The notes under the pieces: generated by a model | The model's database searches: none | What the model saw: the letters and a program-made list of their open reading frames with translations, nothing else | What the model was told of the DNA's origin: nothing | NCBI GenBank assembly: GCA_025350055.1 | Contig: JANXYK010000011.1 | Span: 1 to 64,000, forward strand | Reading direction: 5' to 3' | Length of the DNA: 64,000 nucleotides | Source of the DNA: Gammaproteobacteria bacterium | Lineage (GTDB): Bacteria > Pseudomonadota > Gammaproteobacteria > Steroidobacterales > Steroidobacteraceae | In this document: in pieces, positions 1 to 64,000 of the stretch | How the letters are laid out: each line of letters opens with the position of its first letter | Position numbering within the stretch: the stretch's first letter is position 1 | Position numbers and translations under genes: made by a program

Positions 1-86
1 CGCGAGCAACCGCGGAGCCGCCGGACCCCGCATCTTTCAGCTCTCCCGCAGCGCCAGCCCTACGCGCAGCTGTGAGCAGGATCACG

Positions 87-128
87 CTGTCACACCACCG
101 TCACATGACTGTAATGCCCCGGTAGTAT
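87..128 (+). promoter_or_regulatory. Putative PhoB box (three direct repeats) with -10 element
   Basis: Three 7-bp elements, CTGTCAC (87-93), CCGTCAC (98-104) and CTGTAAT (109-115), are spaced exactly 11 bp apart with 4-bp spacers. This is the architecture of the PhoB binding site, whose consensus repeat is CTGTCAT. A possible -10 hexamer TAGTAT lies at 123-128, where it would follow a PhoB-occupied -35 region. It sits just upstream of the PAP2 phosphatase and glycosyltransferase genes. The repeats and spacing are seen directly; PhoB control is inferred. Confidence 0.6.
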
Positions 129-140
129 GCCGCCCTCAGC

Positions 141-683
141 ATGGTGTGCATGAATAGGGCACCTACAGTCTTCGCCCGTTTCGATCTGGCCGAATACCGC
201 TTGTGCCGGGAGCTCAATCGCCGCGCGGGCCGGCATGGACTCGGTCTCGTGATGCGCGTGGCGAGTCGGCTGGGTGATGGCGTGGTCTGGTATGTGATGA
301 TGGCGGCACTGCCGCTGATCTACGGTGCCAGCGCGCTGCGACCGGTCGCGATCATGGTTGGCACTGGTGTCACCGGGCTCCTGCTCTACAAGCTGCTCAA
401 ACAGGTGTTGCAGCGGGAGCGGCCATTCATCCGGCATCCGGGCATCACGCAGTCGATGCCGCCGCTGGATCGCTACAGTTTTCCCTCGGGCCACACCTTG
501 CATGCGGTCTGTTTCACCTGGCAGGCGGTCGCGCACTTTCCGCCACTGGCCTGGGTGCTGGTGCCACTGGCCTCGTTGATAGCGGCCTCGCGCGTGGTGC
601 TCGGTCTGCACTATCCGAGCGATGTCATCGTCGGTGCGGTGATCGGCGCGGCGCTGGGCAGCCTGGGTGTGGCGCTGGCTTGA
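141..683 (+). CDS. PAP2-family membrane phosphatase
   Basis: Membrane phosphatase of the PAP2 (type 2 phosphatidic acid phosphatase) superfamily, 180 aa. All three catalytic signatures are present: K-x6-RP at residues 87-95, PSGH at 115-118, and SR-x5-H-x3-D at 150-161, which holds the catalytic histidine and aspartate. Hydrophobic helices flank these motifs, as expected for a compact six-helix enzyme. The substrate cannot be read from sequence; phosphatidate, phosphatidylglycerophosphate, undecaprenyl diphosphate and lipid A phosphate are all family substrates. ATG codons at 141 and 150 are both possible starts; the -10 candidate would give a very short leader. A glycosyltransferase follows after 53 bp, and the PhoB-like box upstream suggests induction by phosphate starvation, perhaps for membrane lipid turnover. 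Confidence 0.88.
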   Translation: MVCMNRAPTVFARFDLAEYRLCRELNRRAGRHGLGLVMRVASRLGDGVVWYVMMAALPLIYGASALRPVAIMVGTGVTGLLLYKLLKQVLQRERPFIRHPGITQSMPPLDRYSFPSGHTLHAVCFTWQAVAHFPPLAWVLVPLASLIAASRVVLGLHYPSDVIVGAVIGAALGSLGVALA

Positions 684-736
684 TTGTTCGATGGCGTAAC
701 CGGTTGATCGGCAGCGATATGTTCCAGAGGTAAGCG

Positions 737-1885
737 ATGCGCGTACTGTTCATCTCCGATGTGTATTTTCCGCGCGTGAATGGCGTGTCGACTTCGATCG
801 CCACTTTTCGTGAAGACCTGGCGGCGGCCGGTGTCGACACGGTCCTGGTCGCGCCCGAGTACGCGCACAGCGGCGCAGTGGATGCCAAGGACGTGATCCG
901 CGTGCCCTCGGGTCGCGTGCCGCGCGATCCGGAAGACCGGCGCATGCACTGGCGGGCGCTGCGCCACACGCTACGGGGGCTGCAAGCGCAGCACTTCGAC
1001 CTGGTGCACGTGCACACGCCGTTCCTGGCGCACTATGCCGGCGTGCGCTTCGCGCGCGAGGCGGGCATACCGGTGGTCGAGACCTACCACACCTTCTTCG
1101 AGGAGTACCTGCATCACTACGTGCCGCTGCTGCCGCGGGCGCTGGGTCGGCAACTGGCGCGTGGCGTGACGCGCTCGCAGTGTGCGGCGGTGAACGCGCT
1201 GATCGCGCCCTCTCAGCCGATGCGTGCGATGCTGACCGACTACGGCGTGCGCACACCGATCGAAGTCATTCCGACCGGGCTTCCGGCCAGCAGCTTCAAG
1301 CCTGGCGATGGCGCGCGCTTCCGTGCGCAGCAGCAGTTGCCTGCCAATCGTCCGCTGCTGCTGCACGTCGGGCGCGTGGCGCACGAGAAGAACATCGATT
1401 TCCTGCTGACCAGCTTCGTCGAAGTGCGGCGTGCGCGCCCCGATGCGCTGCTGGTGATCGCGGGCGAAGGGCCGGCGCGCAAGCACCTCGGAGAGCAGGT
1501 GCAGCGGCTAGGCCTCGCGCGCGATGTCGCCTTCGTTGGCTATCTCGATCGCGAGCAGGCGCTGGCCGATTGCTATGCGGCCGCCGCGGTGTTCGTGTTC
1601 GCCTCGCGCACCGAGACCCAGGGACTGGTGCTGCTCGAGGCGCTGGCGCAGGGTTGCCCGGTGGTCTCCACTTCGCACCTGGGTACGGCCTCGATCCTGC
1701 AGCCGAACTGCGGCGCGCGCGTGGCGCCGGAAGAGCCGGCGGCCTTTGCCGCCGCTGCAACCGGCATCCTCGATGATCCGCAGCGTGCCGCGCAGCTCGG
1801 CATGCAGGGTCGCAGTTACGCACACAGCTGGTCCTCGGCGAGCATGGCCGGTCGTATGCGGGAGTTCTATTCCGGGCTGCGCTAA
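737..1885 (+). CDS. Glycosyltransferase family 4 (GT-B fold)
   Basis: Retaining GT-B glycosyltransferase of 382 aa. The N-terminal acceptor domain opens with the ISDVYFPRVNGV segment typical of the SQD2/MgtA-like branch of GT4. The C-terminal donor domain carries a LLHVGR strand, GEGPAR, and the E-x7-E signature (ETQGLVLLE) that binds the nucleotide sugar. Relatives in this branch glycosylate diacylglycerol or mannosylate lipids, and several replace phospholipids with glycolipids when phosphate is scarce. It follows the PAP2 gene, so dephosphorylation of a lipid and then glycosylation is a coherent two-step hypothesis. Donor and acceptor are unknown. The start ATG at 737 is preceded by AGAGGTAAGCG, a reasonable Shine-Dalgarno site. 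Confidence 0.85.
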   Translation: MRVLFISDVYFPRVNGVSTSIATFREDLAAAGVDTVLVAPEYAHSGAVDAKDVIRVPSGRVPRDPEDRRMHWRALRHTLRGLQAQHFDLVHVHTPFLAHYAGVRFAREAGIPVVETYHTFFEEYLHHYVPLLPRALGRQLARGVTRSQCAAVNALIAPSQPMRAMLTDYGVRTPIEVIPTGLPASSFKPGDGARFRAQQQLPANRPLLLHVGRVAHEKNIDFLLTSFVEVRRARPDALLVIAGEGPARKHLGEQVQRLGLARDVAFVGYLDREQALADCYAAAAVFVFASRTETQGLVLLEALAQGCPVVSTSHLGTASILQPNCGARVAPEEPAAFAAAATGILDDPQRAAQLGMQGRSYAHSWSSASMAGRMREFYSGLR

Positions 1886-1929
1886 GATCCCCGGCAAGCC
1901 AGCGCCAGCTGGCTGCCACGGGATTGCAA

Positions 1930-3465
1930 ATGAGCGCCAAGCGGGCCCTGATCGTCGACGATTCGCGTTCCGCGCGCGCCTTCCTCAGCCGCATCCTCGA
2001 ACGCTACCAGCTGCAGGTGGACAACGCGGCCTCGGCCGAGGAAGCACTCGACTACCTGACGCGCTCGTGTCCCGATGTGATCTTCATGGATCACCTGATG
2101 CCGGGCATGGATGGCTTCCAGGCGCTGACCGCGATCAAGAACGATCCGCGCACCGCGACCATCCCGATCATGATGTACACCTCGCAGGAAGGTGAGCTGT
2201 ACCTGAGCCAGGCGCGCGCGCTGGGCGCGTTGGGCGTACTGCCGAAGCAGACCAAGCCCGCCGATGTCAGCCGCGCGCTCGAGCAACTGCATCTGCTGGG
2301 CGAGCCGCTGCCGGTGCCGGTGGGCGACACCGCGCAGCACAACGTGCTGACCGCCGAAGTGCCGGCATTGGCGGCGCGCGCGCAGGCGGCGGCGAACTAC
2401 GCCGCGCCCACGATCGGAGCCGCCGCGCCAGGTGCCACGGCGGGCACCGGGAGCGGCGCAGCCAGTGGCGCCGGCAATGGCTCGGGCCTGAGCGCCGAAG
2501 CGCGCGGCCTGATCGAAGCGATGTTGCAGGAGCACGCGCGCGAGATGCGTCGTGTGTTGAGCCAGAGCCTAGAGAAACACAGCGCGCGCGTAGTGGCGGA
2601 ACTGCGTGCGGTGCTGGCCGCGCAAGGGCAGGTGACGGCACCCGGCGCTCCGGCAGATGTGAAAGACAGCGGGCCGGCGCGGGGCGCGGTCGATGCCGAT
2701 GGGGCGCGCGTCTGGCGTGCGCGAAGCAGTCGCGTCGTATTGTGGTTGAGTGCCGCGGCCGCATTGTTTGCCTTGCTCGCGGGCGCATTGTGGCTGGGCT
2801 CGTGGTGGCTGGGTACGCACACGGAAGCCGCAGCCTCCGGGCCAGGTGGTGTGAGCGCCGAACGCGCGGCGATTCCCACGGCAGCAAACCTTGCAGCACC
2901 GATAGCGGGGCGTGAGCCAGGCGCAGTCGCGCAGACGATCGCGGCCGCGAACCCGGCAGCTGGTGCAGCCGCGGCGCCTGGATCGTCCGGCGCAGCACCG
3001 GTCAGCGGCGCCGCACCGTCGTACGTGGATCCCGTGCCCTTCGGAGAATCGCCGTTGGCAGGCGCACGTACCGAACACCTGCAGGCGGCACTGGAAAAAC
3101 TGCTGGCAGCAGGGTTCCACGGCCAGGTCGAGATCCGCAGCTTCCCCGGGCGCTATTGCCTGCAGGGCACGGGTGATGCGGTGGCCTTGGCCAGCGCCGA
3201 GATCAACTACGCGCGTTGCGACCAGATCGGCAATCCACTCGACCCGAGCGGGCCGGCAGCGCATGAGTCGGTGGCCTTCGCCAACATGCTGGCGGCAGTT
3301 CGCGCCCGCGCCGCCAGTGCAATCGAGGTGCAGGTGAGTGCTGGCAACGCCGACGAACTGAGCCTGCCGTATCCCGTAGTCACCGAACAACTGAGCGCCG
3401 GCGAATGGAACCGCGCCGCCGCCGCCAACAATCGGGTCGAAATGCGCTGGCACGCGAACCCTTGA
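1930..3465 (+). CDS. Receiver-domain protein with membrane anchor and periplasmic C-terminal domain
   Basis: A 511-aa protein with an unusual order of parts. Residues 1-120 form a CheY-like receiver with the acidic pair D10/D11 and phospho-acceptor D54 in the VIFMD strand. An Ala/Gly-rich linker and a short helical segment (about 180-230) follow, then a single transmembrane helix near residues 268-292 rich in Leu, Ala and Trp. The remaining 220 residues would be periplasmic: a low-complexity Ala/Pro/Gly stretch, then a folded-looking domain of about 120 residues with two cysteines. No DNA-binding or enzymatic output domain is recognised. The ATG at 1930 is preferred over an in-frame TTG at 1924. 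It overlaps the next gene by four bases. The periplasmic domain was not assigned to a family. Confidence 0.8.
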   Translation: MSAKRALIVDDSRSARAFLSRILERYQLQVDNAASAEEALDYLTRSCPDVIFMDHLMPGMDGFQALTAIKNDPRTATIPIMMYTSQEGELYLSQARALGALGVLPKQTKPADVSRALEQLHLLGEPLPVPVGDTAQHNVLTAEVPALAARAQAAANYAAPTIGAAAPGATAGTGSGAASGAGNGSGLSAEARGLIEAMLQEHAREMRRVLSQSLEKHSARVVAELRAVLAAQGQVTAPGAPADVKDSGPARGAVDADGARVWRARSSRVVLWLSAAAALFALLAGALWLGSWWLGTHTEAAASGPGGVSAERAAIPTAANLAAPIAGREPGAVAQTIAAANPAAGAAAAPGSSGAAPVSGAAPSYVDPVPFGESPLAGARTEHLQAALEKLLAAGFHGQVEIRSFPGRYCLQGTGDAVALASAEINYARCDQIGNPLDPSGPAAHESVAFANMLAAVRARAASAIEVQVSAGNADELSLPYPVVTEQLSAGEWNRAAAANNRVEMRWHANP

Positions 3466-4538
3466 GCCTCGACACCCAGCCACCGCTGACCGGCAGCACG
3501 GTGGATCGATTCAAGCCCAGCGCCTGGCTGCGCAGTGCGCATCTGCAGTCGATACTGCCGAGCCTCCCGCCTCGCAGTGCGCTCACGCGCTATCGTGCCC
3601 GCGCGCTGCGCCGCGACGGCCAGCCACTGATCCTCGATTGCGAGAACGGTGCGCGCCTGCAGGCCTGGCACAACCGTAGCGCCAGCTCTCAGGGGCGCCT
3701 CGCAGTGCTGTTGCACGGCTGGGAAGGCAGTTCGGATTCCTGCTACGTGTTGTCACTCGGCACGCGCCTGCTGGACGAGGGCTACGACCTGCTGCGGCTG
3801 AACCTGCGCGATCACGGCGGCACCCAGGCGCTCAATCACGGCTTGTTCCATTCCTGCCGGCTCGATGATGTGCTGGGCGCGCTGCGTGCCGCCGCGCAGT
3901 GCTACGGCGCCACGCCGCTGTACCTGGCGGGTTTTTCCCTCGGCGGCAATTTCATGCTGCGGGCCGCTGCCGAGCCCGCGCTGCCCGCCAGCGTGGCCGG
4001 CGTGGTGGCGATCTCGCCGGTGCTCGATCCAGCGCGCACGCTCAGCGCGCTCGAGGATGGCACGCGCCTCTATCACGACTACTTCGTGCGCAAATGGTCG
4101 GCGTCGCTGCGCATCAAGCAGCAGTGCTGGCCGGGTGACTATGATTTCAGTGAGCGCATGAGCAGTCGCAACCTGCGTCGCATGACCGATGAACTGGTAT
4201 GCGCGCACACGGACTTCCCCGATGTGCACTGCTATCTGGATGGTTATGCGATCACCGGCGCGCGCCTGCAGACGCTGCAGGTGCCGGCGCGCATCCTGGC
4301 GGCGGTGGATGATCCGATCATTCCGGCGGCAGACCTGGCGCATCTGGCGCCCACGAAGCTGCTGCAGGTGGAGTGCACCGCGCACGGCGGGCATTGCGGG
4401 TTCCTGAACTCCTGGTTCGGGCCGGCTTACAGCGACGGGTACGTGCTGGAGCAGTTCGCGCAATTCGCCGACACCGACGCCGAATCCGCCAGCGGCGGCG
4501 CCGCGGCTTGCGGCGCGAATCGCCTCAACGCAGCATGA
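3462..4538 (+). CDS. YheT-like alpha/beta hydrolase
   Basis: Alpha/beta hydrolase of the YheT/ABHD (UPF0017) family, 358 aa from the TTG at 3462. The opening FKPSAWLRSAHLQSILPSL resembles the family's N-terminus. The nucleophile elbow is GFSLGGN with Ser near residue 159, the acid is in AAVDDPIIP, and the histidine lies in HGGHCGF near the C-terminus. Substrates of bacterial members are unclear; esterase or lipase activity is usual. The chosen TTG start overlaps the preceding stop as TTGA, suggesting translational coupling. An in-frame ATG at 3405 would add 19 Arg/Gln-rich residues that look like out-of-frame readthrough of the upstream gene. The 3' end overlaps the end of the convergent glycerol-3-phosphate dehydrogenase gene by 14 bp. 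Confidence 0.85.
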   Translation: MSLDTQPPLTGSTVDRFKPSAWLRSAHLQSILPSLPPRSALTRYRARALRRDGQPLILDCENGARLQAWHNRSASSQGRLAVLLHGWEGSSDSCYVLSLGTRLLDEGYDLLRLNLRDHGGTQALNHGLFHSCRLDDVLGALRAAAQCYGATPLYLAGFSLGGNFMLRAAAEPALPASVAGVVAISPVLDPARTLSALEDGTRLYHDYFVRKWSASLRIKQQCWPGDYDFSERMSSRNLRRMTDELVCAHTDFPDVHCYLDGYAITGARLQTLQVPARILAAVDDPIIPAADLAHLAPTKLLQVECTAHGGHCGFLNSWFGPAYSDGYVLEQFAQFADTDAESASGGAAACGANRLNAA

Positions 4539-5700
4539 GCTGATCGGTGCGCGCCACGGCGCGGCGCGGCGGCAGCGAAGCGCTGACCTGTTGCAGGGCG
4601 CGCGCCGACACGGCGCGCCAGGTGGTGAGTTTGCCGCCATACACGGAAAGCACGCGCGGCTGACGGGCACGATCGGTGTGCAGCATTGTCTCGCGCGAGC
4701 GGTGGAAGGCATGACCTTCACCGCCCGGCAGCACGCGCAGGCCCGCGAAGCTGCCGAGCACCGGCGGCGAGGCCGCGCCACGCCAGGCCGGAAAATAGTG
4801 ATGCAGCACGCCTTCGAGATAATGGATCTCGTGCGCGGCCGGATGCACGTCGGCCGGATCGCCGCGATAGCGCACTTCGGTGGTGCCGACCAGCGTGCGA
4901 CCCTTCCAGGGCATCACGAAGATCGCGCGCCCATCGCGCGGACTTTCCAGGTAATAGAAACCGGCGCGCGGCTGGTAGTCGATCATGATGTGCGTGCCCT
5001 GCACCAGTTGCAGTGCAGGCACTTCGATCTTGGGCGTGATCGTGTGCGCGAGCGTACCGGCCCAGGGGCCGGCGGCATTGATCAGCACGCGAGCGCGGCA
5101 TTCCTTGTCGAGCTGATCCTGCCGGTAGCGCACCTGCACGGCCGCGCCTTCGAGCGTAGCGCCCACAAAGCTGGCCGGCATCGCGAACGTAGTGCCCAGC
5201 GCCTGCGCCGAGCGCACCACTGCCGCGGTCAACAGCGCATCGTCGGTCTGCGCATCGTGGTACCAGAACACCTGTTCGAGCTCGTGCGTATCCAGGCCAT
5301 CGAGTTCGCCCCAGCGACTGCGTGGCACGGTGCCGAAGTGTGCGCTGCGATCGAGGCCCGCGAGCAGCGCATAGAGTGCAAGACCCATGCGCAACTGCCA
5401 GGGGCGCCGGCGCGTGTGGCGATACACCGGAATGTGAAAGGTTTGCAGCTTCACCAGTTCGGGCGCCAGCTTCAGCATCAGCGCGCGCTCGTGCAGGCTC
5501 TCGCGCACCAGTCGCCATTGACCCGACTCGAGATAACGCAGGCCGCCATGGATCAGTTTGCTCGAGCGGCTCGAGGAGCCCGCAGCAATGCTGCTCTGCT
5601 CGAGCAGCAGCACCGAGTGGCCGGCTGCGCTCGCCGCCTGCGCAATGCCCGCGCCGTGGATGCCGGCGCCCACCACCACCAGATCGTAATCCTGGCTCAT
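4525..5700 (-). CDS. glpD: FAD-dependent glycerol-3-phosphate dehydrogenase (GlpD-like, short form)
   Basis: Flavoprotein of 391 aa that should oxidise sn-glycerol 3-phosphate to dihydroxyacetone phosphate and pass electrons to the quinone pool at the inner membrane. The dinucleotide fold GAGIHGAG begins at residue 11. The family segments SSRSSKLIHGGLRYLE and the C-terminal SVYGGKLTTWR are intact. It stops soon after the second segment, so it lacks the C-terminal helical cap domain of the roughly 500-aa E. coli GlpD; this may be a short subfamily rather than a truncation. The start ATG overlaps the stop of the upstream glycerophosphodiester phosphodiesterase gene as ATGA, so the two are co-translated and form a salvage path from glycerophosphodiesters. 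Confidence 0.82.
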   Translation of the reverse strand: MSQDYDLVVVGAGIHGAGIAQAASAAGHSVLLLEQSSIAAGSSSRSSKLIHGGLRYLESGQWRLVRESLHERALMLKLAPELVKLQTFHIPVYRHTRRRPWQLRMGLALYALLAGLDRSAHFGTVPRSRWGELDGLDTHELEQVFWYHDAQTDDALLTAAVVRSAQALGTTFAMPASFVGATLEGAAVQVRYRQDQLDKECRARVLINAAGPWAGTLAHTITPKIEVPALQLVQGTHIMIDYQPRAGFYYLESPRDGRAIFVMPWKGRTLVGTTEVRYRGDPADVHPAAHEIHYLEGVLHHYFPAWRGAASPPVLGSFAGLRVLPGGEGHAFHRSRETMLHTDRARQPRVLSVYGGKLTTWRAVSARALQQVSASLPPRRAVARTDQLMLR

Positions 5701-6452
5701 TGGCCGGCACTCAGGCCGCGTAGCGCAGCACCCAGCTCGCGCACCGCCATGGTCTCGACATAGTCGGCGCCACGCTCGGCGAGCGTCAGCGCCAGCGGCA
5801 GCTCGCGCACTTCGTAGATCACCCAGCGCCACGGCCCTTGCCACAGGCGGCCGCTGGCCGGCAGCTTGTGGTGATCGCAGAACAGGAATTCCGGTTGCAG
5901 TGCTTCGCACTTGAGCCGGCTGTGGTCGCTGCAATCATCGAGCACCCAGCCGATCGGCGCCTGTGCCAGCAGGCGCGCGCGATGGATGGCCACCAGGTCG
6001 AATGAAATCACCACGCACTGCGAGCGCCAGGGCTTGAGCACCTCGAGCACCTGCGAGACCACATGGTCATGGCCGTGGTGGCGCAGGCTCTCGCGCTTGA
6101 TCTCGATGAACAACGTGATCTCGGGGTGACCCTTGAGCAGCGCCAGCACATCGCGCAACAGGGGCAGCTGCACGCCCTGGTAGCGATCGCCGAAGCGCTG
6201 GCGCTCGGCGGCTTCCATGCGGCACAGCTCCGCGGCTTCGTGATCGAACACGCTCCCTGGCAGGCCCGTGGTACGCGGCAGCAGTTGATCGTGGATCACC
6301 ACCGGCACGCCATCCTTGCTCAACTGCACGTCCAGCTCGATGAAGCGCACGCCCAGGTCGAGCGCGGAGCTGAAGGCGGGCAGGGTGTTCTCGGGATATT
6401 CGATCGCGTTGCCGCGATGCGCCACGAGGTGAATCAGTCGCGAGGCATTCAA
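5697..6452 (-). CDS. Glycerophosphodiester phosphodiesterase
   Basis: GDPD-family phosphodiesterase, 251 aa, hydrolysing deacylated phospholipids such as glycerophosphoethanolamine to glycerol 3-phosphate and an alcohol. The TIM-barrel signature is complete: AHRGNAIEYPENTLPAF with catalytic His12 and the metal ligand Glu, the ELDVQLSKDG strand, and VVIHD with the second catalytic His. No signal peptide is seen, so it is likely cytoplasmic like UgpQ. TTG at 6452 is preferred because AGGAAAGG lies about ten bases upstream and the HRG motif follows directly; a GTG at 6512 would add 20 residues. Its product is the substrate of the overlapping glpD-like gene downstream. Confidence 0.85.
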   Translation of the reverse strand: MNASRLIHLVAHRGNAIEYPENTLPAFSSALDLGVRFIELDVQLSKDGVPVVIHDQLLPRTTGLPGSVFDHEAAELCRMEAAERQRFGDRYQGVQLPLLRDVLALLKGHPEITLFIEIKRESLRHHGHDHVVSQVLEVLKPWRSQCVVISFDLVAIHRARLLAQAPIGWVLDDCSDHSRLKCEALQPEFLFCDHHKLPASGRLWQGPWRWVIYEVRELPLALTLAERGADYVETMAVRELGAALRGLSAGQ

Positions 6453-6570
6453 GCTATGGGCGTCCCTTTCCTGTCGCCGAAGGCCGACGTAGTGGCTACT
6501 CCCGCCAATCACCTTACCCTGACAGGATCGAGCCGCGAGCGGCTGCTGCGATTATAGCGAGAGCGCCACG

Positions 6571-7830
6571 ATGAAGAACGACATGCGTAGCAACACCGGC
6601 CGGAATTCGCGTCCCTTGAGCGTACATGCGGCGGCCCTGGGCCTGGCGGTTACTCTCCTGGCCTCGGCCTGCGGGGGCGGCACTGCCACTGCGCCACCTC
6701 CTCCGCCGGGCACACTCACCCTCAGCACCGTGCGTGCCTTTGCGGCCTTGAGTTTTGCTTCGCCGGTGGATCTGATGCAGGCCCCGGGCGACAACAGCCG
6801 CTGGTTCGTCATCGAGCAGGGCGGCACGGTGCGGACCTTCGCCAACCAGGACAGCGTCGGCAACGCGAGCCTGTTCATCGACATCTCCGCGGGCGTGACA
6901 TCCGGTGGCGAGACCGGGCTGCTGGGCATGGCCATTCATTCCGGATTTCCCGCCACTGACCAGCGCGCCTATCTCTACTACACCGCAACCGTGAATAACC
7001 AGCTGGAATCGCGGCTCTCCGAGTTCCATACCACCGATGCCGGCATGACGCTCGATCCGACCAGTGAAGTGATCCTGCTTACGGTGACCCAGCCGGAAGC
7101 GAACCACAACGGTGGTCGCCTGCAGTTCGGGCCGGATGGTTTCCTGTACCTGGGCCTGGGCGATGGCGGCGGCGGCGGTGACGCGCACGGCACCATTGGC
7201 AACGGCCAGGACATGAATACGCTGCTGGGCAAGATACTGCGCATCGACGTGGATCACACCGCGCCCTATGCGATTCCGCCGACCGGCAATCCCAACGCCG
7301 GCAATGCACAGTGCGGAAACGGTGGTACCGGCACGGCGCCGTGTCCGGAGATCTATGCCTCGGGCGTGCGCAATCCCTGGAAATTCAGCTTCGATCGTAC
7401 TGGCGGGGCGATGTGGATCGGTGATGTCGGGCAGGATGCCTGGGAAGAAGTCGATCGCATCAGCGCGACCGCCAATCTCGGCTGGCGCTGCCGCGAGGGC
7501 GCGCACGTCTACAACGCGACTTGCGGTGCGGCCACCAGTCTCACCGATCCGGTAGCTGAATACGCGCATCCGCTGGGCGAGGCGATCACCGGTGGATTCG
7601 TGTACCGCGGCAGCCTGTATCCGGCGCTGCAGGGTCGCTACGTGTTCGCCGACTTCATCAACAAGCTGCTGTTCAACATCGATGCTGCCACGCCTTCGGG
7701 CAGCACGCTGGAAGTCACCGCCGGTGATAAGGCCGGTGCCGTATCGCCGGTGGCCTTCGCCGAGGATCAGGCCGGCGAGCTCTACGTGCTCGATTACAGC
7801 GGCGGCGTGTATCGCCTCAACGCCATGTAG
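6571..7830 (+). CDS. PQQ-dependent sugar dehydrogenase lipoprotein (GSDH family)
   Basis: Predicted lipoprotein of 419 aa in the glucose/sorbosone dehydrogenase beta-propeller family. A long N-terminal basic region is followed by a hydrophobic helix and lipobox LASAC (Cys34), then a Pro-rich linker. Family motifs include NHNGGRLQFGPDG, the LGDGGGGGD calcium/PQQ-loop segment, GVRNPW and GDVGQDAWEEVD. Relatives such as soluble aldose dehydrogenase oxidise sugars with pyrroloquinoline quinone in the periplasm; some family members have unknown substrates. Transcribed divergently from the GDPD/GlpD pair. No PQQ-synthesis genes are in the window, so cofactor use is inferred from family. Confidence 0.85.
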   Translation: MKNDMRSNTGRNSRPLSVHAAALGLAVTLLASACGGGTATAPPPPPGTLTLSTVRAFAALSFASPVDLMQAPGDNSRWFVIEQGGTVRTFANQDSVGNASLFIDISAGVTSGGETGLLGMAIHSGFPATDQRAYLYYTATVNNQLESRLSEFHTTDAGMTLDPTSEVILLTVTQPEANHNGGRLQFGPDGFLYLGLGDGGGGGDAHGTIGNGQDMNTLLGKILRIDVDHTAPYAIPPTGNPNAGNAQCGNGGTGTAPCPEIYASGVRNPWKFSFDRTGGAMWIGDVGQDAWEEVDRISATANLGWRCREGAHVYNATCGAATSLTDPVAEYAHPLGEAITGGFVYRGSLYPALQGRYVFADFINKLLFNIDAATPSGSTLEVTAGDKAGAVSPVAFAEDQAGELYVLDYSGGVYRLNAM

Positions 7831-7858
7831 TGGCTTGCGCGTCGTAGCGGCTTGCGCC

Positions 7859-8260
7859 TCAGGGCACGGCGGCGCGCTTTTCCTCGAACTCGATCACCGG
7901 CTCCTTGCCGGTACAGATCATTTCGCCTTCGACCAGCGCACCGCGCGCAATCGCGATCAGTTGTGCGCTGACACGGCCACGGATGCGCGCGCTGGCGCCG
8001 ATCTCGAGTTTTTCATCGACCACCAGGTCGCCGCTGAGACTGCCGGCCACCACGGCGCGGCGCGCATGGATATTGCCTTCCCACTGCGCACCGTTGGCGA
8101 TGGCGACTTCGCCGCCGACCCGGCCATTGCCATGCACGATGCCGCTGACGAGCAGTGCGCCCTGGGTTTCGATGTCTCCGCGCAGCACGGTGTGCTGGGC
8201 AATCAGGGTGGGCGTCGAACCCAGGCGGTCGAGCAGACGGCGGCGCGGCAGTTCAGACAT
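7859..8260 (-). CDS. Bactofilin-family polymer-forming protein
   Basis: A 133-aa protein of the bactofilin (formerly DUF583) family, small cytoskeletal proteins that polymerise without nucleotides through a right-handed beta-helix. The central region shows the six-residue-periodic pattern of short hydrophobic strands with glycines, running from IAQHTVLRGDIE to ALVEGEMICTG, framed by short disordered tails. Such proteins often recruit cell-wall enzymes or affect shape. The gene is alone, convergent with the sugar dehydrogenase gene, and divergent from a SPOR-domain lipoprotein that may also act at the wall. No membrane-targeting helix is evident. Confidence 0.85.
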   Translation of the reverse strand: MSELPRRRLLDRLGSTPTLIAQHTVLRGDIETQGALLVSGIVHGNGRVGGEVAIANGAQWEGNIHARRAVVAGSLSGDLVVDEKLEIGASARIRGRVSAQLIAIARGALVEGEMICTGKEPVIEFEEKRAAVP

Positions 8261-8367
8261 GCGGCGAGCTCCGTTGGATCAGTGTGTAGCCAGGTATGAG
8301 GTCACGGCTGGCGGCATTTTTTTGCCGCAGCACTGTTACAATATCCGACTTGCACAGGGAGGAAGGG

Positions 8368-9090
8368 ATGCACAAGTCTCATATTGTGTTGTTGGCGATA
8401 CTGACGGCCGTCACATTTGGCATTGCCGGCTGCAGTCATGTGGCCGAGGACTGGAAGGCGGCGCAGAGCGCCGATACCGCAGAGGGCTACCAGGATTTCC
8501 TGCGCCAGCACCCAGATAGCGAATTCGGTGTCAATGCGCAGGAGCGCATCAAGCAGCTGGCAGAGGACAAAGACTGGCAGCAGGCTTCGACCGCCGACAC
8601 GCTCGATGCCTACCAGCAGTTCGTGGCCGCCCACGCTGATGGCAAATGGGCACAGGAAGCACGCGTGCGCATCGAGAACTTCCAGCTCAATGGCAGCAGC
8701 CAGGCCGTGGTGCCCGCGGCTGCGCCGGGCGCCGCCGCTGCGGCCGGTGGCCCCGCTGGCTCGCCTCCCGCAGCCGCCGCGCCTGCGGCCGCCAAGCCCA
8801 AGACCAGCCACGCCGCCGCCGGCACGGCGGCCCAGTCGACGGGCAAGAGCGGCAAGCACTACGCGCAGCTCGGCGCCTTCAACTCGCGCGCCGGCGCAGA
8901 ATCGGCCTGGCACAAGCTCGCCGGCCGCTTCTCGCATGATCTCAAGTCGCTCTCGCCGCACTATGCGAGCGGCACCAGCCATGGTAAGAGCGTGGTGCGC
9001 CTGCAGGTCGGCCTGAGTTCGTCGCAGCACGCGCATGAGCTGTGCGCGGCGCTGAAGAAGAAATCCCAGCCGTGCGTGCCGATCGACTGA
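8368..9090 (+). CDS. SPOR-domain lipoprotein
   Basis: Predicted outer-membrane or periplasmic lipoprotein of 240 aa. It begins with a signal peptide and lipobox IAGC (Cys22). Residues 25-110 hold two similar helical units of the pattern DT-x-xxYQxF-xxHxxxxx-xxxAxxRI, a TPR-like repeat. An Ala/Pro-rich linker leads to a C-terminal SPOR domain of about 75 residues starting at HYAQLGAF, the fold that binds denuded glycan strands at division septa. The start ATG has a strong GGGAGGAAGGG site. An upstream in-frame start at 8296 is rejected because it precedes the ribosome site and spoils the signal peptide. The 3' end overlaps the following M16 peptidase gene. Confidence 0.87.
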   Translation: MHKSHIVLLAILTAVTFGIAGCSHVAEDWKAAQSADTAEGYQDFLRQHPDSEFGVNAQERIKQLAEDKDWQQASTADTLDAYQQFVAAHADGKWAQEARVRIENFQLNGSSQAVVPAAAPGAAAAAGGPAGSPPAAAAPAAAKPKTSHAAAGTAAQSTGKSGKHYAQLGAFNSRAGAESAWHKLAGRFSHDLKSLSPHYASGTSHGKSVVRLQVGLSSSQHAHELCAALKKKSQPCVPID

Positions 9091-10463
9091 GTGCGCTTGC
9101 AGCGCTGGCCGCAATCAGCCTGCTGGGCGCGATGCCTGGTGGCGCTGCTGCCGCGCCCAGCGCGGGCACGGCAGCGCGAGGCGCGCCCGTGAGCTTCGCG
9201 GCCGCCGCGAGCCAGGTGAGCACCCGCACGCTCAGCAACGGCATGCAGGTGATCGTCTGGCCCGATCACAATATCCCGAGCGTGGTGCTCTACAACTGGG
9301 TGCACGTGGGCAGCCGCAACGAAGGCTCGGGCACCACGGGGCTGGCGCATTTCTTCGAGCACATGATGTTCAACGGCACCGCGCGCCGTGCGCAGGGCGA
9401 ATTCGATCGCCTGCTCGAAGCGAGCGGCGGCAGCAACAACGCCTTCACCTCGCAGGATGTCACTGTCTACCAGGACTGGTTCCCGCGCTCGAGCCTCGAA
9501 CTGGTGCTCGAACTGGAAAGCGACCGGCTCGCGAACCTCGCCTTCGTGCCGGCCGTGGTCGAGAAGGAACGCGAGGTGGTGTACTCCGAGCGCCGCCTGC
9601 GCGTCGAAGACAGCAACCCCGCCTTCCTCGAAGAGCAGGTGCAGGCGAGCGCCTTTGTCGCGCATCCCTATCGCATCCCGACCATCGGCTGGCCGGCCGA
9701 CATCAAGTCCTGGACGCTCACCGACCTGCAGAATTTCTATCACACCTGGTATGCGCCCAATAACTGCACGCTGGTGCTGGTGGGCGATGTCGAGCCGGAG
9801 CAGGCCTTTGCGCTGGCGGAGAAATACTACGGCCCCATCGGTCGCGGGCCCGCGGCGCAGCCGGTACGTACCACCGAGCCCGAACAACAGGGCGAGCGGC
9901 GTCTGACGGTGGAGCGCAATGGCCAGAATCCGCTGCTGATGCTGGCCTATCACGCGGTCTCGGCCGACGATGCGCGCGCGCCGGCGCTGAATCTGCTGCA
10001 GACCATACTCACGGGTGGTGATGCCTCGCGACTGCATCGCTCGCTGGTCGAAGAAAAGAAGCTCGCTGTGGAAGTGGGCAGCGGCTGGTCCGAGGGCTTC
10101 GATCCGAACCTGTACCTGATTTCGGCCACGCTGCCCGAGGGTGGCTCGGTGGCGCAATTCGAGACGGCGCTCACCGGGGAGCTGGCGAAGGTGGTCAAGG
10201 ACGGCGTCACTGCCGCTGAGCTCGCACGCGCCAAGAACCAGCAGGCGGTGCAGTTCTGGCGCGGTGTATCCACGCTCGATGGCAAGGCGCGCCTGATCGG
10301 CGAGTTCGCAGTGCTGCACGGCAACTATCGTAAATTGTTCGCGGCGCCCGCTGCCTATGAGGCGGTCACGGCCGAGCAGGTGCTGGCGGTGGGGCGCGAT
10401 GTGTTCAAGCCGCAGCAGCGCACGGTAGGCATATTGCAGCCTCGCGCCGGCGCGAAGCACTGA
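9072..10463 (+). CDS. Exported M16 metallopeptidase, catalytic subunit
   Basis: Zinc peptidase of family M16 (pitrilysin/insulinase), 463 aa. The inverted zinc motif HFFEH at residues 93-97 supplies two histidines and the catalytic glutamate; the third ligand is in the downstream EKEREVVYSE segment. The GTG at 9072 gives a good signal peptide (hydrophobic AALAAISLLGA, then an Ala-rich cleavage region), so it is probably periplasmic. It lies inside the end of the SPOR gene. A second M16 gene lacking the zinc motif follows after 16 bp. This active-plus-inactive pairing is how bacterial M16B heterodimers are encoded, with one half supplying the metal site and the other the Arg/Tyr substrate-binding residues. 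Confidence 0.9.
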   Translation: MRADRLSALAALAAISLLGAMPGGAAAAPSAGTAARGAPVSFAAAASQVSTRTLSNGMQVIVWPDHNIPSVVLYNWVHVGSRNEGSGTTGLAHFFEHMMFNGTARRAQGEFDRLLEASGGSNNAFTSQDVTVYQDWFPRSSLELVLELESDRLANLAFVPAVVEKEREVVYSERRLRVEDSNPAFLEEQVQASAFVAHPYRIPTIGWPADIKSWTLTDLQNFYHTWYAPNNCTLVLVGDVEPEQAFALAEKYYGPIGRGPAAQPVRTTEPEQQGERRLTVERNGQNPLLMLAYHAVSADDARAPALNLLQTILTGGDASRLHRSLVEEKKLAVEVGSGWSEGFDPNLYLISATLPEGGSVAQFETALTGELAKVVKDGVTAAELARAKNQQAVQFWRGVSTLDGKARLIGEFAVLHGNYRKLFAAPAAYEAVTAEQVLAVGRDVFKPQQRTVGILQPRAGAKH

Positions 10464-10479
10464 CAGGTCTGGAGCGGCG

Positions 10480-11892
10480 ATGACAAGGGGAATGCTGATG
10501 CTCGCGGCTGGATTGCTGGCGACACTGCCGGCCATGGCGGCAACGCCTGGCGATGCGCACGTGAATGTCGTGGTGCCTGCGCACCAGAACCTGGTATTGC
10601 CCAACGGCCTCAAGCTGATCCTGATGCCGCGTCCCGACCTGCCGCTGGTGGCTTTCAACCTGGTGCTGCGCGGCGGCGCGCGGCTCGATCCAGAAGGGCG
10701 CGAAGGCACCGCGGCGCTGACGGCCGACCTGCTCACCTATGGCGCGGGCTCGCGCGACGCCTATGAGTGGGCCGATACGGTCGAAGGCGCGGGTGGCAAC
10801 CTCGATGCCGGCGCGCAGGGCGAGGCGATCCTGGTGCGCGGACAGTTCCTGGCGCGCGATGGCAACCTGATGCTGCAGCTGCTGGCCGATGCCGTGCTGC
10901 GGCCGCACTTCGCCGCCGATGATTTCGAGAAGCTGCGCGACCGCCGCATCGAAGAACTCAAGGCGATCAAGGATTCCTCGCCCGAGGCGCTGCTCGGCAA
11001 CTACGGACGCGCGCTGCTGTTCGGCACGCATGCCTATGCGCGTGCGGTGGGCGGGAGCGAGGCGAGCTTGGCGCGCATCACGCACGATGACGTCAGTCAT
11101 TTATACGCCAGTGAATTCGGCGCTGATCGCGCCACGCTGGTGATTGCCGGTGACTTCGTGCCCGCGCAGATGCAGGAGACCGTGGCTGCTGCCTTCGGCG
11201 GCTGGCGGCGTGCGCCGCAGGCTTTGCCGCCGCTGGCCGAGCCGCAGCGGATCAAGGGCCGGCGCGTACTGCTGGTGGATGCGCCTGGCGCCGCGCAGAG
11301 TTATTTCTGGCTGGGCAACGTCGGCGTGCCGCGCCGCTATCCGCAGCGCGCCGCGCTGCAGATCAGCAACACGGCTTTCGGCGGCCGCTTTGGCTCAATG
11401 CTCAACCAGGAGCTGCGCATCAAGGCTGGCCTCACCTACAGCGCGAGCTCGGTTTTCACACGCGGCACGGTGCCCGGTGATTTCGCGATCAGTTCCTTCA
11501 CGCAGACCGACAACACCGCGAAGGCGATCGAGCTGGCGCTGGCTACGCTCGCACACCTGCGCCATGACGGCCTCGATGGCGCAACACTGGCCTCGGCGCG
11601 TGCCTACCTGCTGGGCCAATATCCGCTGGCTTTCGAGACCAGCGCGCACTGGGCCGCTGCGCTCGGCGATCTCGATCTCTACGACCTGCCCGACAGCTAC
11701 ATCGGCGAGTTTGGCACGGCGCTGACCGAGATCGATGCCGCGGCGGTGAGTGCGGTGATCGCCAGCGCCTACCCGGATGCCGACAATCTCGCCATCGTGA
11801 TCATCGGCGATGCCGCGAAGGTCCGCGCGGCCGTGGCGAAACTCGGGCCAGTCACCGAGATGCCGCTGTCGGCGGCCGATTTCAGGCCCTGA
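10480..11892 (+). CDS. M16-family peptidase, non-catalytic partner subunit
   Basis: A 470-aa M16-fold protein with a clear signal peptide ending near ATLPAMAA. Where the catalytic partner has HxxEH, this one reads EGTAALTADLL, so zinc ligands and catalytic glutamate are missing. The C-terminal half retains the R-x-G-LTY signature (GGRFGSMLNQELRIKAGLTY), which in paired M16B enzymes positions the substrate carboxylate. It therefore fits the inactive subunit of a heterodimer with the product of the gene just upstream, from which it is separated by 16 bp. Its physiological substrate, probably a periplasmic peptide, is unknown. Confidence 0.88.
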   Translation: MTRGMLMLAAGLLATLPAMAATPGDAHVNVVVPAHQNLVLPNGLKLILMPRPDLPLVAFNLVLRGGARLDPEGREGTAALTADLLTYGAGSRDAYEWADTVEGAGGNLDAGAQGEAILVRGQFLARDGNLMLQLLADAVLRPHFAADDFEKLRDRRIEELKAIKDSSPEALLGNYGRALLFGTHAYARAVGGSEASLARITHDDVSHLYASEFGADRATLVIAGDFVPAQMQETVAAAFGGWRRAPQALPPLAEPQRIKGRRVLLVDAPGAAQSYFWLGNVGVPRRYPQRAALQISNTAFGGRFGSMLNQELRIKAGLTYSASSVFTRGTVPGDFAISSFTQTDNTAKAIELALATLAHLRHDGLDGATLASARAYLLGQYPLAFETSAHWAAALGDLDLYDLPDSYIGEFGTALTEIDAAAVSAVIASAYPDADNLAIVIIGDAAKVRAAVAKLGPVTEMPLSAADFRP

Positions 11893-11898
11893 GCCGGG

Positions 11899-13779
11899 TT
11901 ATTTGACGCGCGCCTGGATCACCGTGCTCAGCGTGTCGGGCCGCTCCTCGATGCGCGCCAGGTGTGGAAAGCGCGGACCGTCGTAATACTCCACGTTCAA
12001 GGTGCGATAGTAATCGTCGTTCTCCACCAAGAGCGCGATGGGCTGGTGTGAATTCGCTGCCGCAGCGATCGCCGCATCGAGCACCGCGCTGCTGTACTTC
12101 TGCTCGTTGACGGCCACCAGCGTCATGCCGGGGCCGGCACCGGCGCGTGCGGCTGCACGATCGTCGATCACGTCGATGATCCTGGCGTCCTTGTCGAGAT
12201 CGAAGCCGATGGACCAGCGCCTCAGGGTTGACTTGTGGTATTTCTGCCCGATGTCGATCGTGACACTTGGCTGCGGCGTGTACACCAGCTTCCAGCCTTG
12301 CCGCTCGAGCGCGCCGGCGAGCGCGGCCGTGCCGGTATCATCGAGGTGCCGGTGTATCAGCGCGCGCCAGTCGCCAGGCGCGAGGGCGGCGAGCGTGTCG
12401 TAGATCTCCTGTTCGACGTAGGGCTTGAGCTGCGGCGCGCCGTTGGCGCCGCTGTAGAAACGCCGCACGTAGTCGTCGAGGCTGGCCTTGCCCTGGCTGC
12501 GGGCGCGCAGTTCAGCATCGACGTCCAGCCACAGGAATATCGAGGCGTCATAGAAATCGGTGTCGCGCCGGCTGCTTCTCCAGGCAGCGGGCGCATAGTA
12601 GAGCTGCTGGGCGTCGACGGCGGTGTCGAGCATGGGGCGCCAGCGAGAGCCCGGCCACAGAATGAAATTGCTGGCGTATTCCGCCAGCATATCGTGGCAG
12701 TACTCGCTCGAGACCAGACCGGCGCGGGTCGGCAGCATCACGCTCCAGAATTCGGTCATGCCCTCGTAGGACCACAACAGCGTAGTGTCCACGGGCGCGT
12801 CGTAGTCGGGGCTCAAAAGCCCCGCGGGCCGACGATATTTTCCATTCCAGGTGTGCACGTATTCATGGCCTAGCAACCACGCTACGTCCATGCGCGAGCC
12901 AACGTCCGCCAGCGCCTCGAGGTTGAGGCGGTCGTCGCTGGATTCGTGATGCTCGAGGCCGAAATGCGCGACGTGATCCGAGAGCGACAGCAGCCAGGTG
13001 TAGTGGCGGTAGGGGCGCACGCCGAACAGCGCGCCGTTCTCGGCTACCAGCTTGCTATAACCGGCCGTCAGGTCTTCGGCGCCCGCCAAAGCGGCTTCGT
13101 TGTCGGCCATGATCGAGAGCTGGTGCGCGAGTTCGGCGTGCGGCTCGGAGCCCTTGAGTGCCAGCAGCCGCGCGTGCAGCCCCACCTGCACTGGCGAGTC
13201 GATCAGATGCATCACGGTGCTGTCTTCGAATTCCCAGGCGCCATCCGGCGCGCGCTGCGCCGCGAGAGCGCACACCATGTGCCAATCGGGCGGCGTCAGC
13301 AAACTGGCGCTTACCGGCAGGGCGTTGGCATCCACACCCTGCGGAATCAACAGGAATTCGTTCCACGACAATACCGCCAGCTGCGCCGAGCTGGTTGGTG
13401 CGCCCGTGAAGCCGCCGCCTTCGGTGGCCAGCCCGGACTCGATCGAGATCGCCAGCTGTGTCACTCCGCGTGGCACCGTCAGGTGCAGCACGTACATGTC
13501 CTTCGCATCGCGCGTCCAGGTCAACGCTGCACCATTGGCGCTGATCGCGAGACCGATCATTGATTCGATCGGCCCCGAGGGCGCATGCTCGCCGGGAATC
13601 CATTTCGGATAGACCAGCGACAGGGGGCCGGCCTTCACCGGCAGCGTCTCCTCAGTGTGCACGCGCTTGCGGACCACGTCGCGCGCATCCACACGCAATT
13701 TGATGGCGCTCGCCTCGGCAGTGGCGGTGGCGAGTACGAGCAGCAGCGGCAAGGAGCATAGCCAGTTATGCCTGGGCAT
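11899..13779 (-). CDS. M61-family glycyl aminopeptidase-like protein
   Basis: Exported metallopeptidase of family M61, 626 aa. A signal peptide (MPRHNWLCSLPLLLVLA, then ATAEAS) is followed by a beta-rich N-terminal domain, the gluzincin motif HEYVH at residues 305-309, a downstream SYEGMTEFW segment giving the third zinc ligand, and a C-terminal PDZ-like domain containing RRWSIGFDLDKDARIIDVI. Family enzymes such as Sphingomonas glycyl aminopeptidase release N-terminal Gly or Ala. The ATG at 13779 is preceded by AGGGGGATATCACG; the longer open frame upstream contains no plausible leader. It is convergent with the M16 pair and divergent from a glutathione-transferase-like gene. Confidence 0.88.
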   Translation of the reverse strand: MPRHNWLCSLPLLLVLATATAEASAIKLRVDARDVVRKRVHTEETLPVKAGPLSLVYPKWIPGEHAPSGPIESMIGLAISANGAALTWTRDAKDMYVLHLTVPRGVTQLAISIESGLATEGGGFTGAPTSSAQLAVLSWNEFLLIPQGVDANALPVSASLLTPPDWHMVCALAAQRAPDGAWEFEDSTVMHLIDSPVQVGLHARLLALKGSEPHAELAHQLSIMADNEAALAGAEDLTAGYSKLVAENGALFGVRPYRHYTWLLSLSDHVAHFGLEHHESSDDRLNLEALADVGSRMDVAWLLGHEYVHTWNGKYRRPAGLLSPDYDAPVDTTLLWSYEGMTEFWSVMLPTRAGLVSSEYCHDMLAEYASNFILWPGSRWRPMLDTAVDAQQLYYAPAAWRSSRRDTDFYDASIFLWLDVDAELRARSQGKASLDDYVRRFYSGANGAPQLKPYVEQEIYDTLAALAPGDWRALIHRHLDDTGTAALAGALERQGWKLVYTPQPSVTIDIGQKYHKSTLRRWSIGFDLDKDARIIDVIDDRAAARAGAGPGMTLVAVNEQKYSSAVLDAAIAAAANSHQPIALLVENDDYYRTLNVEYYDGPRFPHLARIEERPDTLSTVIQARVK

Positions 13780-13934
13780 CGTGATATCCCCCTTTGTTGG
13801 CAGCATTCTCCACCAACAGGGCGCAGTGTTCCATACTGGGGCGCGATGCTCACCGTCGACCCCGGTACCCGTGCCCAAGACTATGGCAGCGGCTGATTTG
13901 GCGCTACGATCTGCCGCTGGCACCTTCAGGGGCG

Positions 13935-14573
13935 ATGGCGATGTACAAACTCTATGGTTCGCGCGGCTCCGGCTCCGCCGCGGTTGAGATGGGGCTGCGC
14001 GCCTGCGGCATCCACTACGAGACCGTACGCGCTTCCACCTGGGAGGCGGATTCCGCACAGGCGGAGCTGGCGCGCGTCAATCCGCTGGGACAGATTCCGA
14101 CGCTGCTGCTGCCCGATGGCACGGTGATGACCGAGAGCGCGGCGATCCTGCTGCACCTGGCCTTGTCGGTGCCGCACAGTGGCATGCTGCCCGAGGCGCC
14201 GAGCGCGCGGGCGGTGGCGATCCGGGGCCTGGTGTACATCGCGGCCAACTGCTACGCGGCGATCAGCATCTACGACTATCCCGAGCGCTGGACCACGGCG
14301 CAGGACAAACCCGCGCACACACAGGTGCGCGACGGCGCACGCGCACAGTTGTATCGCAGCTGGGAGATCTTTGCGGATAGTTTTCCGCCACAACCCTTCC
14401 TCAGCGGCGAAGCTCCCGGTGCGCTGGATTTTCTCGCCGCCGTGGTCAGCCGTTGGTCGGAGGCTCGTGCGCACCTGACAGCGAAATGCCCGCAGTTCGT
14501 GGCCCTGCTGCAGCAGATCGAGGCGCATCCGCGGGTCGGTCCCGTGGTGCAAGAACACTGGGGAAATGCATGA
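13935..14573 (+). CDS. Glutathione S-transferase-like protein
   Basis: A 212-aa protein with GST architecture. The N-terminal thioredoxin-like domain begins YKLYGSRGSGSAAVEMGLRA and contains NPLGQIPTLLLPDG with the cis-proline, then TESAAILLHLA, the gamma-glutamyl-binding segment. An all-helical C-terminal domain ends near HPRVGPVVQEHW. Such enzymes conjugate or reduce electrophiles with glutathione; the substrate is unknown. Start codons at 13935 and 13941 are both possible; the first follows CAGGGGCG. The stop overlaps the start of the next oxidoreductase gene as ATGA, suggesting the two act together, perhaps in detoxification of reactive carbonyls. Confidence 0.85.
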   Translation: MAMYKLYGSRGSGSAAVEMGLRACGIHYETVRASTWEADSAQAELARVNPLGQIPTLLLPDGTVMTESAAILLHLALSVPHSGMLPEAPSARAVAIRGLVYIAANCYAAISIYDYPERWTTAQDKPAHTQVRDGARAQLYRSWEIFADSFPPQPFLSGEAPGALDFLAAVVSRWSEARAHLTAKCPQFVALLQQIEAHPRVGPVVQEHWGNA

Positions 14574-15676
14574 AGCGACGCTACAAGATTCTCAATGGCG
14601 TGTTGGCAACACTGGTGCTGCTCATCGGCGCCGGCATGATCTATCTCAGCCACGACTCCGCCTGCAGGCCGGCGCCGGCACTGGTTGCCGGTGCGCCGCT
14701 GATGAAGGCGATCGTCTATCACTGCTACGGCGGCCCCGCGGTGCTCAAGCTGGAAGACACGGCGCGCCCGGTGCCCGCCGACGATGGTGTGCTGGTGAAG
14801 GTGCAGGCCGCCTCAGTGAATCCGCTCGACTGGCACTATATGCGTGGCAAGCCGTACATCGTGCGCATGCAGGCGGGAGCGGGTGCGCCGCAGGACATGC
14901 GCATCGGTGTCGATTTCGCCGGCACGGTCGAGGCCGTGGGCAAGAACGTCACGCGCTTCAAGCCTGGCGATGAAGTGTTCGGCGGCGCCGAGGGCGCATT
15001 CGCGCAATACGTGACGCTGGGCGAGCAGAAATCCCTGACGCTGAAGCCCGCGAACATTTCCTTCGAGCAGGCCGCGGGTGTGCCAATCGCCGCGGTCACT
15101 GCACTGCAGGCGCTGCGCGACTCGGGCGCACTCAAGGCCGGGCAAAAGCTACTGGTCAATGGCGCCTCGGGCGGCGTAGGCACCTTTGCGGTACAGATCG
15201 GCAAGGCGCTGGGCGCCGATGTCAGCGCCGTGTGCAGCACCAACAATGTGGCGATGGTGCTGGGGCTGGGCGCCACGCATGTGTTTGACTATCACCAGCA
15301 GGATTTCACGCAGGGCAGCGAGCGCTACGATCTGGTGTTCGACACTGTGGGCAATCATTCGCTCTCGGACATCAAGCGGGTGCTGACTCCGAAGGGCACG
15401 TTGATCATGATCGGCGGCGGCAGCAGCGGCAACTGGATCGGGCCTTTCATGGGGCCACTCAAGGCGCTGGTGTACGGGCCGCTGACCGGTCACAAGATGA
15501 GCTTCATGCTGGCGCGGCTCAACCACAAGGACCTGGAAGTGCTGGCCGGCATGATGCAATCGGGCCAGGTGACCCCGGTGATCGACCGCCGCTATCCGCT
15601 CGGCGAAACCGCCGCGGCGATCGACTATCTTGAGCAAGGGCACGCGCGTGGCAAGGTGATCATCGCGATGCCATAG
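14570..15676 (+). CDS. Membrane-anchored NAD(P)-dependent MDR-family oxidoreductase
   Basis: A 368-aa medium-chain dehydrogenase/reductase of the zinc-free quinone-oxidoreductase type. The catalytic part starts at MKAIVYHCYGG near residue 45 and includes SVNPLDWHYMRG, GVDFAGTVEAVG, the nucleotide loop GASGGVGTFAVQIGKALGA, and a C-terminal HARGKVII. Catalytic zinc ligands are absent. Ahead of this domain lies a basic start and one hydrophobic helix (VLATLVLLIGAGMIYL), so the enzyme is probably anchored to the inner membrane; its side depends on topology, but NAD(P)H use implies the cytoplasm. Its start overlaps the GST-like gene stop as ATGA. Confidence 0.85.
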   Translation: MKRRYKILNGVLATLVLLIGAGMIYLSHDSACRPAPALVAGAPLMKAIVYHCYGGPAVLKLEDTARPVPADDGVLVKVQAASVNPLDWHYMRGKPYIVRMQAGAGAPQDMRIGVDFAGTVEAVGKNVTRFKPGDEVFGGAEGAFAQYVTLGEQKSLTLKPANISFEQAAGVPIAAVTALQALRDSGALKAGQKLLVNGASGGVGTFAVQIGKALGADVSAVCSTNNVAMVLGLGATHVFDYHQQDFTQGSERYDLVFDTVGNHSLSDIKRVLTPKGTLIMIGGGSSGNWIGPFMGPLKALVYGPLTGHKMSFMLARLNHKDLEVLAGMMQSGQVTPVIDRRYPLGETAAAIDYLEQGHARGKVIIAMP

Positions 15677-15726
15677 CGAGCGCGGCGCCTGCTGCGCCGA
15701 TCGCGCCCGTCGCGACGCTTGCGGGG

Positions 15727-16542
15727 CTAGTGCAGTGGCTTCCTGAATTTCAGCACGAAGTTGTCGGCCTCGCCGATGGCCAGGTACTTCGCGCGATCCT
15801 TCTCGCCCAGCGTCAGCGTCGGCGGCAAGGTCCACACGCCTTCGGGCCAATCCTTGGTGTCGCGCGCATTGGCGTTGATCTCCGAGCTGTCGACCAGCTC
15901 GAAACCGGCGGCCTTGATCAGCGCGATCGCATAGTCCTGGCGTACATAGCCGCTCTCGCCCTTGGGGTCCTGCGGCTTGTCGTCGCGCCCGCGATGCTCC
16001 TCGATGCCGAAGATGCCACCGGGCTTCAGCGCCTTGAAACAGGCGGCGAGCGCCTGCGGCGCGTAGCCACCTTCCATCCAGTTGTGCAGGTTGCGGAAGG
16101 TGAGCACGAGGTCAGCGGAGCCGGGCCCTGCGACATCGGAATGCTTCGCATCGAGGCGCGTCTCGGTGATGCTGCCGAAGCGCTCGGGGTGGAAAGCGAG
16201 ACGCTCGCGCCAGGCCTTGATTGTCTTGCCCTCTTCCTCGTCGCTGCGCGGCGCGAGCACTGCGGTGTAGTGCCCCTGCGCCGCGAGGTAGGGCGCGAGG
16301 ATCTCGGTCCAGTAACCGGTGGCGGGCCAGAGCTCGACCACGTTTTGCGCCGGGCTGAGTCCGAAAAAGCGCAGCACTTGCGCCGGGTGACGCGCACTGT
16401 CGCGCGCGGCTGCCTGCGCATCGCGCAGCGGACTGGCGATCGCGGCATCGAGTGCGCTGTCTTTGGGTGCAGGGGCAGCTTCGCTGGCCAACAGCAGCGG
16501 GGCTTGCATTAGCGAAGCAATGAACACAGCAGCAATACGCAT
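15727..16542 (-). CDS. Signal-peptide-bearing class I methyltransferase-like protein
   Basis: A 271-aa protein with a Rossmann methyltransferase fold. The SAM-binding motif I region is NVVELWPATGYWTEILAPYL, in which the usual Gly-x-Gly is reduced to ATGYW. Motif IV-like ADLVLTFRNLHNW and post-motif KALKPGGIFGIEEHRG are typical of the family. The N-terminus is a Sec signal peptide (MRIAAVFIASLMQAPLLLASEA), which is paradoxical because SAM is not known to be available in the periplasm. It may be a repurposed non-methylating fold. Homologous exported proteins occur in other proteobacteria, to my knowledge without a defined role. It is upstream of no obvious partner. Confidence 0.75.
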   Translation of the reverse strand: MRIAAVFIASLMQAPLLLASEAAPAPKDSALDAAIASPLRDAQAAARDSARHPAQVLRFFGLSPAQNVVELWPATGYWTEILAPYLAAQGHYTAVLAPRSDEEEGKTIKAWRERLAFHPERFGSITETRLDAKHSDVAGPGSADLVLTFRNLHNWMEGGYAPQALAACFKALKPGGIFGIEEHRGRDDKPQDPKGESGYVRQDYAIALIKAAGFELVDSSEINANARDTKDWPEGVWTLPPTLTLGEKDRAKYLAIGEADNFVLKFRKPLH

Positions 16543-16624
16543 GATCGGAACTCCAGGTCAGTGGCTATGGAATGTCAGTGGCTGGGGAAGGTCAGTGACT
16601 ACGGGTACGCAGCGAGCTTGCGCT

Positions 16625-18223
16625 TCAGTGCGCCGGCGCCACGTTGTCCGTGCGCTGGATGAAGTCGGCCACGCTGTCGTGCAGCGCCTTCAGCGAAGCC
16701 TCGTGCGCATAAACCATGTGGCCCGACTCGTAGAACTTGAACTCGATGTTCTTCTGCAGGCTGGCCGGAATCGGCAGGTGCCGCATCTCGTACACGCCCT
16801 CGAAGTAGGGCGTGGCCAGGTCGTAGTAGCCGGCATTGAGCATGATCTTCAGGTTCGGGTTGTACTTCATTGCCGCGGCGAGGTCGGGCATCACATTGGT
16901 CGACTGCTGCAGTCCCAACTGCGCGCCCGGCGGCTGGTGCTGGAAATTCCAGCTGCGCCACAGCTCGATCTCGGGCCGGTAAGCGCGGTTGTCGCCGAAT
17001 TTCAGGTCCTTGCGGATGTAGTCATTCAGCGCCGACACATACGCTGAGCTGATCGACGCCGACTGCGGATCGTAGTCTGCCTCCTTGCTCAGCGGATCCA
17101 TCGTCGGGCCGGAGAAGCGCGAGTCGAGGCGGCCCGTGGTGGTCGTGGTGTCGTCCTGAAGTGTCTTGCCGAATTCGCCGCCGCTGACACGCAGGTTGGC
17201 CTTGGCGATATAGGCCGCCGGGAGCCCCGTGTAGCGCTGCAGTTTTGCGACGGTCGCCTCGCGCTGCTGCGGATCGAGGCCCGCGCCGGCCTGCAGGGCC
17301 ACCGCGTAGTCGGTCAGCGCGAAGTGTTCCACCTCATCCAGCAGCGTGCGCAGGTCCTTGGGGGCATCGGCGAGCTTGTGGTGGTACCAGGCAGTGGCCG
17401 CATAGGTGGGCAGCACCAGCTGATAGGGCTGGTCGACACCGGGATTGGTCTCGGGCCCATCGGCGTTGTTGTCAAAGGACAGGATCTGCGAGAGCAGGAT
17501 CACGCCGTTGAAATCCACCGAGCGATCGGACTGCAGCAGGTTCACCAGCACCGCGGAACGCGTGGTGCCATAGCTTTCGCCGAACAGGTATTTGGGCGAG
17601 TTCCAGCGGCCGTACTTGGCCAGGAACTGCGAGATGAAGTCGGCGAAGGCCTGCGCGTCGGCATCCACGCCGAAGAAGGCCTTGTCGTGGTCCTTGCCGG
17701 CGACGCGACTGAAGCCGGTGCCCGGCGCATCGATGAATACCAGGTCGCTGGCATCGAGCAGGCTGAAATCGTTGTTCACCAGCGGATAGGGCGCGGCGGC
17801 GGTGTGCGTGTCATCGGCGGTGACCACGCGCTTCGGCCCGAAGGCGCCCATGTGCAGCCACACGGTCGACGAACCAGGCCCGCCATTGAACAGGAAGGTG
17901 ATCGGACGGCGCGCGCTGGGCTCGCCGCTCTTGAAATAGGCCGCGTAGAACATCGAGGCCTCGGCTGGGCCGACCTTGTCTTCCTTGTTGGCATTCTGCG
18001 GCACCTCGTCGTAGTCCTTCAGATGCACGATGAGCGTGCCGGCATAGGCGTCGTAGTCCACGCGCTTGCCGCCTACGGTGACGCTGCCCTTGCTGGCCTG
18101 CTCCTCCGGTTTGAAAGTCTGCAGCTTCGCCTCATCGCCCTTGCCACTGGCCTCCGCGGCCGTCAGCGGCAGTGCCGCAATACTCATCAACAGGGACAGG
18201 ACACAAAGGCTCTGGCAACGCAT
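16625..18223 (-). CDS. S10-family serine carboxypeptidase
   Basis: Exported serine carboxypeptidase of family S10, 532 aa. After a signal peptide (MRCQSLCVLSLLMSIAALPLTAAEA) come the oxyanion-hole segment FLFNGGPGSSTVW, the nucleophile elbow FGESYGTTR and, at the C-terminus, YYDLATPYF with the acid and GHMVYAH with the histidine of the triad. Family members remove C-terminal residues at acidic pH. The ATG at 18223 is chosen because it starts the signal peptide directly. It is divergent from the amine oxidase gene with a 78-bp gap. It is one of several secreted peptidases between 9 and 25 kb, consistent with a peptide-scavenging lifestyle. Confidence 0.9.
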   Translation of the reverse strand: MRCQSLCVLSLLMSIAALPLTAAEASGKGDEAKLQTFKPEEQASKGSVTVGGKRVDYDAYAGTLIVHLKDYDEVPQNANKEDKVGPAEASMFYAAYFKSGEPSARRPITFLFNGGPGSSTVWLHMGAFGPKRVVTADDTHTAAAPYPLVNNDFSLLDASDLVFIDAPGTGFSRVAGKDHDKAFFGVDADAQAFADFISQFLAKYGRWNSPKYLFGESYGTTRSAVLVNLLQSDRSVDFNGVILLSQILSFDNNADGPETNPGVDQPYQLVLPTYAATAWYHHKLADAPKDLRTLLDEVEHFALTDYAVALQAGAGLDPQQREATVAKLQRYTGLPAAYIAKANLRVSGGEFGKTLQDDTTTTTGRLDSRFSGPTMDPLSKEADYDPQSASISSAYVSALNDYIRKDLKFGDNRAYRPEIELWRSWNFQHQPPGAQLGLQQSTNVMPDLAAAMKYNPNLKIMLNAGYYDLATPYFEGVYEMRHLPIPASLQKNIEFKFYESGHMVYAHEASLKALHDSVADFIQRTDNVAPAH

Positions 18224-18301
18224 GCGTACACTCCGGTGTGAAGGGTTACAGGCAGGCTGGCGATAGAGTGCCACCCCGTTGTGATGCGCTATGATCACGT
18301 T

Positions 18302-19771
18302 ATGAACAAGCGCTGTCCATTCCCCGTTGGCATGGATCGCCGCCGCTTTATCCTGAGCGGCCTCGGCGCGGGCGCCGGCTTGTTGCTATCGCGCGCGCAG
18401 GCCCAGGCGTTGATGAGTCCCGCCGCTGGTACAACCGCGCGCAAGCCGAAGGTGCTGGTACTGGGTGCCGGCGTCGCTGGCCTCGCGGCGGCGTTGAAAC
18501 TGCAGGAGAGCGGCTGCGAAGTCACGGTGCTGGAAGCGCGCACGCGGCCGGGCGGCCGCGTGCACACATTGCGCGAACCTTTCGCCGACGATCTGTACGC
18601 TGAGGCCGGCGCGGGGCGCATCCCGAGCACACACGCGCTGACGCTGGCCTGTGTGGCGCGCTATCAGTTGCCGCTCGACCCGTTCTTTCCGGATTCGGGC
18701 TCGCAGGTGTATCTGTGGGGTGGCAAACGCGCAGTGGCCGCCTACGGGCAGGGCCCTGACCTCAACGAGCTGAATGTGGATTTCACGCCCCGCGAACGCC
18801 AGGTGGGTTTCGAAGGGCTCTCGAAACTTTACTTCGATGAGCTGCGCGAGAGCCTGCGGTCCCGGCCCGCGGATGGCTGGCCATTTCCCGATTCGAAGCT
18901 CTACAAGGACCAGACCTTCAGCGAATACCTGCGCCGCCAGGGCGCCTCCGCCGATGCGATCAACTACCTGACGCAGGGTTTCGTTGACGACTCGCTGCTC
19001 GATTTCGCGCACGATGCGATGAGCCACGCCGTGCCGATGCTCTCGAAGATCCGCGGCGGGAACGATCGGCTGCCGCAGGCGATGGCGAGCGCGCTAGGCG
19101 CGCAGATCCGCTACGGCGCCGAGGTGCAGCGCATCGAGCAGTCGGCTGATGGCGTGCGCGTGAGCTATCGCAGTGGTGGCCAGCAGCAACAGGCCAGCGC
19201 CGATCGCGCGATCTGCACCATTCCCTTCACGGTACTGCGCCACATCGAGATCGCGCCGGCTCTCAGCGCCCCCAAGGCGCGCTCGGTACAGAACCTGTAT
19301 CTCGGGCCCGTGGCACGCGTCTACGTGCAGACTCACAGCCGCTACTGGGAAAAGCAGGGCCTCAATGGTTTTGCTTCGGTGGACCAGGCCATGGAGCTGT
19401 GGAGCCCGACCGTTCATCAGCCTGGCACCCGCGGCATCCTGATGTCGTACCTCTACGAAGGCCTGGCGCGCGAGTACTCGGCGCAGTCTCCTGCCGATCA
19501 GATCGAGCGCAGCATCCAATTGTTCGACCAGGTGCATCCGGGCCTGCGCGCCGAGGTCGAGGCGGCCACCACCTGGTCGTGGCTCAATGAACCCTATTCG
19601 CGCGGCGCGTTCCTGGTGGCGAGGCCCGATCAGTTCGAACTGCTGCGCGATATCGCGCTGCCCGAAGGGCGGATCCATTTCGCGGGCGAGCACACCTCGC
19701 CCTGGCCCGGCTGGATCCAGGGTGCCTTGCATTCGGGATTGCGCACCGCCGACGAAGTGCTCCGCGGCTGA
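18302..19771 (+). CDS. Tat-exported flavin monoamine oxidase family protein
   Basis: FAD-dependent amine oxidase of 489 aa. The N-terminus carries a twin-arginine signal, DRRRFILSGLGAGAGLL, implying export of the folded flavoprotein. The dinucleotide fold GAGVAGLAAALKLQESG and the second FAD motif RPGGRVHTL follow, and the C-terminal FAGEHTSPWPGWIQGA contacts the flavin. Relatives oxidise primary amines or L-amino acids to imines with release of peroxide and ammonia. Start choices are GTG 18281, ATG 18302 and ATG 18332; all keep the Tat motif, and none has a strong ribosome site. It is convergent with the GMC oxidoreductase gene (18-bp gap). Confidence 0.87.
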   Translation: MNKRCPFPVGMDRRRFILSGLGAGAGLLLSRAQAQALMSPAAGTTARKPKVLVLGAGVAGLAAALKLQESGCEVTVLEARTRPGGRVHTLREPFADDLYAEAGAGRIPSTHALTLACVARYQLPLDPFFPDSGSQVYLWGGKRAVAAYGQGPDLNELNVDFTPRERQVGFEGLSKLYFDELRESLRSRPADGWPFPDSKLYKDQTFSEYLRRQGASADAINYLTQGFVDDSLLDFAHDAMSHAVPMLSKIRGGNDRLPQAMASALGAQIRYGAEVQRIEQSADGVRVSYRSGGQQQQASADRAICTIPFTVLRHIEIAPALSAPKARSVQNLYLGPVARVYVQTHSRYWEKQGLNGFASVDQAMELWSPTVHQPGTRGILMSYLYEGLAREYSAQSPADQIERSIQLFDQVHPGLRAEVEAATTWSWLNEPYSRGAFLVARPDQFELLRDIALPEGRIHFAGEHTSPWPGWIQGALHSGLRTADEVLRG

Positions 19772-19789
19772 GCCGGCGCCCGATTCGCT

Positions 19790-21442
19790 TCAGATCTCGC
19801 CGGCGCGCGCGAAGCGCGCAATATGATCAGCCGCACGAAACGCCAGCGCCTGGATCGTCATCGTCGGCTGACCGCGACCTGAAGTGACCAGGCTGCTGCC
19901 ATCGCACAGGAACAGGTTGGGCACATCGTGCGTGCGGTGGTAGCGATCGACGACCGAACTGCGCGCGTCGTTGCCCATGCGACAGGTGCCAAGCAGGTGC
20001 ATGCCGAAATTCTGCTCGGCCACCGGCGAACGCGTCACACGCTGCGCGCCGGCCGCGTCCATGATCTCGACCGCGCGATCCTGCATGAAGCGCGCGTTGG
20101 CCAGATCATCCGGATGATCCTTGTAGGTCACGCGCACCGCCGGTCGGCCCCAGGCATCCTTCAGCTTCGGGTCGAGGCTCACCGCATTGCTGGCGACCGG
20201 CAGTGAAGTGCCGTGCCCCAGCACGATCATGTTGCGCGGGAATTCACGCAGCCGCGCCTTGAAGGCCGAGCCCCAGGATGGGCCTTCCTGCCCCAGGCGC
20301 TGGGCCCACATCATGGGCTGCGGGCCGATGCGCGCATCGAGCCCGCCGCCGCCATAGAAACCGCGGCGCGGATCGGCATCATAGAAATCATGGATCACGC
20401 GCGTCACCTGCACGCTCTTGTACTCGTTGAGCTCGTGCTCGAACACGGCGCTGACGCGCGCGCTGTAGTTCATCATCAGGTATTTGCCGACCAGGCCGCT
20501 GGAGTTGGCCAGACCGTCGGGGAAGCGCGCACTGGCCGAGCCGAGCAGCAATCGCGGCGTCTCGGCGCCATTGGCCGCCAGCACCACCGCGCGTGCCTTC
20601 TGGAAATGCTCGCGCCCGGCCCGATCGAGGTAGGCCACTCCCGTCGCGCGACCTTTGGCATCGGTATCGACGCGCACCACGTAGCTGTGGGCGCGCACTT
20701 CACAACGTCCGGTGGCTTCGGCCTCCGGGATCATGTTGAACAGTGTCGAGGATTTGGCCTGCGCCTCGCAGGCGAAACCATGGCAAAAGCCGCAACTGAT
20801 GCAGGCCGCCCGGCCGCGATAGAACTGCGAGTTGATTGCCATCGGCGCCGGAAAGGGATGGAGCCCGAGCTTGCGTGCGCCGCGTTCGAAAAGCACGCCC
20901 GAGGATTTCACCGGGAGCGGTGGCATCGGGAAAGGGCGGCTGCGCGGCGGATCGAAGGGGCTCGCACCCGCGAGACCCGAGACGCCGATATCCCATTCGA
21001 CCTTGCTGTAGTAGGGCTCGAGCTCCGCGTAGGTGATCGGCCAGTCTTCGAAGCCGGTGCCGGCGATGGGCCCGAGCTTGCTGCGCTCGATGAAGTCGAT
21101 CTCGTGAAAGCGCCAGTAGTTCGCCGTGAAGTGCGTGCTGCTGCCGCCCACGGTGCGCGCATACCAGAGCGCGGGCCGCATGCCGGTGGGTTTTGCCACC
21201 GCCTCAGGGTCGGACCTGAAACTCTGCGGGCTGCGGCCGTCGCTGTTGGTGATGGCGCCGAGGAACCAGTACTTGAGTTCATCGTGCTCGAAGTCCGCCG
21301 GCGTCAGGCGCGGGCCCTGTTCGAGCACCACGGTGCTGAAGCCCGAGGTCGCGAGTTCGCGTGCCAGCACGCCGCCGGCGGCGCCCGAACCGACCACGAC
21401 AAAATCCACCACGGTGGAATCGCGATAGCGCACGGCGCTCAT
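19790..21442 (-). CDS. GMC-family FAD oxidoreductase (gluconate-dehydrogenase-type large subunit)
   Basis: GMC oxidoreductase of 550 aa, similar in layout to the flavoprotein subunits of membrane gluconate and sorbitol dehydrogenases. The FAD fold is VVVGSGAAGGVLARELA, followed by RTVGGSSTHFTANYWRF. A cysteine-containing insert CISCGFCHGFACEAQAK is characteristic of this subgroup and may bind an iron-sulfur centre. The C-terminal HLLGTCRMG and FLCDGSSLVTSGRGQPT provide the active-site His and Asn-equivalent region. It has no signal of its own; its start overlaps the stop of the small-subunit gene as ATGA, and that subunit bears a Tat signal, so the complex may be co-exported. No cytochrome c subunit is adjacent. 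Confidence 0.85.
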   Translation of the reverse strand: MSAVRYRDSTVVDFVVVGSGAAGGVLARELATSGFSTVVLEQGPRLTPADFEHDELKYWFLGAITNSDGRSPQSFRSDPEAVAKPTGMRPALWYARTVGGSSTHFTANYWRFHEIDFIERSKLGPIAGTGFEDWPITYAELEPYYSKVEWDIGVSGLAGASPFDPPRSRPFPMPPLPVKSSGVLFERGARKLGLHPFPAPMAINSQFYRGRAACISCGFCHGFACEAQAKSSTLFNMIPEAEATGRCEVRAHSYVVRVDTDAKGRATGVAYLDRAGREHFQKARAVVLAANGAETPRLLLGSASARFPDGLANSSGLVGKYLMMNYSARVSAVFEHELNEYKSVQVTRVIHDFYDADPRRGFYGGGGLDARIGPQPMMWAQRLGQEGPSWGSAFKARLREFPRNMIVLGHGTSLPVASNAVSLDPKLKDAWGRPAVRVTYKDHPDDLANARFMQDRAVEIMDAAGAQRVTRSPVAEQNFGMHLLGTCRMGNDARSSVVDRYHRTHDVPNLFLCDGSSLVTSGRGQPTMTIQALAFRAADHIARFARAGEI

Positions 21443-22062
21443 GATTTGCCGGCCGCGGCGTCGAATCCCGGGTAGTCGCGATCGTAGTAACCGAAAGGCG
21501 GCGTGAAGGCGTGCAGGTCTTCGAAGCCAATGAGCTGCCAACCCAAGCCGTTGTGGTTGCCGCCGTAGTCCGGCATCGACAGCGCGCCGAGCACGGTGAG
21601 CTGCTGCGCGGAATTGAAGAATGGCGTGTGCTCGACCTGCTGCAACCAGGCGATCTGCTGTTCGGAAGTGAGCGCCGCGAAGCCTTCGGCGCCGGCATGC
21701 TGTGCGCGGCATTTCAGTTCGAACTCGGCCAGCCCGAGGCGAAAGGCGGGCGCCAGCGGCGCCATGAAGCCGGCCAGTGCATGGTCGATGAAGCGTGCCA
21801 CGCCCATCTCGCGCGCGCCGGGTGTGTCGTCGCTCGGAATGATCTGCGCCACGAGCGCATCGATCGTCGCTGCCTCGCCGCTGCTGAAGTAGCGCAAGGC
21901 GGTGCTGCCGCGCGCCTCGCTGGCGACCGCCCTGGTGCTGGCGAAACCACTGACCGCTGCGACGCCCAACAACGCGAGCGCGGACTCGAGCAGTTCGCGG
22001 CGCGTATGAACGGCCGTCGCAGGTTCACGCGCCGCGGCATCACCCGTCGCAGCATCGCTCAC
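21439..22062 (-). CDS. Gluconate 2-dehydrogenase subunit 3 family protein
   Basis: Small subunit (207 aa) of a GMC-type dehydrogenase. A TRRELLESALALLGVAAVSGF segment near residue 24 looks like a twin-arginine signal that can carry the flavoprotein partner across the membrane. The family core ALRYFSSGEAATIDALVAQIIPSDDTPGA and the C-terminal YGGNHNGLGWQLIGF are well conserved. The GTG at 22062 sits seven bases after the stop of the upstream protease gene and has a weak GTGAGG site; longer starts run back into that gene in the wrong frame. The downstream GMC gene overlaps it by four bases, showing a tight transcription unit of protease, small subunit and large subunit. Confidence 0.83.
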   Translation of the reverse strand: MSDAATGDAAAREPATAVHTRRELLESALALLGVAAVSGFASTRAVASEARGSTALRYFSSGEAATIDALVAQIIPSDDTPGAREMGVARFIDHALAGFMAPLAPAFRLGLAEFELKCRAQHAGAEGFAALTSEQQIAWLQQVEHTPFFNSAQQLTVLGALSMPDYGGNHNGLGWQLIGFEDLHAFTPPFGYYDRDYPGFDAAAGKS

Positions 22063-22069
22063 CGCGGCC

Positions 22070-23671
22070 TCACTTCGCTTTCTGCGCGTTACCACCCTTG
22101 CCCTCCCAGATCGCCAGCATGTCGGCCGAGCCCTGCGAGCGTACGCCATTGTCAGCGAGTATGTTTTCGGTGCTGGCCATGATTTCAGTGCGCGAGAACA
22201 CCAGCGTTTCCCCCAGGCGATTGGCGAAGGAGAACTCCACGAATTCACTCTTCAGGTCGCGCAGCACCGCGACCAGGTGCGCGAGGCTGCGGATCGGCGT
22301 GCCGTTTACTTTCTCCACCACGATGCCCGCCGGGTTGTCGTAACCCTTGGAGGCGTTGCTGGGAAAGAAGGGCGAGGGCACGACCACCAGTTCTTCGCGC
22401 GCGGCATCGGGTGCAGCCCCGAAGCCCGAGATCAGCGGGCTGCCGATGAAGCCCAGGCTGAGCGCGATGTTGCCGTTGCCGGCCAGCGCATGCAGGTACT
22501 GGCGCGTGGCGCGCGAGAACACCATCGGGCCATAGATGAAATACGAGGGATAGTCGCCCCACAGGTCCGGGATCAGGCTGGGTTTCATCGGACTCACCGG
22601 CAGCTGGATGTTCAGCGCCTTGCCGTCGCGCACTACCGTCAGCGGTATCTTGCCGTTCCTGGCCACCTGCTGCACGCGATAGGCAAAGCTCACGCGCAGG
22701 TCGGCATTCAGCTTCACCATGCCCTCATCGTCGACCGGCGTGTCGCCGATGCGGGTGATCAGGTCCCACTCATGCAGCGGGTAGCTGCTGTCGGTGCTGG
22801 CCGGGCGGTGCACGAGGATGCCCTGCACCAGTTTGTCCAGCTTCAGGAAGGGTCGTAGCGCGCTGTTCTCGAAGCTCTGCAGTTCGTCAAACATCGCGGG
22901 CTTGCCGTCGTAGTGCCCGTCGGCGATATCCTGCAGGAACAGATCGATCTCCTCGTTGGGGATGATGTAACCGATATTCTGCGTGTCGCCACCGGCGCGG
23001 CTGAAGGCGAGCCCGATCATTTTGTCGCCGACCACCGCGGCACCGCCGCTGTTGCCGGGATTGATCGCCGCGTCGATCTGGATGCGCAGTCCCAGCACCG
23101 GATAGTTGTAGGTCGAATACTCGATGCGCGAGACGATGCCCTTGGTGATCGAGAGCGAGGCGCCACCGGTGGGATAGCCGTAGGCCAGCACCGCGTCCCT
23201 GATCTGCGGCAGTTGCGTGGCGCGCGGCAAGGGTGCGTGCGTCGCGAAGAAGGCATCGTCGTCCAGCTTCAGCACCGCGAGGTCGATGCCTGGCGCTACC
23301 GCCACCACCGTGGCGCTGAGCTTGTCGCCGGATTGATTGGCCTGAATCTGCACCTGGCTCGCGTACAGCACCACGTGCGCGTTGGTGAGGATGCGATTGC
23401 CCTCGATGATCACGCCACTGCCGGTGACCTCCGCGGGCGCCTGTTTTGCCCAGGGCTTGGTGGTGTCGGGGTTGCGAATGGTCGCAAACACCTTGACCAC
23501 GGCGGCGCCGATATTGCCGGCAGCTTCGGCGGGCTCCGCCGACGTCGTCGCCTTTGGCGTCGCTGCGGCTGCGTCGGTCGCGGCCTTACCGGTGGTGCTT
23601 GCGCCGACCAGCAGCAGTGCCGCCAGGCACGCGCTGGCGATGCGTTTCAGGATCGCGGACGGTGTGCTCAT
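22070..23671 (-). CDS. Exported S1C trypsin-like (DegP-type) serine protease with PDZ-like C-terminus
   Basis: Periplasmic serine protease of 533 aa. A signal peptide (hydrophobic CLAALLLVGAS) precedes a chymotrypsin-fold domain with the catalytic triad His99 (LTNAHVV), Asp130 (GIDLAVLKL) and Ser208 (GNSGGA). Two PDZ-like regions follow, the second containing NPAGIVVEKVNGTPIRSLAHLVAVL. It resembles plant and bacterial DEG proteases more than the classical DegP/DegQ length of about 450-475 aa. The ATG at 23671 follows CAGGTTGAC. It is the first gene of a tight operon with the dehydrogenase small and large subunits, an unexpected pairing. Confidence 0.87.
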   Translation of the reverse strand: MSTPSAILKRIASACLAALLLVGASTTGKAATDAAAATPKATTSAEPAEAAGNIGAAVVKVFATIRNPDTTKPWAKQAPAEVTGSGVIIEGNRILTNAHVVLYASQVQIQANQSGDKLSATVVAVAPGIDLAVLKLDDDAFFATHAPLPRATQLPQIRDAVLAYGYPTGGASLSITKGIVSRIEYSTYNYPVLGLRIQIDAAINPGNSGGAAVVGDKMIGLAFSRAGGDTQNIGYIIPNEEIDLFLQDIADGHYDGKPAMFDELQSFENSALRPFLKLDKLVQGILVHRPASTDSSYPLHEWDLITRIGDTPVDDEGMVKLNADLRVSFAYRVQQVARNGKIPLTVVRDGKALNIQLPVSPMKPSLIPDLWGDYPSYFIYGPMVFSRATRQYLHALAGNGNIALSLGFIGSPLISGFGAAPDAAREELVVVPSPFFPSNASKGYDNPAGIVVEKVNGTPIRSLAHLVAVLRDLKSEFVEFSFANRLGETLVFSRTEIMASTENILADNGVRSQGSADMLAIWEGKGGNAQKAK

Positions 23672-23772
23672 GTCAACCTGACCCTTGCCAATGCCAAAGC
23701 GCACTATTGCGCAAAGCGCAGGTTACCGGCAAGCCGCGCCGCGGCGCTGTCCGGCGGCGCTGTCCGGCGGCG

Positions 23773-25239
23773 CTAGTCGGCGGCCTTGAAGCGCGGCAAG
23801 GGGTCGGGCAGATCCGCCAGGAAATAAGCCAGCACCGCCATCGTAGCCACCTGGCTGTTCAGGTTCTGCGGGTCGACTTTGTCCAGGGTGTCGGCGGCCG
23901 TGTGGTGATAGTCGAAATAGTGCCGGCCGTCGACCCGTGGAGCGAAACCCGGTACGCCCGCGCCCTGCAGCGGCCCGATGTCGGCGCCGAGCTCGCGATC
24001 GAAACCTGCCAGCGCCGTGGCACCAATGGGCGCGAGCGCATCCACCACCGGTTGCAGGCTGGCCAGCGAGCGCCGATCCACCGCGGCGTTCACACCCAGC
24101 GAGCGACCGGCGCCCGCGTCGCTCTCGATCGCCGCCACCTGCGTGTCGAGCCGGTCACGCACCGATTCGAAGTAGGCCCTGCTGCCGGCGCCGCCATTTT
24201 CCTCACTGGACCAGGCGATGAAACGAATCGTGCGGTGCGGATGCAGGTCGAGCTGCCTGAGCACGGCGATCACACCGGCTGCCGCCATCGTGCCCACGCC
24301 ATCGTCGGTCGCGCCCGTGCCCAGGTCCCAGGAATCCAGGTGCCCGGAGACGATCACGACTTCGCCTGGCTTGTCGCGGCCGGGCCAGTCGGCGATCACG
24401 TTGTTGCTGTCGGCGTCAGGCAGTGTCGCCGGCGTGAGCAGCAGCTTCATCGTCACCGGGCCATGCGCTGCCAGGCGCGCAATAAGGTCGGCATCTTCGG
24501 CCGACAGGGCGCCCGCCGGAATCGCCGACTGCGCACTCTTGAATACGGTGACGCCGGTGTGCGGCAGGCGATAATTCGCGCCGCCCACCGAACGCACCAG
24601 CGCCGCGCGCGCGCCCAGCGCCGCTGCCTTGGCAGCGCCGCCACTGCGATATTGCACCGCGTGGCCATAGGCCTCGAAGGCATCACCGTTGTCCGCCAGG
24701 TGCTGCTCGAAAGGCTCGTCGAACAACACGATACTGCCGGGCACTTCGCTGGCGCGGCGCTGCAGTTCGTCGAAGTCTTGCACCACGATCACACGGGCAC
24801 TCAAGCCCTCGGGTGCCGTCGCCCCGGAGAAACCCAGCGCCGTCACATGCAATCGCTGGCTGAGCCCGGCCGGGCGGCCAGGATAGTCGGTCAGCTCTGC
24901 CTGTTCAGCGCCGCGCACCCAGTGCGGCACCTTCGCCGGCTGCAGCTGCACCTGCGCGCCGAGCGCGCGCATCGCCGCGGCGACCTGTTCGATGGCTGCA
25001 TCCAGCTGCGGTGAGCCCGAGATGCGCGGGCCGATGGTGTCGGTCAGCGTGGTGAGCTGCTGCATGGCCCAGGGGCTGGCCATCGCCGTGCTGCGGATGC
25101 GCGCCAGCGTTGCGGCTGCGTCGCCCGCTGGCGCTGCGCTGGCTGCGGCGGTGGCCGGGCTCGGCAGCACGCACAGCAGCGTACCCAGCAACAGGAGTGG
25201 AGCAGCGAACATGGCGGGCGCGCGGCGTGATGCGTTCAT
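23773..25239 (-). CDS. Exported M28-family zinc aminopeptidase
   Basis: Co-catalytic zinc exopeptidase of family M28, 488 aa, with a signal peptide ending around SPATAAASA. A PA-like insert domain spans roughly residues 130-260. The metal and catalytic residues are in place: SGHLDSWD (His and Asp ligands, with the Asp that orients the base), TDDGVGT (bridging Asp), SSEENGG (catalytic and ligand Glu pair), ESDAGAG (Asp) and YHHTAADT (His). Architecture matches carboxypeptidase Q/plasma glutamate carboxypeptidase relatives, which cleave dipeptides or N-terminal residues. It reads toward the S1C protease gene with about 100 bp between them. Confidence 0.9.
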   Translation of the reverse strand: MNASRRAPAMFAAPLLLLGTLLCVLPSPATAAASAAPAGDAAATLARIRSTAMASPWAMQQLTTLTDTIGPRISGSPQLDAAIEQVAAAMRALGAQVQLQPAKVPHWVRGAEQAELTDYPGRPAGLSQRLHVTALGFSGATAPEGLSARVIVVQDFDELQRRASEVPGSIVLFDEPFEQHLADNGDAFEAYGHAVQYRSGGAAKAAALGARAALVRSVGGANYRLPHTGVTVFKSAQSAIPAGALSAEDADLIARLAAHGPVTMKLLLTPATLPDADSNNVIADWPGRDKPGEVVIVSGHLDSWDLGTGATDDGVGTMAAAGVIAVLRQLDLHPHRTIRFIAWSSEENGGAGSRAYFESVRDRLDTQVAAIESDAGAGRSLGVNAAVDRRSLASLQPVVDALAPIGATALAGFDRELGADIGPLQGAGVPGFAPRVDGRHYFDYHHTAADTLDKVDPQNLNSQVATMAVLAYFLADLPDPLPRFKAAD

Positions 25240-25334
25240 GGGTATCCAGGGTGAGGTGGCAGGAGTGCAGGCGCCGCAGCCTTCGAGAGGGCGGGCCGCT
25301 AGTCAATACAGGCCCGCGCTTGCCGGTCGTGTTT

Positions 25335-25358
25335 GTACCATAGTACCATAGTACCAAG
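25335..25358 (+). repeat. Three tandem 8-bp repeats, candidate operator
   Basis: Two perfect GTACCATA octamers (25335-25342 and 25343-25350) are followed directly by GTACCAAG (25351-25358). They lie 16 bp upstream of the ATG of a small ribbon-helix-helix-like gene and before its AAGGAA ribosome site. Ribbon-helix-helix regulators commonly bind head-to-tail short repeats cooperatively, so an autoregulatory operator is a reasonable inference. The repeats are AT-rich relative to their surroundings and may also contain the promoter. Confidence 0.5.
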
Positions 25359-25373
25359 TTACAAGGAACTGTC

Positions 25374-25637
25374 ATGGCCAGGGCACCCCGCCGCATCGAG
25401 ATCGAACGCGTCCAGACCGGCGTGCGCATGGAGCGGCGCGTGCTCAAGGTGCTGAAGGCGCTGGCCGAGTACAAGAACCTGACGCTGGGCGATCTGCTCG
25501 AGGGCATCGTGCTGCACGCCTTCGACGGCAAGGCGCCGTTCACCGGCGAGACCCTGCGCAAGATCGGCGAGCTCAAGGGCATCTACGAACTGGACCTCGA
25601 CGCGAGCGCTAGCCACCGGCTGCGCGAGAAGTCATGA
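25374..25637 (+). CDS. Small ribbon-helix-helix-like protein
   Basis: An 87-aa protein with no family I can name with certainty. Residues 12-50 follow the ribbon-helix-helix plan: a short strand (QTGVRM), a first amphipathic helix (ERRVLKVLKALAEYK), the turn NLT and a second helix (LGDLLEGIVLHAF). A charged tail follows. The AAGGAA site and ATG are clear. Three tandem octamers just upstream look like a binding site for such a protein. Its stop overlaps the start of the next gene as ATGA, so the two are probably one functional unit, possibly a regulator with its cognate effector. The fold call is by pattern and needs structural comparison. Confidence 0.7.
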   Translation: MARAPRRIEIERVQTGVRMERRVLKVLKALAEYKNLTLGDLLEGIVLHAFDGKAPFTGETLRKIGELKGIYELDLDASASHRLREKS

Positions 25638-26056
25638 GGGACGCAGCCCTGCAGGGCGCGCCGTCACCGCTCAGCGACGAGGATTTCCTGCGCGCGCTGG
25701 AGCACTGCGCGCTGCCGCCGGATGAATTCAATCACCGCGCGCATGTGCGCGCCGCCTACCTGTGCCTGCAGCAGGGCGATTTCGCCGCAGCGCTGCTGCG
25801 GGTGCGGCGCGCGATCCGCAACTTCGCCAGCCACCACGGGCAACCCGGGCGCTACCATGAAACCGTCACGGTGACCTATGTAGCGCTGATCCAGCAGCAC
25901 ATCTGCGAGCGCGGCAGCGGCGGCAACTGGGCCGCATTCGCGGCCGGTAATCCGGAATTGTTCGAGCCTGGCCTGATCGGGCAGTACTACTCGCGCGAAC
26001 AGCTGGCTACGCCCACGGCGCGAAGCGTGTTCCTGCTGCCACGCATTGCGCCTTAA
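25634..26056 (+). CDS. Conserved hypothetical protein (FNHRAHV motif)
   Basis: A 140-aa, mainly helical protein that I do not recognise functionally. Conspicuous features are the motif DEFNHRAHVRAAYLCL at residues 31-46, a paired basic stretch RVRRAIRNFASHHG, and GRYHETVTVTYVALI, in which conserved His and Glu residues could bind a metal or ligand. There is no signal peptide or membrane segment. It is translationally coupled by an ATGA overlap to the small ribbon-helix-helix-like gene upstream, and it is convergent with the DUF924 gene, with only 2 bp between the ends. Confidence 0.7.
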   Translation: MRDAALQGAPSPLSDEDFLRALEHCALPPDEFNHRAHVRAAYLCLQQGDFAAALLRVRRAIRNFASHHGQPGRYHETVTVTYVALIQQHICERGSGGNWAAFAAGNPELFEPGLIGQYYSREQLATPTARSVFLLPRIAP

Positions 26057-26058
26057 GC

Positions 26059-26691
26059 TCACTGCCCGAATCTGACGCCGCCGCCTACGAGCCAAAGTGA
26101 CTCCTCAGGCGTTGGCGTGCGCCCGAGCAGCGCATTGCGGTGTGGAAACCTGCCGAAGCGTTCGATGATGTCGAAGTGCAGTTGCGCGAAGCGGCTCACG
26201 CCGGCAAACACCGCGCCCATTTCCACCGGCGCTTCCGCGGCCAGCCGGCGGAAAGCCGCCAGTGATTCGTCCTGCACCTCGCGCGACTCGGCGTGCTGCA
26301 GCGGCATATAGAAGAAGATGCGCTCCACCGGATCGAGCGCGGCATCCGCGCCCCCCTGCATGCCGCCGAGCGCCAGCTCGAGTGCGGCGCGATCCTGTGC
26401 GAAGGCCGCGGCCGTGCCGCGGTTGAGATTGCGCGGAAACTGGTCGAGCAGCAGGATCAGCGCCAGGCGCCGGCGCGGGCCCGATTCCCAGCTCGCGAGC
26501 TCGCCCGCGGCGGCCTGATGGGTCAACACGTCGAAGCGCTGGCGTATCTGCTCGTCGGTCTGTGGCTGCAATTCAGGCGTGGCCGCATCGCCGAACCAGC
26601 GCGGCATGCGTTGTGCCACGGCATCGGCCGTGTAGGGCCGGTTGCCAAACCAGAACTCCAGCACTTCGTGGGCGCGGCGCGAGGGTTTCAT
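26059..26691 (-). CDS. DUF924 family protein
   Basis: A 210-aa helical protein of the DUF924 family. Typical segments are the opening VLEFWFG, RMPRWFGDA, ALILLLDQFPRNLNRGTAAAFAQD, and the end RFGRFPHRNALLGRTPTPEE. The fold is TPR-like and its function is not established. It has no signal peptide. The gene ends 2 bp from the preceding convergent gene and is followed upstream by another leftward small gene after 19 bp, so the three leftward genes between 26.0 and 27.9 kb may share transcription. Confidence 0.85.
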   Translation of the reverse strand: MKPSRRAHEVLEFWFGNRPYTADAVAQRMPRWFGDAATPELQPQTDEQIRQRFDVLTHQAAAGELASWESGPRRRLALILLLDQFPRNLNRGTAAAFAQDRAALELALGGMQGGADAALDPVERIFFYMPLQHAESREVQDESLAAFRRLAAEAPVEMGAVFAGVSRFAQLHFDIIERFGRFPHRNALLGRTPTPEESLWLVGGGVRFGQ

Positions 26692-26710
26692 GGGCGCGCG
26701 CCGCCAGCGG

Positions 26711-27091
26711 CTACTCGCAGAGACTCTCGAGGTAGCCCTGGGCCGCGCTCGAGAGGCGCTTGCGCGCCAGCGCGTGCGCCTTGGGCGCGTCGACCAGGTG
26801 CTCGAGCGGCCCGGAGACCAGCATGCGGCGCACGGCCGGATCGCGCGCCGAGACGCGCGCCATCTTGTTCAGCACGGTGAAGCCGCGGTAGATCTTGCCA
26901 CGGGGAACGCGGTTCGCTTCGATGGAGCGGGCCAGATACTGGCCGAAGCGGCTATAGAGGAAGTAGTCATCATCGCCGACCTGGAAGCGTGCTTCGGCGA
27001 AGAAATCAGGAAAATTTCTGGCGAGATACTCGTTGACACGGTGAAGACGGGGCCCAGGTTCGCTGATCGCGGACGCTTTGCGTTGCTTCAT
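26711..27091 (-). CDS. Hypothetical cytoplasmic protein
   Basis: A 126-aa protein of unknown function. A basic N-terminus (MKQRKA) leads to HRVNEYLARNFPDFFAEARFQVGDDDYFLYSRFGQYLARSI-like sequence, rich in aromatic residues, and a helical C-terminal half containing DAPKAHALARKRL. No signal peptide, membrane helix or cysteine cluster is seen apart from a cysteine next to the C-terminus. The ATG at 27091 is chosen; the open frame extends another 92 codons, but that extension reads across the end of the lysE gene in a low-complexity frame and is not credible. Confidence 0.65.
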   Translation of the reverse strand: MKQRKASAISEPGPRLHRVNEYLARNFPDFFAEARFQVGDDDYFLYSRFGQYLARSIEANRVPRGKIYRGFTVLNKMARVSARDPAVRRMLVSGPLEHLVDAPKAHALARKRLSSAAQGYLESLCE

Positions 27092-27225
27092 CTTGAGTTG
27101 CCACACCTCTGCATGGATCGATGCGGCGCGAAAGGTACGGCACAACGAGCACTGATGCAAGCGGCAAGTGCACACTCGCGGCGCGCGCACGTGCGCACGC
27201 TCGCGCACGCGCTTGCGAGTCGCGC

Positions 27226-27906
27226 TTAAGGCGCGTGGTGAACCAACAGCGGCTGCGCCATCCACCAGGCGGTGATCAGTATCAGCACCGCCATGGAGAT
27301 CGAGAAGCCAATGCGCACCGCGCGCCGGTGCAGCAGTGGGCGCAGGCTGGCGCCGAAGATTGCCCACACCACTGTGCAGGGCGGACTCACGATCGCGGTC
27401 ACGGCGAGCAGCATCAGGAGGCTGGCCGCCGGCGACAGTCCGTCACGCGTGACGATGCCTGCAGCGGTGACAGCCGCTCCCCAACCCTTGGGATTCACGA
27501 GCTGAAAGAGGGCGGCCTGCATGATCGTCTGCGGACGAGCGCCGCCCGTCGTGACCGCCGCGCCCTGTGCACCGGTCGCGCTCGCCGGCGCCGCCTCGTC
27601 GCCGCTCCAGCTCTCACGCAGTAGCTGATAGCCGAGCCACAGCAGGTACAGCACGCAGGCGATGGTGAGCAGGTCGGTCAGTGCCGGGTAGGCTGCGATC
27701 ACAGTGCCGACACCGGCATAGGCAATCAGCATCACGCCCGTGAAGCCGAGTGTGATCCCAACCAGGTGAGCTGTAGTGCGGCGCAAGCCGAAGCGCGCGC
27801 CCGAGGTGAGCAGCATCAGGTTGTTCGGGCCTGGCGTGATTGCCATGACGAAGGTGAATGCGGCCAGTGGTGCCGCAGCGTTCAATAGAGATGTCATTGT
27901 ATGCAT
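27226..27906 (-). CDS. LysE/RhtB-family amino-acid exporter
   Basis: Inner-membrane exporter of the LysE/RhtB superfamily, about 226 aa. The family signature near the N-terminus is AITPGPNNLMLLTSGARFG, followed by helices HLVGITLGFTGVMLIAYAGVG and LLTIACVLYLLWLGYQLLR. A charged loop with Ala/Gly-rich sequence then precedes LVNPKGWGAA, the second signature, and three further helices. Substrates of the family include lysine, threonine, homoserine and cysteine-pathway intermediates; specificity cannot be assigned. ATG codons at 27906 and 27897 are both possible. It is divergent from gltB, and export of surplus amino acids fits that setting, but no regulator gene is adjacent. Confidence 0.87.
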   Translation of the reverse strand: MHTMTSLLNAAAPLAAFTFVMAITPGPNNLMLLTSGARFGLRRTTAHLVGITLGFTGVMLIAYAGVGTVIAAYPALTDLLTIACVLYLLWLGYQLLRESWSGDEAAPASATGAQGAAVTTGGARPQTIMQAALFQLVNPKGWGAAVTAAGIVTRDGLSPAASLLMLLAVTAIVSPPCTVVWAIFGASLRPLLHRRAVRIGFSISMAVLILITAWWMAQPLLVHHAP

Positions 27907-27915
27907 TGACCGCAA

Positions 27916-28140
27916 AGCCGGGGTTTGTAATATTCGGGCGTAAGGCTGATGGGTGCAATTGGGTGTCTGGTGCGAGGGCTCTCTTGAGAGAGTCCGGACT
28001 TGAGTTTGTCCTGGGGGGGGTCGACCCGGGGCTCCCCACCGTAAGTCTCTGTTTTTAAAACGGTTGTCACCGACTCAGGGTGGCGTGGGACGAGGTGTCG
28101 CCCGTGGCGGCGCCTGCAGCCTCGCGCGGGAGAGCGATTC
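27916..28140 (+). promoter_or_regulatory. gltB upstream/leader region with palindrome
   Basis: A 225-bp region between divergent lysE and gltB genes, without a gene. It contains the inverted repeat CTCTCT-TG-AGAGAG at 27979-27992, a run of eight G at 28013-28020 next to GGTCGACC, and a T-rich stretch at 28050-28057. GGGAGAGCG before the gltB ATG is the likely ribosome site. I could not match the region to a known riboswitch. Regulation of glutamate synthase by a transcription factor binding the palindrome is possible but only inferred. Confidence 0.35.
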
Positions 28141-31100
28141 ATGGCCTATAAGAAAGAACGACTCGGCCCACCGCCCAAGCAGGGCCTGTACGACCCGCAG
28201 TTCGAGCACGATGCCTGCGGCGTCGGTTTCGTCGTCGACATCAAGGGCCGCAAATCGCACCGCATCGTCGAGCAGGCGATCGAAGTGCTGCGCAATCTCG
28301 ATCATCGCGGCGCGGTCGGCTGCGAAGTGAACACTGGTGATGGCGCGGGCGTGCTGCTGCAGATGCCGCACGGCTTCCTGCTCGAGGCTTGTCGCAAGGC
28401 GCGCATCGCGTTGCCCGAGCCCGGTCAATACGGTTGCGGCCTGGTGTTCCTGCCGCGCGATCCGACCAAGCGTCGCAAGCTCGAGATGCAGCTCGGCCAC
28501 ATCGTGCAATCGGCCGGCCTCACATTGCTCGGCTGGCGCACGGTGCCGACCAACAGCGCGACGCTGGGCGAGACCGCGCGCGCCAGCGAACCCTTCGTGC
28601 GCCAGGTCTTCATCGGCCGCGGCCCGCAGACCGGCAGCGACATGGATTTCGAGCGCGCGCTCTACGTGGTGCGCAAGCGCGGCTACAGCGAGATTCGCAC
28701 CTCGACCATCGACGGCGCGGAATACTGGTACGTGCCCAGCCTCTCGTACAAGACGCTGGTCTACAAGGGCATGCTGATGACCGAGCAGCTGGCCCAGTAC
28801 TACCCCGACCTGCAGGATCCCTTGATGGAATCCGCGCTCGCGGTCGTGCATTCGCGCTTCAGCACCAACACCTTTCCGAGCTGGGATCGCGCGCATCCGT
28901 ATCGCTATATCGCGCACAACGGCGAGATCAACACGCTGCGCGGCAATATCAACTGGATCAAGGCGCGCGAGGCGCTGTTCGAATCCGACCTGTTCGGCGA
29001 ACACATGAAGGAGCTGCTGCCGGTCGTGAATCCGAACGGCAGCGACTCGGCGATGTTCGACAACACGCTCGAGCTGCTGGTGCTCGCCGGTCGCTCGTTG
29101 CCGCACGCCGTGATGATGATGATTCCCGAACCCTGGTCGGCACACGAGACCATGGACGATTCGCTGCGCGCCTTCTACCAGTACCATTCCTGCCTGATGG
29201 AGCCCTGGGATGGCCCGGCCTCGATCGTGTTCACCGATGGCCGGCAGATCGGCGCGGTGCTCGATCGCAATGGCCTGCGCCCCTCGCGTTACTACATCAC
29301 CAAGGACGATCTGGTCGTATTGGCCTCCGAAGCGGGCGTGCTGGAATTTGCGCCGGAGCAGATCGTGCGCAAGGGGCGGCTACAGCCGGGCCGCATGTTC
29401 CTCATTGACACCGAGCAGGGCCGCATCATCGAGGATGAAGAGATCAAGCGTACCGTGGCCGCCGAGCGCCCGTATCGCCAGTGGCTGGATGAACACCTGG
29501 TCACGCTCGCGAGCCTGCCGCCGGCCGGTGAGCTGCCGCAGCCCAATCACGATACCTTGCTGCAGCGGCAGATCGCCTTCGGCTACACCTATGAAGACCA
29601 GCGACTGCTGATCGAGCCGATGGGCCAGAACGGGGTCGAGGCCGTGGGCTCGATGGGCAACGACACGCCACTGGCCGCGCTCTCCTCGCGCCCGCGCTTG
29701 CTCTACGATTATTTCAAGCAGCTGTTCGCGCAGGTCACGAATCCGCCAATCGACTGCATCCGCGAGGAGCTGATCATCTCGAGCGAGATGCTGATCGGCT
29801 CCGAGGGCAACCTGCTGCAACCGCGCCCGGCCGATTGCCGGCAGCTCGAGCTCAGCGGCCCGGTGCTGACCAACGAGGATTTCGCGCGCCTGAGGCGCAT
29901 GGATCTGCCCGGCCTCAAGATAGGCGTGCTGCCGATATTGTTCCGCGTAACGCGCGGCGAGCTCGGTCTGGTGAAATCGATGGAAGAGCTGCGCATCATG
30001 GCGCGGCGCATGATCGAGGAGGACGGCGTCAGTGTGCTGATCCTCACCGACCGCGGCATCAACAAGGATTTCGCCGCGGTGCCGGCGCTGCTCGCGGTCG
30101 CGGGCCTGCATCACTACCTGATCCGCGAGGGTTTGCGCACGCGCGTCAGCCTGGTGCTCGAGACCGGTGAGGCGCGCGAGGTGCACCATTTTGCGCTGCT
30201 GATCGGCTATGGCTGCAGCGCGATCAATCCGTATCTGGCCTTCGAGACCATGGATGGCATGATCGCCGAGGGCATGCTCGCGAATGTCGATCACAAGCTG
30301 GCCTGCAAGAATTTCGTGAAGGCCGCGACCAAGGGCGTGATCAAGGTGATGTCGAAGATGGGCATCTCGGCGATCCAGAGCTATCACGGCGCCCAGGTGT
30401 TCGAGGCCGTGGGCCTGCGCCAGGATGTGATCGACGAGTATTTCACCGGGACGGCCTCACGCATCGGCGGCATCGGCATCGACATCGTTGCGAAAGAAGT
30501 GCTGATGCGGCACAGCGCGGCGTTTGCCGAGAAGTCCGGCGAGTCGGTGCCGCTGGCGGCCGGCGGCCAGTACCAGTGGCGCTCCGGCGGCGAGTATCAC
30601 CTGTTCAATCCCGAGTCGATCCATCGCTTGCAGAAAGCGGTGCGTACCGGCAGCTACGCCACTTTCAAATCCTATGCCGAACTGATCAATGACCAGTCGA
30701 AGCAGCTGTGCACCTTGCGCGGCCTGCTGGATCTCAAACCCGGCGATGCGGTGCCGATCGACGAAGTGGAATCGATCGAGTCGCTGATGAAGCGCTTCAA
30801 GACCGGCGCGATGTCCTATGGCTCGATCAGCAAGGAAGCGCACGAGACGCTGGCGATCGCGATGAACCGCATCGGCGGCAAGAGCAATACGGGCGAGGGC
30901 GGAGAAGATCCCGAGCGCTTCAAGCCCATGGCCAACGGCGATTCGAAGAATTCGGCCATCAAGCAGGTGGCATCGGGGCGCTTCGGCGTCACCAGCGAAT
31001 ACCTGGTGAGCGCGAAGGAACTGCAGATCAAGATGGCGCAGGGCGCCAAGCCGGGCGAGGGCGGCCAGCTGCCAGGCACCAAGGTGTATCCGTGGATTGC

Positions 31101-32751
31101 CAAGACCCGCCATACCACCGCGGGCGTTGGCCTGATTTCACCGCCACCGCATCACGATATCTACTCGATCGAGGATCTCGCGGAACTGATCCACGATCTC
31201 AAGAACAGCAATCGCGAGGCGCGCATCAGCGTGAAGCTGGTGGCCGAGGTCGGCGTGGGCACGATCGCCGCGGGCGTCTCCAAGGCGCACGCCGATGTGG
31301 TGCTGATCAGCGGCTATGACGGTGGCACGGGCGCCGCGCCGCAGACTTCAATCGCGCACGCGGGCCTGCCCTGGGAGTTGGGTCTTGCCGAAGCGCACCA
31401 GACCCTGGTCTTGAACAACCTGCGCAGCCGCATCGTGGTCGAGACCGATGGTCAACTGAAGACCGGCCGCGACGTGGTGATCGCCGCATTGCTGGGCGCG
31501 GAGGAATTCGGCTTCGCGACCGCGCCGCTGGTCTCGGTGGGCTGCATCCTGATGCGCGTCTGCCACCTGAACACTTGCCCTGTGGGCGTGGCGACGCAGG
31601 ATCCGCGACTGCGCGAACGTTTCACCGGCAAGCCCGAGCACGTGGTCAACTTCATGCGCTTCATCGCGCAGGACCTGCGCGAGCAGATGGCGCAGCTCGG
31701 CTTCCGCACTGTGGAAGAGATGGTCGGGCGCGTCGATCGGCTCGAACCGCGCAAGGCGATCGAACACTGGAAGGCGCGCGGTTTCGATTTCAGCAATATC
31801 CTCTATCAGCCCGATGTGGGCGAAGAGGTCGGTCGCTTCCACACCGAGGCGCAGGATCACGGCCTCGACAAGTCGCTCGATGAGACCACGCTGCTCGAGC
31901 TGTGCCGTCCAGCGATCGAGAGTGGCAAGAGCGTGCGGGCGGAATTGCCGATCCGCAATGTCAATCGTGTGGTCGGCACGATCACCGGCAGCGAGCTCAC
32001 GCGTCGCTACGGCGCTGCGGGCCTGCCGGATGACACCATCCACCTGAAATTCAATGGTTCCGCGGGCCAGAGTTTCGGTGCTTTCCTGCCGCGCGGCATG
32101 ACGCTGCATCTGGAGGGCGATGCCAACGATTACGTCGGCAAAGGTTTATCGGGTGGCCGCCTGATCATCCATCCGCCGGCGGGCTCGGCTTTCGCGGCCG
32201 AAGACAACATCATCATCGGCAATGTCGCACTCTACGGCGCCACCAGTGGCGCGGCCTTCATCCGCGGCATGGCGGGCGAGCGCTTCGCGGTGCGCAACAG
32301 CGGCGTCGATGCGGTGGTGGAATCGGTCGGCGACCATGGCTGCGAATACATGACCGGCGGGCGCGTGGTAGTGCTGGGCCGCGCCGGTCGCAACTTCGGC
32401 GCCGGCATGTCCGGTGGCGTCGCCTACGTGCTCGATGAAGCCGGCGATTTCCCGGTGCGCGTGAATTCGCAGATGGTCGGCGTCGAGCGGCTGGAAGATG
32501 CCGAGGAAATCGCCGCGGTGCGCGCGCTGGTGCAGCAGCATCTCGAGCTCACTGGCAGCACGCGCGCCCGCGCACTGCTGGCGCGCTGGGATACCGTGGT
32601 GCCCGATTTCGTGAAGGTGATGCCCAGGGACTACAAACGGGTGCTGGCCTGCGTGCGCCGCGCGCACGATCAGGGCCTGTCTGGTGACGAGGCCATCATG
32701 GCCGCGTTCGAGGAAAACGCGCGCGATCTGACGCGTGTCGGTGGCAATTGA
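28141..32751 (+). CDS. gltB: Glutamate synthase (NADPH) large subunit
   Basis: Large (alpha) subunit of NADPH-dependent glutamate synthase, 1,536 aa, which transfers the amide of glutamine to 2-oxoglutarate with the GltD subunit. The class II amidotransferase domain contains Cys26 in HDACGVGF, expected to become the N-terminal nucleophile after propeptide removal. The central domain is followed by the FMN-binding synthase domain with [10 protein letters not shown] and [11 protein letters not shown]. The 3Fe-4S ligands are in [19 protein letters not shown]. The C-terminal GXGXG beta-helix domain includes [17 protein letters not shown]-like sequence. Length is normal for the family. gltD follows after 24 bp, forming the usual operon for ammonia assimilation. 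Confidence 0.97.
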
Positions 32752-32775
32752 AGCAGCGGATACGACACACAGCAC

Positions 32776-34260
32776 ATGGGTAAGCCAACAGGATTCATCG
32801 AGTATCTGCGCGAACTGCCGGTCGATCGCACGCCGAAGGAGCGCGTGCGCGACTGGAACGAGTTCCATCACAACATGGAAGAGCGGCATCTGCGCCAGCA
32901 GGGCGCGCGCTGCATGGATTGCGGCGTGCCCTTCTGCCAGACCGGCAAGCTGATCAGCGGCATGGCCGCGGGTTGCCCGGTCAACAACCTGATTCCGGAA
33001 TGGAACGACCTGGTGTATCGAGGCCTGTGGCATGAAGCGCTCGACCGGCTGCACCTGACCAACAATTTCCCGGAGTTCACCGGTCGCGTGTGTCCGGCGC
33101 CTTGCGAAGGTTCCTGCGTGCTGGGCATGAACAGCACGCCGGTGACGATCAAGGCGCTGGAAAACGCGATCATCGACAAGGGGTTTGAGTCCGGCTGGGT
33201 ACTGCCGCACGCGCCGCCGCGCCGCACCGACAAGAAAGTGGCGGTGATCGGCTCAGGCCCCGCAGGTCTCGCGGCTGCGGCGCAACTCAATCGCGCCGGC
33301 CACCATGTTACTGTGCTTGAGCGCGCCGATCGTCCGGGCGGGCTCTTGATGTACGGCATCCCGAACATGAAGCTCGACAAGCGCGAAGTCGTGTTGCGGC
33401 GTATCGATCTGCTGGAACGCGAGGGCGTGAAGTTCCTGTGCAACGCCGACGTCGGCGAGAACGTCGAAGGCCTGCTGCTGCTGCGCGATTTCAACGCCGT
33501 CGTGTGCTGTACCGGCGCCACGCAGGCGCGCGAGCTGCCGATCGAAGGGCGCGAGCTCAAGGGCGTGCATCTGGCGATGGACTACCTCACCGCCAGCACA
33601 CAGGCACTGCTGAACGGCGGCGCGGAACATGCGGCCATCCATGCTGGCGGCAAGGATGTGATCGTGATCGGTGGCGGCGATACTGGCACTGACTGCGTCG
33701 GTAGCGCGATGCGCCAGGGCTGCAAGAGCCTCACGCAGATAGAGATATTGCCGCGGCCGCCCGATGAGCGCGCCGCCGACAATCCCTGGCCCGAATGGCC
33801 CAAGGTCTACAAGCTCGACTACGGCCAGGAAGAAGCGGCCGCGCGCTTCGGCGCGGATCCGCGCACCTATGTGACCACGGTGAAGAAATTCGTTGGCGGT
33901 GCCGATGGTGCGCTCGCGCAGCTGGTAACGGTGCAGATCAAGTGGGAGAAGAATGCCGCCGGGCAGTTCACCGCTGTCGAACAGCCCGGGTCCGAGCGCA
34001 CGCTGCCCGCGCAGCTGGTGCTGCTGGCGATGGGCTTCACCGGGCCCGAGCAGTCACTGCCGAAAGAACTGGGCGTGACACTGGATGCGCGCGGCAACAT
34101 GCAGGCCGAGCACGGTCGTTACACGACCAGTGTCAAAGGCATCTTTGCCGCGGGCGATTGCCGTCGTGGCCAGAGCCTGGTGGTGTGGGCGATCAGCGAA
34201 GGCCGCGGTGCGGCGCGCGAGTGCGATCGCTACCTGATGGGGAAGACCACGTTGCCCTGA
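32776..34260 (+). CDS. gltD: Glutamate synthase (NADPH) small subunit
   Basis: Small (beta) subunit of glutamate synthase, 494 aa, which oxidises NADPH and feeds electrons through FAD and 4Fe-4S clusters to GltB. Cluster ligands lie in [23 protein letters not shown] and [15 protein letters not shown] in the first 120 residues. The FAD-binding fold is [17 protein letters not shown], and the NADPH-binding fold is [15 protein letters not shown]. The C-terminal [19 protein letters not shown] contacts FAD. It lies 24 bp after gltB in the standard gltBD order. The TGA at 34258-34260 is followed by a convergent phosphatase gene 19 bp away. Confidence 0.97.
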
Positions 34261-34279
34261 GGCGACGCGGTGCGGCCAC

Positions 34280-34834
34280 TCAGGGCCGGAAGTCGATCCG
34301 GCCTGGCGGGCGCGAGCGCGGGTCGTAGTGCAACAGCTCGCCGTTTTCCACCGAGCGACCGCTGAGCGCCAGGATGAAGGCCCAATGCGCCACCACCACG
34401 GTGCGCGCGCTATCTGCGTTGGCGGCCATGAACTCACGGAAGGCCGCGGCGCGGGCGATCGTGGCGCGCTCTGATTCCATCACTTCCGGCCACCACTGTG
34501 TAGGCAGGTGACTGAAGTCGTGGTGCGGGAAGCGCGTGGCCAGTTGCGCCGGTGAGCTGCCCACATCGCACACGAATACGCGTCGCTCGCGCACCTCCTG
34601 CATGACCCGCACCGTGCGCGACGGCGCGCCCAGCAAGGGCTGTGCGGTCTGCAATGCACGCGTGTAGGGCGAGACGATGACATGGGCGATTTGCGCATCC
34701 GCCAGCTGCTGCGCGGCGGCTGCCGCCTGCTGGTGGCCGAGAGGGGTCAGCTCCGGGTCTTCGATGCCCGGGTCGATGCCGGTGGCACTGTAGTGTACGT
34801 TGAAGTAGCTTTGGCCATGCCGGAGCAGATACAT
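34280..34834 (-). CDS. Histidine phosphatase family protein
   Basis: A 184-aa member of the histidine phosphatase (phosphoglycerate-mutase-like, branch 1) superfamily. The phospho-acceptor motif LLRHGQS is at residues 3-9, arginine pocket residues are in SPYTRALQTAQ, the acid/base glutamate is in the EVRERR segment, and the second catalytic histidine lies in VVVAHWAF. An unusual feature is a large aromatic stretch around PTQWWPEVMESE. The substrate is unknown; relatives act on phosphosugars, nucleotides or phosphoproteins. It is convergent with gltD and divergent from the glycosyltransferase gene 39 bp away. Confidence 0.87.
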   Translation of the reverse strand: MYLLRHGQSYFNVHYSATGIDPGIEDPELTPLGHQQAAAAAQQLADAQIAHVIVSPYTRALQTAQPLLGAPSRTVRVMQEVRERRVFVCDVGSSPAQLATRFPHHDFSHLPTQWWPEVMESERATIARAAAFREFMAANADSARTVVVAHWAFILALSGRSVENGELLHYDPRSRPPGRIDFRP

Positions 34835-34873
34835 TGCGGGGAGCCTGGGTGTCGGGGCGCTATTCTATAAGAA

Positions 34874-35653
34874 ATGAATCGCATGGCAGGGAAATCGACG
34901 GCCCTCACGGCCTGCATCATCACCTTCAATGAAGCCGATCGCATTGGCGCCTGCATCGAGGCGTTGCGTTTCTGCGATGAAATCGTGGTGGTCGATTCCC
35001 ATTCCAGCGACGACACGCGCGCCATCGCCGCGCGGCTCGGCGCGCGCGTGATCGAGCGCGACTGGCCGGGCTATCGTTCGCAGAAACAGTTCGCCACCGA
35101 CGCCGCCAGCCATGACTGGGTGCTGTGCGTCGATGCCGACGAGCGGGTCACGCCGGCATTGCGCGCCGAGATCGAGAGCCTGCGCGCCGGCGGCTTCGCG
35201 GGCGCCAGCGGTTGGACGATTCCGCGCCTTACCGATTACTTTGGCCGCTTTCTGCGTCACGGCAATGCCTGGCCCGACCGGCAGATCCGCCTGTACGATC
35301 GGCGCACCGCGCGCTGGGTGGGCTACGAAGTGCACGAGAAGATTGCCGTGAGCGGCGCAGTCGTGGCGCTATCCGGGCCGCTGGAGCATTTCGCCTATCG
35401 CAGCTTCGATGATCACCTGGCGCGCATGGACCGCTACGCTGCGTTGATGGCCACCGAAATGTATCGCGCCGGCCGGCGTTGCGGCGTGCTGCCGGTACTG
35501 TCCAATCCGGCCTGGCGTTTGTTTCGCGGCCTCATCATAAAGGGCGGCCTGCTCGATGGCTGGCGCGGCCTGCTGTTTCACATTGTCGAGGCCGGCTACG
35601 TGCGGCGCAAATACCTGCGCCTGTGGGCGCTGAGCCGATCAGGAGGAAAATGA
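34874..35653 (+). CDS. Glycosyltransferase family 2, LPS-core WaaE-like
   Basis: A 259-aa GT-A glycosyltransferase of the WaaE/KdtX type, which adds a glucose or similar residue to heptose in the LPS inner core. It has TACIITFNEADRIGACIEAL at the start, EIVVVDSHSSDDT, and the catalytic VLCVDADERVTPAL containing the DxD motif. HEKI in the acceptor region and the basic amphipathic C-terminus fit a membrane-associated cytoplasmic enzyme. A TATTCTATA sequence immediately upstream could be a -10 element, giving an almost leaderless message. No other LPS genes are adjacent, so its exact acceptor is uncertain. Confidence 0.85.
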   Translation: MNRMAGKSTALTACIITFNEADRIGACIEALRFCDEIVVVDSHSSDDTRAIAARLGARVIERDWPGYRSQKQFATDAASHDWVLCVDADERVTPALRAEIESLRAGGFAGASGWTIPRLTDYFGRFLRHGNAWPDRQIRLYDRRTARWVGYEVHEKIAVSGAVVALSGPLEHFAYRSFDDHLARMDRYAALMATEMYRAGRRCGVLPVLSNPAWRLFRGLIIKGGLLDGWRGLLFHIVEAGYVRRKYLRLWALSRSGGK

Positions 35654-35749
35654 ATTCTGGCATCCGCAGAGCAACTGGCCGCATGTCTACAACGCGGCTA
35701 ATATGGTTTCGCAGTGCGAGGATCGCATCACCTCAAGGAGTGTCCTGAC

Positions 35750-36187
35750 ATGCAAGTCAACAGCCAACTCAAGGCTTCCCTGCTGGGCATCTGCCTGGCG
35801 ATGTTGTGCAATCTGGCGACCGCCGCCGAGGTGCATGAAGCGGCCAGCGTCGAGGATTCGGCGGTAACCCTGGGCCTCTATGATCCTGAGCAGAGGGAGC
35901 TGCTGGTTCCCGTGTTCGTCAACACGGTCAATACCTGGCTGCGCAAGTACCAGCCGAAACTGCAGTCACGCAGCGCGAGCGGTGCACGCATGCAGGTGGA
36001 CTACCACGGCCTGTTTGAAATTGAGCTTAGCATCAAGGACAAGGAGTACCAGATCGCTGTCCGCCCCGCGGAAACGGTCACCAGGGAGGCGCGAGCCCAG
36101 CGCGTCGCTGCCAAACTCCTTGGTGGCGTGCAGAAGAACATGTCGAGCGAGCTGAGGCGAGGCGACGCCAGGTCCCGGCGTCGCTGA
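35750..36187 (+). CDS. Hypothetical exported protein
   Basis: A 145-aa protein with a good Sec signal peptide (LKASLLGICLAMLCNLATAAEV), so it is expected in the periplasm. The mature part begins with an acidic stretch (AASVEDSAV), followed by YDPEQRELLVPVFVNTVNTWLRKYQP and beta-strand-like GLFEIELSIKDKEYQIAVRP, and ends with a basic RRGDARSRRR tail. No family is recognised. The AAGGAG site eight bases before the ATG at 35750 decides the start. It lies between the LPS glycosyltransferase and a ParB-like gene, with 96 and 22 bp gaps. Confidence 0.72.
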   Translation: MQVNSQLKASLLGICLAMLCNLATAAEVHEAASVEDSAVTLGLYDPEQRELLVPVFVNTVNTWLRKYQPKLQSRSASGARMQVDYHGLFEIELSIKDKEYQIAVRPAETVTREARAQRVAAKLLGGVQKNMSSELRRGDARSRRR

Positions 36188-36209
36188 GGGAATCAGTGTG
36201 GACTGATGC

Positions 36210-37247
36210 ATGGCAACTGGTAGCAAATCGGCCAAGCCGGCAGCGCGCGCTGCGCGCAAGTCAGCCAGCGCGCGTAGCAGATCCGCTAGCCGCAAGCGTC
36301 TGAAGAGTGCGGCCTCGGAGCGTGGCCTTGCGGGCGCTGACATCGCGCTGCCGCGCGAACATCCGGAGCTGAGTGCGCTGGTGGCGCTGGTGGGCAAAGC
36401 CGATGGTGCCGTGATTGGCGCCTATCGCGACCCGCTCGGTGGTCGCGCATTGCTGGTGGCCACGCTGCCGCTGCGCGCCGTGCAGCCCACGCCGTTCCAG
36501 CGCGACCTCTCGCCCACGCACACCAAGCGTCTGGCGGAGAAGATCGACCAGGCCGGCGCCTTCCTCGATCCGCTGATCGTGGTGCAGGGTCAGGATGGGC
36601 AGTTCTGGACGCCGAACGGCCGGCATCGCCTGGCCGCCGCCAAGGTGCTGGGCCTGAAGCAGATCACTGCGCTGATCTGTCCCGACGAAGCGCTGGCCTA
36701 TCGCATCCTGGCGCTGAACACCGAGAAGGCGCACACGCTGAAAGACCGCAGTCTCGAAGTGATCCGCATGGCGCGCAATCTCGCGCGCCGCGAACCTGCT
36801 GCGCGCGAGCGGCAGTTCGCCGAGCAGTTCGAAGCGCCGGAGCTGCTGACGCTGGGTATCCTCTACGCGGACAATTCGCGCTTCGCCGGTGGCGCCTACA
36901 GTTCGTTTCTGCGCAAGGTCGATCAGTTCTCGGATCGTACGCTCACGGTCAGCCTGCGCGAGCGTGCCGGCTATGCGGCACGCCTGCTGGAGATCGACGT
37001 CCAGGTGAAGAAGCTGATCGCAGCGCTCACGGCCAAGGGTTTCAAATCGCCGTACCTGCGCAACTACGTGGTGGCGCGCATCAACCCGGTACGCTTCCTG
37101 AAACCAAAGAAGGGCAACAAGGGCCCGCTGATGCCGATCGGCCAGGCCCTTACACGCATGACGGCAGCGGTGAAGAACTTCAAGGTCGAGTCGGTCTCCA
37201 ATGCCGATCTCGCCTGGGTGGCGGTGGGGGCCGGCGCGCAGGACTAA
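36210..37247 (+). CDS. Orphan ParB-like protein
   Basis: A 345-aa protein with a ParB N-terminal (ParB/Srx fold) domain. The first 35 residues are a highly basic Ala/Lys/Arg/Ser tail like histone-H1-type bacterial tails. The ParB domain follows: LPLRAVQPTPFQRDLS, HTKRLAEKIDQAGAFLDPLIV, and the nucleotide-box NGRHRLAAAKVLG, in which the second arginine of the CTP-binding GxRR motif appears as HR. The C-terminal half is helical and lacks the usual ParB dimerisation sequence. No parA and no obvious parS-like sequence lies nearby, so it is unlikely to be the main segregation protein; a nucleoid-associated or regulatory role is possible. Confidence 0.8.
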   Translation: MATGSKSAKPAARAARKSASARSRSASRKRLKSAASERGLAGADIALPREHPELSALVALVGKADGAVIGAYRDPLGGRALLVATLPLRAVQPTPFQRDLSPTHTKRLAEKIDQAGAFLDPLIVVQGQDGQFWTPNGRHRLAAAKVLGLKQITALICPDEALAYRILALNTEKAHTLKDRSLEVIRMARNLARREPAARERQFAEQFEAPELLTLGILYADNSRFAGGAYSSFLRKVDQFSDRTLTVSLRERAGYAARLLEIDVQVKKLIAALTAKGFKSPYLRNYVVARINPVRFLKPKKGNKGPLMPIGQALTRMTAAVKNFKVESVSNADLAWVAVGAGAQD

Positions 37248-37255
37248 GGGCGTTG

Positions 37256-38470
37256 TCAGGCGGGGTAGAGCAGTGCGCTGGCGCATTGCTCGCGCCAATG
37301 CTGTTCATCGCGCAGCGCCAGCGTGTCGAGGTCGGCACTGCTGGCGCGCGCATCGTCAATCCATTCACGCAACCGCGGGCCGCCGTTGATCACATCAAAG
37401 GCGAGCTTGCCCTGCTCGTACTCATAGGCGAAGTCGCGCCACAGCGTGGCGCCCGGATGCTGCGCGCGCACGGCCTTGAGCAGCGCGGCCACCAGTCGCC
37501 AGGGACGGAACTGCGCGTGCCCGTAGCCGCTGTCGGCCACATGGATCTGCACGCCGTTGCATAACTCGCCGGCATGCTTGTGGAAGGTGGGCTCGAACCA
37601 GCAGTCGCGCAGCGTGCAGCCGGCCAGCCATAATGGCGCCAGGCGCTGCACGTCATCGATCAGCGCACGCGCATTGATCTCTGGGGCACCGAGTAGTTCG
37701 AGCGGTCGGGTCGTGCCGCGGCCCTCGGAGAGCACTGTGCCTTCGACCATCACCGTGCCGGCGTAGCAGCGCGCCATGGACAGGTTCGGTGCGTTGGGGC
37801 TGGGGTTCACCCAGGCGCGCAGGCCCAGCGGCCAGCCGTAACCCGGTGCCGCAGTGGGTTCCCAGCCTTGCATCGTGATCACTTCGAGCTCGACATCGAG
37901 GCGCAGCGTGCTCTTGAACCAGCGCGCCAGCTCGCCCATCGTCAGGCCGTGGCGCATCGGCATCGCGGCCGCACCGACAAAACTTTCCCAACCAGGTTCC
38001 AGCAACAAGCCTTCGACCGGGCGACCCGCGGGATTCGGGCGATCGAGCACCCACACGGCCTTGCGATGGCGGGCGCAGTCCTCGAGCAGGTAACGGAGCG
38101 TGGTAATGAAGGTGTACACGCGACAGCCGACATCCTGTAGGTCGATCAGCAGCACATCAAAGGTGTCCAGCATCGCGGCTGTCGGACGGCGCACACTGCC
38201 GTAGAGGCTGTAGACGGGAATGCCGTGGCGCGGATCGAGGAAATCCTCGCTCTCGATCATGTTGTCCTGCTTATCGCCACGCAGTCCGTGTTGCGGGCCG
38301 AAGGCCGCGCTGATGCGCAGTTCCGGCAGCGCGATGAGCGCATCGAGCGAATGGGTCAGGTTGGCCGTGACCGAAGCGGGGTGCGCGAGCAGCGCCAGGC
38401 GCTTGCCGGCCAGTGGGCGGCGCAGCGCAGGATCAGCGAGCAGCCGGTCGATGCCGAATTGCAGGTTCAC
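37256..38470 (-). CDS. DUF1343 family protein, NamZ-like exo-N-acetylmuramidase
   Basis: A 404-aa protein of the DUF1343 family, whose studied member NamZ of Bacillus subtilis releases N-acetylmuramic acid from the non-reducing end of peptidoglycan fragments. Family segments include LALLAHPASV, FGPQHGLRGDKQDNMIESEDF with the candidate catalytic Glu, PVYSLYG, DVLLIDLQDVGCRVYTFITTL and WVLDRPNPAGR. No signal peptide is visible at the chosen start, unlike the secreted NamZ, so it may act on recovered muropeptides in the cytoplasm. It is convergent with the ParB-like gene (8 bp apart) and heads a run of leftward genes that includes a PBP4-like peptidase, also cell-wall directed. Confidence 0.85.
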   Translation of the reverse strand: MNLQFGIDRLLADPALRRPLAGKRLALLAHPASVTANLTHSLDALIALPELRISAAFGPQHGLRGDKQDNMIESEDFLDPRHGIPVYSLYGSVRRPTAAMLDTFDVLLIDLQDVGCRVYTFITTLRYLLEDCARHRKAVWVLDRPNPAGRPVEGLLLEPGWESFVGAAAMPMRHGLTMGELARWFKSTLRLDVELEVITMQGWEPTAAPGYGWPLGLRAWVNPSPNAPNLSMARCYAGTVMVEGTVLSEGRGTTRPLELLGAPEINARALIDDVQRLAPLWLAGCTLRDCWFEPTFHKHAGELCNGVQIHVADSGYGHAQFRPWRLVAALLKAVRAQHPGATLWRDFAYEYEQGKLAFDVINGGPRLREWIDDARASSADLDTLALRDEQHWREQCASALLYPA

Positions 38471-38498
38471 TCAAAGTCCTCGTGTGACTGGCTGGATT

Positions 38499-39101
38499 CT
38501 AGGGCGCAGGCAGCTTGAGCGCATGACTGAAACCCGCGGGATCATGAAAGTCGGCCTCTGGGCGCGGATGGCACAGCGCCCAGTAGGAGTGTTGTCCGCT
38601 GCTCGCCTCGATCACCGCAGCCACGCCGAGTTGCCAGGTGGTCACAGCAGCGCTGGCCGCCATCGCCGGCACCTTGATGCTCGCGACCACCAGCAGATCG
38701 CGTTCGGCCTCGTGCCGCGTGTCGATCCTGCAATGGCTGGCGTCCAGCTTGCGCTGGCCGCTGCGGTAGCCGTCGAATGAGTACGCGGCCCAGGCACCGT
38801 CGGGCGCGAAATTGAACTCCAGGTAACGCGGCGATTCCGCGGCACGCGCGAACAGCTCCAGGCAGGTATGTCGCCAGAGTTCATCGCATCGCGCGGCAGT
38901 TGCGGCCGCGGCACGCGCCTGCGCCGGCATGCGCACGCGCTGCGGGTTGCCATGCAAGCGGTATTCGAGCGTGAGCGTGCCATCGGCCTGGAGCGAACCC
39001 GATACCATGATGGAGGTCAGCGGCGCGCTGCGCTCCGGCTGGGTACCGGCGGCCGTGCCCGGATGACAGACCAGCGACAGGTCGTCGAAGCGCGCGGTCA
39101 T
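38499..39101 (-). CDS. DOMON-like domain protein
   Basis: A 200-aa beta-rich protein of the DOMON-like type. The diagnostic parts are a LTLEYRLHGNPQRVRMP strand pair, DELWRHTCLELFARAAESPRYLEFNFAPDGAWAAYSFDGYRSG-like sequence, and a C-terminal SYWALCHPRPEADFHDPAGF. Related domains bind haem or sugars; no activity is known for this stand-alone form. No signal peptide is present. The start codon overlaps the stop of the upstream cupin gene as ATGA, so both should be made together. Confidence 0.78.
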   Translation of the reverse strand: MTARFDDLSLVCHPGTAAGTQPERSAPLTSIMVSGSLQADGTLTLEYRLHGNPQRVRMPAQARAAAATAARCDELWRHTCLELFARAAESPRYLEFNFAPDGAWAAYSFDGYRSGQRKLDASHCRIDTRHEAERDLLVVASIKVPAMAASAAVTTWQLGVAAVIEASSGQHSYWALCHPRPEADFHDPAGFSHALKLPAP

Positions 39102-39577
39102 TTCGTCCGCGTGCTGACTGGATACTCGCGTCCGTCACGATGCCTGTAGACAGTCTCGCCTTTCAGGATCTGCAGATCGATATCCGGATAGTCCACGGCT
39201 TCTTCGCCTGGCCGGCGCGAACCCACTTCAAGGACCAGTGCGTCCGCGTTCGAGCGATTCTGCAACTGGTGAGCGTCGGCCACGCCGGCCTTGAAGCCCG
39301 CGCAATCGCCGGCGCGCAGCACTTCCTCGCCTTGGTTGGTAACCAGCACCACTTCACCCGCGAGTACGTAGATGAATTCGTCCTCGGCGGCATGCCAATG
39401 CCGCTGACTCGACCAGCTGCCCGGCGGCAGGCGCAGGCGATTGACGCCGAACTGCGTGAGGCCGGCGGCATCCCCGAGTGGCGAGCGATGCCGCTGCCGG
39501 CAAGGCACATCGTAGGGCGACGGATAGCGGGTGCCCGTCAATATCGGGACTTGCTCTTCATTGATCTTCGCGCTCAT
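39098..39577 (-). CDS. Cupin-domain protein
   Basis: A single-domain cupin of 159 aa. Cupin motif 1 is QRHWHAAEDEFIYVLAGE, with the metal-binding His, His, Glu residues, and motif 2 is ADAHQLQNRSNADALVLEVG with the fourth ligand position. The segment GDCAGFKAGVADAHQL is typical of small cupins resembling oxalate- or sugar-binding members. Substrate is unknown. It starts with ATG at 39577 and is translationally coupled to the DOMON-like gene by a four-base overlap. The PBP4-like gene lies just upstream in the same direction, 16 bp away. Confidence 0.83.
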   Translation of the reverse strand: MSAKINEEQVPILTGTRYPSPYDVPCRQRHRSPLGDAAGLTQFGVNRLRLPPGSWSSQRHWHAAEDEFIYVLAGEVVLVTNQGEEVLRAGDCAGFKAGVADAHQLQNRSNADALVLEVGSRRPGEEAVDYPDIDLQILKGETVYRHRDGREYPVSTRTK

Positions 39578-39593
39578 GCAGGTCTCCGATGAT

Positions 39594-40832
39594 TCATTGC
39601 GATGCCGATTGGATCGCAGGCAGCACCTGCGCGCGCGCTACCGCGGGCCGCGCATCGCGCTGGTAAGGCCAGGGCAGTGTGTCCAGTGTGGCCAGCAACG
39701 CATGGACGAAAGCGTCCTGGCGGCGACGCGCGGCGCGCACCGGCACACCATGATTCAGGATCGCGAAATAGACCGTGCCGCGATCGCGGGTGGCCATCGC
39801 GCCAACGAGCGCGCTGGCGCCGTAGTCGCCGAAGGTGCCGGTCTTGCCCACCACGCGACCGCTGTCGGTAACACTGTTCAGGCGATCGTGCAGCGTGCCA
39901 TCGTCGACGCCGGCGACTGGCAGGATGTCGACCAGCGTATGGCCGGAGCGCGCGAGTTCCTGCTCGAGCGCGCGCAGCAGTTTGACCACGACCCTGGGGC
40001 TGAGCCGGTTGCGCGCATCGGTGCCGGCGCCGTCGCCGAGGATGATCTCGCCGCGCATGTCGGCCGGCACCTCATCACGCGCTAATGCCTGCACGGCGGT
40101 GGCGCCGCCCGCGGCATCGGCGAGCGGCTTGAAGATGTTGTTGGAGTAGTCGTTCAGCCCCTTGACCAGCGGTATCAGCGGTTGCGAACGATGCAGCAGG
40201 AGTGGTGCGACGCTGGCAGCAGCGTCACCCACCGCGTCCCCGAAGATCAGTGCCGGTGCCTTGCCGCTCGCAGTGGCGGGCAATTCGGGGAACGCAGCGC
40301 GCACTTCATCCCACGCGGCCTGCGGTGCCCGGCCACCCAGTGATGCGCGCAGCCGTAGCACCAGCGTGTCATCGCGCCAGTTGAACATCAGCGGACCTTC
40401 GAGCCGCAGCGTGCCGGTGACCCGCTGCACACCCAGGTCACGCAGCGCGGCGCCCACCAGCAGTGCATTCTCGTCGACGAAGTAGGGATCGCCACTTCCT
40501 TCGATCAGCAGATCGCCCTGCAGGGTGCCAGCACTCACGGGGCCCGTTGCCGCGATCGTGGTCGTGAACCGGTAGTCGGGCCCGAGCCTGCGCAACAACG
40601 CCAGCGTGGTGGGTACCTTGGAGACCGAAGCCGGATGTACCGCTCGCGACGCCGCTTGTGCCAGCAACACGCTGCCGTCGCCTGCCTCCACGTAGACTCC
40701 CTGGCCGGCGCCCAGCAGGCGTTGCGCCAGCGTGGCAAGCGGGTCCGCCGCGGCGGCAGGTAGTGTCGCGCAGCACATCAACAGGAAGATTGCGGCAGGC
40801 TTGCGGGTCAAGGGTTTCTCGCGCGGAAGCAT
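39594..40832 (-). CDS. D-alanyl-D-alanine carboxypeptidase, PBP4-like (family S13)
   Basis: Exported penicillin-binding protein of family S13, 412 aa, expected to cleave the terminal D-Ala or the cross-bridge of peptidoglycan. A signal peptide (hydrophobic AAIFLLMCCATLPAAAA) is followed by the catalytic tetrad SVSK at residues 69-72, SNN in GLNDYSNNIFK, and the KTG box in RVVGKTGTFGDYG. It is shorter than E. coli DacB (477 aa), suggesting that the inserted domains II and III are reduced. It is divergent from the M3 peptidase gene with a 50-bp gap. Confidence 0.87.
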   Translation of the reverse strand: MLPREKPLTRKPAAIFLLMCCATLPAAAADPLATLAQRLLGAGQGVYVEAGDGSVLLAQAASRAVHPASVSKVPTTLALLRRLGPDYRFTTTIAATGPVSAGTLQGDLLIEGSGDPYFVDENALLVGAALRDLGVQRVTGTLRLEGPLMFNWRDDTLVLRLRASLGGRAPQAAWDEVRAAFPELPATASGKAPALIFGDAVGDAAASVAPLLLHRSQPLIPLVKGLNDYSNNIFKPLADAAGGATAVQALARDEVPADMRGEIILGDGAGTDARNRLSPRVVVKLLRALEQELARSGHTLVDILPVAGVDDGTLHDRLNSVTDSGRVVGKTGTFGDYGASALVGAMATRDRGTVYFAILNHGVPVRAARRRQDAFVHALLATLDTLPWPYQRDARPAVARAQVLPAIQSASQ

Positions 40833-40882
40833 CCTGGTACGGAAGTGCGATAATGCCTCAATAAATCGGCGGGGGACACGAC

Positions 40883-43135
40883 ATGTCGGAACAGCATTGG
40901 AGGCGCGTGGGCCTGCCGGCAGCGCTGCTCATTGTGCCACTGCTGGTGGTCGCGGTGAGCACCAGCGAGCCCGGAGATGCGAGCGAAGTCACAGCTGCCG
41001 CGCCCGCGCTTGACCCGGCCAATCCCTTTGCGGCCCCGAGCAGCTTGCCCTATCAGCTGCCGCCCTTCGATCGCATCCACGATGGCGATTTCATGCCGGC
41101 CTTCACAGCCGGCATGGCCGAGCAGCTGCGTGAAGTGCAGGCAATCACGAGCAATCCCGAGCCTGCCAGCTTCGAGAATACCTCGCTGGCGCTGGAAAAA
41201 ACTGGGCGCCTGCTCGGGCGCGTCGGCCGGACCTTCAATTCCCTCAATGCCTCGCATGGGAGCGAGGTCACGCAGAAGATCGAGGCCGACATGGCGCCAC
41301 TGCTGGCCGCGCACAGCGATGCGATCAACCTGGATGTGGCACTGTTCAAGCGCATCGACGATTTGTACCAGCGACGCAGCAGTCTCGGCCTCGATGCCGA
41401 ATCGCTGGCGCTGCTCGAGCGTCAGCATCTCGACATGGTGCGCGCCGGGGCCATGCTGCCCGAAGCGGCCAAGGCGCAGCTGCGGCTATACAACACGCAG
41501 ATCTCGACGCTGGCGTCGCAGTTCGGCCAGAACCTGCTCAAGGAAGCCCGCGAAGGCGGCGTGGTCATCGACCAGCTGAGCGAACTCGATGGACTGTCGG
41601 CAGCGCAGATCGCCACCGCGGCCGAGGCGGCCAAGGCGCACGGCATGCCGGGCAAATGGCTGCTGCCGCTGCAGAATACGACCACGCAGCCAGTACTCTC
41701 GCAGCTGAGGAATCGCGCGCTGCGCGAGCGCATCTACCAGGCATCGGTGTCGCGCGCCAGCTCTGGTGCCACCAACAACCTGCCAGTGTTGCTGCAGCTC
41801 TCGAAACTGCGCGCCGAACGAGCGCAGCTGCTGGGTTATGCGAGCCACGCGGCCTACACGCTGGAAAATGAGTCCGCGGGTACGCCTGCCGCAGTCGAGG
41901 CCATGCTGAAGCAGCTCGCCGGGCCGACGCGCGCCGCGCTGTTGCGCGAGACCGCCGCCATCCGCCGGCTGATCGCGCAACAGGCCGCGAGGACGCACAC
42001 CAGGCCCTTCGAGCCCAGGGCCTGGGACTGGGATTTCTACGCCGAGCAGGTGCGCAAGGCGCGCTACGATTTCAACGAGGAGGAGGTCAAGCCCTACTTC
42101 GAACTGAACCGTGTGCTCGAAGATGGCGTGTTCTACGCAGCGCACGAACTGTTCGGGCTCACATTCAAGGAGCGCAAGGATCTGCCGGTCTACGGCCCCG
42201 ACGTTGGTGTCTACGAAGTCTTCGATGCCGATGGTTCGCCGCTGGCGCTGTTTTATACCGACTACTTCGCGCGCGACTACAAGAACGGCGGCGCCTGGAT
42301 GAGCAATTTCGTCGAACAGTCGCAGCTCTACGGCCTGCGGCCGATCGTCATCAACAACGTCAACATCGACAAGCCCGCAGCCGGACAGCCGGTGCTGCTC
42401 AGCTTCGATGAGGTGCGCACCCTGTTCCATGAATTCGGCCACGCCCTGCATGGCATGCTCTCGAACGTGAACTACGAGAGCCTGGCCGGCGCCAACACCA
42501 CGCGCGATTTCGTCGAGTTCCCTTCGCAGTACAACGAGATGTGGGCACGCGAGCCGGTGGTGCTGGCGCACTATGCGCGCCACTACCAGACCGGCGCACC
42601 ACTGCCGCCGGCGCTGCTGCAGCGAATCCTCGCCGCGCAGAATTTCAACCAGGGTTATGCCACGGCCGAGAAGATCACCGCCGCGGCGATCGACATGGCT
42701 TTCCACCAGCTGGGGCTGCAACAGGTGCCAGCACCCGGCGAAGTTGCTGCCTTCGAGCGGCAAAGCATGAAGTCGCTGGGGCTGGACCTCGATGCCGTGC
42801 CGCCGCGCTATCACGCCGCGTATTTCCGCCACGTGTTCGCCGATGAGTATTCGGCTGGCTACTACGCCTACCTGTGGAGCGAAGTGCTGGCGCGCGATAC
42901 CGGGCAATGGCTGCATGAGCACGGTGGCCTCACACGCGCGAACGGACAGATCCTGCGCGACAAAGTACTCTCGCGCGGCCGTACCCGGAGTCCGCAGCAG
43001 CTGTTCCAGGATTTTTACGGGCGCGCACCGGATGCCGGTCCGCTGCTCGAGTACCACGGACTCAAGACCAGCGCAGCGCCCAAAGTGAACGCCGCGCCCA
43101 AGGCGCAGGCCGCGCCGAAGTCTGACAAGCATTGA
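40883..43135 (+). CDS. M3-family metallopeptidase (peptidyl-dipeptidase Dcp-like)
   Basis: Zinc peptidase of family M3, 750 aa, similar in size and order to Dcp and oligopeptidase A. The zinc motif HEFGHALH has His516, Glu517 and His520; the third ligand is in the RDFVEFPSQ segment, and SAGYYAYLWSEV near residue 655 is a substrate-binding signature. A hydrophobic N-terminal segment (VGLPAALLIVPLLVVAVS) with an uncharged Ser/Glu cleavage region suggests export, making it a periplasmic Dcp-like enzyme that releases dipeptides from C-termini. The C-terminus is a short Ala/Lys/Pro repeat. Its stop overlaps the TTG start of the following SDR gene. Confidence 0.9.
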   Translation: MSEQHWRRVGLPAALLIVPLLVVAVSTSEPGDASEVTAAAPALDPANPFAAPSSLPYQLPPFDRIHDGDFMPAFTAGMAEQLREVQAITSNPEPASFENTSLALEKTGRLLGRVGRTFNSLNASHGSEVTQKIEADMAPLLAAHSDAINLDVALFKRIDDLYQRRSSLGLDAESLALLERQHLDMVRAGAMLPEAAKAQLRLYNTQISTLASQFGQNLLKEAREGGVVIDQLSELDGLSAAQIATAAEAAKAHGMPGKWLLPLQNTTTQPVLSQLRNRALRERIYQASVSRASSGATNNLPVLLQLSKLRAERAQLLGYASHAAYTLENESAGTPAAVEAMLKQLAGPTRAALLRETAAIRRLIAQQAARTHTRPFEPRAWDWDFYAEQVRKARYDFNEEEVKPYFELNRVLEDGVFYAAHELFGLTFKERKDLPVYGPDVGVYEVFDADGSPLALFYTDYFARDYKNGGAWMSNFVEQSQLYGLRPIVINNVNIDKPAAGQPVLLSFDEVRTLFHEFGHALHGMLSNVNYESLAGANTTRDFVEFPSQYNEMWAREPVVLAHYARHYQTGAPLPPALLQRILAAQNFNQGYATAEKITAAAIDMAFHQLGLQQVPAPGEVAAFERQSMKSLGLDLDAVPPRYHAAYFRHVFADEYSAGYYAYLWSEVLARDTGQWLHEHGGLTRANGQILRDKVLSRGRTRSPQQLFQDFYGRAPDAGPLLEYHGLKTSAAPKVNAAPKAQAAPKSDKH

Positions 43136-43947
43136 ACCGCGGGCGTTTCGCGGGCCGCACGGTACTGATTACCGGCGCTTCCTCCGGCATCGGCGCAGCA
43201 CTCGCGCGCGAATTCGCCCGCGAGGGCGCCGTGCTGGTGTTGGCGGCGCGGCGCCTGGAGCGGCTCGAGTCGCTCGCGCAGGAGCTGCGTGCGCGCGGCA
43301 GCGAGGTGCTGGCCCTCGCCTGCGATGTCACACGCGACGGTGATTGCGAGCGCGTCGTGGCCGAGGCGCACAGCGCCGGCCGCCGGCTCGATGTCGTGGT
43401 CGCGAACGCCGGCTTTGGCGTGGCCGGTGCGTTCAGTAAGCTGACGCTGGCCGACTACCAGCGGCAGTTCGACACCAACGTCCACGGCGTGATGCGCACG
43501 CTGCGCGCAGGCCTGCCCGATGTGCTGCAGCAGCGCGGGAGCCTGGTGATCATCGGCAGCGTCGCGGGTCATGTGGCGATGGCGGGAAATTCTGCCTACG
43601 CGATGAGCAAGTTCGCGGTGCGTGCGCTGGCCTACGCATTGCGCGGTGAGCTGCGTCGCCACGGCGTGAACGTCACGCTGATTTCACCGGGCTTCGTGCA
43701 TTCGGATATCCGCCGCGTCGACAATCTCGGCCGCCTGCATGCCGAGCTGCCCGATTCCATGCCGGGCTGGGTGCTTGCCGATCCTGCGCGGGTGGCGCGC
43801 ACCGTGGTGCGCGCAGTGCACCGTAGGGTGCGCGAACGGGTCGTGACCGGTCACGGCCGGGCCCTGGTGTGGATCTACCGCCATATGCCCTGGCTCTTCA
43901 ATGCCGCACTGCGCATCTGGCATCCGGTGCGCAAAGTGGTGCGCTAG
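43132..43947 (+). CDS. Short-chain dehydrogenase/reductase
   Basis: A 271-aa classical SDR. The cofactor loop TGASSGIGAALAREFA is at residues 14-29, the core NAGFG lies in VVVANAGFGVAGAF, and the active site has the catalytic Ser in VIIGSVAGH with Tyr and Lys in SAYAMSKFAV. The C-terminal tail RHMPWLFNAALRIWHPVRKVV looks amphipathic and may contact the membrane, as in sterol- or lipid-linked SDRs. The start is a TTG that overlaps the stop of the M3 peptidase gene as TTGA. Substrate unknown. Confidence 0.85.
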   Translation: MNRGRFAGRTVLITGASSGIGAALAREFAREGAVLVLAARRLERLESLAQELRARGSEVLALACDVTRDGDCERVVAEAHSAGRRLDVVVANAGFGVAGAFSKLTLADYQRQFDTNVHGVMRTLRAGLPDVLQQRGSLVIIGSVAGHVAMAGNSAYAMSKFAVRALAYALRGELRRHGVNVTLISPGFVHSDIRRVDNLGRLHAELPDSMPGWVLADPARVARTVVRAVHRRVRERVVTGHGRALVWIYRHMPWLFNAALRIWHPVRKVVR

Positions 43948-44046
43948 CGACGGCACGAGTGGCTGGTTCTTCGGCATGAGCGGGCGCTGCGGCGGCGCCG
44001 ATCAGCGCATCTTGATTTTTGGTGCGCTCAGCCATCAGGATCCTGC

Positions 44047-45231
44047 ATGGAAGCAGCAGAGGAACCACTCGAGTCCGGTGCGGAAACGCCCGATGTGCCC
44101 TGGTCACTGATCCTGCTGGCCGGTGGCGCAGGCTGGCTGGTCGTCACCGTGCTAGCACTGCTGTGGATGTACCCGATGGGCGGCCGCATGGTCGGCAACG
44201 TGTACTACGTGAGTACCGGCGCGCGCGCAGTGCAACACCTGATGGTGTTCGCGCTCTCGGTGCTGGCCTACCGCGTGAGCGTCTGGCGCGGCACGCCCAC
44301 CTACCGCACCCGGCCGCTTGTGTTCATCGCCATGCAGATCGTGCTGGCGCTGATCGTGGTCAGGCTGGCGCCCTTCACCACGGCGCTGACAGGTGGTCTC
44401 GTCGATCACCGCTATGCAGACATGCGCGACACCATCAAGGGCTGGCTCCCGTTCGCCCCCAGGTTCTGGGAATGGCTGTTGCCGTTGCAGTTCTTCGTGG
44501 CGCCCTACCTGCTGGGCCTGGTGCTGATCGGCATGGTGCAGATGGCGCGCGACTATCATCGCGAGTCGCTGCGTTCGGCGCGCCTGTGGGCGGCCTATGC
44601 GGAGACGCGCCTGAAGATGCTCTCGACCCAGCTGCAGCCGCATTTTCTCTTCAACGCACTGCATGCCGTCAGCGAACTGATCCACGAAGATGCCAACCGT
44701 GCCTCGATCATGCTGGCGCGACTCGGTGACTTCCTGCGTCACGCACTCGAGAGCAGCCAGCAACCTTGGATCAGTGTCGCCACCGAGATCTCGGGGCTGG
44801 AAGCCTACCTCGCCGTGCAGCAGGCGCGTTTTCGCGATCGGCTGCGGGTCAGCATCGCGATCAATCCGGAGGCCGCCGTCTTAACGATTCCCTCGATGCT
44901 GCTGCAGCCGCTGGCCGAAAACGCCATTGAACATGGACGCGCCAGCCCGTCGGCAGCTCTGGATGTGAGTGTGGCCGCAGCAGTGGCCGGTGAGCGCCTG
45001 CGCTTCACCATCCGCAACAGCACGCCACAGATGACGGCCTTGCTGTCACCGGAGTGCTACGGCAATGGCCTGAAGAATGTGCTGTTCCGCCTGCGCGCGG
45101 CCTACGGCAACGGAGCGCAGCTGCTGGTCGGTCCTGATCCGGCGGGCGGGGCACGATCGCGACGCTCGATGTGCCAGCCCGGCGTGCCCAATGAACAGCT
45201 CACCCATCACCGCGCTGGTCGTGGACGATGA
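44047..45231 (+). CDS. LytS/YehU-type sensor histidine kinase, 3' frameshift
   Basis: Membrane sensor kinase of the His_kinase (LytS/AlgZ) family. Several hydrophobic helices in the first 170 residues form the sensor. The phospho-acceptor is His199 in TQLQPHFLFNALHAVSELI, and the ATP-binding N-box is PSMLLQPLAENAIEHG. The open frame runs to 45231, giving 394 aa, but its last 26 or so residues look out of frame. Adding one G to the G4 tract at 45148-45151 restores the family ending GGGTIATLDVP and a stop at 45192-45194 that overlaps the response-regulator ATG as ATGA. The frame change is thus either a recent mutation or a sequencing error. With the adjacent regulator it forms a two-component pair. 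Confidence 0.85.
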   Translation: MEAAEEPLESGAETPDVPWSLILLAGGAGWLVVTVLALLWMYPMGGRMVGNVYYVSTGARAVQHLMVFALSVLAYRVSVWRGTPTYRTRPLVFIAMQIVLALIVVRLAPFTTALTGGLVDHRYADMRDTIKGWLPFAPRFWEWLLPLQFFVAPYLLGLVLIGMVQMARDYHRESLRSARLWAAYAETRLKMLSTQLQPHFLFNALHAVSELIHEDANRASIMLARLGDFLRHALESSQQPWISVATEISGLEAYLAVQQARFRDRLRVSIAINPEAAVLTIPSMLLQPLAENAIEHGRASPSAALDVSVAAAVAGERLRFTIRNSTPQMTALLSPECYGNGLKNVLFRLRAAYGNGAQLLVGPDPAGGARSRRSMCQPGVPNEQLTHHRAGRGR

Positions 45232-45976
45232 GCCTGTGGCGCGCCAGCGGATATTGCGGCTGCTGGCCGGCAACGCCGCCATCGGGGTGGTGGGCGAGTG
45301 CGCCTCGGTGGCCCAGGCGCTGGCACTGGAAGTGGCCGCCGCGCCCGAGCTGATCCTGCTCGACGTCAACATGCCAGTGCGCGATGGCTTCGAGCTGCTG
45401 CGCCAGTGGGGCGAGGGCGGCATCGAGCCCTTCGTGGTCTTCGTGACCGCCTACTCGGAATATGCGATCAAGGCCTTCGAAGTGGATGCCGTCGACTACC
45501 TGCTGAAGCCCTTCGACGACGAGCGCTTCCACAAGGCCATCGCGCGTGCGCGCATGGCAATCGAAGCAGAACGCGCCGGCAACGATGCCGTACATGAGCG
45601 CGAAGTCAGGCTGGAAGAGCGCGCCGGATCATCGGCTTTGCCATTCCCGAAGCGACTGCTGATCGCGGAGGACGGCAAGGTGCTGTTCCTGCCGACGCGC
45701 GAGGTGGAGTTCGTGCAGTCCGCGGGCAAATACGTGAAGGTATTCGCGCAGGGGCGCTGCCACCTGCTGCGCCAGCCCATGCACGAGCTGGAATCGCGGC
45801 TCGACCCCAACCAGTTCGTGCGTGTGCATCGCTCCAGTGTCGTCAACGTGGATCAGATCGTGGAGATGCATCCGCTGTTCCACGGCGACTACGAACTGGT
45901 GCTCAAGCGCGGCACGCGCCTGCCGATGAGCCGGCGTTTCCGCAGCCGCTTCGATCGCTTCCTGACCGACAACTGA
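45191..45976 (+). CDS. LytTR-family response regulator
   Basis: A 261-aa response regulator. The receiver has VVDDEP near the start, the phospho-acceptor Asp58 in LILLDVNMP, VTAYSEYAIKAFEVDAVDYLLKPFDDERF with the conserved Thr and Lys. The C-terminal LytTR DNA-binding domain contains LFLPTREVEFVQSAGKYVKVFA and RVHRSSVVNVDQI. LytTR proteins bind two direct repeats upstream of target promoters. The ATG at 45191 overlaps the inferred kinase stop, and the longer open frame upstream is kinase sequence in the wrong frame. Likely targets are unknown; the following genes are candidates only by position. Confidence 0.92.
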   Translation: MNSSPITALVVDDEPVARQRILRLLAGNAAIGVVGECASVAQALALEVAAAPELILLDVNMPVRDGFELLRQWGEGGIEPFVVFVTAYSEYAIKAFEVDAVDYLLKPFDDERFHKAIARARMAIEAERAGNDAVHEREVRLEERAGSSALPFPKRLLIAEDGKVLFLPTREVEFVQSAGKYVKVFAQGRCHLLRQPMHELESRLDPNQFVRVHRSSVVNVDQIVEMHPLFHGDYELVLKRGTRLPMSRRFRSRFDRFLTDN

Positions 45977-46103
45977 ACCCGCCCGCTCGCGCCGGGCGGC
46001 ATCCGCTCGTTGACCACGGCTGCGCCGCCCGCGCCGCTGGCATTGCTGCTGCGGTTGTGCCACGGCACTGTCGCGGCGATGCCAGACTGCCTGTTGAAAA
46101 AGC

Positions 46104-47096
46104 GTGCGACTGCTTGACCTCATCGCGCAGCACCCGGAACCCTTCCTGGTGCAGCAGGAGGACGGGCAGGTCGTGCGCCTCAGCGGCGCGGCGGACTTTG
46201 CCAGCGCCATTCGCACTTGCCCCCTGCGCTACGTGCTCGCCGACCCGCTGGTGCGCGACTGCACGGCGCTGGCGTACTCCGATGGCGTGCAAATTGCCGA
46301 GTGCCTGGATCTCGTGCGCCTGCCGGCGCAGGAGTGGTGGGTGGAATGGAACGACGCCGCGCGGTTGGCGGAATACTGTCGCGCCATGGACATTGCCACG
46401 CCGGCAGAGGCGGCCTCGGCCATTGCACACGCAGGTGTGCTGGTCACTGCCGACGCCGGTGGCCGCAGTGGCACGATGCGCAGCTTCTGGTGCAGCAAGG
46501 ACACGCAGCAGGAGCCGTTGCTGGCGCCGCTGGAGATCCACTTCGACCTTGATGCCATCGCCACCGAGCATGGCAGCCTGGATGCGCTGCTGCAGGGCGC
46601 CTGCACCGCGGTGCCGATCGCGGCCGAGCCCGGTGTCAGCGCTGTGCTGCAGCGGGCGCGCTACCGGTTCGACCGCAGCTGGCTCGACTACTATCGGAAA
46701 AATGCGCAGGACAGCGGCGTCCGGCAGCAACTGCTGCACGAGTCCCTGGGTACCGTCGCCGCGGATTTCCCGCTGGTGATCGCACTGCTGCTGATGATGA
46801 CCGTGCGCGGCGGGCTGCCGCAGCGCCAGGAAAACCTGGCGCAGCTCAATGCCAAACGCATGCGCCTCGGCCGCGCACCGCTACTCGAGCACATCGAAGT
46901 GTCAGCACCGCTCGTGCGGCCGCACTGTCCAGAACAGTTCGCGTTCGCCGACAGCGCGCGTCGCGCGCCACGCCTGCACCATGTGCGCGGACATCTGGTG
47001 CGACGTGCGAACGCGCTGTTCTGGCGCACACCTCACTGGCGTGGACATCTGCGCATGGGACAGGTGCGCACACGCACGGTGATGCTGCACTCCTGA
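46104..47096 (+). CDS. Hypothetical protein with basic WRxPHxRG tail
   Basis: A 330-aa protein I cannot assign. It begins with RLLDLIAQHPEPFLVQQEDGQVVRL and has acidic, hydrophobic middle sequence (for example QEWWVEWNDAARLAEY). The last 36 residues are strongly basic: RGHLVRRANALFWRTPHWRGH, a pattern of Arg, His and Trp that could bind nucleic acid. There is no signal peptide or clear membrane helix, although FPLVIALLLMMTV at about residue 230 is hydrophobic. The start is GTG at 46104 and has no strong ribosome site. It follows the two-component pair by 127 bp and precedes the TonB receptor by 189 bp. Codon use matches its neighbours. Confidence 0.65.
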   Translation: MRLLDLIAQHPEPFLVQQEDGQVVRLSGAADFASAIRTCPLRYVLADPLVRDCTALAYSDGVQIAECLDLVRLPAQEWWVEWNDAARLAEYCRAMDIATPAEAASAIAHAGVLVTADAGGRSGTMRSFWCSKDTQQEPLLAPLEIHFDLDAIATEHGSLDALLQGACTAVPIAAEPGVSAVLQRARYRFDRSWLDYYRKNAQDSGVRQQLLHESLGTVAADFPLVIALLLMMTVRGGLPQRQENLAQLNAKRMRLGRAPLLEHIEVSAPLVRPHCPEQFAFADSARRAPRLHHVRGHLVRRANALFWRTPHWRGHLRMGQVRTRTVMLHS

Positions 47097-47285
47097 GCAC
47101 ATCGGCGGTGCGCGCAGCCGCTGTTGGATTTTCTCCACACGCAATCCCGGTCGCGACATGCGCGCGCCGCTGGCGCATCGCCGGCTCCTCCGGTACCGGG
47201 ACCACACCCGCTGGCGCCGAGTGCGTTGCGCCTGCGGGTCATTGGTTTTTAGTCTGCTGTGATCGCACACCAGGGGGATCCCAAT

Positions 47286-50200
47286 ATGCTCAGCAATTTC
47301 AGGAGAGTTGGTCTTGTCGGCATGATGCTGGTGGGTAGCCAGTGCCTGACACTGACCGCTTACGCAGCCGACCAACCCGCCGCAGCCGCAAACGGCGAAC
47401 TCGAGGAAGTTATCGTGACCGGCTCGCGTATCGCGACGCCCAATGCCACCAGCACCAGCCCGATACAGGTGGTGACCTCGCAGGACATCCTGGTGTCCGG
47501 CAAGTCAGACATCAGCGACATCATGAACCAGTTGCCGCAGAACTTTAACAACGACCTCGGGCAGGACCTGGGCAATCGCACCTCCGGCCTGTCGACAGCG
47601 GGCGGTGTCGCGACTGCGAACCTGCGCGGTCTCGGCCCGAACCGCACGCTGGTGCTCATCGACGGTCGTCGCCTCGGTGTGGAATCGCCCAATACGACGA
47701 TCCAGGCTCCGGGGCCAGATCTGGACCAGATTCCGGCGGCGCTGGTGGAGCGCGTTGAAGTCGTTACCGGCGGCGCCTCGGCGACCTACGGGTCCGATGC
47801 CATCGCCGGTGTCGTCAACTTTATCATGAAGAAGAACTTCCAGGGCCTGCAGGTCGACGGGAACCTCAGTGAGTACTGGCACAACAACCACAACAGCTTC
47901 TTGCAGCAGTCGATGCGCGATGCCGGCGAGACGCCGCTGACCGGAAGCAGCATGGATGGTCGCAGCCGCAATTTCACCATTACCGCCGGCGCGAACTTCG
48001 ATGACGGCAAGGGCAACGTGACAGCGTATTTCGGCTACCTGAAGGCCGATCCGGTCACCAGCGGCGACCGCGATGGTGGCCGGCTGCCAGCTCAGCTCTG
48101 CGCCCACCAGTCTGCTCGATCCGCCGATCTGCCTGGGTTCGTCGAACTCGAATTATTTCCGCCCGGATTCGCCGGGCAGCCCGAATGCCAGCGTGGCCTT
48201 CAGCGTGCTCGGTACGGATTTCATACCGCGCGGCTCGGCGCCTACCAATCCGCCCACGCTGTTCAACTCGCAGCCCTACATCTACATGACCCGCGGCGAC
48301 CAGCGCTACACCGCGGGCTTCAGCGCGCATGTGGACGTGAGCGACCACCTGCGTCCGTACGCCGAGTTCAACTTCATGAACGATCGCAGTCACCAGCAGA
48401 TCGCGCCGACCGCGTTGTTCCGCGACAGCAATCCGAATGATCTGACCGGCGCCGGCGACTACTACATCAATTGCAGCAACCCCTTGCTCAGCGCCCAGCA
48501 GCAGCAGACGCTGTGCACGCCCGCGCAGATCGCCGCCGACATCACCGCCATCGCCAATCACCAGGCGCCGGTCACCGTGCAGATGCGCATCGGCCGGCGC
48601 AATGTCGAGGGTGGTGGGCGATTCTCGGACTACGAACACACCAACTATCGGGCGGTGTTTGGCGCCAAGGGCAATCTGGGCGAGGCCTGGAGCTATGACG
48701 CCTATGGCCAGTTCTACTACACCAGCTTCTACAACTCGAACAACAAGTACATGAGCTTTGCCAACATTGACAAGGCCCTGTTGGTGACCACCGATGCCGC
48801 CGGCAATCCGATCTGCGTCAGCGGCGGATCCTGCGTGCCGTACAACATATTCAGGGATGGCGGCGTGACCGATGCGGCGCTCAACTACCTTTACGTGAAT
48901 GGCACGGCCTATGGCACCACGACTTTGCGCACCGTGCACGCAGACCTCACAGGTCAGCTTGGAAAATATGGTCTCAAGTTGCCGACGGCCAACGATGGCC
49001 TGGGGCTGAACATCGGCTATGAGGGCCGCAATGAGAGCCTGAAGTTCGATCCGGATTCGGCCGAGAAGAGCGGCCAGCTTTCCGGCTTCGGCAGCGCCTC
49101 GGTGGCGATCGATCGCAGCGTCTCGGTGAGCGAGCAGTTCATCGAGCTGCGGGCCCCGCTGGTGCAGGACAAGAGCGGAGTGCGTGACCTGGTGGTCGAC
49201 ACCGGCTACCGGCGTTCAGACTACTCGACCTCGGGGCCGGTGAGCGCCTACAAGTTCGAGCTGCAGTATGCGCCCACCGACTCGGTGCGCTTCCGCGCTT
49301 CCTACCAGCGTGCGATCCGCGCGCCCAGCATCATCGAGCTGTACAACCCGCTCAATGTCGGACTGATCCAGTTGGGCAATGATCCGTGCGCACCGCCAGC
49401 CACCCGCTCGCTGGCGGACTGCCTGCACACGGTGTCGGCGGCGCAGGCCGCGGCGTTCACCGCCGCCTACAACGCTGGCACGATTCCGCAGGCAACGCTT
49501 GGCCAGCTCTCGCAGCTCACCGGTGGCAATCCCGATCTCAAGCCGGAGCAGGCCGATACCTACACCTATGGCCTGACCTTCAAGCCCGCGGCGCTGCCGA
49601 ACTTCACCGGCAGCATCGACTACTTCAACATCAAGCTCAAGGACACCGTGGGCGTGCTCCCTGCCAACATCATTCTCGCCAACTGCCTGGATACCGGTGA
49701 TCCCGGCAATTGCAGCAGGATCGTGCGCACGCCCAGCACCTTTGGCCTGGTGGGCAACAGCATCGGCTCGCTGGGCTACATCCAGCTGACCAATGTCAAC
49801 ATCGGCGCCAACCAGGTCAGCGGTGTGGATCTGCAGGCCGGCTACAAACTGTCGCTCCCCTCGGGTTGGGGTGCCCTGGCCTTCACGATGAATGGCGCCT
49901 ACATGCTCAAGAACTCCACCACGCCGACGCCCGTGTCACATACCTTTGATTGCACCGGCCTGTTCGGATCGGTCTGCCAGACCATCAACCCGCGCTGGCA
50001 TCACATCGTGTGCGCGAGCTGGCTCAGTCCCTGGGACCTGAACCTGTCGCTCACCTGGCGCTACATCGGCGCCGTACTGCTCGACAACAATGATGCCGAG
50101 CCGTCGTTGCACTACGCGGTCAGCGGCTGGACCTTCCTGCCCCCGGGCTACAACGCCTTCGACGCGCGTCTCCCGTCGTTCAGCTATTTCGATCTGGCGG

Positions 50201-50373
50201 CGGCCTGGGATGCGAACAAGCACCTGCAGCTGCGCGCCGGTATCAGCAACATGTTCGACAAGGATCCGCCGCTCGCCAGCTACGAGATAATTTCGGGCGG
50301 CGCGGCAAACACCTACTCGACCTATGACCAGTTGGGTCGCCAGCTGTTCGTTGCCTTCACCGCGAAGTTCTGA
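47286..50373 (+). pseudogene. TonB-dependent receptor, interrupted by one-base frameshift
   Basis: Outer-membrane TonB-dependent receptor that would be 1,028 aa if repaired. The ATG at 47286 follows AGGGGGAT and starts a signal peptide. EEVIVTGSRI is the conserved N-terminal motif; the plug domain includes LRGLGPNRTLVLIDGRRLG and RVEVVTGGASATYGSDAIAGVVNFI. The first frame runs from 47286 to 48440 but loses similarity at about 48075, and a second frame covers 48073-50373 with the beta-barrel and terminal aromatic residue (AKF). Removing one G of the pair at 48075-48076 joins them as GDRDVAGCQLSS. Substrate cannot be inferred; this branch imports oligosaccharides, siderophores or other large solutes. 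It is convergent with the multihaem cytochrome gene. Confidence 0.87.
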
Positions 50374-50412
50374 ACGGGATCGGGCGGGGGCAATGCGGCG
50401 CGCAAGGCACAG

Positions 50413-53400
50413 CTAGTGCTTGAACGCCGCATCGCCCACCCGGTGATAGTTGGCCGGGTGCGAGGTGACGACGCTGCGTTGCGTGGCATCGCTGTACACG
50501 TGGCAGGCGCCCGTGCAGTCGCGCAACTCGGCTACCGCATACAGCAGCCCATCGCTGGTCTTCGGGTGCTGTGCCGGCTGGTAACGCGCGGCATGGCATC
50601 CGGCACAGCCGCCGGCGTAGGCGGCCGCAGGCCAGGGAATCTGTTCGCTGTTGCTGGAATGGCAGCTCGCGCACACGAGCTCTGCACGATGCTGGCCGGG
50701 GAAGGCACCAGAGCTGTGCACGAAATGCCAGGCGCTCCAGTCCGGATAGTTGTGGCAGGTGGCGCAGTCCAGCCGCGTCGTCATGTGCGTGGTCGTCACG
50801 CCCGGCGCCACGCTGTTGTTGTGGCAGCTGACACAGTTGGCCGTCAGCGTACTGTGATCCATCAATGCCGGCTTCCAGCCCAGCGTGCCGTGGCAGCTGT
50901 CGCATTGTGCCGTGGCAGGCACGTGGTTGATGGGCAGGCCCATGGCCTGCAGGCCGTTGTGGCAGCTGCGACAAGTGTGCGCCGCAATGGCGCTGTGCTC
51001 GAAGCGCGCCGGCGTCCACGCGTTGCTGGTATGGCAGGCCTCGCAACTGTTGTTGCTGGCGATGTGATGGGCACCTTTGCCGCGCGCTACGCTGCCGTTG
51101 TGGCAGCCGCTGCAGCTGCCCTTGACCTGCAGATGATCAACGCCGCTGACTGGCAGCCAGGCCAGCGTCGTATGACAACTCCCGCAACTGTCGCTGCTGG
51201 CGATGTGGGTGACTGGTTTGCCGATGCCGCTGGCCGCGCCATGACAACTCTGGCAGCTGCTGCTCACCACGCGCCGATGATCGAAGCCTGCCACACGTCC
51301 CAGCGTTGCACCGCCAGCCAGTGAGGGCGCTGCAGCGAGCTTGCTGGCGCGTTGCGCGGGTGCGAGCGGCGCGCCGCGGCGCGCACCGAACTTGTCGCGG
51401 GTGGAGTGACAGCCCGAGCCGCCGCAATCCACGCCAGCATGATGGCCGGCGGAATCGCGCACCCACAGCCGCACGCCGGTATTGGTCTTCCAGGTCATCC
51501 CGAGTTCATGGCAGCTCATGCAGGTCATGGCGCGCACCGCCGCGTGCTTCATGATGGTGCCGGAGAAAGTCGTGAACACCGTGGCCGAGTGGCACAGCTC
51601 GCAGGCGATGTTGCTCGTGCCATTGGGCGGGTTCGAAGGAATGTGCCCTGTTGCACCCGAGGGCGGCGTCATCAACGTGGGCGCCGCCATGTTGGCAAAG
51701 ACCAGGCCGTAAGCGTGGCACTGCGCGCAGTTGCTGCTGATGTTCACGTGATTCATCGTCGCCACACTGTAGTTGCCCGCCGTGGTGTGGCAGAGCGCAC
51801 AGTTGTTGTTGTCGGCCGCCGGCAGCGGGATGTGATTGGCCGGCAGATCGGTCGCACCCTTGAAGCTGGTGGTATTGAAATGACAGGTGGAGCATTCGCC
51901 GGCTGTCACATGCGCGGTACCATCAGCCTTCTTCGCCGGTCGCACTTTGATTGCTGGCGTGCCGATGAAGGTTTTGCCGGCTTCATGGCAGCTGGAGCAG
52001 ACGATGGCGCTCACCAGGCTGTGTACCATCGAGGGTGCCGCCGTTCCGCTCGCATTGGTGAACATAAAGCTGCTGAAATTGCTGGCTGAGTGACAGCCCT
52101 CGCAGGCAATCGCACTGGTCGGGATGTGATTTGCGGGCAGTACCTTGGTGGCGGGCGTGCCCACGAAGCTCTTGCCGGTACCATGGCAGTTGACGCAGCC
52201 CGTGCCGAAGCCGGAGTGCACCATAGACGGCGGTGCAGTGCCGCTCGCATTGGTGAATGCGAAGCTCGAGAAATTGGTGGGCGAGTGGCACTGCGTGCAC
52301 ACCACGGTGCCGATCGGGATGTGACTAGCCGGCTCGACCAAGGTGGCGGGAGTGCCCGCAAAGGTCATGCCTTGGCCGTGGCAACTGCTGCAGGCAGTGG
52401 TCGATACCACGGCATGGTTCATCGGCGGGCTCTTGTTGTTGATCACGAAGCTCGTGAAGCTGGTGGCGCTGTGGCAGCTCTCGCAGGCCGCGGTTCCGAA
52501 CGGCACGTGATTCGCAGGCGGGAGCTTCAGCGTCGGCGGCGCCATGTTGGCGAAGGTCTTGCCGGTCGCATGGCACTGTGCGCAATTGCTGGCAATGTTC
52601 ACATGGTTCATCGCCGCCACGCTGTAGTTGCCCGCCGTCGTATGGCAGAGCGCGCAGGTGTTGTTGTCCGCAGCGGGCAGCGGAATGTGATTGGCCGGCA
52701 GGTCGGTCGCACCCTTGAAGCTCGTGGTATTGAAATGGCAGGTGGAGCATTCGCCCGAAACCACGTGCGCCGTGCCATCGGCTTTCAGAACAGGGCGCAC
52801 TTTGGTCGCCGGCGTGCCGATGAAACTCTTGCCGGCTTCATGGCAGCCCGAGCACACGATCGCCGTGACCAGGCCGTGCACCATCGAGGGTGCTACGCTG
52901 CCGCTGGCATTGGCAAAGGCGAAGCTGCTGAAAGCTGAACTGGAGTGACAGCCTTCGCAGGCCATGCTGCCGGTGGGAATATGGTTGCCAGGCAGGGTCT
53001 TCACCGCGGGCGTGCCCACCCAGCTCTGGCCGACACCGTGACAGGTCACGCAGCCGTTGGTGAATCCGGTGTGATTCATCGGCGGCACCGCGTTGGCGAT
53101 CACGAAACTGCTGAAGTTGCTGGCGGAATGACAGTTGCTGCAAGCCGTGGCACCGATGGGCACGTGGTTGCCGGGCTCGGCCACGGTAGCAGGCGTGCCG
53201 ATGTAGCTCTCGCCCAGGCCGTGACAGCTGCTGCAGGCGATGGTTGAGACCACCGCGTGGTTCATCGGCGGACTCTTGTTGTTGACCACGAAACTCGTGA
53301 AGCCCGTGGCGCTGTGGCAACTCTCGCAGGCCGCGGTGCCAAAGGGAACGTGGTTCGCCGGCGGCAACTTCAGCGTCGGCGGCGCCATGTTGGCGAAGCT

Positions 53401-56400
53401 CTTGCCCGTGGCGTGGCACTGCGCGCAGTTGCTGGCGATGTTTACGTGGTTCATCGTCGCCACGCTGTAGTTGCCTGCTGTGGTATGGCAGAGCGCACAG
53501 TTGTTGTTGTCGGCCGCCGGCAACGGAATGTGGTTGGCCGGCAGGTCGGTCGCACCCTTGAAGCTCGTGGTGTTGAAGTGACAGGTGGAGCATTCACCGG
53601 TTGCCACGTGCGCCGTGCCATCGGCCTTGGTAGCCGGGCGCAGGCGCGTCGCCGGCGTACCCGCCCAGCTGTGGCCGGCCTCGTGACAGGCCGAGCAGGC
53701 TATGCTGCTCACCACGCTGTGCACCATCGAGGGCGGCGCGGTGCCCGTGAGATTGCTGAAACTGAAGCTGCTGAAGTTCGCCGGCGCATGACAGCTCTCG
53801 CAGGCGGCCGTGCCGAAGGGCACGTGATTGCCGGGTGGCAGTACCGTCGCTGGTGTGCCCACCCAGCTGCTGCCGCTGGCGTGGCAGGTGGCGCAGGCCA
53901 CGCCCGACACGGCCGCGTGGCTCATTGGTGGGCTCTTATTGCTGATCACGAAGCTGGTGAAGTTGCTTGCGCTGTGGCAACTCTCGCAGGCCGCCGAGCC
54001 AATGGGCACATGGTTGGCCGGCGGCAGGCGCAGGGCAGGCGGTGCCATGTTGGCAAAGCTCTTGCCCGTGGCGTGGCACTGCGTGCAGCTGCTGGCGATG
54101 TTCACGTGGTTCATCGTTGCGACGCTGTAGTTGCCCGTCGTGGTATGGCAGAGCGCGCAGTTGTTGTTGTCGGCGGCTGGCAACGGAATGTGGTTGTTCG
54201 GCAGATCCGTGGCGCCCTTGAAGCTGGTGGCATTGAAGTGGCAGGTGGAGCATTCGCCAGTCAGCACGTGCGCGGTGCCATCGGCCTTGGTGGCCGGGCG
54301 CAGGCGCGTCGTCGGCGTGCCTGCCCAGCTGTGGCCGGCCTCGTGACAGGCCGAGCAGGCCATGCTGCTCACCACGCCGTGGACCATCGAGGGCGGCGCA
54401 GTACCGCTGGCATTGCTGAACAGGAAGCTGCCGAAATTCGTTGGCGCGTGACAGCTCTCGCAGGCGGCCGTGCCAAAGGGAATGTGATTGCCGGGTGGCA
54501 GTACCGTCGCTGGTGTGCCCACCCAGCTGCTGCCGCTGGCGTGGCAGGTGGCGCAGGCCACGCCCGACACCGCCGCGTGATTCATCGGCGGACTCTTGTT
54601 GCTGATCACGAAGCTGCTGAAGCTGCTGGCGCTGTGGCAGCTCTCGCAGGCCGCGCTGCCAAAGGGAATGTGATTCGTGGGCGGGAGCTTGAGTGTCGGT
54701 GGCGCCATATTGGCAAAGCTCTTGCCGGTCGCGTGACACTGCACGCAATTGCCCGCGATGTTGACGTGATTCATCGTGGCAACACTGTAGTCGCCAGCGC
54801 TCGTATGGCAGAGCGCGCAGTTGTTGTTGTCCGCGGCCGGCAGCGGAATGTGGTTGTTCGGCAGGTCGGTCGCGCCCTTGAAGCTCACGGTACTGAAATG
54901 ACAGGTGGAGCATTCGCCCGCTGCCACGTGAGCGCTGCCATCGGCCTTGGTTGTGGGTCGCAACAGCGTCGAGGGTGCACCGAGCCAGTTGTGTCCCTGC
55001 TCGTGGCAGCTCGAACAGGCCGCACTGCCCACCGCGCTGTGCACCATGGCCGGTGGTGCGGTGCCGCTGGCATTCACGAAGCTGAATGAATTGAAGTTCG
55101 ATGCGCTGTGGCAAAGCGCGCAATTGGCGCTGCCCACCGGCACATGGCCTGCCGGTAGCGTCACCACTGGCGGTGTGCCGACGAACACCAGGCCCGAGCC
55201 GTGGCATTGCGCGCAGCCCAGCGCGCTCACCGCCGCGTGATTCATCGGCGGGCTTTTGTTGCTGATCGCAAAGCCCGTGAAGTCGGTCGCGCTGTGGCAG
55301 CTCTCGCAGGCCGCGCTGCCGATGGGAATGTGATTGCCGGGCGACACCTTCAGTACGGGCGGCGCCATGTTGGCGAAGCTGCGGTCCGCGGCATGGCACA
55401 CCGCGCAGGCGCTGGTGCTGACCACGCCGTGATCCATCGTGTAGCTCGAGTAGTCCGCGGCGTTGCTGTGACAGGCGGAACATTGGCTCGATGAGCCGCT
55501 GGGCAGCGGGATATGGTTGCTCGGCAGGTCGATCGCGCCCTTGAAGCTCGTGGTGTTGAAGTGGCAGGTGGAGCATTCACCCGCTGCCACGTGCGTGCCG
55601 CCGCTGGCCTTCAGCGCTGGTCGCAGCACGGTCGCAGGTGCGCCGGCCCAGCTGTGACCAGCCTCATGGCAGCTCGAGCAGACGCTGCCACTCACCACAC
55701 TGTGCAGCATCGACGGCGGCGCGCTGCCGCTGACATTGCTGAACATGAAACTGCTGAAAGTCGCCGCTGCATGGCAGCTCTCGCAGGCCGCCGTGCCGGT
55801 CGGTACGTGATTGCCAGGCGGCAGCACCGTGGCGGGTGTGCCCACCCAGCTATTGCCGGTTGCATGACAGCTGGCACAGGGCAGGCCCGCGACCACCGCG
55901 TGATTCATCGGCGGGCTTTTGTTGCTGATCGCAAAGCCCGTGAAGTTGCTGGCGCTGTGGCAGCTCTCGCAGGCGGCGGCGTCGATCGGAATGTGATTGG
56001 ACGGCGGCACCTTGAGCGTTGGCGGCGCCATGTTGGCAAAGCTGCGGTCGGACGCGTGGCAGACGGCACAGGCCGTGCCTCCCACGACCGAGTGATTCAT
56101 CGTGTAGCTCGAGTAGTCCGCGCTGTTCGCATGGCAGGCTCTGCAGGCCGTCCCAGAGCCATTGGACAGCGGAATGTGGTTGCTGGGCAGGTCCGTTGCG
56201 CCCTTGAAGCTGGTGGTATTGAAATGACAGGTCGAGCACTCGCCCGCGCTCACGTGCGCCGCGCCATCCGCCTTGAGCGCGGGCCGCAGCGACGTGGGCG
56301 GTGCACCGACCCAGCTGTTGCCCTGCTCGTGGCAACTCGAGCAGGTCGCAGTGCCCACGGCGCTGTGCACCATCGCCGGTGGTCCACTGCCGCTCGCATT

Positions 56401-57591
56401 CACGAACATGAACGATGTGAAATTCGAACTCGAATGGCAGTTCTCGCAGGCGCTGGCGCCGAAGGGCACGTGATTCGCCGGCGGCACCCTGAGCTGTGGC
56501 GGCGCCAGGTTGGCGAAACTGCGGTCGGCGGCATGGCACAGCGCGCAACCGCTGCTGATGCCATCGTGGCGCATCAGGTAGACGCTGAAATCCGCGGGGT
56601 TCGAGTGACAGAGCGTGCAGGGCTGCGCGGTGGGTATGTGTCCGCTGGGTTGCACAGTGCCGTTGGTGAACGAGACTGTTGAGAGATGGCAGGTGCCGCA
56701 ATCGCCTTGCACCGGATGTGGCGCCGCAGGCCGCGTCACCATCGTCACGCCCAAGAAAGTCCTGCCGGTTTCATGGCAATCCGCGCAGGGCATGGGCGGT
56801 GTTACCGCCGCGTGATTCATCAGCGCCCCGCTGAAACTCGTGTACTGCGTGGGGATATGGCAAGCCTCGCAGGCTGCGCCGTCCGTCGGCAGATGCGTGG
56901 CCGGCAGGCCACTGGCTGAAACGCCGTTGTGGCAGCTGGCGCAGCCGCTCACCACGCCCGTGTGATTGAAGAGCGCGCCGGCCCAATTGAAGGTGGAATG
57001 GCAGGCATCGCACTCGAGGTTGGTCTCGATGTGCTGCGGCCCCTTGCCCTGGGCCTGCACACCGTTGTGGCAGGAGGAGCAGCCACCGCGCACTTCCGCG
57101 TGATCGAAATTCACCGCCGGACTGAAGGCCACCGGCGTGTGGCAGCTCTCGCAGCGGTTGGAGCTCAGGATGTGGCTGAGCGGTTTGCCCGTGGCGTGCA
57201 CCTGAGTGCCCAGGCCGTGGCAACTCGCGCAGTCACGCGGCGTGCCTTTGAACACTGCATTGAAGTGGCAGGTCTCACAGGGCAGATCGCGATGCTTGCC
57301 GACCAGCTCGAAGCCAGTGGTCAGGTGGTCGAAGGGCGTGCGCTGCACTTTGGGCGGCTGTGCAGGCGCCTGCGCAGATGTCGGTGCAGCCGCAGTTGCA
57401 GCCGCAGGCGCCGCTGCTGCCACTGCCGGGCACGTGACCCACAGCAGCAGCGCCGTCAGCAGCATTCGCCCACTGACGCCGCGCGCGCGCGGCGTGCTGA
57501 GCGTGTTCAGCTTTGCCACTCTGGCAGTGGCCCGCCGCTGCGGCGGTATGAGTGCCGATGCGCGCCGCTGCGTACACGCAGCGCTTCGCAC
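50413..57591 (-). CDS. Giant multihaem c-type cytochrome-like protein (about 76 CxnCH motifs)
   Basis: An open frame of up to 2,392 codons. I count 74 CxxCH motifs, one CX4CH (CGGSGCH) and one CX3CH (CTGACH near the C-terminus). Most modules are 24-35 residues and include at least one more histidine, typically NHIP, NHVP, MNH or MVH, suited to bis-histidine haem ligation. The first 9 modules and the last 11 resemble cytochrome c7/c3-type repeats with CHNG; the middle is built from near-identical 7- and 9-motif units. The N-terminus has basic residues and a signal-like LLTALLLWVTCPAVAAA, then an Ala/Pro linker, so secretion by Sec is likely. Starts at GTG 57591, GTG 57519 and ATG 57465 are all possible. 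No membrane helix follows, so it is periplasmic or extracellular. Haem attachment and electron transfer are inferred. Confidence 0.9.
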   Translation of the reverse strand: MRSAACTQRRASALIPPQRRATARVAKLNTLSTPRARGVSGRMLLTALLLWVTCPAVAAAAPAAATAAAPTSAQAPAQPPKVQRTPFDHLTTGFELVGKHRDLPCETCHFNAVFKGTPRDCASCHGLGTQVHATGKPLSHILSSNRCESCHTPVAFSPAVNFDHAEVRGGCSSCHNGVQAQGKGPQHIETNLECDACHSTFNWAGALFNHTGVVSGCASCHNGVSASGLPATHLPTDGAACEACHIPTQYTSFSGALMNHAAVTPPMPCADCHETGRTFLGVTMVTRPAAPHPVQGDCGTCHLSTVSFTNGTVQPSGHIPTAQPCTLCHSNPADFSVYLMRHDGISSGCALCHAADRSFANLAPPQLRVPPANHVPFGASACENCHSSSNFTSFMFVNASGSGPPAMVHSAVGTATCSSCHEQGNSWVGAPPTSLRPALKADGAAHVSAGECSTCHFNTTSFKGATDLPSNHIPLSNGSGTACRACHANSADYSSYTMNHSVVGGTACAVCHASDRSFANMAPPTLKVPPSNHIPIDAAACESCHSASNFTGFAISNKSPPMNHAVVAGLPCASCHATGNSWVGTPATVLPPGNHVPTGTAACESCHAAATFSSFMFSNVSGSAPPSMLHSVVSGSVCSSCHEAGHSWAGAPATVLRPALKASGGTHVAAGECSTCHFNTTSFKGAIDLPSNHIPLPSGSSSQCSACHSNAADYSSYTMDHGVVSTSACAVCHAADRSFANMAPPVLKVSPGNHIPIGSAACESCHSATDFTGFAISNKSPPMNHAAVSALGCAQCHGSGLVFVGTPPVVTLPAGHVPVGSANCALCHSASNFNSFSFVNASGTAPPAMVHSAVGSAACSSCHEQGHNWLGAPSTLLRPTTKADGSAHVAAGECSTCHFSTVSFKGATDLPNNHIPLPAADNNNCALCHTSAGDYSVATMNHVNIAGNCVQCHATGKSFANMAPPTLKLPPTNHIPFGSAACESCHSASSFSSFVISNKSPPMNHAAVSGVACATCHASGSSWVGTPATVLPPGNHIPFGTAACESCHAPTNFGSFLFSNASGTAPPSMVHGVVSSMACSACHEAGHSWAGTPTTRLRPATKADGTAHVLTGECSTCHFNATSFKGATDLPNNHIPLPAADNNNCALCHTTTGNYSVATMNHVNIASSCTQCHATGKSFANMAPPALRLPPANHVPIGSAACESCHSASNFTSFVISNKSPPMSHAAVSGVACATCHASGSSWVGTPATVLPPGNHVPFGTAACESCHAPANFSSFSFSNLTGTAPPSMVHSVVSSIACSACHEAGHSWAGTPATRLRPATKADGTAHVATGECSTCHFNTTSFKGATDLPANHIPLPAADNNNCALCHTTAGNYSVATMNHVNIASNCAQCHATGKSFANMAPPTLKLPPANHVPFGTAACESCHSATGFTSFVVNNKSPPMNHAVVSTIACSSCHGLGESYIGTPATVAEPGNHVPIGATACSNCHSASNFSSFVIANAVPPMNHTGFTNGCVTCHGVGQSWVGTPAVKTLPGNHIPTGSMACEGCHSSSAFSSFAFANASGSVAPSMVHGLVTAIVCSGCHEAGKSFIGTPATKVRPVLKADGTAHVVSGECSTCHFNTTSFKGATDLPANHIPLPAADNNTCALCHTTAGNYSVAAMNHVNIASNCAQCHATGKTFANMAPPTLKLPPANHVPFGTAACESCHSATSFTSFVINNKSPPMNHAVVSTTACSSCHGQGMTFAGTPATLVEPASHIPIGTVVCTQCHSPTNFSSFAFTNASGTAPPSMVHSGFGTGCVNCHGTGKSFVGTPATKVLPANHIPTSAIACEGCHSASNFSSFMFTNASGTAAPSMVHSLVSAIVCSSCHEAGKTFIGTPAIKVRPAKKADGTAHVTAGECSTCHFNTTSFKGATDLPANHIPLPAADNNNCALCHTTAGNYSVATMNHVNISSNCAQCHAYGLVFANMAAPTLMTPPSGATGHIPSNPPNGTSNIACELCHSATVFTTFSGTIMKHAAVRAMTCMSCHELGMTWKTNTGVRLWVRDSAGHHAGVDCGGSGCHSTRDKFGARRGAPLAPAQRASKLAAAPSLAGGATLGRVAGFDHRRVVSSSCQSCHGAASGIGKPVTHIASSDSCGSCHTTLAWLPVSGVDHLQVKGSCSGCHNGSVARGKGAHHIASNNSCEACHTSNAWTPARFEHSAIAAHTCRSCHNGLQAMGLPINHVPATAQCDSCHGTLGWKPALMDHSTLTANCVSCHNNSVAPGVTTTHMTTRLDCATCHNYPDWSAWHFVHSSGAFPGQHRAELVCASCHSSNSEQIPWPAAAYAGGCAGCHAARYQPAQHPKTSDGLLYAVAELRDCTGACHVYSDATQRSVVTSHPANYHRVGDAAFKH
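51895..56238 (-). repeat. In-frame tandem repeats within the multihaem gene
   Basis: Six head-to-tail units, each beginning at a CSTCH module. First-Cys codons end at 56238, 55575, 54912, 54252, 53592, 52749 and 51894, giving unit lengths of 663, 663, 660, 660, 843 and 855 bp. The four short units encode 7 motifs in 220-221 aa; the two long units encode 9 motifs by adding a two-module insertion. Bases 53824-53910 are identical to 54484-54570 over 87 bp, showing recent duplication or gene conversion. Copy number could vary or be mis-assembled. Confidence 0.9.
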
Positions 57592-57755
57592 CCGGATCGA
57601 ATGGCAGTGCGCATGTCGAACTCCGCTCCCCGTACTGACCGGCGCGCATTGTTGGCCACATGCAGACGGCAGACATCATGTCGCGCTCGTCAGACAGCAA
57701 TTTGACTTAGGTCTTTTTATTGAGAGCGCGCACAGAGCGCACTGGAGGCGCGCGC

Positions 57756-58073
57756 TCAGTCGCGCGCGCGCCGCTCGCCAGGGCGCCGCCGGTTCTTCGC
57801 TGGCGCGGTACCGCTGCCCGCGCCGCCGCCGCTCTCGTCGGTGCGGCGAGGCCCGGCGCGCCGGTCGGCGTGATGCTGATAGCGGCACTGGCAGTGTTCC
57901 GGATCGCTGCAGCCTGCCACCGGCAAACGCGGTGCTTGGCCGGAGAGTGTGCGGCGGCGAGGATTGGTGAGCACTGCATCACAGGGATTCTTGCCAGGAA
58001 CGATGCTGACTGAATGCCAGGGTTCCCGGGCTGTCTTGCTGGTCGGCTTGCTGCGAATGACCACGGTTCGCAT
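57756..58073 (-). CDS. Conserved Cys-rich small protein
   Basis: A 105-aa protein. Its middle has the pattern LSGQAPRLPVAGCSDPEHCQCRYQHHADRRAGPRRTDE, with C-x5-C-x-C-x-Y-x-H-x2-DRR-x3-RR, which I recognise as a small conserved protein of many beta- and gammaproteobacteria with no assigned function; the Cys/His set may bind a metal. An additional cysteine sits 22 residues before this pattern. The rest is basic and polar. Start ATG at 58073 overlaps a TAAGGATG ribosome-like sequence; an upstream ATG at 58139 is also in frame. The C-terminal tail is rich in Gly, Arg and Lys. It lies between yceH and the giant cytochrome gene and is transcribed in the same direction. Confidence 0.62.
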   Translation of the reverse strand: MRTVVIRSKPTSKTAREPWHSVSIVPGKNPCDAVLTNPRRRTLSGQAPRLPVAGCSDPEHCQCRYQHHADRRAGPRRTDESGGGAGSGTAPAKNRRRPGERRARD

Positions 58074-58156
58074 CCTTAGCGGCCTGGCAACTGCGGAGCG
58101 GGCCGTCACCCAGAGGTTAGCAGAATCTCCGCACCGCAATTATGCTTTGCAGGCGC

Positions 58157-58858
58157 TCAGTCGCGCGCTGCCACTTCGCCGCGCAGCTGCTCGAGTTGGG
58201 TGCGCAACTCGCTGACCGCCAGCTCTAGCTGCGTCAGCCGCGTATCGAGATCGCTGCTGGCTGTGGCCGGCGCGTAGTCCGCCGCCGCTGTGTTGCTGTG
58301 GCTCGTCGGCGCCGGTGCCGGCGCCAGCAACTGCGCAGCCGGCGGACCCGTGAACAGCTGCAGGTAGCGCGAGTCGCGCCGTCCGGGCTCGCGCGGCAGC
58401 TGCACCACGAGCGCACCTTCGGGTCGGTTGGCCAAAGCCTCAAGCGCATACTGCACTTCGTTCGCATCGGCAAAGGGCGTCATGCGTGCGGCACGGGTGC
58501 GCAGCTCACCCGGGGTCTGCGGGCCGCGCACCAGTAATTCGCAGACGATGGCCAGTTCCTGCAGGCTGAATTTCAATCCGGAGAACTCGGTGTTGCAGAA
58601 GCAGTGCTGGTACTTGGCCACGCGGCTGCCGAAGCCGCTGCGCTCGATCATCACGTGCTTGCGCACCAGGCCATCGACCAGCTGCTGCACCTCCGCCTCC
58701 GCGAGATTCAGCAGCGGATCGCGATTGCTCTTCTGGTTGCAGGCGTTGGCGAGCGCGTTGATCGACAGCGGATACTGGTCAGGCGTGGTGATCTGCTTTT
58801 CGATCAGGCAGCCGATGACCCGGGCTTCGAGCGCACTCAAGGTGAACTTCAGCGTCAT
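58157..58858 (-). CDS. YceH-like DUF480 protein
   Basis: A 233-aa protein of the YceH (DUF480) family, a cytoplasmic tandem winged-helix protein of unknown function. Typical segments are LSALEARVIGCLIEKQITTPDQYPLSINALANACNQKSNRDP and GLKFSLQELAIVCELLVRGPQTPGELRTRAARM. A C-terminal coiled-coil-like tail (SSDLDTRLTQLELAVSELRTQLEQL) follows a Pro/Ala linker. The ATG at 58858 has a GGGAG site; its first base is the last base of the upstream glyoxalase stop codon (TGATG), so translation is coupled. Confidence 0.9.
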   Translation of the reverse strand: MTLKFTLSALEARVIGCLIEKQITTPDQYPLSINALANACNQKSNRDPLLNLAEAEVQQLVDGLVRKHVMIERSGFGSRVAKYQHCFCNTEFSGLKFSLQELAIVCELLVRGPQTPGELRTRAARMTPFADANEVQYALEALANRPEGALVVQLPREPGRRDSRYLQLFTGPPAAQLLAPAPAPTSHSNTAAADYAPATASSDLDTRLTQLELAVSELRTQLEQLRGEVAARD

Positions 58859-59283
58859 CACCAGCTCCCGGTGTTCGGCATCGAGGCCCAGGGCTCGCGC
58901 GGCGGCAGGTTCGAGCCCTGCTGCAGCAGCTCGACCGAGACCGCATCGGGCGAGCGCACAAAGGCCATGTGGCCATCGCGCGGCGGTCGCAGCACCGTGA
59001 CGCCGTGATCGAGCAGCCGCTGGCAGGTCGCGTAGATATCGCTGACCTCGTAGGCGAGGTGCCCGAAGTTGCGTCCGCCGGTGTACACCTCCGGATCCCA
59101 GTTCCAGGTGAGCTCCACCTGCGCCTGCTCGTCGCCGGGTGCCGCGAGGAACACCAGTGTGAAGCGCCCCTTCTGGTTTTCCATGCGATGCGTTTCATGC
59201 AGGCCCAGCGCGTCGCAGTAGAAACGCAGCGTGGCCGCAAGATCGGTGACCCGCACCATCGTGTGCAGATACTTCATTGTCAT
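58858..59283 (-). CDS. gloA: Lactoylglutathione lyase (glyoxalase I)
   Basis: Glyoxalase I of 141 aa, which isomerises the hemithioacetal of methylglyoxal and glutathione to S-lactoylglutathione. Metal ligands are in YLHTMVRV (His), QVELTWN (Glu), NFGHLAY (His) and SVELLQQG (Glu). RFYCDALGLHETHRMENQKGRFTLVFLA is the standard first half; the short length matches the Ni(II)-type E. coli enzyme. It starts at ATG 59283, overlapping the stop of the FKBP gene as ATGA, and its own stop overlaps the yceH start, making a leftward three-gene unit. Confidence 0.92.
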   Translation of the reverse strand: MTMKYLHTMVRVTDLAATLRFYCDALGLHETHRMENQKGRFTLVFLAAPGDEQAQVELTWNWDPEVYTGGRNFGHLAYEVSDIYATCQRLLDHGVTVLRPPRDGHMAFVRSPDAVSVELLQQGSNLPPREPWASMPNTGSW

Positions 59284-59975
59284 TTCACGATTTCGAGCAG
59301 CTCGACCGTGAAATCCAGCGTGCTGCCGCCCGGAATGGAAGGCGGCTGGCCACGATCGCCGTAGGCCACGTCCGACGGGCAAAGAATGCGGCTCTTGCCG
59401 CCGACCTTCATGCGCTGCACGGCCTCGGTCCAGCAGGGCACCACGCCCGAGAGCGAAAAGGTGGCCGGCTCACCGCGCTTGATCGAACTGTCGAACACTG
59501 TGCCGTCAATCAGCTTGCCTTCGTAGTGCACCTTGACCTTGTCGGCCGAAATCGGATTGGCGCCAGTCCCTTCGCTGAGCATGGTGATCACGATACCGGT
59601 CTTGGTGGTCTCGGTGTTCTTGACGGTGGCCGCCTTGTCACGGAAGGCCTTGCCCGCTTCCTTGGCCTTCGCAATGACCGCGTTGGCGCGCTCCTGTTGC
59701 AGTGCCTGTGCCTTGGCTCGATAGGCGTCGATATCGACGGCCGGCTTGGTGCCCGCCAGGCCGGCAGCGAAACCCACTTCGGCCATTTTCATTTCTTCTT
59801 TGGTGAAGGCGAAACTCTTGTCCAGATTGGTGCCGACGATCTGCCCGATGGCGTATGCCGTTTTGTCCTCTTCGGTCTGCGGACCGGCAGCGCCCGGCGC
59901 TCCGGCAGCCGGTGCGGCTGACCAGGCGGCAGTACTCGTGGCACACAGCAGCATCACGGCAAGAAAACGCGACAT
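59280..59975 (-). CDS. Periplasmic FKBP-type peptidyl-prolyl isomerase (FkpA/Mip-like)
   Basis: A 231-aa exported isomerase that speeds proline cis-trans interconversion in periplasmic proteins. The signal peptide is FLAVMLLCATSTAAWSAA. An N-terminal dimerisation domain (DKTAYAIGQIVGTNLDKSF to a long Ala/Lys helix) precedes the FKBP domain with KVKVHYEGKLIDGTVFDSS, PATFSLSGVVPCWTEAVQRMKVGGK and PPSIPGGSTLDFTVELLEI. A cysteine replaces the usual hydrophobic residue in VVPCW. The gene overlaps gloA by four bases. Length and layout match FkpA and Mip. Confidence 0.92.
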   Translation of the reverse strand: MSRFLAVMLLCATSTAAWSAAPAAGAPGAAGPQTEEDKTAYAIGQIVGTNLDKSFAFTKEEMKMAEVGFAAGLAGTKPAVDIDAYRAKAQALQQERANAVIAKAKEAGKAFRDKAATVKNTETTKTGIVITMLSEGTGANPISADKVKVHYEGKLIDGTVFDSSIKRGEPATFSLSGVVPCWTEAVQRMKVGGKSRILCPSDVAYGDRGQPPSIPGGSTLDFTVELLEIVK

Positions 59976-60047
59976 GTAGTTCTCCAGGGTTGCAGTTCGT
60001 AGGGTGTGATCCGGCAGTGCGGATGTTGGCGCGCTATTCTAGCGCCC

Positions 60048-60644
60048 GTGCCCGCAGCGCGCCGCAAAACCCCTGTGAAGTCACGCACGGTCCTGCCGGC
60101 GCAGCGTCCTTTGCGAACGCATACCGAAGCGCAGCTACAGGAGCAGTTGCAGGCGGCATGCGCGGCGGGAGACGGGCAGGCCGGCGCGCACTGCATCCAT
60201 GAGCTGTGGATGCGCGGTGCGATGGCCGTGCATATTGAGAACTGGCTCACACTTCTGTGGCAGCAGGCGGGCGCGAGCGTGCCCGAGTGGCTGCCGATGC
60301 GCCACATCGAATGGCTGCCGCTGCTCTACGAAGTGACGGCGCGCTTCCAGGCACGGCGGCGCGGGCGCTCCAACATTTACCTGGTACTGCTCGACTACAG
60401 TGACTCGCGTCCCGAGCCCTACGGCATCTATGTAGGCATGACGGGCTTCAGGCCGGCGCAGCGTTTCGACCAGCACAAGGCCGGGATCCGCGCCGCCGGC
60501 AGCGTGTTGCGCCGGGGCCTGGAGCTGCTTGCCGGCCCAACCCTGCACCTGCAGGGTATGGCCCGCGGCGAGGCGGCCGATATGGAGGAGCGGCTGGCTG
60601 AGACCCTGCGCCTGGAAGGCCTGTTCGTTCAGGGTGGCCATTGA
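60048..60644 (+). CDS. GIY-YIG-like domain protein
   Basis: A 198-aa protein. The C-terminal part carries a GIY-YIG-like signature: YLVLLD, then PYGIYVGMTGFRPAQRFDQHKAGIRAA, with Tyr, Gly-Met-Thr, Arg and His residues placed as in that nuclease fold, and ADMEERLAETLRLEG in which a Glu could bind metal. The N-terminal 90 residues are helical and of unknown type. There are no zinc finger or DNA-binding additions. GTG codons at 60006, 60048 and 60075 are possible starts; a TATTCT sequence at 60032-60037 could be a -10, favouring the later ones. Nuclease activity is inferred from pattern only. Confidence 0.62.
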   Translation: MPAARRKTPVKSRTVLPAQRPLRTHTEAQLQEQLQAACAAGDGQAGAHCIHELWMRGAMAVHIENWLTLLWQQAGASVPEWLPMRHIEWLPLLYEVTARFQARRRGRSNIYLVLLDYSDSRPEPYGIYVGMTGFRPAQRFDQHKAGIRAAGSVLRRGLELLAGPTLHLQGMARGEAADMEERLAETLRLEGLFVQGGH

Positions 60645-60716
60645 CACCAAAGCTTCAAGTTCCGCTGCGCACGGACGATATGTCGTGCAGGTATTTCAAC
60701 TTGACAAGGATGTTCC

Positions 60717-61754
60717 ATGCGCTACCGGCAGACCCCAGTACAGAGCGCTGAACTGCTGCGGCTGGTGCTGCCACGCATTGCCAAGCATGGCGGGCACTAC
60801 GGGCCGGCCGCCTACTCTGTCTGGTATGAATACCTTGCGGGATTGAACCAGCCGCTGAATGCAGAACTGGACAAGCGCCTGCAGGAGCCCGACGAGCTCG
60901 CCCCCCCGGACATCGACAAGCTCTACCAGCAATTCGTCTCGGGGCGTGAGCAGCGTGAGGCCGAACAGATTCAGAGCGGACTCAGCGAGCTGCTGGGCAA
61001 GCTTGCCAACGTCGCCGCCGCTTCCGGCCAGGGCACCGCCGACTACGCGCGCACGCTCGAGGAATGCGAGCGCGAACTCGCCTCGATCGGCGACGCCGAG
61101 GGGCTGCAGCGCGTGCTCAAGTCGCTGGTGCAGTCCACGGCCACGGCGCACAGCGCCGCGGAAAAGGTGCAGACGGAGCTGCAGGCCAGTCGCACGGAAT
61201 TGCAGCAGTTGCGCGACAGCGTCGGCAATCTGCAGAGCGAAGCGCAGAGCGACCCGCTGACCGGGCTGCTCAACCGCCGCGGGTTCGAGCGCACGGTCGC
61301 GGAGCTCTATGCCGAAAGCGGCGACGGACTCGGCAAGGCCGCCTTGCTGATGACCGACATCGATCACTTCAAGAAGGTCAACGACACCTATGGCCACCTG
61401 ATCGGCGACCAGGTGATCAAGGCTGCAGCGCAGGTGCTGAAATCCGCGATCAAGGGCCGCGACATCGTGGCGCGCTTCGGTGGCGAGGAGTTCGTGGTGC
61501 TGCTGCCCGATACACCGGCGCAGGGCGCGCTGGCGCTGGCCGAGCAGATCCGCACGGCCTTCGGGAGGCTGCGCATCCGCCGCCAGGGGAGCGATGAACT
61601 GATCGCCCAGGTCTCGATCTCGATCGGCGTCGCGACGCCGCTCGCCGATGAAAGCGTGGAGCACGCGATCGATCGCGCCGACCAGGCGCTCTACCGCGCC
61701 AAGAACGAAGGGCGCAACTGCGTACGGTTTGCGGACAGCGCAGTCGCCGCCTGA
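60717..61754 (+). CDS. Diguanylate cyclase (GGDEF domain)
   Basis: A 345-aa cyclic-di-GMP synthase. The GGDEF domain occupies residues about 175-335: DPLTGLLNRRGFER, LLMTDIDHFKKVNDTYGHLIGDQVI, and the active site GGEEF at 255-259, followed by SISIGVATPLADESVEHAIDRADQALYRAKNEGRN. The inhibitory I-site is not canonical: the position normally Arg in RxxD is Lys (KGRD), so product feedback may be weak. The N-terminal 170 residues are helical with a coiled coil (ASRTELQQLRDSVGNLQSEA) and belong to no named sensor domain I can identify. No membrane helix. Confidence 0.92.
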   Translation: MRYRQTPVQSAELLRLVLPRIAKHGGHYGPAAYSVWYEYLAGLNQPLNAELDKRLQEPDELAPPDIDKLYQQFVSGREQREAEQIQSGLSELLGKLANVAAASGQGTADYARTLEECERELASIGDAEGLQRVLKSLVQSTATAHSAAEKVQTELQASRTELQQLRDSVGNLQSEAQSDPLTGLLNRRGFERTVAELYAESGDGLGKAALLMTDIDHFKKVNDTYGHLIGDQVIKAAAQVLKSAIKGRDIVARFGGEEFVVLLPDTPAQGALALAEQIRTAFGRLRIRRQGSDELIAQVSISIGVATPLADESVEHAIDRADQALYRAKNEGRNCVRFADSAVAA

Positions 61755-61794
61755 GTTCTCCGCCTCGGACCGTCGCCTGGGTTAGGATGGCAGC

Positions 61795-62292
61795 ATGAGC
61801 TTCACCCTGACTGCACCCGCGCGCGCGACCGGCGCTGCAGGCTACGCCGAAATTCACCAATCACTGCAGGGCCTGCTGGCCGGCGAGCGCGATCTGCTCG
61901 CCAACACGGCCAACATGGCATCACTGGTATTTCACCTGCTTCCTGATCTGAACTGGGCCGGCTGGTATTTCCTGCGCGGCCAGCAACTGGTGCTCGGTCC
62001 CTTCCAGGGCAAGCCGGCCTGCGTGCGCATCGACATGGGTCGCGGTGTCTGCGGCACGGCCGCCGCAAGCCGGCAATCGGTACGGGTTGCCGACGTGCAT
62101 GAATTCCCGGGCCACATCGCCTGCGATGCGGCATCGCGCTCTGAGCTGGTAGTGCCGGCGATGCGCGCCGACGGGGGCCTGCTCGGCGTCTTCGATCTCG
62201 ACAGCCCCTTGCTGTCGCGATTCACGGCCGTTGACCAGCAGGGCATCGAGAGCGCCGTGCGGGCACTGCTCCTCGCCAGCGACTGCGGTTGA
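61795..62292 (+). CDS. msrC: Free methionine-R-sulfoxide reductase (GAF type)
   Basis: GAF-domain enzyme of 165 aa that reduces free L-methionine-R-sulfoxide. Three catalytic-site cysteines are present: Cys76 in KPACVRI, Cys86 in GVCGTAA and Cys110 in HIACDAASRSELVVP; each is eight positions earlier than in the E. coli enzyme, as expected for a slightly shorter N-terminus. WAGWYFL and GLLGVFDLDSPLLSRF are further family segments. Cytoplasmic. It follows the diguanylate cyclase gene by 40 bp, with its own ATG. Confidence 0.9.
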   Translation: MSFTLTAPARATGAAGYAEIHQSLQGLLAGERDLLANTANMASLVFHLLPDLNWAGWYFLRGQQLVLGPFQGKPACVRIDMGRGVCGTAAASRQSVRVADVHEFPGHIACDAASRSELVVPAMRADGGLLGVFDLDSPLLSRFTAVDQQGIESAVRALLLASDCG

Positions 62293-62479
62293 ATCAATCG
62301 CCGACGGTCAAATCCACCGGCAGCGGTTAAATCGTGCGCCAAGCTGCGGGCTTTATCCGGGCATAATCGCCGCGCTTATTCCATAACGCTGCGGCGCGCA
62401 TTGCGTTGACAGACTTCTGCGCGATTTGCGTGAGCGCCATCATGGAAAGCCGGGGCACGCAGACGGCATGCTGTAACCC

Positions 62480-62572
62480 ATGGAAACCAAAGACACGTTC
62501 ATGCGTTTTGTCGTCATCGGCTCGATCGTCGTGGTAGGCGCGCTCGCGTTTATCGTACGCATGCATGCCTGA
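62480..62572 (+). CDS. Small single-pass membrane peptide (30 aa)
   Basis: A short frame, METKDTFMRF followed by a hydrophobic helix VVIGSIVVVGALAFIV and a basic end RMHA. This is a typical single-pass small membrane protein, with charged ends and a 16-residue hydrophobic core. No strong ribosome site is seen before the ATG at 62480; an internal ATG at codon 8 is possible. It lies in the 380-bp gap between msrC and the DUF4136 lipoprotein gene. Its reality depends on conservation in relatives, which I cannot check. Confidence 0.4.
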   Translation: METKDTFMRFVVIGSIVVVGALAFIVRMHA

Positions 62573-62620
62573 TGAGAGTGGGCCGCGCCGCCAAAGAACT
62601 TTTCCAGCGGCCCCGGACTC

Positions 62621-62660
62621 TATACTAGGATAGAAGACCAGACCCGGGCTGTCGTCCGGG
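62621..62660 (+). promoter_or_regulatory. Candidate promoter and 5' UTR hairpin of DUF4136 gene
   Basis: A TATACT hexamer at 62621-62626 resembles a -10 element; no good -35 is found at 16-18 bp. A hairpin with stem CCCGG (62643-62647) and CCGGG (62656-62660) lies directly before the AGGAGGGG ribosome site of the gene at 62673 and might shield or expose it. Structure seen in sequence; function inferred. Confidence 0.35.
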
Positions 62661-62672
62661 CAGGAGGGGTCA

Positions 62673-63281
62673 ATGTCAGCGTATAGAAATCTCGGAATCC
62701 TGGCCGCCACCGCTGCTGTAGCGCTCAGCGGTTGTGCCTTGCAGGCGCGCACCGATAGCGATGCCAAAGCTTCCGTGGGCATGTGCCACACTTACACATT
62801 TGGCGATACCGAGCAGAAGCATCCCGACTCTGCGCCGGCCTTCGGCAATCCCTTGAATGAAAAGCGCCTGCGCGAAGCGATCCAGGCGAAGCTGAACGAG
62901 CGCGGCATGCAACCCGCCACGGAATCGGCGGCCGATTGCGCCGTGGGTTATGCGATCGGCTCGCGCCTCGCACTCGATGATGCCTATCCGCGCGCCGGTT
63001 GGGGCTGGAGCTGGGGCATGGGTTGGGGCTGGGGCCGTCGCGGCAGTTTCGGTTCGCTGGCCTGGGATTCCGGTCCGCGTGACTACCGTGAAGGCCGGGT
63101 ATCGGTGAATCTCTACAACGCCCACAGCCACGAAGCCCTCTGGCATGCCTATGTCGATGTGGACGTCACACGCCTGACTGGCGCCGAAGCCGAAAAGCGC
63201 ATCAATGAAGCGGTCGCGGCCATCTTTGCCAAGTTTCCCGCTGCTGCGGTAGCTACGGCAACCCCGGCGGTGAAGAGCTGA
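62673..63281 (+). CDS. DUF4136 lipoprotein
   Basis: Predicted lipoprotein of 202 aa with lipobox ALSGC (Cys21). The DUF4136 core follows: YTFGDTEQKHPD, LREAIQAKLNERGMQPATESAADCAVGY, and after it VNLYNAHSHEALWHAYVDVDVTRLTGAEAEKRINEAVAAIFAKFP. An unusual Gly/Trp-rich strip, GWGWSWGMGWGWGRRG, sits at about residues 110-125, where the family often has a glycine-rich loop. Function unknown; probably envelope associated. AGGAGGGG before the ATG makes the start clear. Confidence 0.88.
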   Translation: MSAYRNLGILAATAAVALSGCALQARTDSDAKASVGMCHTYTFGDTEQKHPDSAPAFGNPLNEKRLREAIQAKLNERGMQPATESAADCAVGYAIGSRLALDDAYPRAGWGWSWGMGWGWGRRGSFGSLAWDSGPRDYREGRVSVNLYNAHSHEALWHAYVDVDVTRLTGAEAEKRINEAVAAIFAKFPAAAVATATPAVKS

Positions 63282-63294
63282 GGTAAGGCTTACG

Positions 63295-63326
63295 CATGAC
63301 GGCGCCACGATTACGGCGCCGTCATG
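63295..63326 (+). repeat. Perfect 12-bp inverted repeat
   Basis: CATGACGGCGCC at 63295-63306 and its exact complement GGCGCCGTCATG at 63315-63326 enclose an 8-nt loop, 13 bp after the DUF4136 stop codon. There is no T run on either side, so it may be a transcript-end stabiliser or a factor-dependent terminator rather than an intrinsic terminator. Confidence 0.6.
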
Positions 63327-63412
63327 ATTAAGCGCATGTCACGAACGGATTGCTCCTGGCAGGTAATACTCTGAGCCGCCCGCAAGGGTTCAATCAATTC
63401 AGGAGCAATGCA

Positions 63413-63649
63413 ATGAAATCCCAGATCGCCGTTGTCGCAGCTGCCGTGGCTGCGCTGTCCGCCGCCCCCATGTTCGCCCTGGCCGCTGATGCCGCGGCGC
63501 CGGCTGCCGCTCCGGCTGCAACGGCTCCTGCCGCCAAGCCTGCCGCTTCGGCCGATGCCAAGAAGAGTGGCCACAAGGGGCACCACCACCACCACGCGCA
63601 TGCCAAGGGTAGTGATGCCAGCGCGGCACCGGCCAGCCCGACCAAGTAA
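63413..63649 (+). CDS. Small secreted Ala/His-rich protein
   Basis: A 78-aa protein with a Sec signal peptide (MKSQIAVVAAAVAALSAAPMFALAADA). The mature peptide is low complexity: Ala/Pro repeats, then a Lys-Ser-Gly-His-Lys-Gly segment with five consecutive histidines and HAHAKG. The histidine cluster could bind nickel, zinc or copper in the periplasm. The AGGAG site at 63401-63405 and the ATG at 63413 are clear, and an intrinsic terminator follows 27 bp after the stop, supporting a single-gene transcript. No named family. Confidence 0.78.
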   Translation: MKSQIAVVAAAVAALSAAPMFALAADAAAPAAAPAATAPAAKPAASADAKKSGHKGHHHHHAHAKGSDASAAPASPTK

Positions 63650-63676
63650 GACATCCCCTTACAGACTGGTTTGGAG

Positions 63677-63704
63677 CAGGGCGCCACGGGGCGCCCTGTT
63701 TTTT
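63677..63704 (+). terminator. Rho-independent terminator
   Basis: Perfect 9-bp stem CAGGGCGCC (63677-63685) and GGCGCCCTG (63690-63698) with loop ACGG, followed by six T at 63699-63704. It ends the transcript of the small His-rich secreted protein. Confidence 0.9.
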
Positions 63705-63799
63705 GCGGCACTATATGCGCGCCGAAGGATCACAATAGCGGTAAGCAATGCAGCGGCGAACAGCTTCGCCGGACGTTGCCGACTAGCGAGGGTATCAAG

Positions 63800-64000
63800 A
63801 TGGCACCTGCTGAACCGGCTGTAATTTCGCGGCCCACGCGCTTCCTGTTGCCGGCACTGCTGCTGTTGCTCGGCGCACTGCTGTACGCCGTGCGCGCGAG
63901 CGCCGATGTCGGTATCGGCGACGACCCGCCGGGTCGCGTGGCGCGCGTCAATCTGCTCGATGGCCACGGCTCGGTGCAACTCGCGGGCAGCGAGAGCTGG
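63800..64000 (+). CDS. DUF6600/FecR-like exported protein (partial, cut by window end)
   Basis: The first 67 codons of a rightward gene that runs off the window. It starts with ATG at 63800 after GAGGG. The N-terminus is a signal peptide or anchor (RFLLPALLLLLGALLYAVRASA), followed by DDPPGRVARVNLLDGHGSVQLAGSESW, which matches the opening of DUF6600 proteins where a DPPxRVxRL segment leads to a FecR-like GSV-x-P strand. Function unknown; probably periplasmic. Confidence 0.7.
   Translation, partial: MAPAEPAVISRPTRFLLPALLLLLGALLYAVRASADVGIGDDPPGRVARVNLLDGHGSVQLAGSESW

Follow-up and report, generated by a model that had tools for sequence, protein, structure and literature searches.

A membrane-anchored response-regulator family in Gammaproteobacteria with a divergent OmpA-like domain

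The window, meaning the whole stretch of 64,000 nucleotides that was analysed, carries on its + strand a gene at 1930..3465 that encodes a response-regulator receiver joined to a membrane segment and a further folded domain. The open reading frame runs from an ATG at 1930 to a stop codon ending at 3465, and its 511-residue product is laid out as a receiver (REC), a linker with a helix, a transmembrane (TM) segment, a second linker, and an OmpA-like domain. Upstream, on the same strand, lie a PAP2 phosphatase (141-683) and, following it, a GT4 glycosyltransferase (737-1885). The nearest NCBIfam models to the latter are monoglucosyl-diacylglycerol and GlcN-phosphatidylglycerol synthases, matched far below their cut-offs, and the two genes are a possible glycolipid pair. 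Downstream, also on the + strand, is an alpha/beta hydrolase (3459..4538, start approximate), whose best NCBIfam match, below cut-off, was PRK10985, a model that we take to be YheT. Beyond the hydrolase, the - strand encodes a FAD-dependent oxidoreductase (DAO, presumably GlpD-like), a GDPD protein, and a bactofilin (7859-8260; PF04519, E 1.2e-20), while a SPOR protein is encoded on the + strand.

To place the protein in a family, we scanned genome contigs with tblastn. At E <=1e-3, 433 of 468 candidate stretches matched, some of them perhaps through the receiver only, and the best 80 were kept. Complete frames were available for 73 of these relatives; the other seven had frames open at the end of the locus and were dropped. 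The relatives retain the architecture down to ~33% identity. The order of parts described in an earlier note on this DNA, from receiver through a flexible region and a membrane segment to a C-terminal domain (C-domain), is seen both in the protein and in its relatives. That note had also called for a domain-architecture search and knew of no named family with this order. In our search Pfam recognised the receiver alone, with nothing beyond it found in the window protein, and homologues shared the architecture. The best 25 of 88 NCBIfam matches to the window protein were all receiver matches, far below their cut-offs. There was no convincing Pfam match for the C-domain either, and no named family was found to include this order. 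Judged from its sequences, the protein is a member of a membrane-anchored response-regulator group without a name, which is a real family and more than chance.

The receiver domain covers residues 4-122 (1939..2295, +). Pfam Response_reg (PF00072) matched residues 7-117 with an E-value of 1.4e-23 and 83.6 bits, against a cut-off of 30.2, and the receiver part of the full-length model matches known receiver structures. In a 56-row family alignment (A2, the window protein and 55 of the 73 relatives), D10, D11, D54 (codon at 2089-2091, +), T84, S85, and K106 are invariant, which bears out the intact CheY-like receiver with D54 that had been proposed earlier. Because these active-site residues do not vary, the receiver looks able to be phosphorylated. 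V103, three residues ahead of K106, is also invariant, and its position is presumably where CheY carries its aromatic switch. Mean column identity was 80% in the receiver (27 chosen rows) versus 48% in the C-domain (70 rows), making the receiver the most constrained part of the protein. The 70-row C-domain alignment omits L043 (an X, joined frame) and L063 (without a C-domain), as well as L025 and L033, for which the tblastn match stopped early though their C-domains look complete.

The full-length AlphaFold2 model, built from the 56 rows, gives the order of segments after the receiver as a disordered stretch, a helix at residues 189-233, a second disordered stretch, a TM helix at 262-302, a third disordered stretch at 304-359, and a fold at 364-509. 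The predicted long helix (2494..2628, +) has a pLDDT of ~90 and a nearly invariant R207/R208 pair, and may form a coiled coil or serve dimerisation. pLDDT falls below 50 at 127-184, 240-255, and 304-359, suggesting that the linkers are disordered on either side of the membrane. The last of these stretches belongs to an Ala/Pro/Gly-rich linker (residues 303-363; 2836..3018, +) that is poorly conserved. The earlier note had also proposed one transmembrane helix, and this agrees with the single strong hydrophobic segment found, whose core at residues 269-287 (2734..2790, +) has a mean hydropathy of 2.34; the next best stretch after residue 130 reaches only 1.14.

The C-domain covers residues 364-509 (3019..3456, +). 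It had been described as about 120 residues with two cysteines. The two cysteines are there, C410 (3157..3159, +) and C430 (3217..3219, +), and they are the only ones after the membrane segment in the window protein, but the folded part is larger, at ~146 residues. Modelled alone with AlphaFold, the domain reached a pLDDT of 92.1 and a pTM of 0.84, and its modelled core follows the strand/helix order E-H-E-H-E-H-E with small extra elements. Foldseek returned modest E-values (best 0.0096, probability 0.97), and its first 50 rows were mostly MotB, Pal, OmpA, TagL, OprF, TssL, and YfiB domains, with a few others such as Dot/Icm and LPHT-ring chains. The highest VIA-align Z-score was 6.5, a value that the tool itself classes as middling; the 50 chains listed were mostly OmpA-like, with an LPHT-ring chain in the top row and one fatty acid kinase protein among them. 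The earlier note had considered that the C-terminal part might turn out to be a known cytoplasmic domain; the folds matched were mostly OmpA-like domains.

For the profile comparison, the OmpA set came from 30 loci of related genomes, of which 18 gave an OmpA domain by a motif cut and were used. Against these 18 domains, the narrower C-domain alignment (A1) scored a weak 22.2 (probability 8%), and the addition of 32 divergent sequences, giving an extended alignment of 102 rows, raised the score to 29.5 (probability 47%). Column-shuffled versions, 150 in all, scored at most 20.8, and the reversed OmpA alignment scored 18.8. A Pfam search of 70 members yielded no convincing match for the C-domain; the best hit, from a single member, was to an unrelated family and had an E-value of 0.0099. 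PF00691 was absent among the 14 Pfam families listed for these members at E <=10, a range in which HMMER filters drop most matches above ~0.1. Searching PDB sequences with the C-domain profile produced a single hit, at E 1.7. Taking the fold comparison together with the independent profile comparison, we regard the C-domain as a divergent OmpA-like domain.

Of the 74 proteins, the window protein among them, 72 have exactly two cysteines after the TM segment (all but L043 and L063), and both are present in 96 of 96 distinct aligned C-domains, distant ones included. A C410-C430 disulfide may be expected, and the pair probably pins an insertion in the C-domain. R380, Y481, P482, W493, N494, N500, and R502 are invariant or near-invariant. 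At the Asp and Arg positions that we assume hold diaminopimelate in classical OmpA domains, the Asp region is gapped and most rows have Q, E, or T in the Arg column (site 446), in a part of the alignment that is uncertain. OmpA-type domains usually hold on to the cell wall, and the C-domain here may bind the cell wall or a periplasmic partner. The OmpA-like domains matched are, as is commonly known, periplasmic.

Because one TM segment follows a cytoplasmic-type receiver, and given the fold and the invariant cysteine pair, we infer that the C-domain is periplasmic. That the hydrophobic segment fails to span the membrane, or that the C-domain lies in the cytoplasm, is very improbable in our judgement. 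The K/R balance across the family is what speaks for it, since it is not positive-inside: K/R residues flanking the TM segment are fewer before it than after in 38 of 74 sequences, equal in 22, and more in 14. Against it, the best segment has a hydropathy of 1.64-2.71 in all 74 sequences (window and 73 relatives), with runners-up of at most 1.61, while 16 of the 17 other receivers of the window genome have a best downstream value of at most 1.36 and one reaches 1.64, though stretch ends may cut some of these frames. The periplasmic character of the matched folds and the invariant cysteines argue the same way. The window protein itself has four K/R before the segment and none after, which fits the positive-inside rule. 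Use of that rule as proof of topology was dropped, as the charge balance of the family does not support an N-in orientation.

The C-domain was found in 25 of 369 genomes of the class Gammaproteobacteria (a single match each, two in G153) and in 48 of 117 genomes of the order (a single match each, two in G767 and in G839). In a phylum-wide sample, 2 of 398 genomes had it, both from this same class. From these three counts, the REC-TM-OmpA family looks lineage-bound within Gammaproteobacteria. Named hosts include Steroidobacter agaridevorans, Peristeroidobacter agariperforans, and Povalibacter uvarum. In a plasmid collection, no place covering 80% of the protein was found. One contig labelled Bythopirellula (Planctomycetota), L047, contains a family member placed among Woeseia-type rows by the trees, and the metagenome-assembled genome under this label is likely contaminated.

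The receiver reaches beyond proteins with the C-domain. A family receiver profile at E 1e-30 matched in 32 of 274 class genomes: 19 matches were of the OmpA type, 9 had a C-terminal hydrophobic segment, two were L128 and L134, and two (G202 and G221) came without a locus to inspect for a TM segment. A second search added L175, L193, and L194, for a set of 12 tail-anchored receivers in 11 genomes (L135, L137, L138, L139, L140, L141, L142, L143, L144, L175, L193, and L194). In these, the hydrophobic segment ends 0-4 residues from the C-terminus and, by eye, follows a long coiled-coil-like stretch that is often Ala/Glu-rich. L128 (frame starting near 1369) shares the receiver and TM segment, but its C-terminal domain is a different one that has its own two cysteines, and a swap of the periplasmic module seems to have taken place there. 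In L063, the member (4001-5179) ends ~120 residues past the TM segment in low-complexity sequence. The C-domain profile, run in all six frames, found no match in the available locus DNA of L063, L128, and 13 further loci, among them tail-anchored ones; that run had no positive control, and the same profile worked in another run.

Trees of the receivers rest on 123 columns, with other receivers of the window genome as outgroup, and contain 49 OmpA-type receivers in the first tree and 27 in the 86-receiver tree and the third, from which five long own-genome rows were removed. In the tree of 86 receivers, 39 membrane-anchored rows form one clade (100/99), in which the 27 OmpA-type rows form one clade of their own (100/95) nested among the tail-anchored rows. 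The tail-anchored rows come out as basal through forks supported at 92-99/69-79 in this tree and at 95-99/88-93 in the first, which has other rows. With three odd rows added in the third tree, whose bootstrap was not settled, the anchored clade had 41 rows (100/95) and the OmpA type grouped with L128 (98/95). The OmpA type thus shares common ancestry with the tail-anchored receivers, and since it is nested within their clade, the OmpA-like domain was probably added once to a receiver that was already membrane-tethered. In the 86-receiver tree, the sister of the membrane clade could be PilG-like, PilH-like, or other rows, and no clean score line separates anchored from soluble receivers. L195_5 (96.8 bits, without a TM segment) was omitted from the 86-receiver tree and groups with PilH-like rows in the third, and L134 falls inside the anchored clade, yet has no TM segment in its frame.

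This history suggests that membrane tethering of the receiver is the older role. The linkers predicted to be disordered on both sides of the membrane, together with clade relatives without a periplasmic part, are why we favour tethering for the present protein as well; disordered linkers would argue against rigid transmission across the membrane. The earlier note had suggested that phosphorylation could act outward on the envelope. Such an inside-out switch, in which phosphorylation would alter the grip of the OmpA-like domain on the wall or on an outer-membrane partner, is less favoured than tethering, and we consider it unlikely. A single chain does combine a cytoplasmic input, a TM segment, and an envelope-type domain, the near-invariant C-domain residues listed above suggest a real ligand, and the long helix at 189-233 could dimerise on phosphorylation. 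The same flanking linkers and the same-clade relatives count against such a switch, as does L128, whose different C-domain after the TM segment means that the receiver can work without the OmpA-like module.

Pil-Chp is the system steering type IV pili, and it is to this system that the tethered receiver appears closest. By profile score, the nearest receivers outside the anchored clade are of the PilH, PilG, and ChpA type. The scores directly beneath those of the anchored receivers belong to short receivers (mostly ~120-190 residues) and to terminal receivers in very long CheA-like kinases. In the window genome, two short receivers are clustered with a 1845-residue frame containing Hpt (three stretches), CheA dimer and ATPase domains, CheW, and a receiver. 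This arrangement is a Pil-Chp layout, with the system as described in PMC12632253. We assign the names PilG, PilH, and ChpA to its proteins on that presumption.

PilG presence was scored as a match to the window genome's PilG at E 1e-30. Of the class genomes that have the C-domain, which are spread over 16 families, 25 of 25 gave a PilG match, versus 171 of 344 without it (Fisher p 6e-8, kinship not corrected). In the order, the figures were 48 of 48 versus 14 of 20, the latter examined out of 69 genomes without the C-domain (p 3.5e-4). Taking the class and order sets together, with three genomes common to both, PilG is present in 70 of 70 distinct genomes with the C-domain. As a yardstick, FliG was found in only 42 of these 70, which indicates that C-domain genomes are not just stocked with motility genes of every kind and that the protein is not tied to flagella. 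A MotB-like flagellar role had been among the candidates and was dropped, as 28 of the 70 genomes have no FliG match. Five genomes from the window genome's family (G017, G811, G824, G847, and G859; 98-100% complete) have PilG and no C-domain match, and would be natural counterparts in a comparison of pilus traits.

From this sequence evidence, it seems to us an evenly balanced proposition that the protein is a receiver tethered to the envelope which either serves Pil-Chp signalling, with ChpA as its kinase, or derives from it. ChpA would be a hypothetical kinase, since kinship and co-occurrence are what point to it. Several observations weigh against the Pil-Chp reading. PilG co-occurrence may reflect lifestyle, the 14 of 20 order genomes that have PilG without the C-domain being a case in point. 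In the window genome, the gene lies outside the pil-chp cluster (contig C10 versus C17). PilG was matched in 8 of the 11 genomes with tail-anchored kin and not in the other 3. The 86-receiver tree leaves several candidates, PilG-like and PilH-like rows being two among them, for the sister of the membrane clade. The OmpA ligand residues are not kept, and the charge distribution of the family does not support N-in topology.

The neighbouring genes offer a different reading, that of an orphan envelope receiver unrelated to Pil-Chp, regulating the adjacent glycolipid-type genes or the hydrolase by membrane contact. Neighbours were counted by tblastn in the 73 relatives. The hydrolase is the commonest, directly downstream in 45 (3 of the 73 have fewer than 1,000 bases downstream), and the GT4 gene is directly upstream in 23 (6 of the 73 have fewer than 1,400 bases upstream); in the window, PAP2, GT4, the receiver gene, and the hydrolase follow one another on one strand. 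By the same counts, the hydrolase is not directly downstream in 28 relatives and the GT4 gene not directly upstream in 50, so that lipid-type neighbours occur in a minority, and Woeseia-type loci have other neighbours, one of which looks like gshA by eye. Because adjacency varies in this way, a role tied to the neighbours is kept as a rival to the Pil-Chp reading, and we regard it as quite unlikely. A bactofilin match is also present in the loci of 24 of the 73 relatives.

The common view of response regulators is that of soluble outputs. Literature searches of open-licence texts returned, among the matches listed, no description of a REC-TM-OmpA architecture or of tail-anchored response regulators, which supports absence only weakly; a membrane-anchored response-regulator layout with an OmpA-like domain is apparently undescribed. 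Among known systems, PilH and PilG are the closest in receiver, as the scores and co-occurrence above indicate, and differ in being single-domain and cytoplasmic or polar in the parts of the source consulted (PMC12632253). The Pil-Chp receivers named in those parts are PilG, PilH, the receiver domain within ChpA, and ChpB, with no membrane-anchored one among them (PMC12632253). MotB/PomB and TssL/TagL likewise have one TM segment followed by an OmpA-like fold. Unlike them, the present family gives no PF00691 match, does not conserve the ligand Asp/Arg, and has an N-terminal receiver where they have their motor or secretion part, in genomes that lack FliG in 28 of 70 cases. HubP/FimV resemble it in having a wall-binding periplasmic module, one TM segment, and a cytoplasmic part recruiting signalling proteins, as described for HubP; they differ in having LysM rather than an OmpA-like fold and the opposite order, with no receiver in the portion of that description consulted (PMC8789113). 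REC-HalOD1 and REC-MetOD1 similarly fuse a receiver to a lineage-specific domain, with no periplasmic domain behind a TM segment in the sections consulted (PMC5847659).

The mechanism that we prefer, a predicted one, is that of a single-pass response regulator of the inner membrane. The cytoplasmic receiver would be phosphorylated on D54 and would act through contacts made in the cytoplasm. The helix, TM segment, flexible linker, and periplasmic OmpA-like domain would hold the receiver at the membrane, the OmpA-like domain probably keeping the protein against the cell wall or a periplasmic partner. The protein probably descends from a membrane-tethered receiver related to PilG/PilH. It would most likely give the Pil-Chp chemosensory system, with ChpA as kinase, one more receiver, an immobilised one, and may compete with or position PilG/PilH-type signalling at the envelope. 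More tentatively, and with the balance somewhat against it, the protein could represent a third class of Pil-Chp receiver, membrane-anchored and wall-facing, whose phosphorylation, at a set position in the envelope, would mark or gate the sites at which pili are active; this class would be part of a general, unnamed gammaproteobacterial clade whose members are either tail-anchored or equipped with a periplasmic module.

Soluble response regulators differ in design from a conserved clade whose receiver is fixed in the inner membrane and, in one branch, joined to an OmpA-type domain on the far side. In an anchored design of this kind, phosphorylation would be tied to a place in the envelope. How a spatial signal is translated into pilus polarity is described as incompletely understood in the part of the literature consulted (PMC10519157). 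If the protein is a Pil-Chp receiver, the pathway behind twitching polarity would gain a component that is fixed in space.

Follow-up and report, generated by a model that had tools for sequence, protein, structure and literature searches.

Within the window, by which we mean the whole 64-kb stretch of DNA analysed, positions 50413..57591 of the minus strand hold an open reading frame of 2,392 aa, counted from the first GTG, with 76 haem-binding motifs. A script count found 74 CxxCH motifs, one CX3CH and one CX4CH motif in this frame, the terminal stop codon being its sole stop, and 0 to 1 motifs with 9 to 85 stops in each of the remaining five frames. Shuffling the residues of the protein left a mean of 2 motifs and a maximum of 9. 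The motifs are spaced at 31.5 aa per haem site, and only two cysteines fall outside them, at residues 6 and 54, which belong to the signal peptide or to the stretch ahead of it. There are 88 nonmotif histidines, and 73 of the 76 motifs have such a spare histidine 5 to 14 residues upstream of the first cysteine, mostly at 7 to 8 residues; with randomised placement, the mean was 28 and the maximum 40. The observed pattern fits bis-His ligation. Translation probably begins later than the first GTG. Two candidate starts, the GTG of residue 26 (57516) and the ATG of residue 43 (57465), stand shortly ahead of what inspection shows to be a signal-peptide-like stretch, MLLTALLLWVTCPAVAAAAPA, and choosing either removes no motif. 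A preliminary description of the locus had listed by hand the same 74 + 1 + 1 motifs in at most 2,392 aa, about one per 31 residues, with bis-His spacing and a signal peptide; the script count was identical, the density and spacing were borne out computationally, and the signal peptide agrees with our visual inspection of 57406..57465.

The protein, all of whose parts are given on the minus strand, has a long repeat architecture. The signal-peptide-like stretch MLLTALLLWVTCPAVAAAAP (57406..57465, identified by inspection), which has no lipobox, is followed by a conserved head (56884..57333, FDHLTTGFEL...) that served as our query for relatives, then by four modules of ~220 aa, two of ~283 aa and a conserved tail (50416..51654, residues 1980-2392). 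Module 1 is preceded by 13 motifs, all of them C-terminal to the signal peptide. Modules 1 (55579..56241) and 2 (54916..55578) are 221 aa long and modules 3 (54256..54915) and 4 (53596..54255) 220 aa, each with 7 motifs; modules 5 (52753..53595, 281 aa) and 6 (51898..52752, 285 aa) contain 9 motifs each, and a further 17 motifs lie C-terminal to module 6. The modules are 60-88% identical at the protein level, module 4 being 88% identical to module 3, and their sequences diverge by 12-40% in amino acids and by 15-35% in nucleotides. The two atypical motifs, CX4CH (CGGSGCH, 51406..51426) and CX3CH (CTGACH, 50500..50517), are no accidents, as their cysteines and histidine are invariant in 17 relatives. 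Pfam cytochrome c7 and c3 domains were found along the whole protein (E 2.8e-91 and 7.7e-76). AlphaFold2 gave a pLDDT of 59.5 and a pTM of 0.32 for a two-module stretch and 33.8 and 0.17 for the tail, and these models are too poor for any reading of shape.

Two comparisons of dN/dS show that the gene is under purifying selection. Between the modules the ratio was 0.15-0.36, and for the head and tail, compared with the host's own paralogue, encoded on contig C57, and with another unlinked copy, it was ~0.2 (0.19-0.23), a rough value with dS near saturation. A c-type cytochrome is recognised by CxxCH motifs together with a maturation system, and the host genome offers both, 74 CxxCH in this protein and CcmF and CcmH on contig C37; the ccm genes had been named in the preliminary description as something to look for. 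We expect the protein to carry ~76 mostly bis-His haems along its single chain.

The search for homologues that had been suggested for this gene found relatives among the extracellular cytochromes of PCC3, a porin-cytochrome cluster that, in He et al. 2017 (PMC5566968), consists of a porin, an extracellular cytochrome, a periplasmic cytochrome and an inner-membrane protein (IMP) with WX3HX13H and SGXXG motifs. Those relatives that bear a name are MAGs of gammaproteobacteria, and one of them is labelled as Steroidobacteraceae. The head is 54-67% identical to heads from other PCC3-type loci, and the protein has the many motifs, low residue-to-haem ratio and haem-bearing repeats of that family (76 motifs, six modules of 7 or 9). 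By sequence, it belongs to the PCC3 extracellular-cytochrome family and would be located outside the cell. The preliminary description had measured it against cytochromes of 4-20 haems, a yardstick that overlooks its own family: the same text gives a median of 34 and a maximum of 85 motifs for PCC3 extracellular cytochromes, and a median of 21 for the periplasmic ones.

The window contains no homologue of the PCC3 porin, periplasmic cytochrome or IMP, in agreement with the earlier remark that no porin or anchoring cytochrome adjoins the gene, and this absence counts against a link to a conduit. At 47259-50373 (+), the window holds a TonB-dependent receptor broken into two frames that overlap, one with the plug domain (47259-48440) and one with the barrel (48073-50373), through a frameshift or sequencing error. 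The partners are absent from the window and present in the genome, as a predicted PCC3 conduit is encoded on contig C57 together with the paralogue, a protein of 1,554 aa and 50 motifs that is 72-79% identical to the 76-motif protein in the head and 67% in the tail. The neighbours of the 50-motif gene encode an Ank/Sel1 protein, a 4Fe-4S pyridine-nucleotide oxidoreductase, a CycH/CcmI-like protein, a 282-aa membrane protein, a 21-haem cytochrome (21 CxxCH) and an 821-aa SPOR/TPR protein. As described for the PCC3 IMP (~300 aa, two WX3HX13H and one SGXXG), the membrane protein has WX3HX13H at 76 and 257, SGVIG at 117 and five hydrophobic segments; likewise, the expected adjacency of a ~21-haem periplasmic and an extracellular cytochrome is found in the neighbouring 21- and 50-motif genes. 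The gene of the 821-aa protein, a putative barrel with a C-terminal phenylalanine, overlaps the end of the 50-motif gene, and its product matches the porin-position protein of a Sideroxydans locus (30% identity, E 3e-50). That locus has the same gene order, with identities of 56% for the oxidoreductase, 31% for the IMP, 43% for the periplasmic cytochrome and 30% for the putative barrel. Judged by these similarities, the C57 cluster matches PCC3. In the host genome, C57 holds both the one strong match to the IMP and the one full match to the putative barrel.

We made several further observations on such clusters. An open frame of 1,597 aa runs antisense to the 50-motif gene (L004:7150-11943 (-)); it is a by-product of high GC and repeats, and automatic gene callers may choose it wrongly. 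The 4Fe-4S and pyridine-nucleotide-disulphide oxidoreductase (L004:1855-3165 (-), L112:5473-6768 (-)) adjoins the PCC3 IMP in most loci seen, Sideroxydans included, with 53-81% identity. It is absent from the four PCC3 components given in the accessible text of He et al. 2017 (PMC5566968), and a possible role for it is to link the conduit to NAD(P)H. Other recurrent neighbours of PCC3 in the host's family are the Ank/Sel1 protein (L004:2-1858 (-)), the CycH/CcmI-like protein with its Ig_CycH domain (L004:3369-4697 (+)) and a 196-aa protein of unassigned family (L004:14236-14826 (+)). Nine loci (L026, L028, L030, L032, L035, L037, L040, L041 and L043) agree in a periplasmic cytochrome of exactly 21 CxxCH, while the outer one ranges over 25-61; in loci of Gallionellaceae and Burkholderiales, the periplasmic protein has 24 or 27 CxxCH.

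Sequence comparison identifies the 76-motif gene as a longer, dispersed copy of a PCC3 outer cytochrome without local partners, and similar orphans occur in relatives. The head was found in 9 of 15 genomes of the host's genus and at two loci in four of them. Genome G063 carries both an 80-motif orphan and a 44-motif cluster copy; in G047, the orphan is split across two contig ends (34 and 33 motifs, ~67 if one gene) and the cluster copy again has 44. G094, from another genus, has an orphan of 107 motifs and 4,088 aa, and its PCC3 cluster lies on a different contig. None of these three orphans has PCC3 parts adjoining, and each genome has PCC3 elsewhere. Intact cluster-encoded outer cytochromes of close relatives have 25-61 motifs, and the orphans known here are therefore the longer ones. 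The G094 orphan (L033:5007-17273 (+), G094:C1) has 106 CxxCH, one longer motif and a PCC3-type head, and comes near the highest motif numbers reported (112 and 113). Another giant of the outer family, at L087:6353-16910 (+), has at least 93 CxxCH plus 1 in 3,519 aa and ends at the contig edge.

The window gene shares no flanking genes with the orphans of G063 and G047. In the tree, three genus mates grouped with support of 92/94 and the window copy sided weakly with its own cluster copy (77/86); constraining the orphans to one clade gave an AU P value of 0.41, such that a single origin is neither supported nor rejected. We set aside an 85-row tree of heads, which was poorly resolved near the window and in which 23 rows were 21-haem proteins collected by a loose pattern. 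Across 100 genomes of the host's family, the cytochrome family was present in 42 and a strong IMP match (E below 1e-30, our own cut-off) in 43, all 42 being among the 43 (Fisher P value 1.5e-27, indicative only, as the genomes are related and not independent).

We lean, by a little over even chances, towards the 76-motif protein being an outer wire that draws on the cell's single PCC3 conduit, as an alternative to the cluster-encoded cytochrome or as an extension. The protein would be exported and loaded with haem by the Ccm system, and electrons would pass from the quinone pool through the inner-membrane b-type-like protein to the 21-haem periplasmic cytochrome, from there through the outer-membrane barrel to either the 50-motif or the 76-motif cytochrome docked on it, and from that outer cytochrome to an insoluble or distant partner. 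Export of electrons is mildly favoured over their uptake, as expected of a heterotroph rather than an autotroph, because no RuBisCO large subunit was found in the host genome. Several points count against an outer wire: we recognised no signal for outer-membrane passage in the protein, PCC3 is a functionally unverified system (PMC12442390), and its genes fall on Fe(II) in Sideroxydans lithotrophicus ES-1 (PMC8788666), a strain whose proteomes did not reveal the extracellular cytochrome encoded in one of its PCC3 clusters (PMC12016527). Of the haem wire put forward in the preliminary description, the secreted multihaem candidate is well supported, given its motif density, bis-His pattern, intact motifs, selection and ccm genes; the 4-20-haem yardstick needs correcting, and partners that are not adjacent are encoded elsewhere in the genome.

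The best surviving alternative, which we nevertheless hold to be unlikely, is that the protein, whether periplasmic or retained on the cell surface, serves as a store of up to 76 electrons for times when acceptors are scarce, with no conduction over distance. Its many haem sites, the lack of adjoining partner genes and of an outer-membrane export signal, and the capacitor roles proposed for such proteins (PMC10734462, PMC11495043) would suit a store, but the genes of its closest relatives adjoin one for a putative outer-membrane barrel protein, and a chain of 21-27 haems has been considered sufficient to bridge the periplasm (PMC10734462), which would leave an extended chain of 76 too long to fit there. 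It is distinctly improbable that the orphan is a secreted wire working without the PCC3 conduit, for instance in an intercellular matrix or with another outer-membrane partner. The orphans are indeed unlinked in three genus mates and have differing flanks, which could mean separate regulation; against this, every one of the 42 family-bearing genomes also has the PCC3 IMP, and the host genome has no MtrB/PioB porin. A redundant duplicate heading for loss and kept by chance would explain why only some genomes of the genus have the copy and why a simple scan for promoters near the gene gave nothing above chance, yet we regard this as very unlikely, with all 76 motifs intact, dN/dS at ~0.2 against relatives and 0.15-0.36 between modules, and orphans retained in several genomes. 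An artefact of assembly, with the wrong repeat number or frame, is hardly credible even for a repetitive gene in a 76-contig assembly: judged from the assembled sequence, no exact internal repeat exceeds 87 bp, a length that usual short reads would cover and hence an argument against a collapsed repeat, the modules have diverged as described, and a comparable long orphan in an independent assembly has a longest repeat of 44 bp (89 bp in the 107-motif orphan of G094). Nothing in the repeat content points to an assembly error.

If the 76-motif protein does act as an outer wire on the PCC3 conduit, a broader scheme may be sketched, which is possible though rather doubtful: some gammaproteobacteria would have a two-locus system, with a fixed PCC3 conduit and its medium-sized outer cytochrome at one locus and, at another, outer cytochromes of 76 to over 100 haems that swap onto or extend the conduit to reach farther partners, the wire length being adjusted as modules of 7-9 haems are gained or lost. 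That orphans have reached 76-107 motifs in different genera suggests selection on length itself. Few electron-transfer systems predicted in bacteria are as rich in haem as PCC3, and one conduit with two outer cytochromes of 50 and 76 motifs in one genome forms a natural test of wire length. In the accessible parts of the literature on PCC3 and giant cytochromes, we found no description of an unlinked, lengthened outer-cytochrome copy in the same genome as a complete conduit.

Among known systems, the 76-motif protein is closest to the PCC3 extracellular cytochromes (PMC5566968; PMC10734462, a survey of Gallionellaceae): it has a homologous head, repeats and tail, ~31 residues per haem with the haem sites in repeat units, a composition rich in Ala, Ser, Thr and Gly, and a host that carries the PCC3 set. 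Unlike them, its gene has no adjoining porin, periplasmic cytochrome or IMP, and it is longer than the intact cluster-encoded copies of close relatives. With the MtrC/OmcA-type decahaem cytochromes it shares a proposed outer electron-transfer role and, against solved MtrC-family chains, a short profile similarity, but the long repeat architecture sets it apart. Membership of the OmcA/MtrC family was rejected, the score against that NCBIfam model (141.5 bits) being below the curated cut-off of 209.3; for the DmsE model, it was likewise under the cut-off (170.6 against 192.2). Other giants have a similar or larger motif number in one polypeptide, among them a 113-motif protein in Ca. Methanoperedens manganicus (PMC7082337), one of 112 motifs from a Paludibaculum MAG (PMC11495043) and one of 86 in ANME-2c (PMC9012536); set beside these and the 85 of PCC3, 76 is high but no record. 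Large ANME giants often have S-layer domains, whereas the Pfam search found none here. A sequence search of solved structures (PDB) returned only short or weak cytochrome matches, and no OmcS, OmcE or OmcZ chain was named among them. The protein may nevertheless resemble these Geobacter nanowires as a long-range extracellular haem chain, but those are built by polymerisation of small subunits and this is a single very long polypeptide; should the orphans prove conductive, each would be a genetically encoded wire made of one chain, with a defined length.
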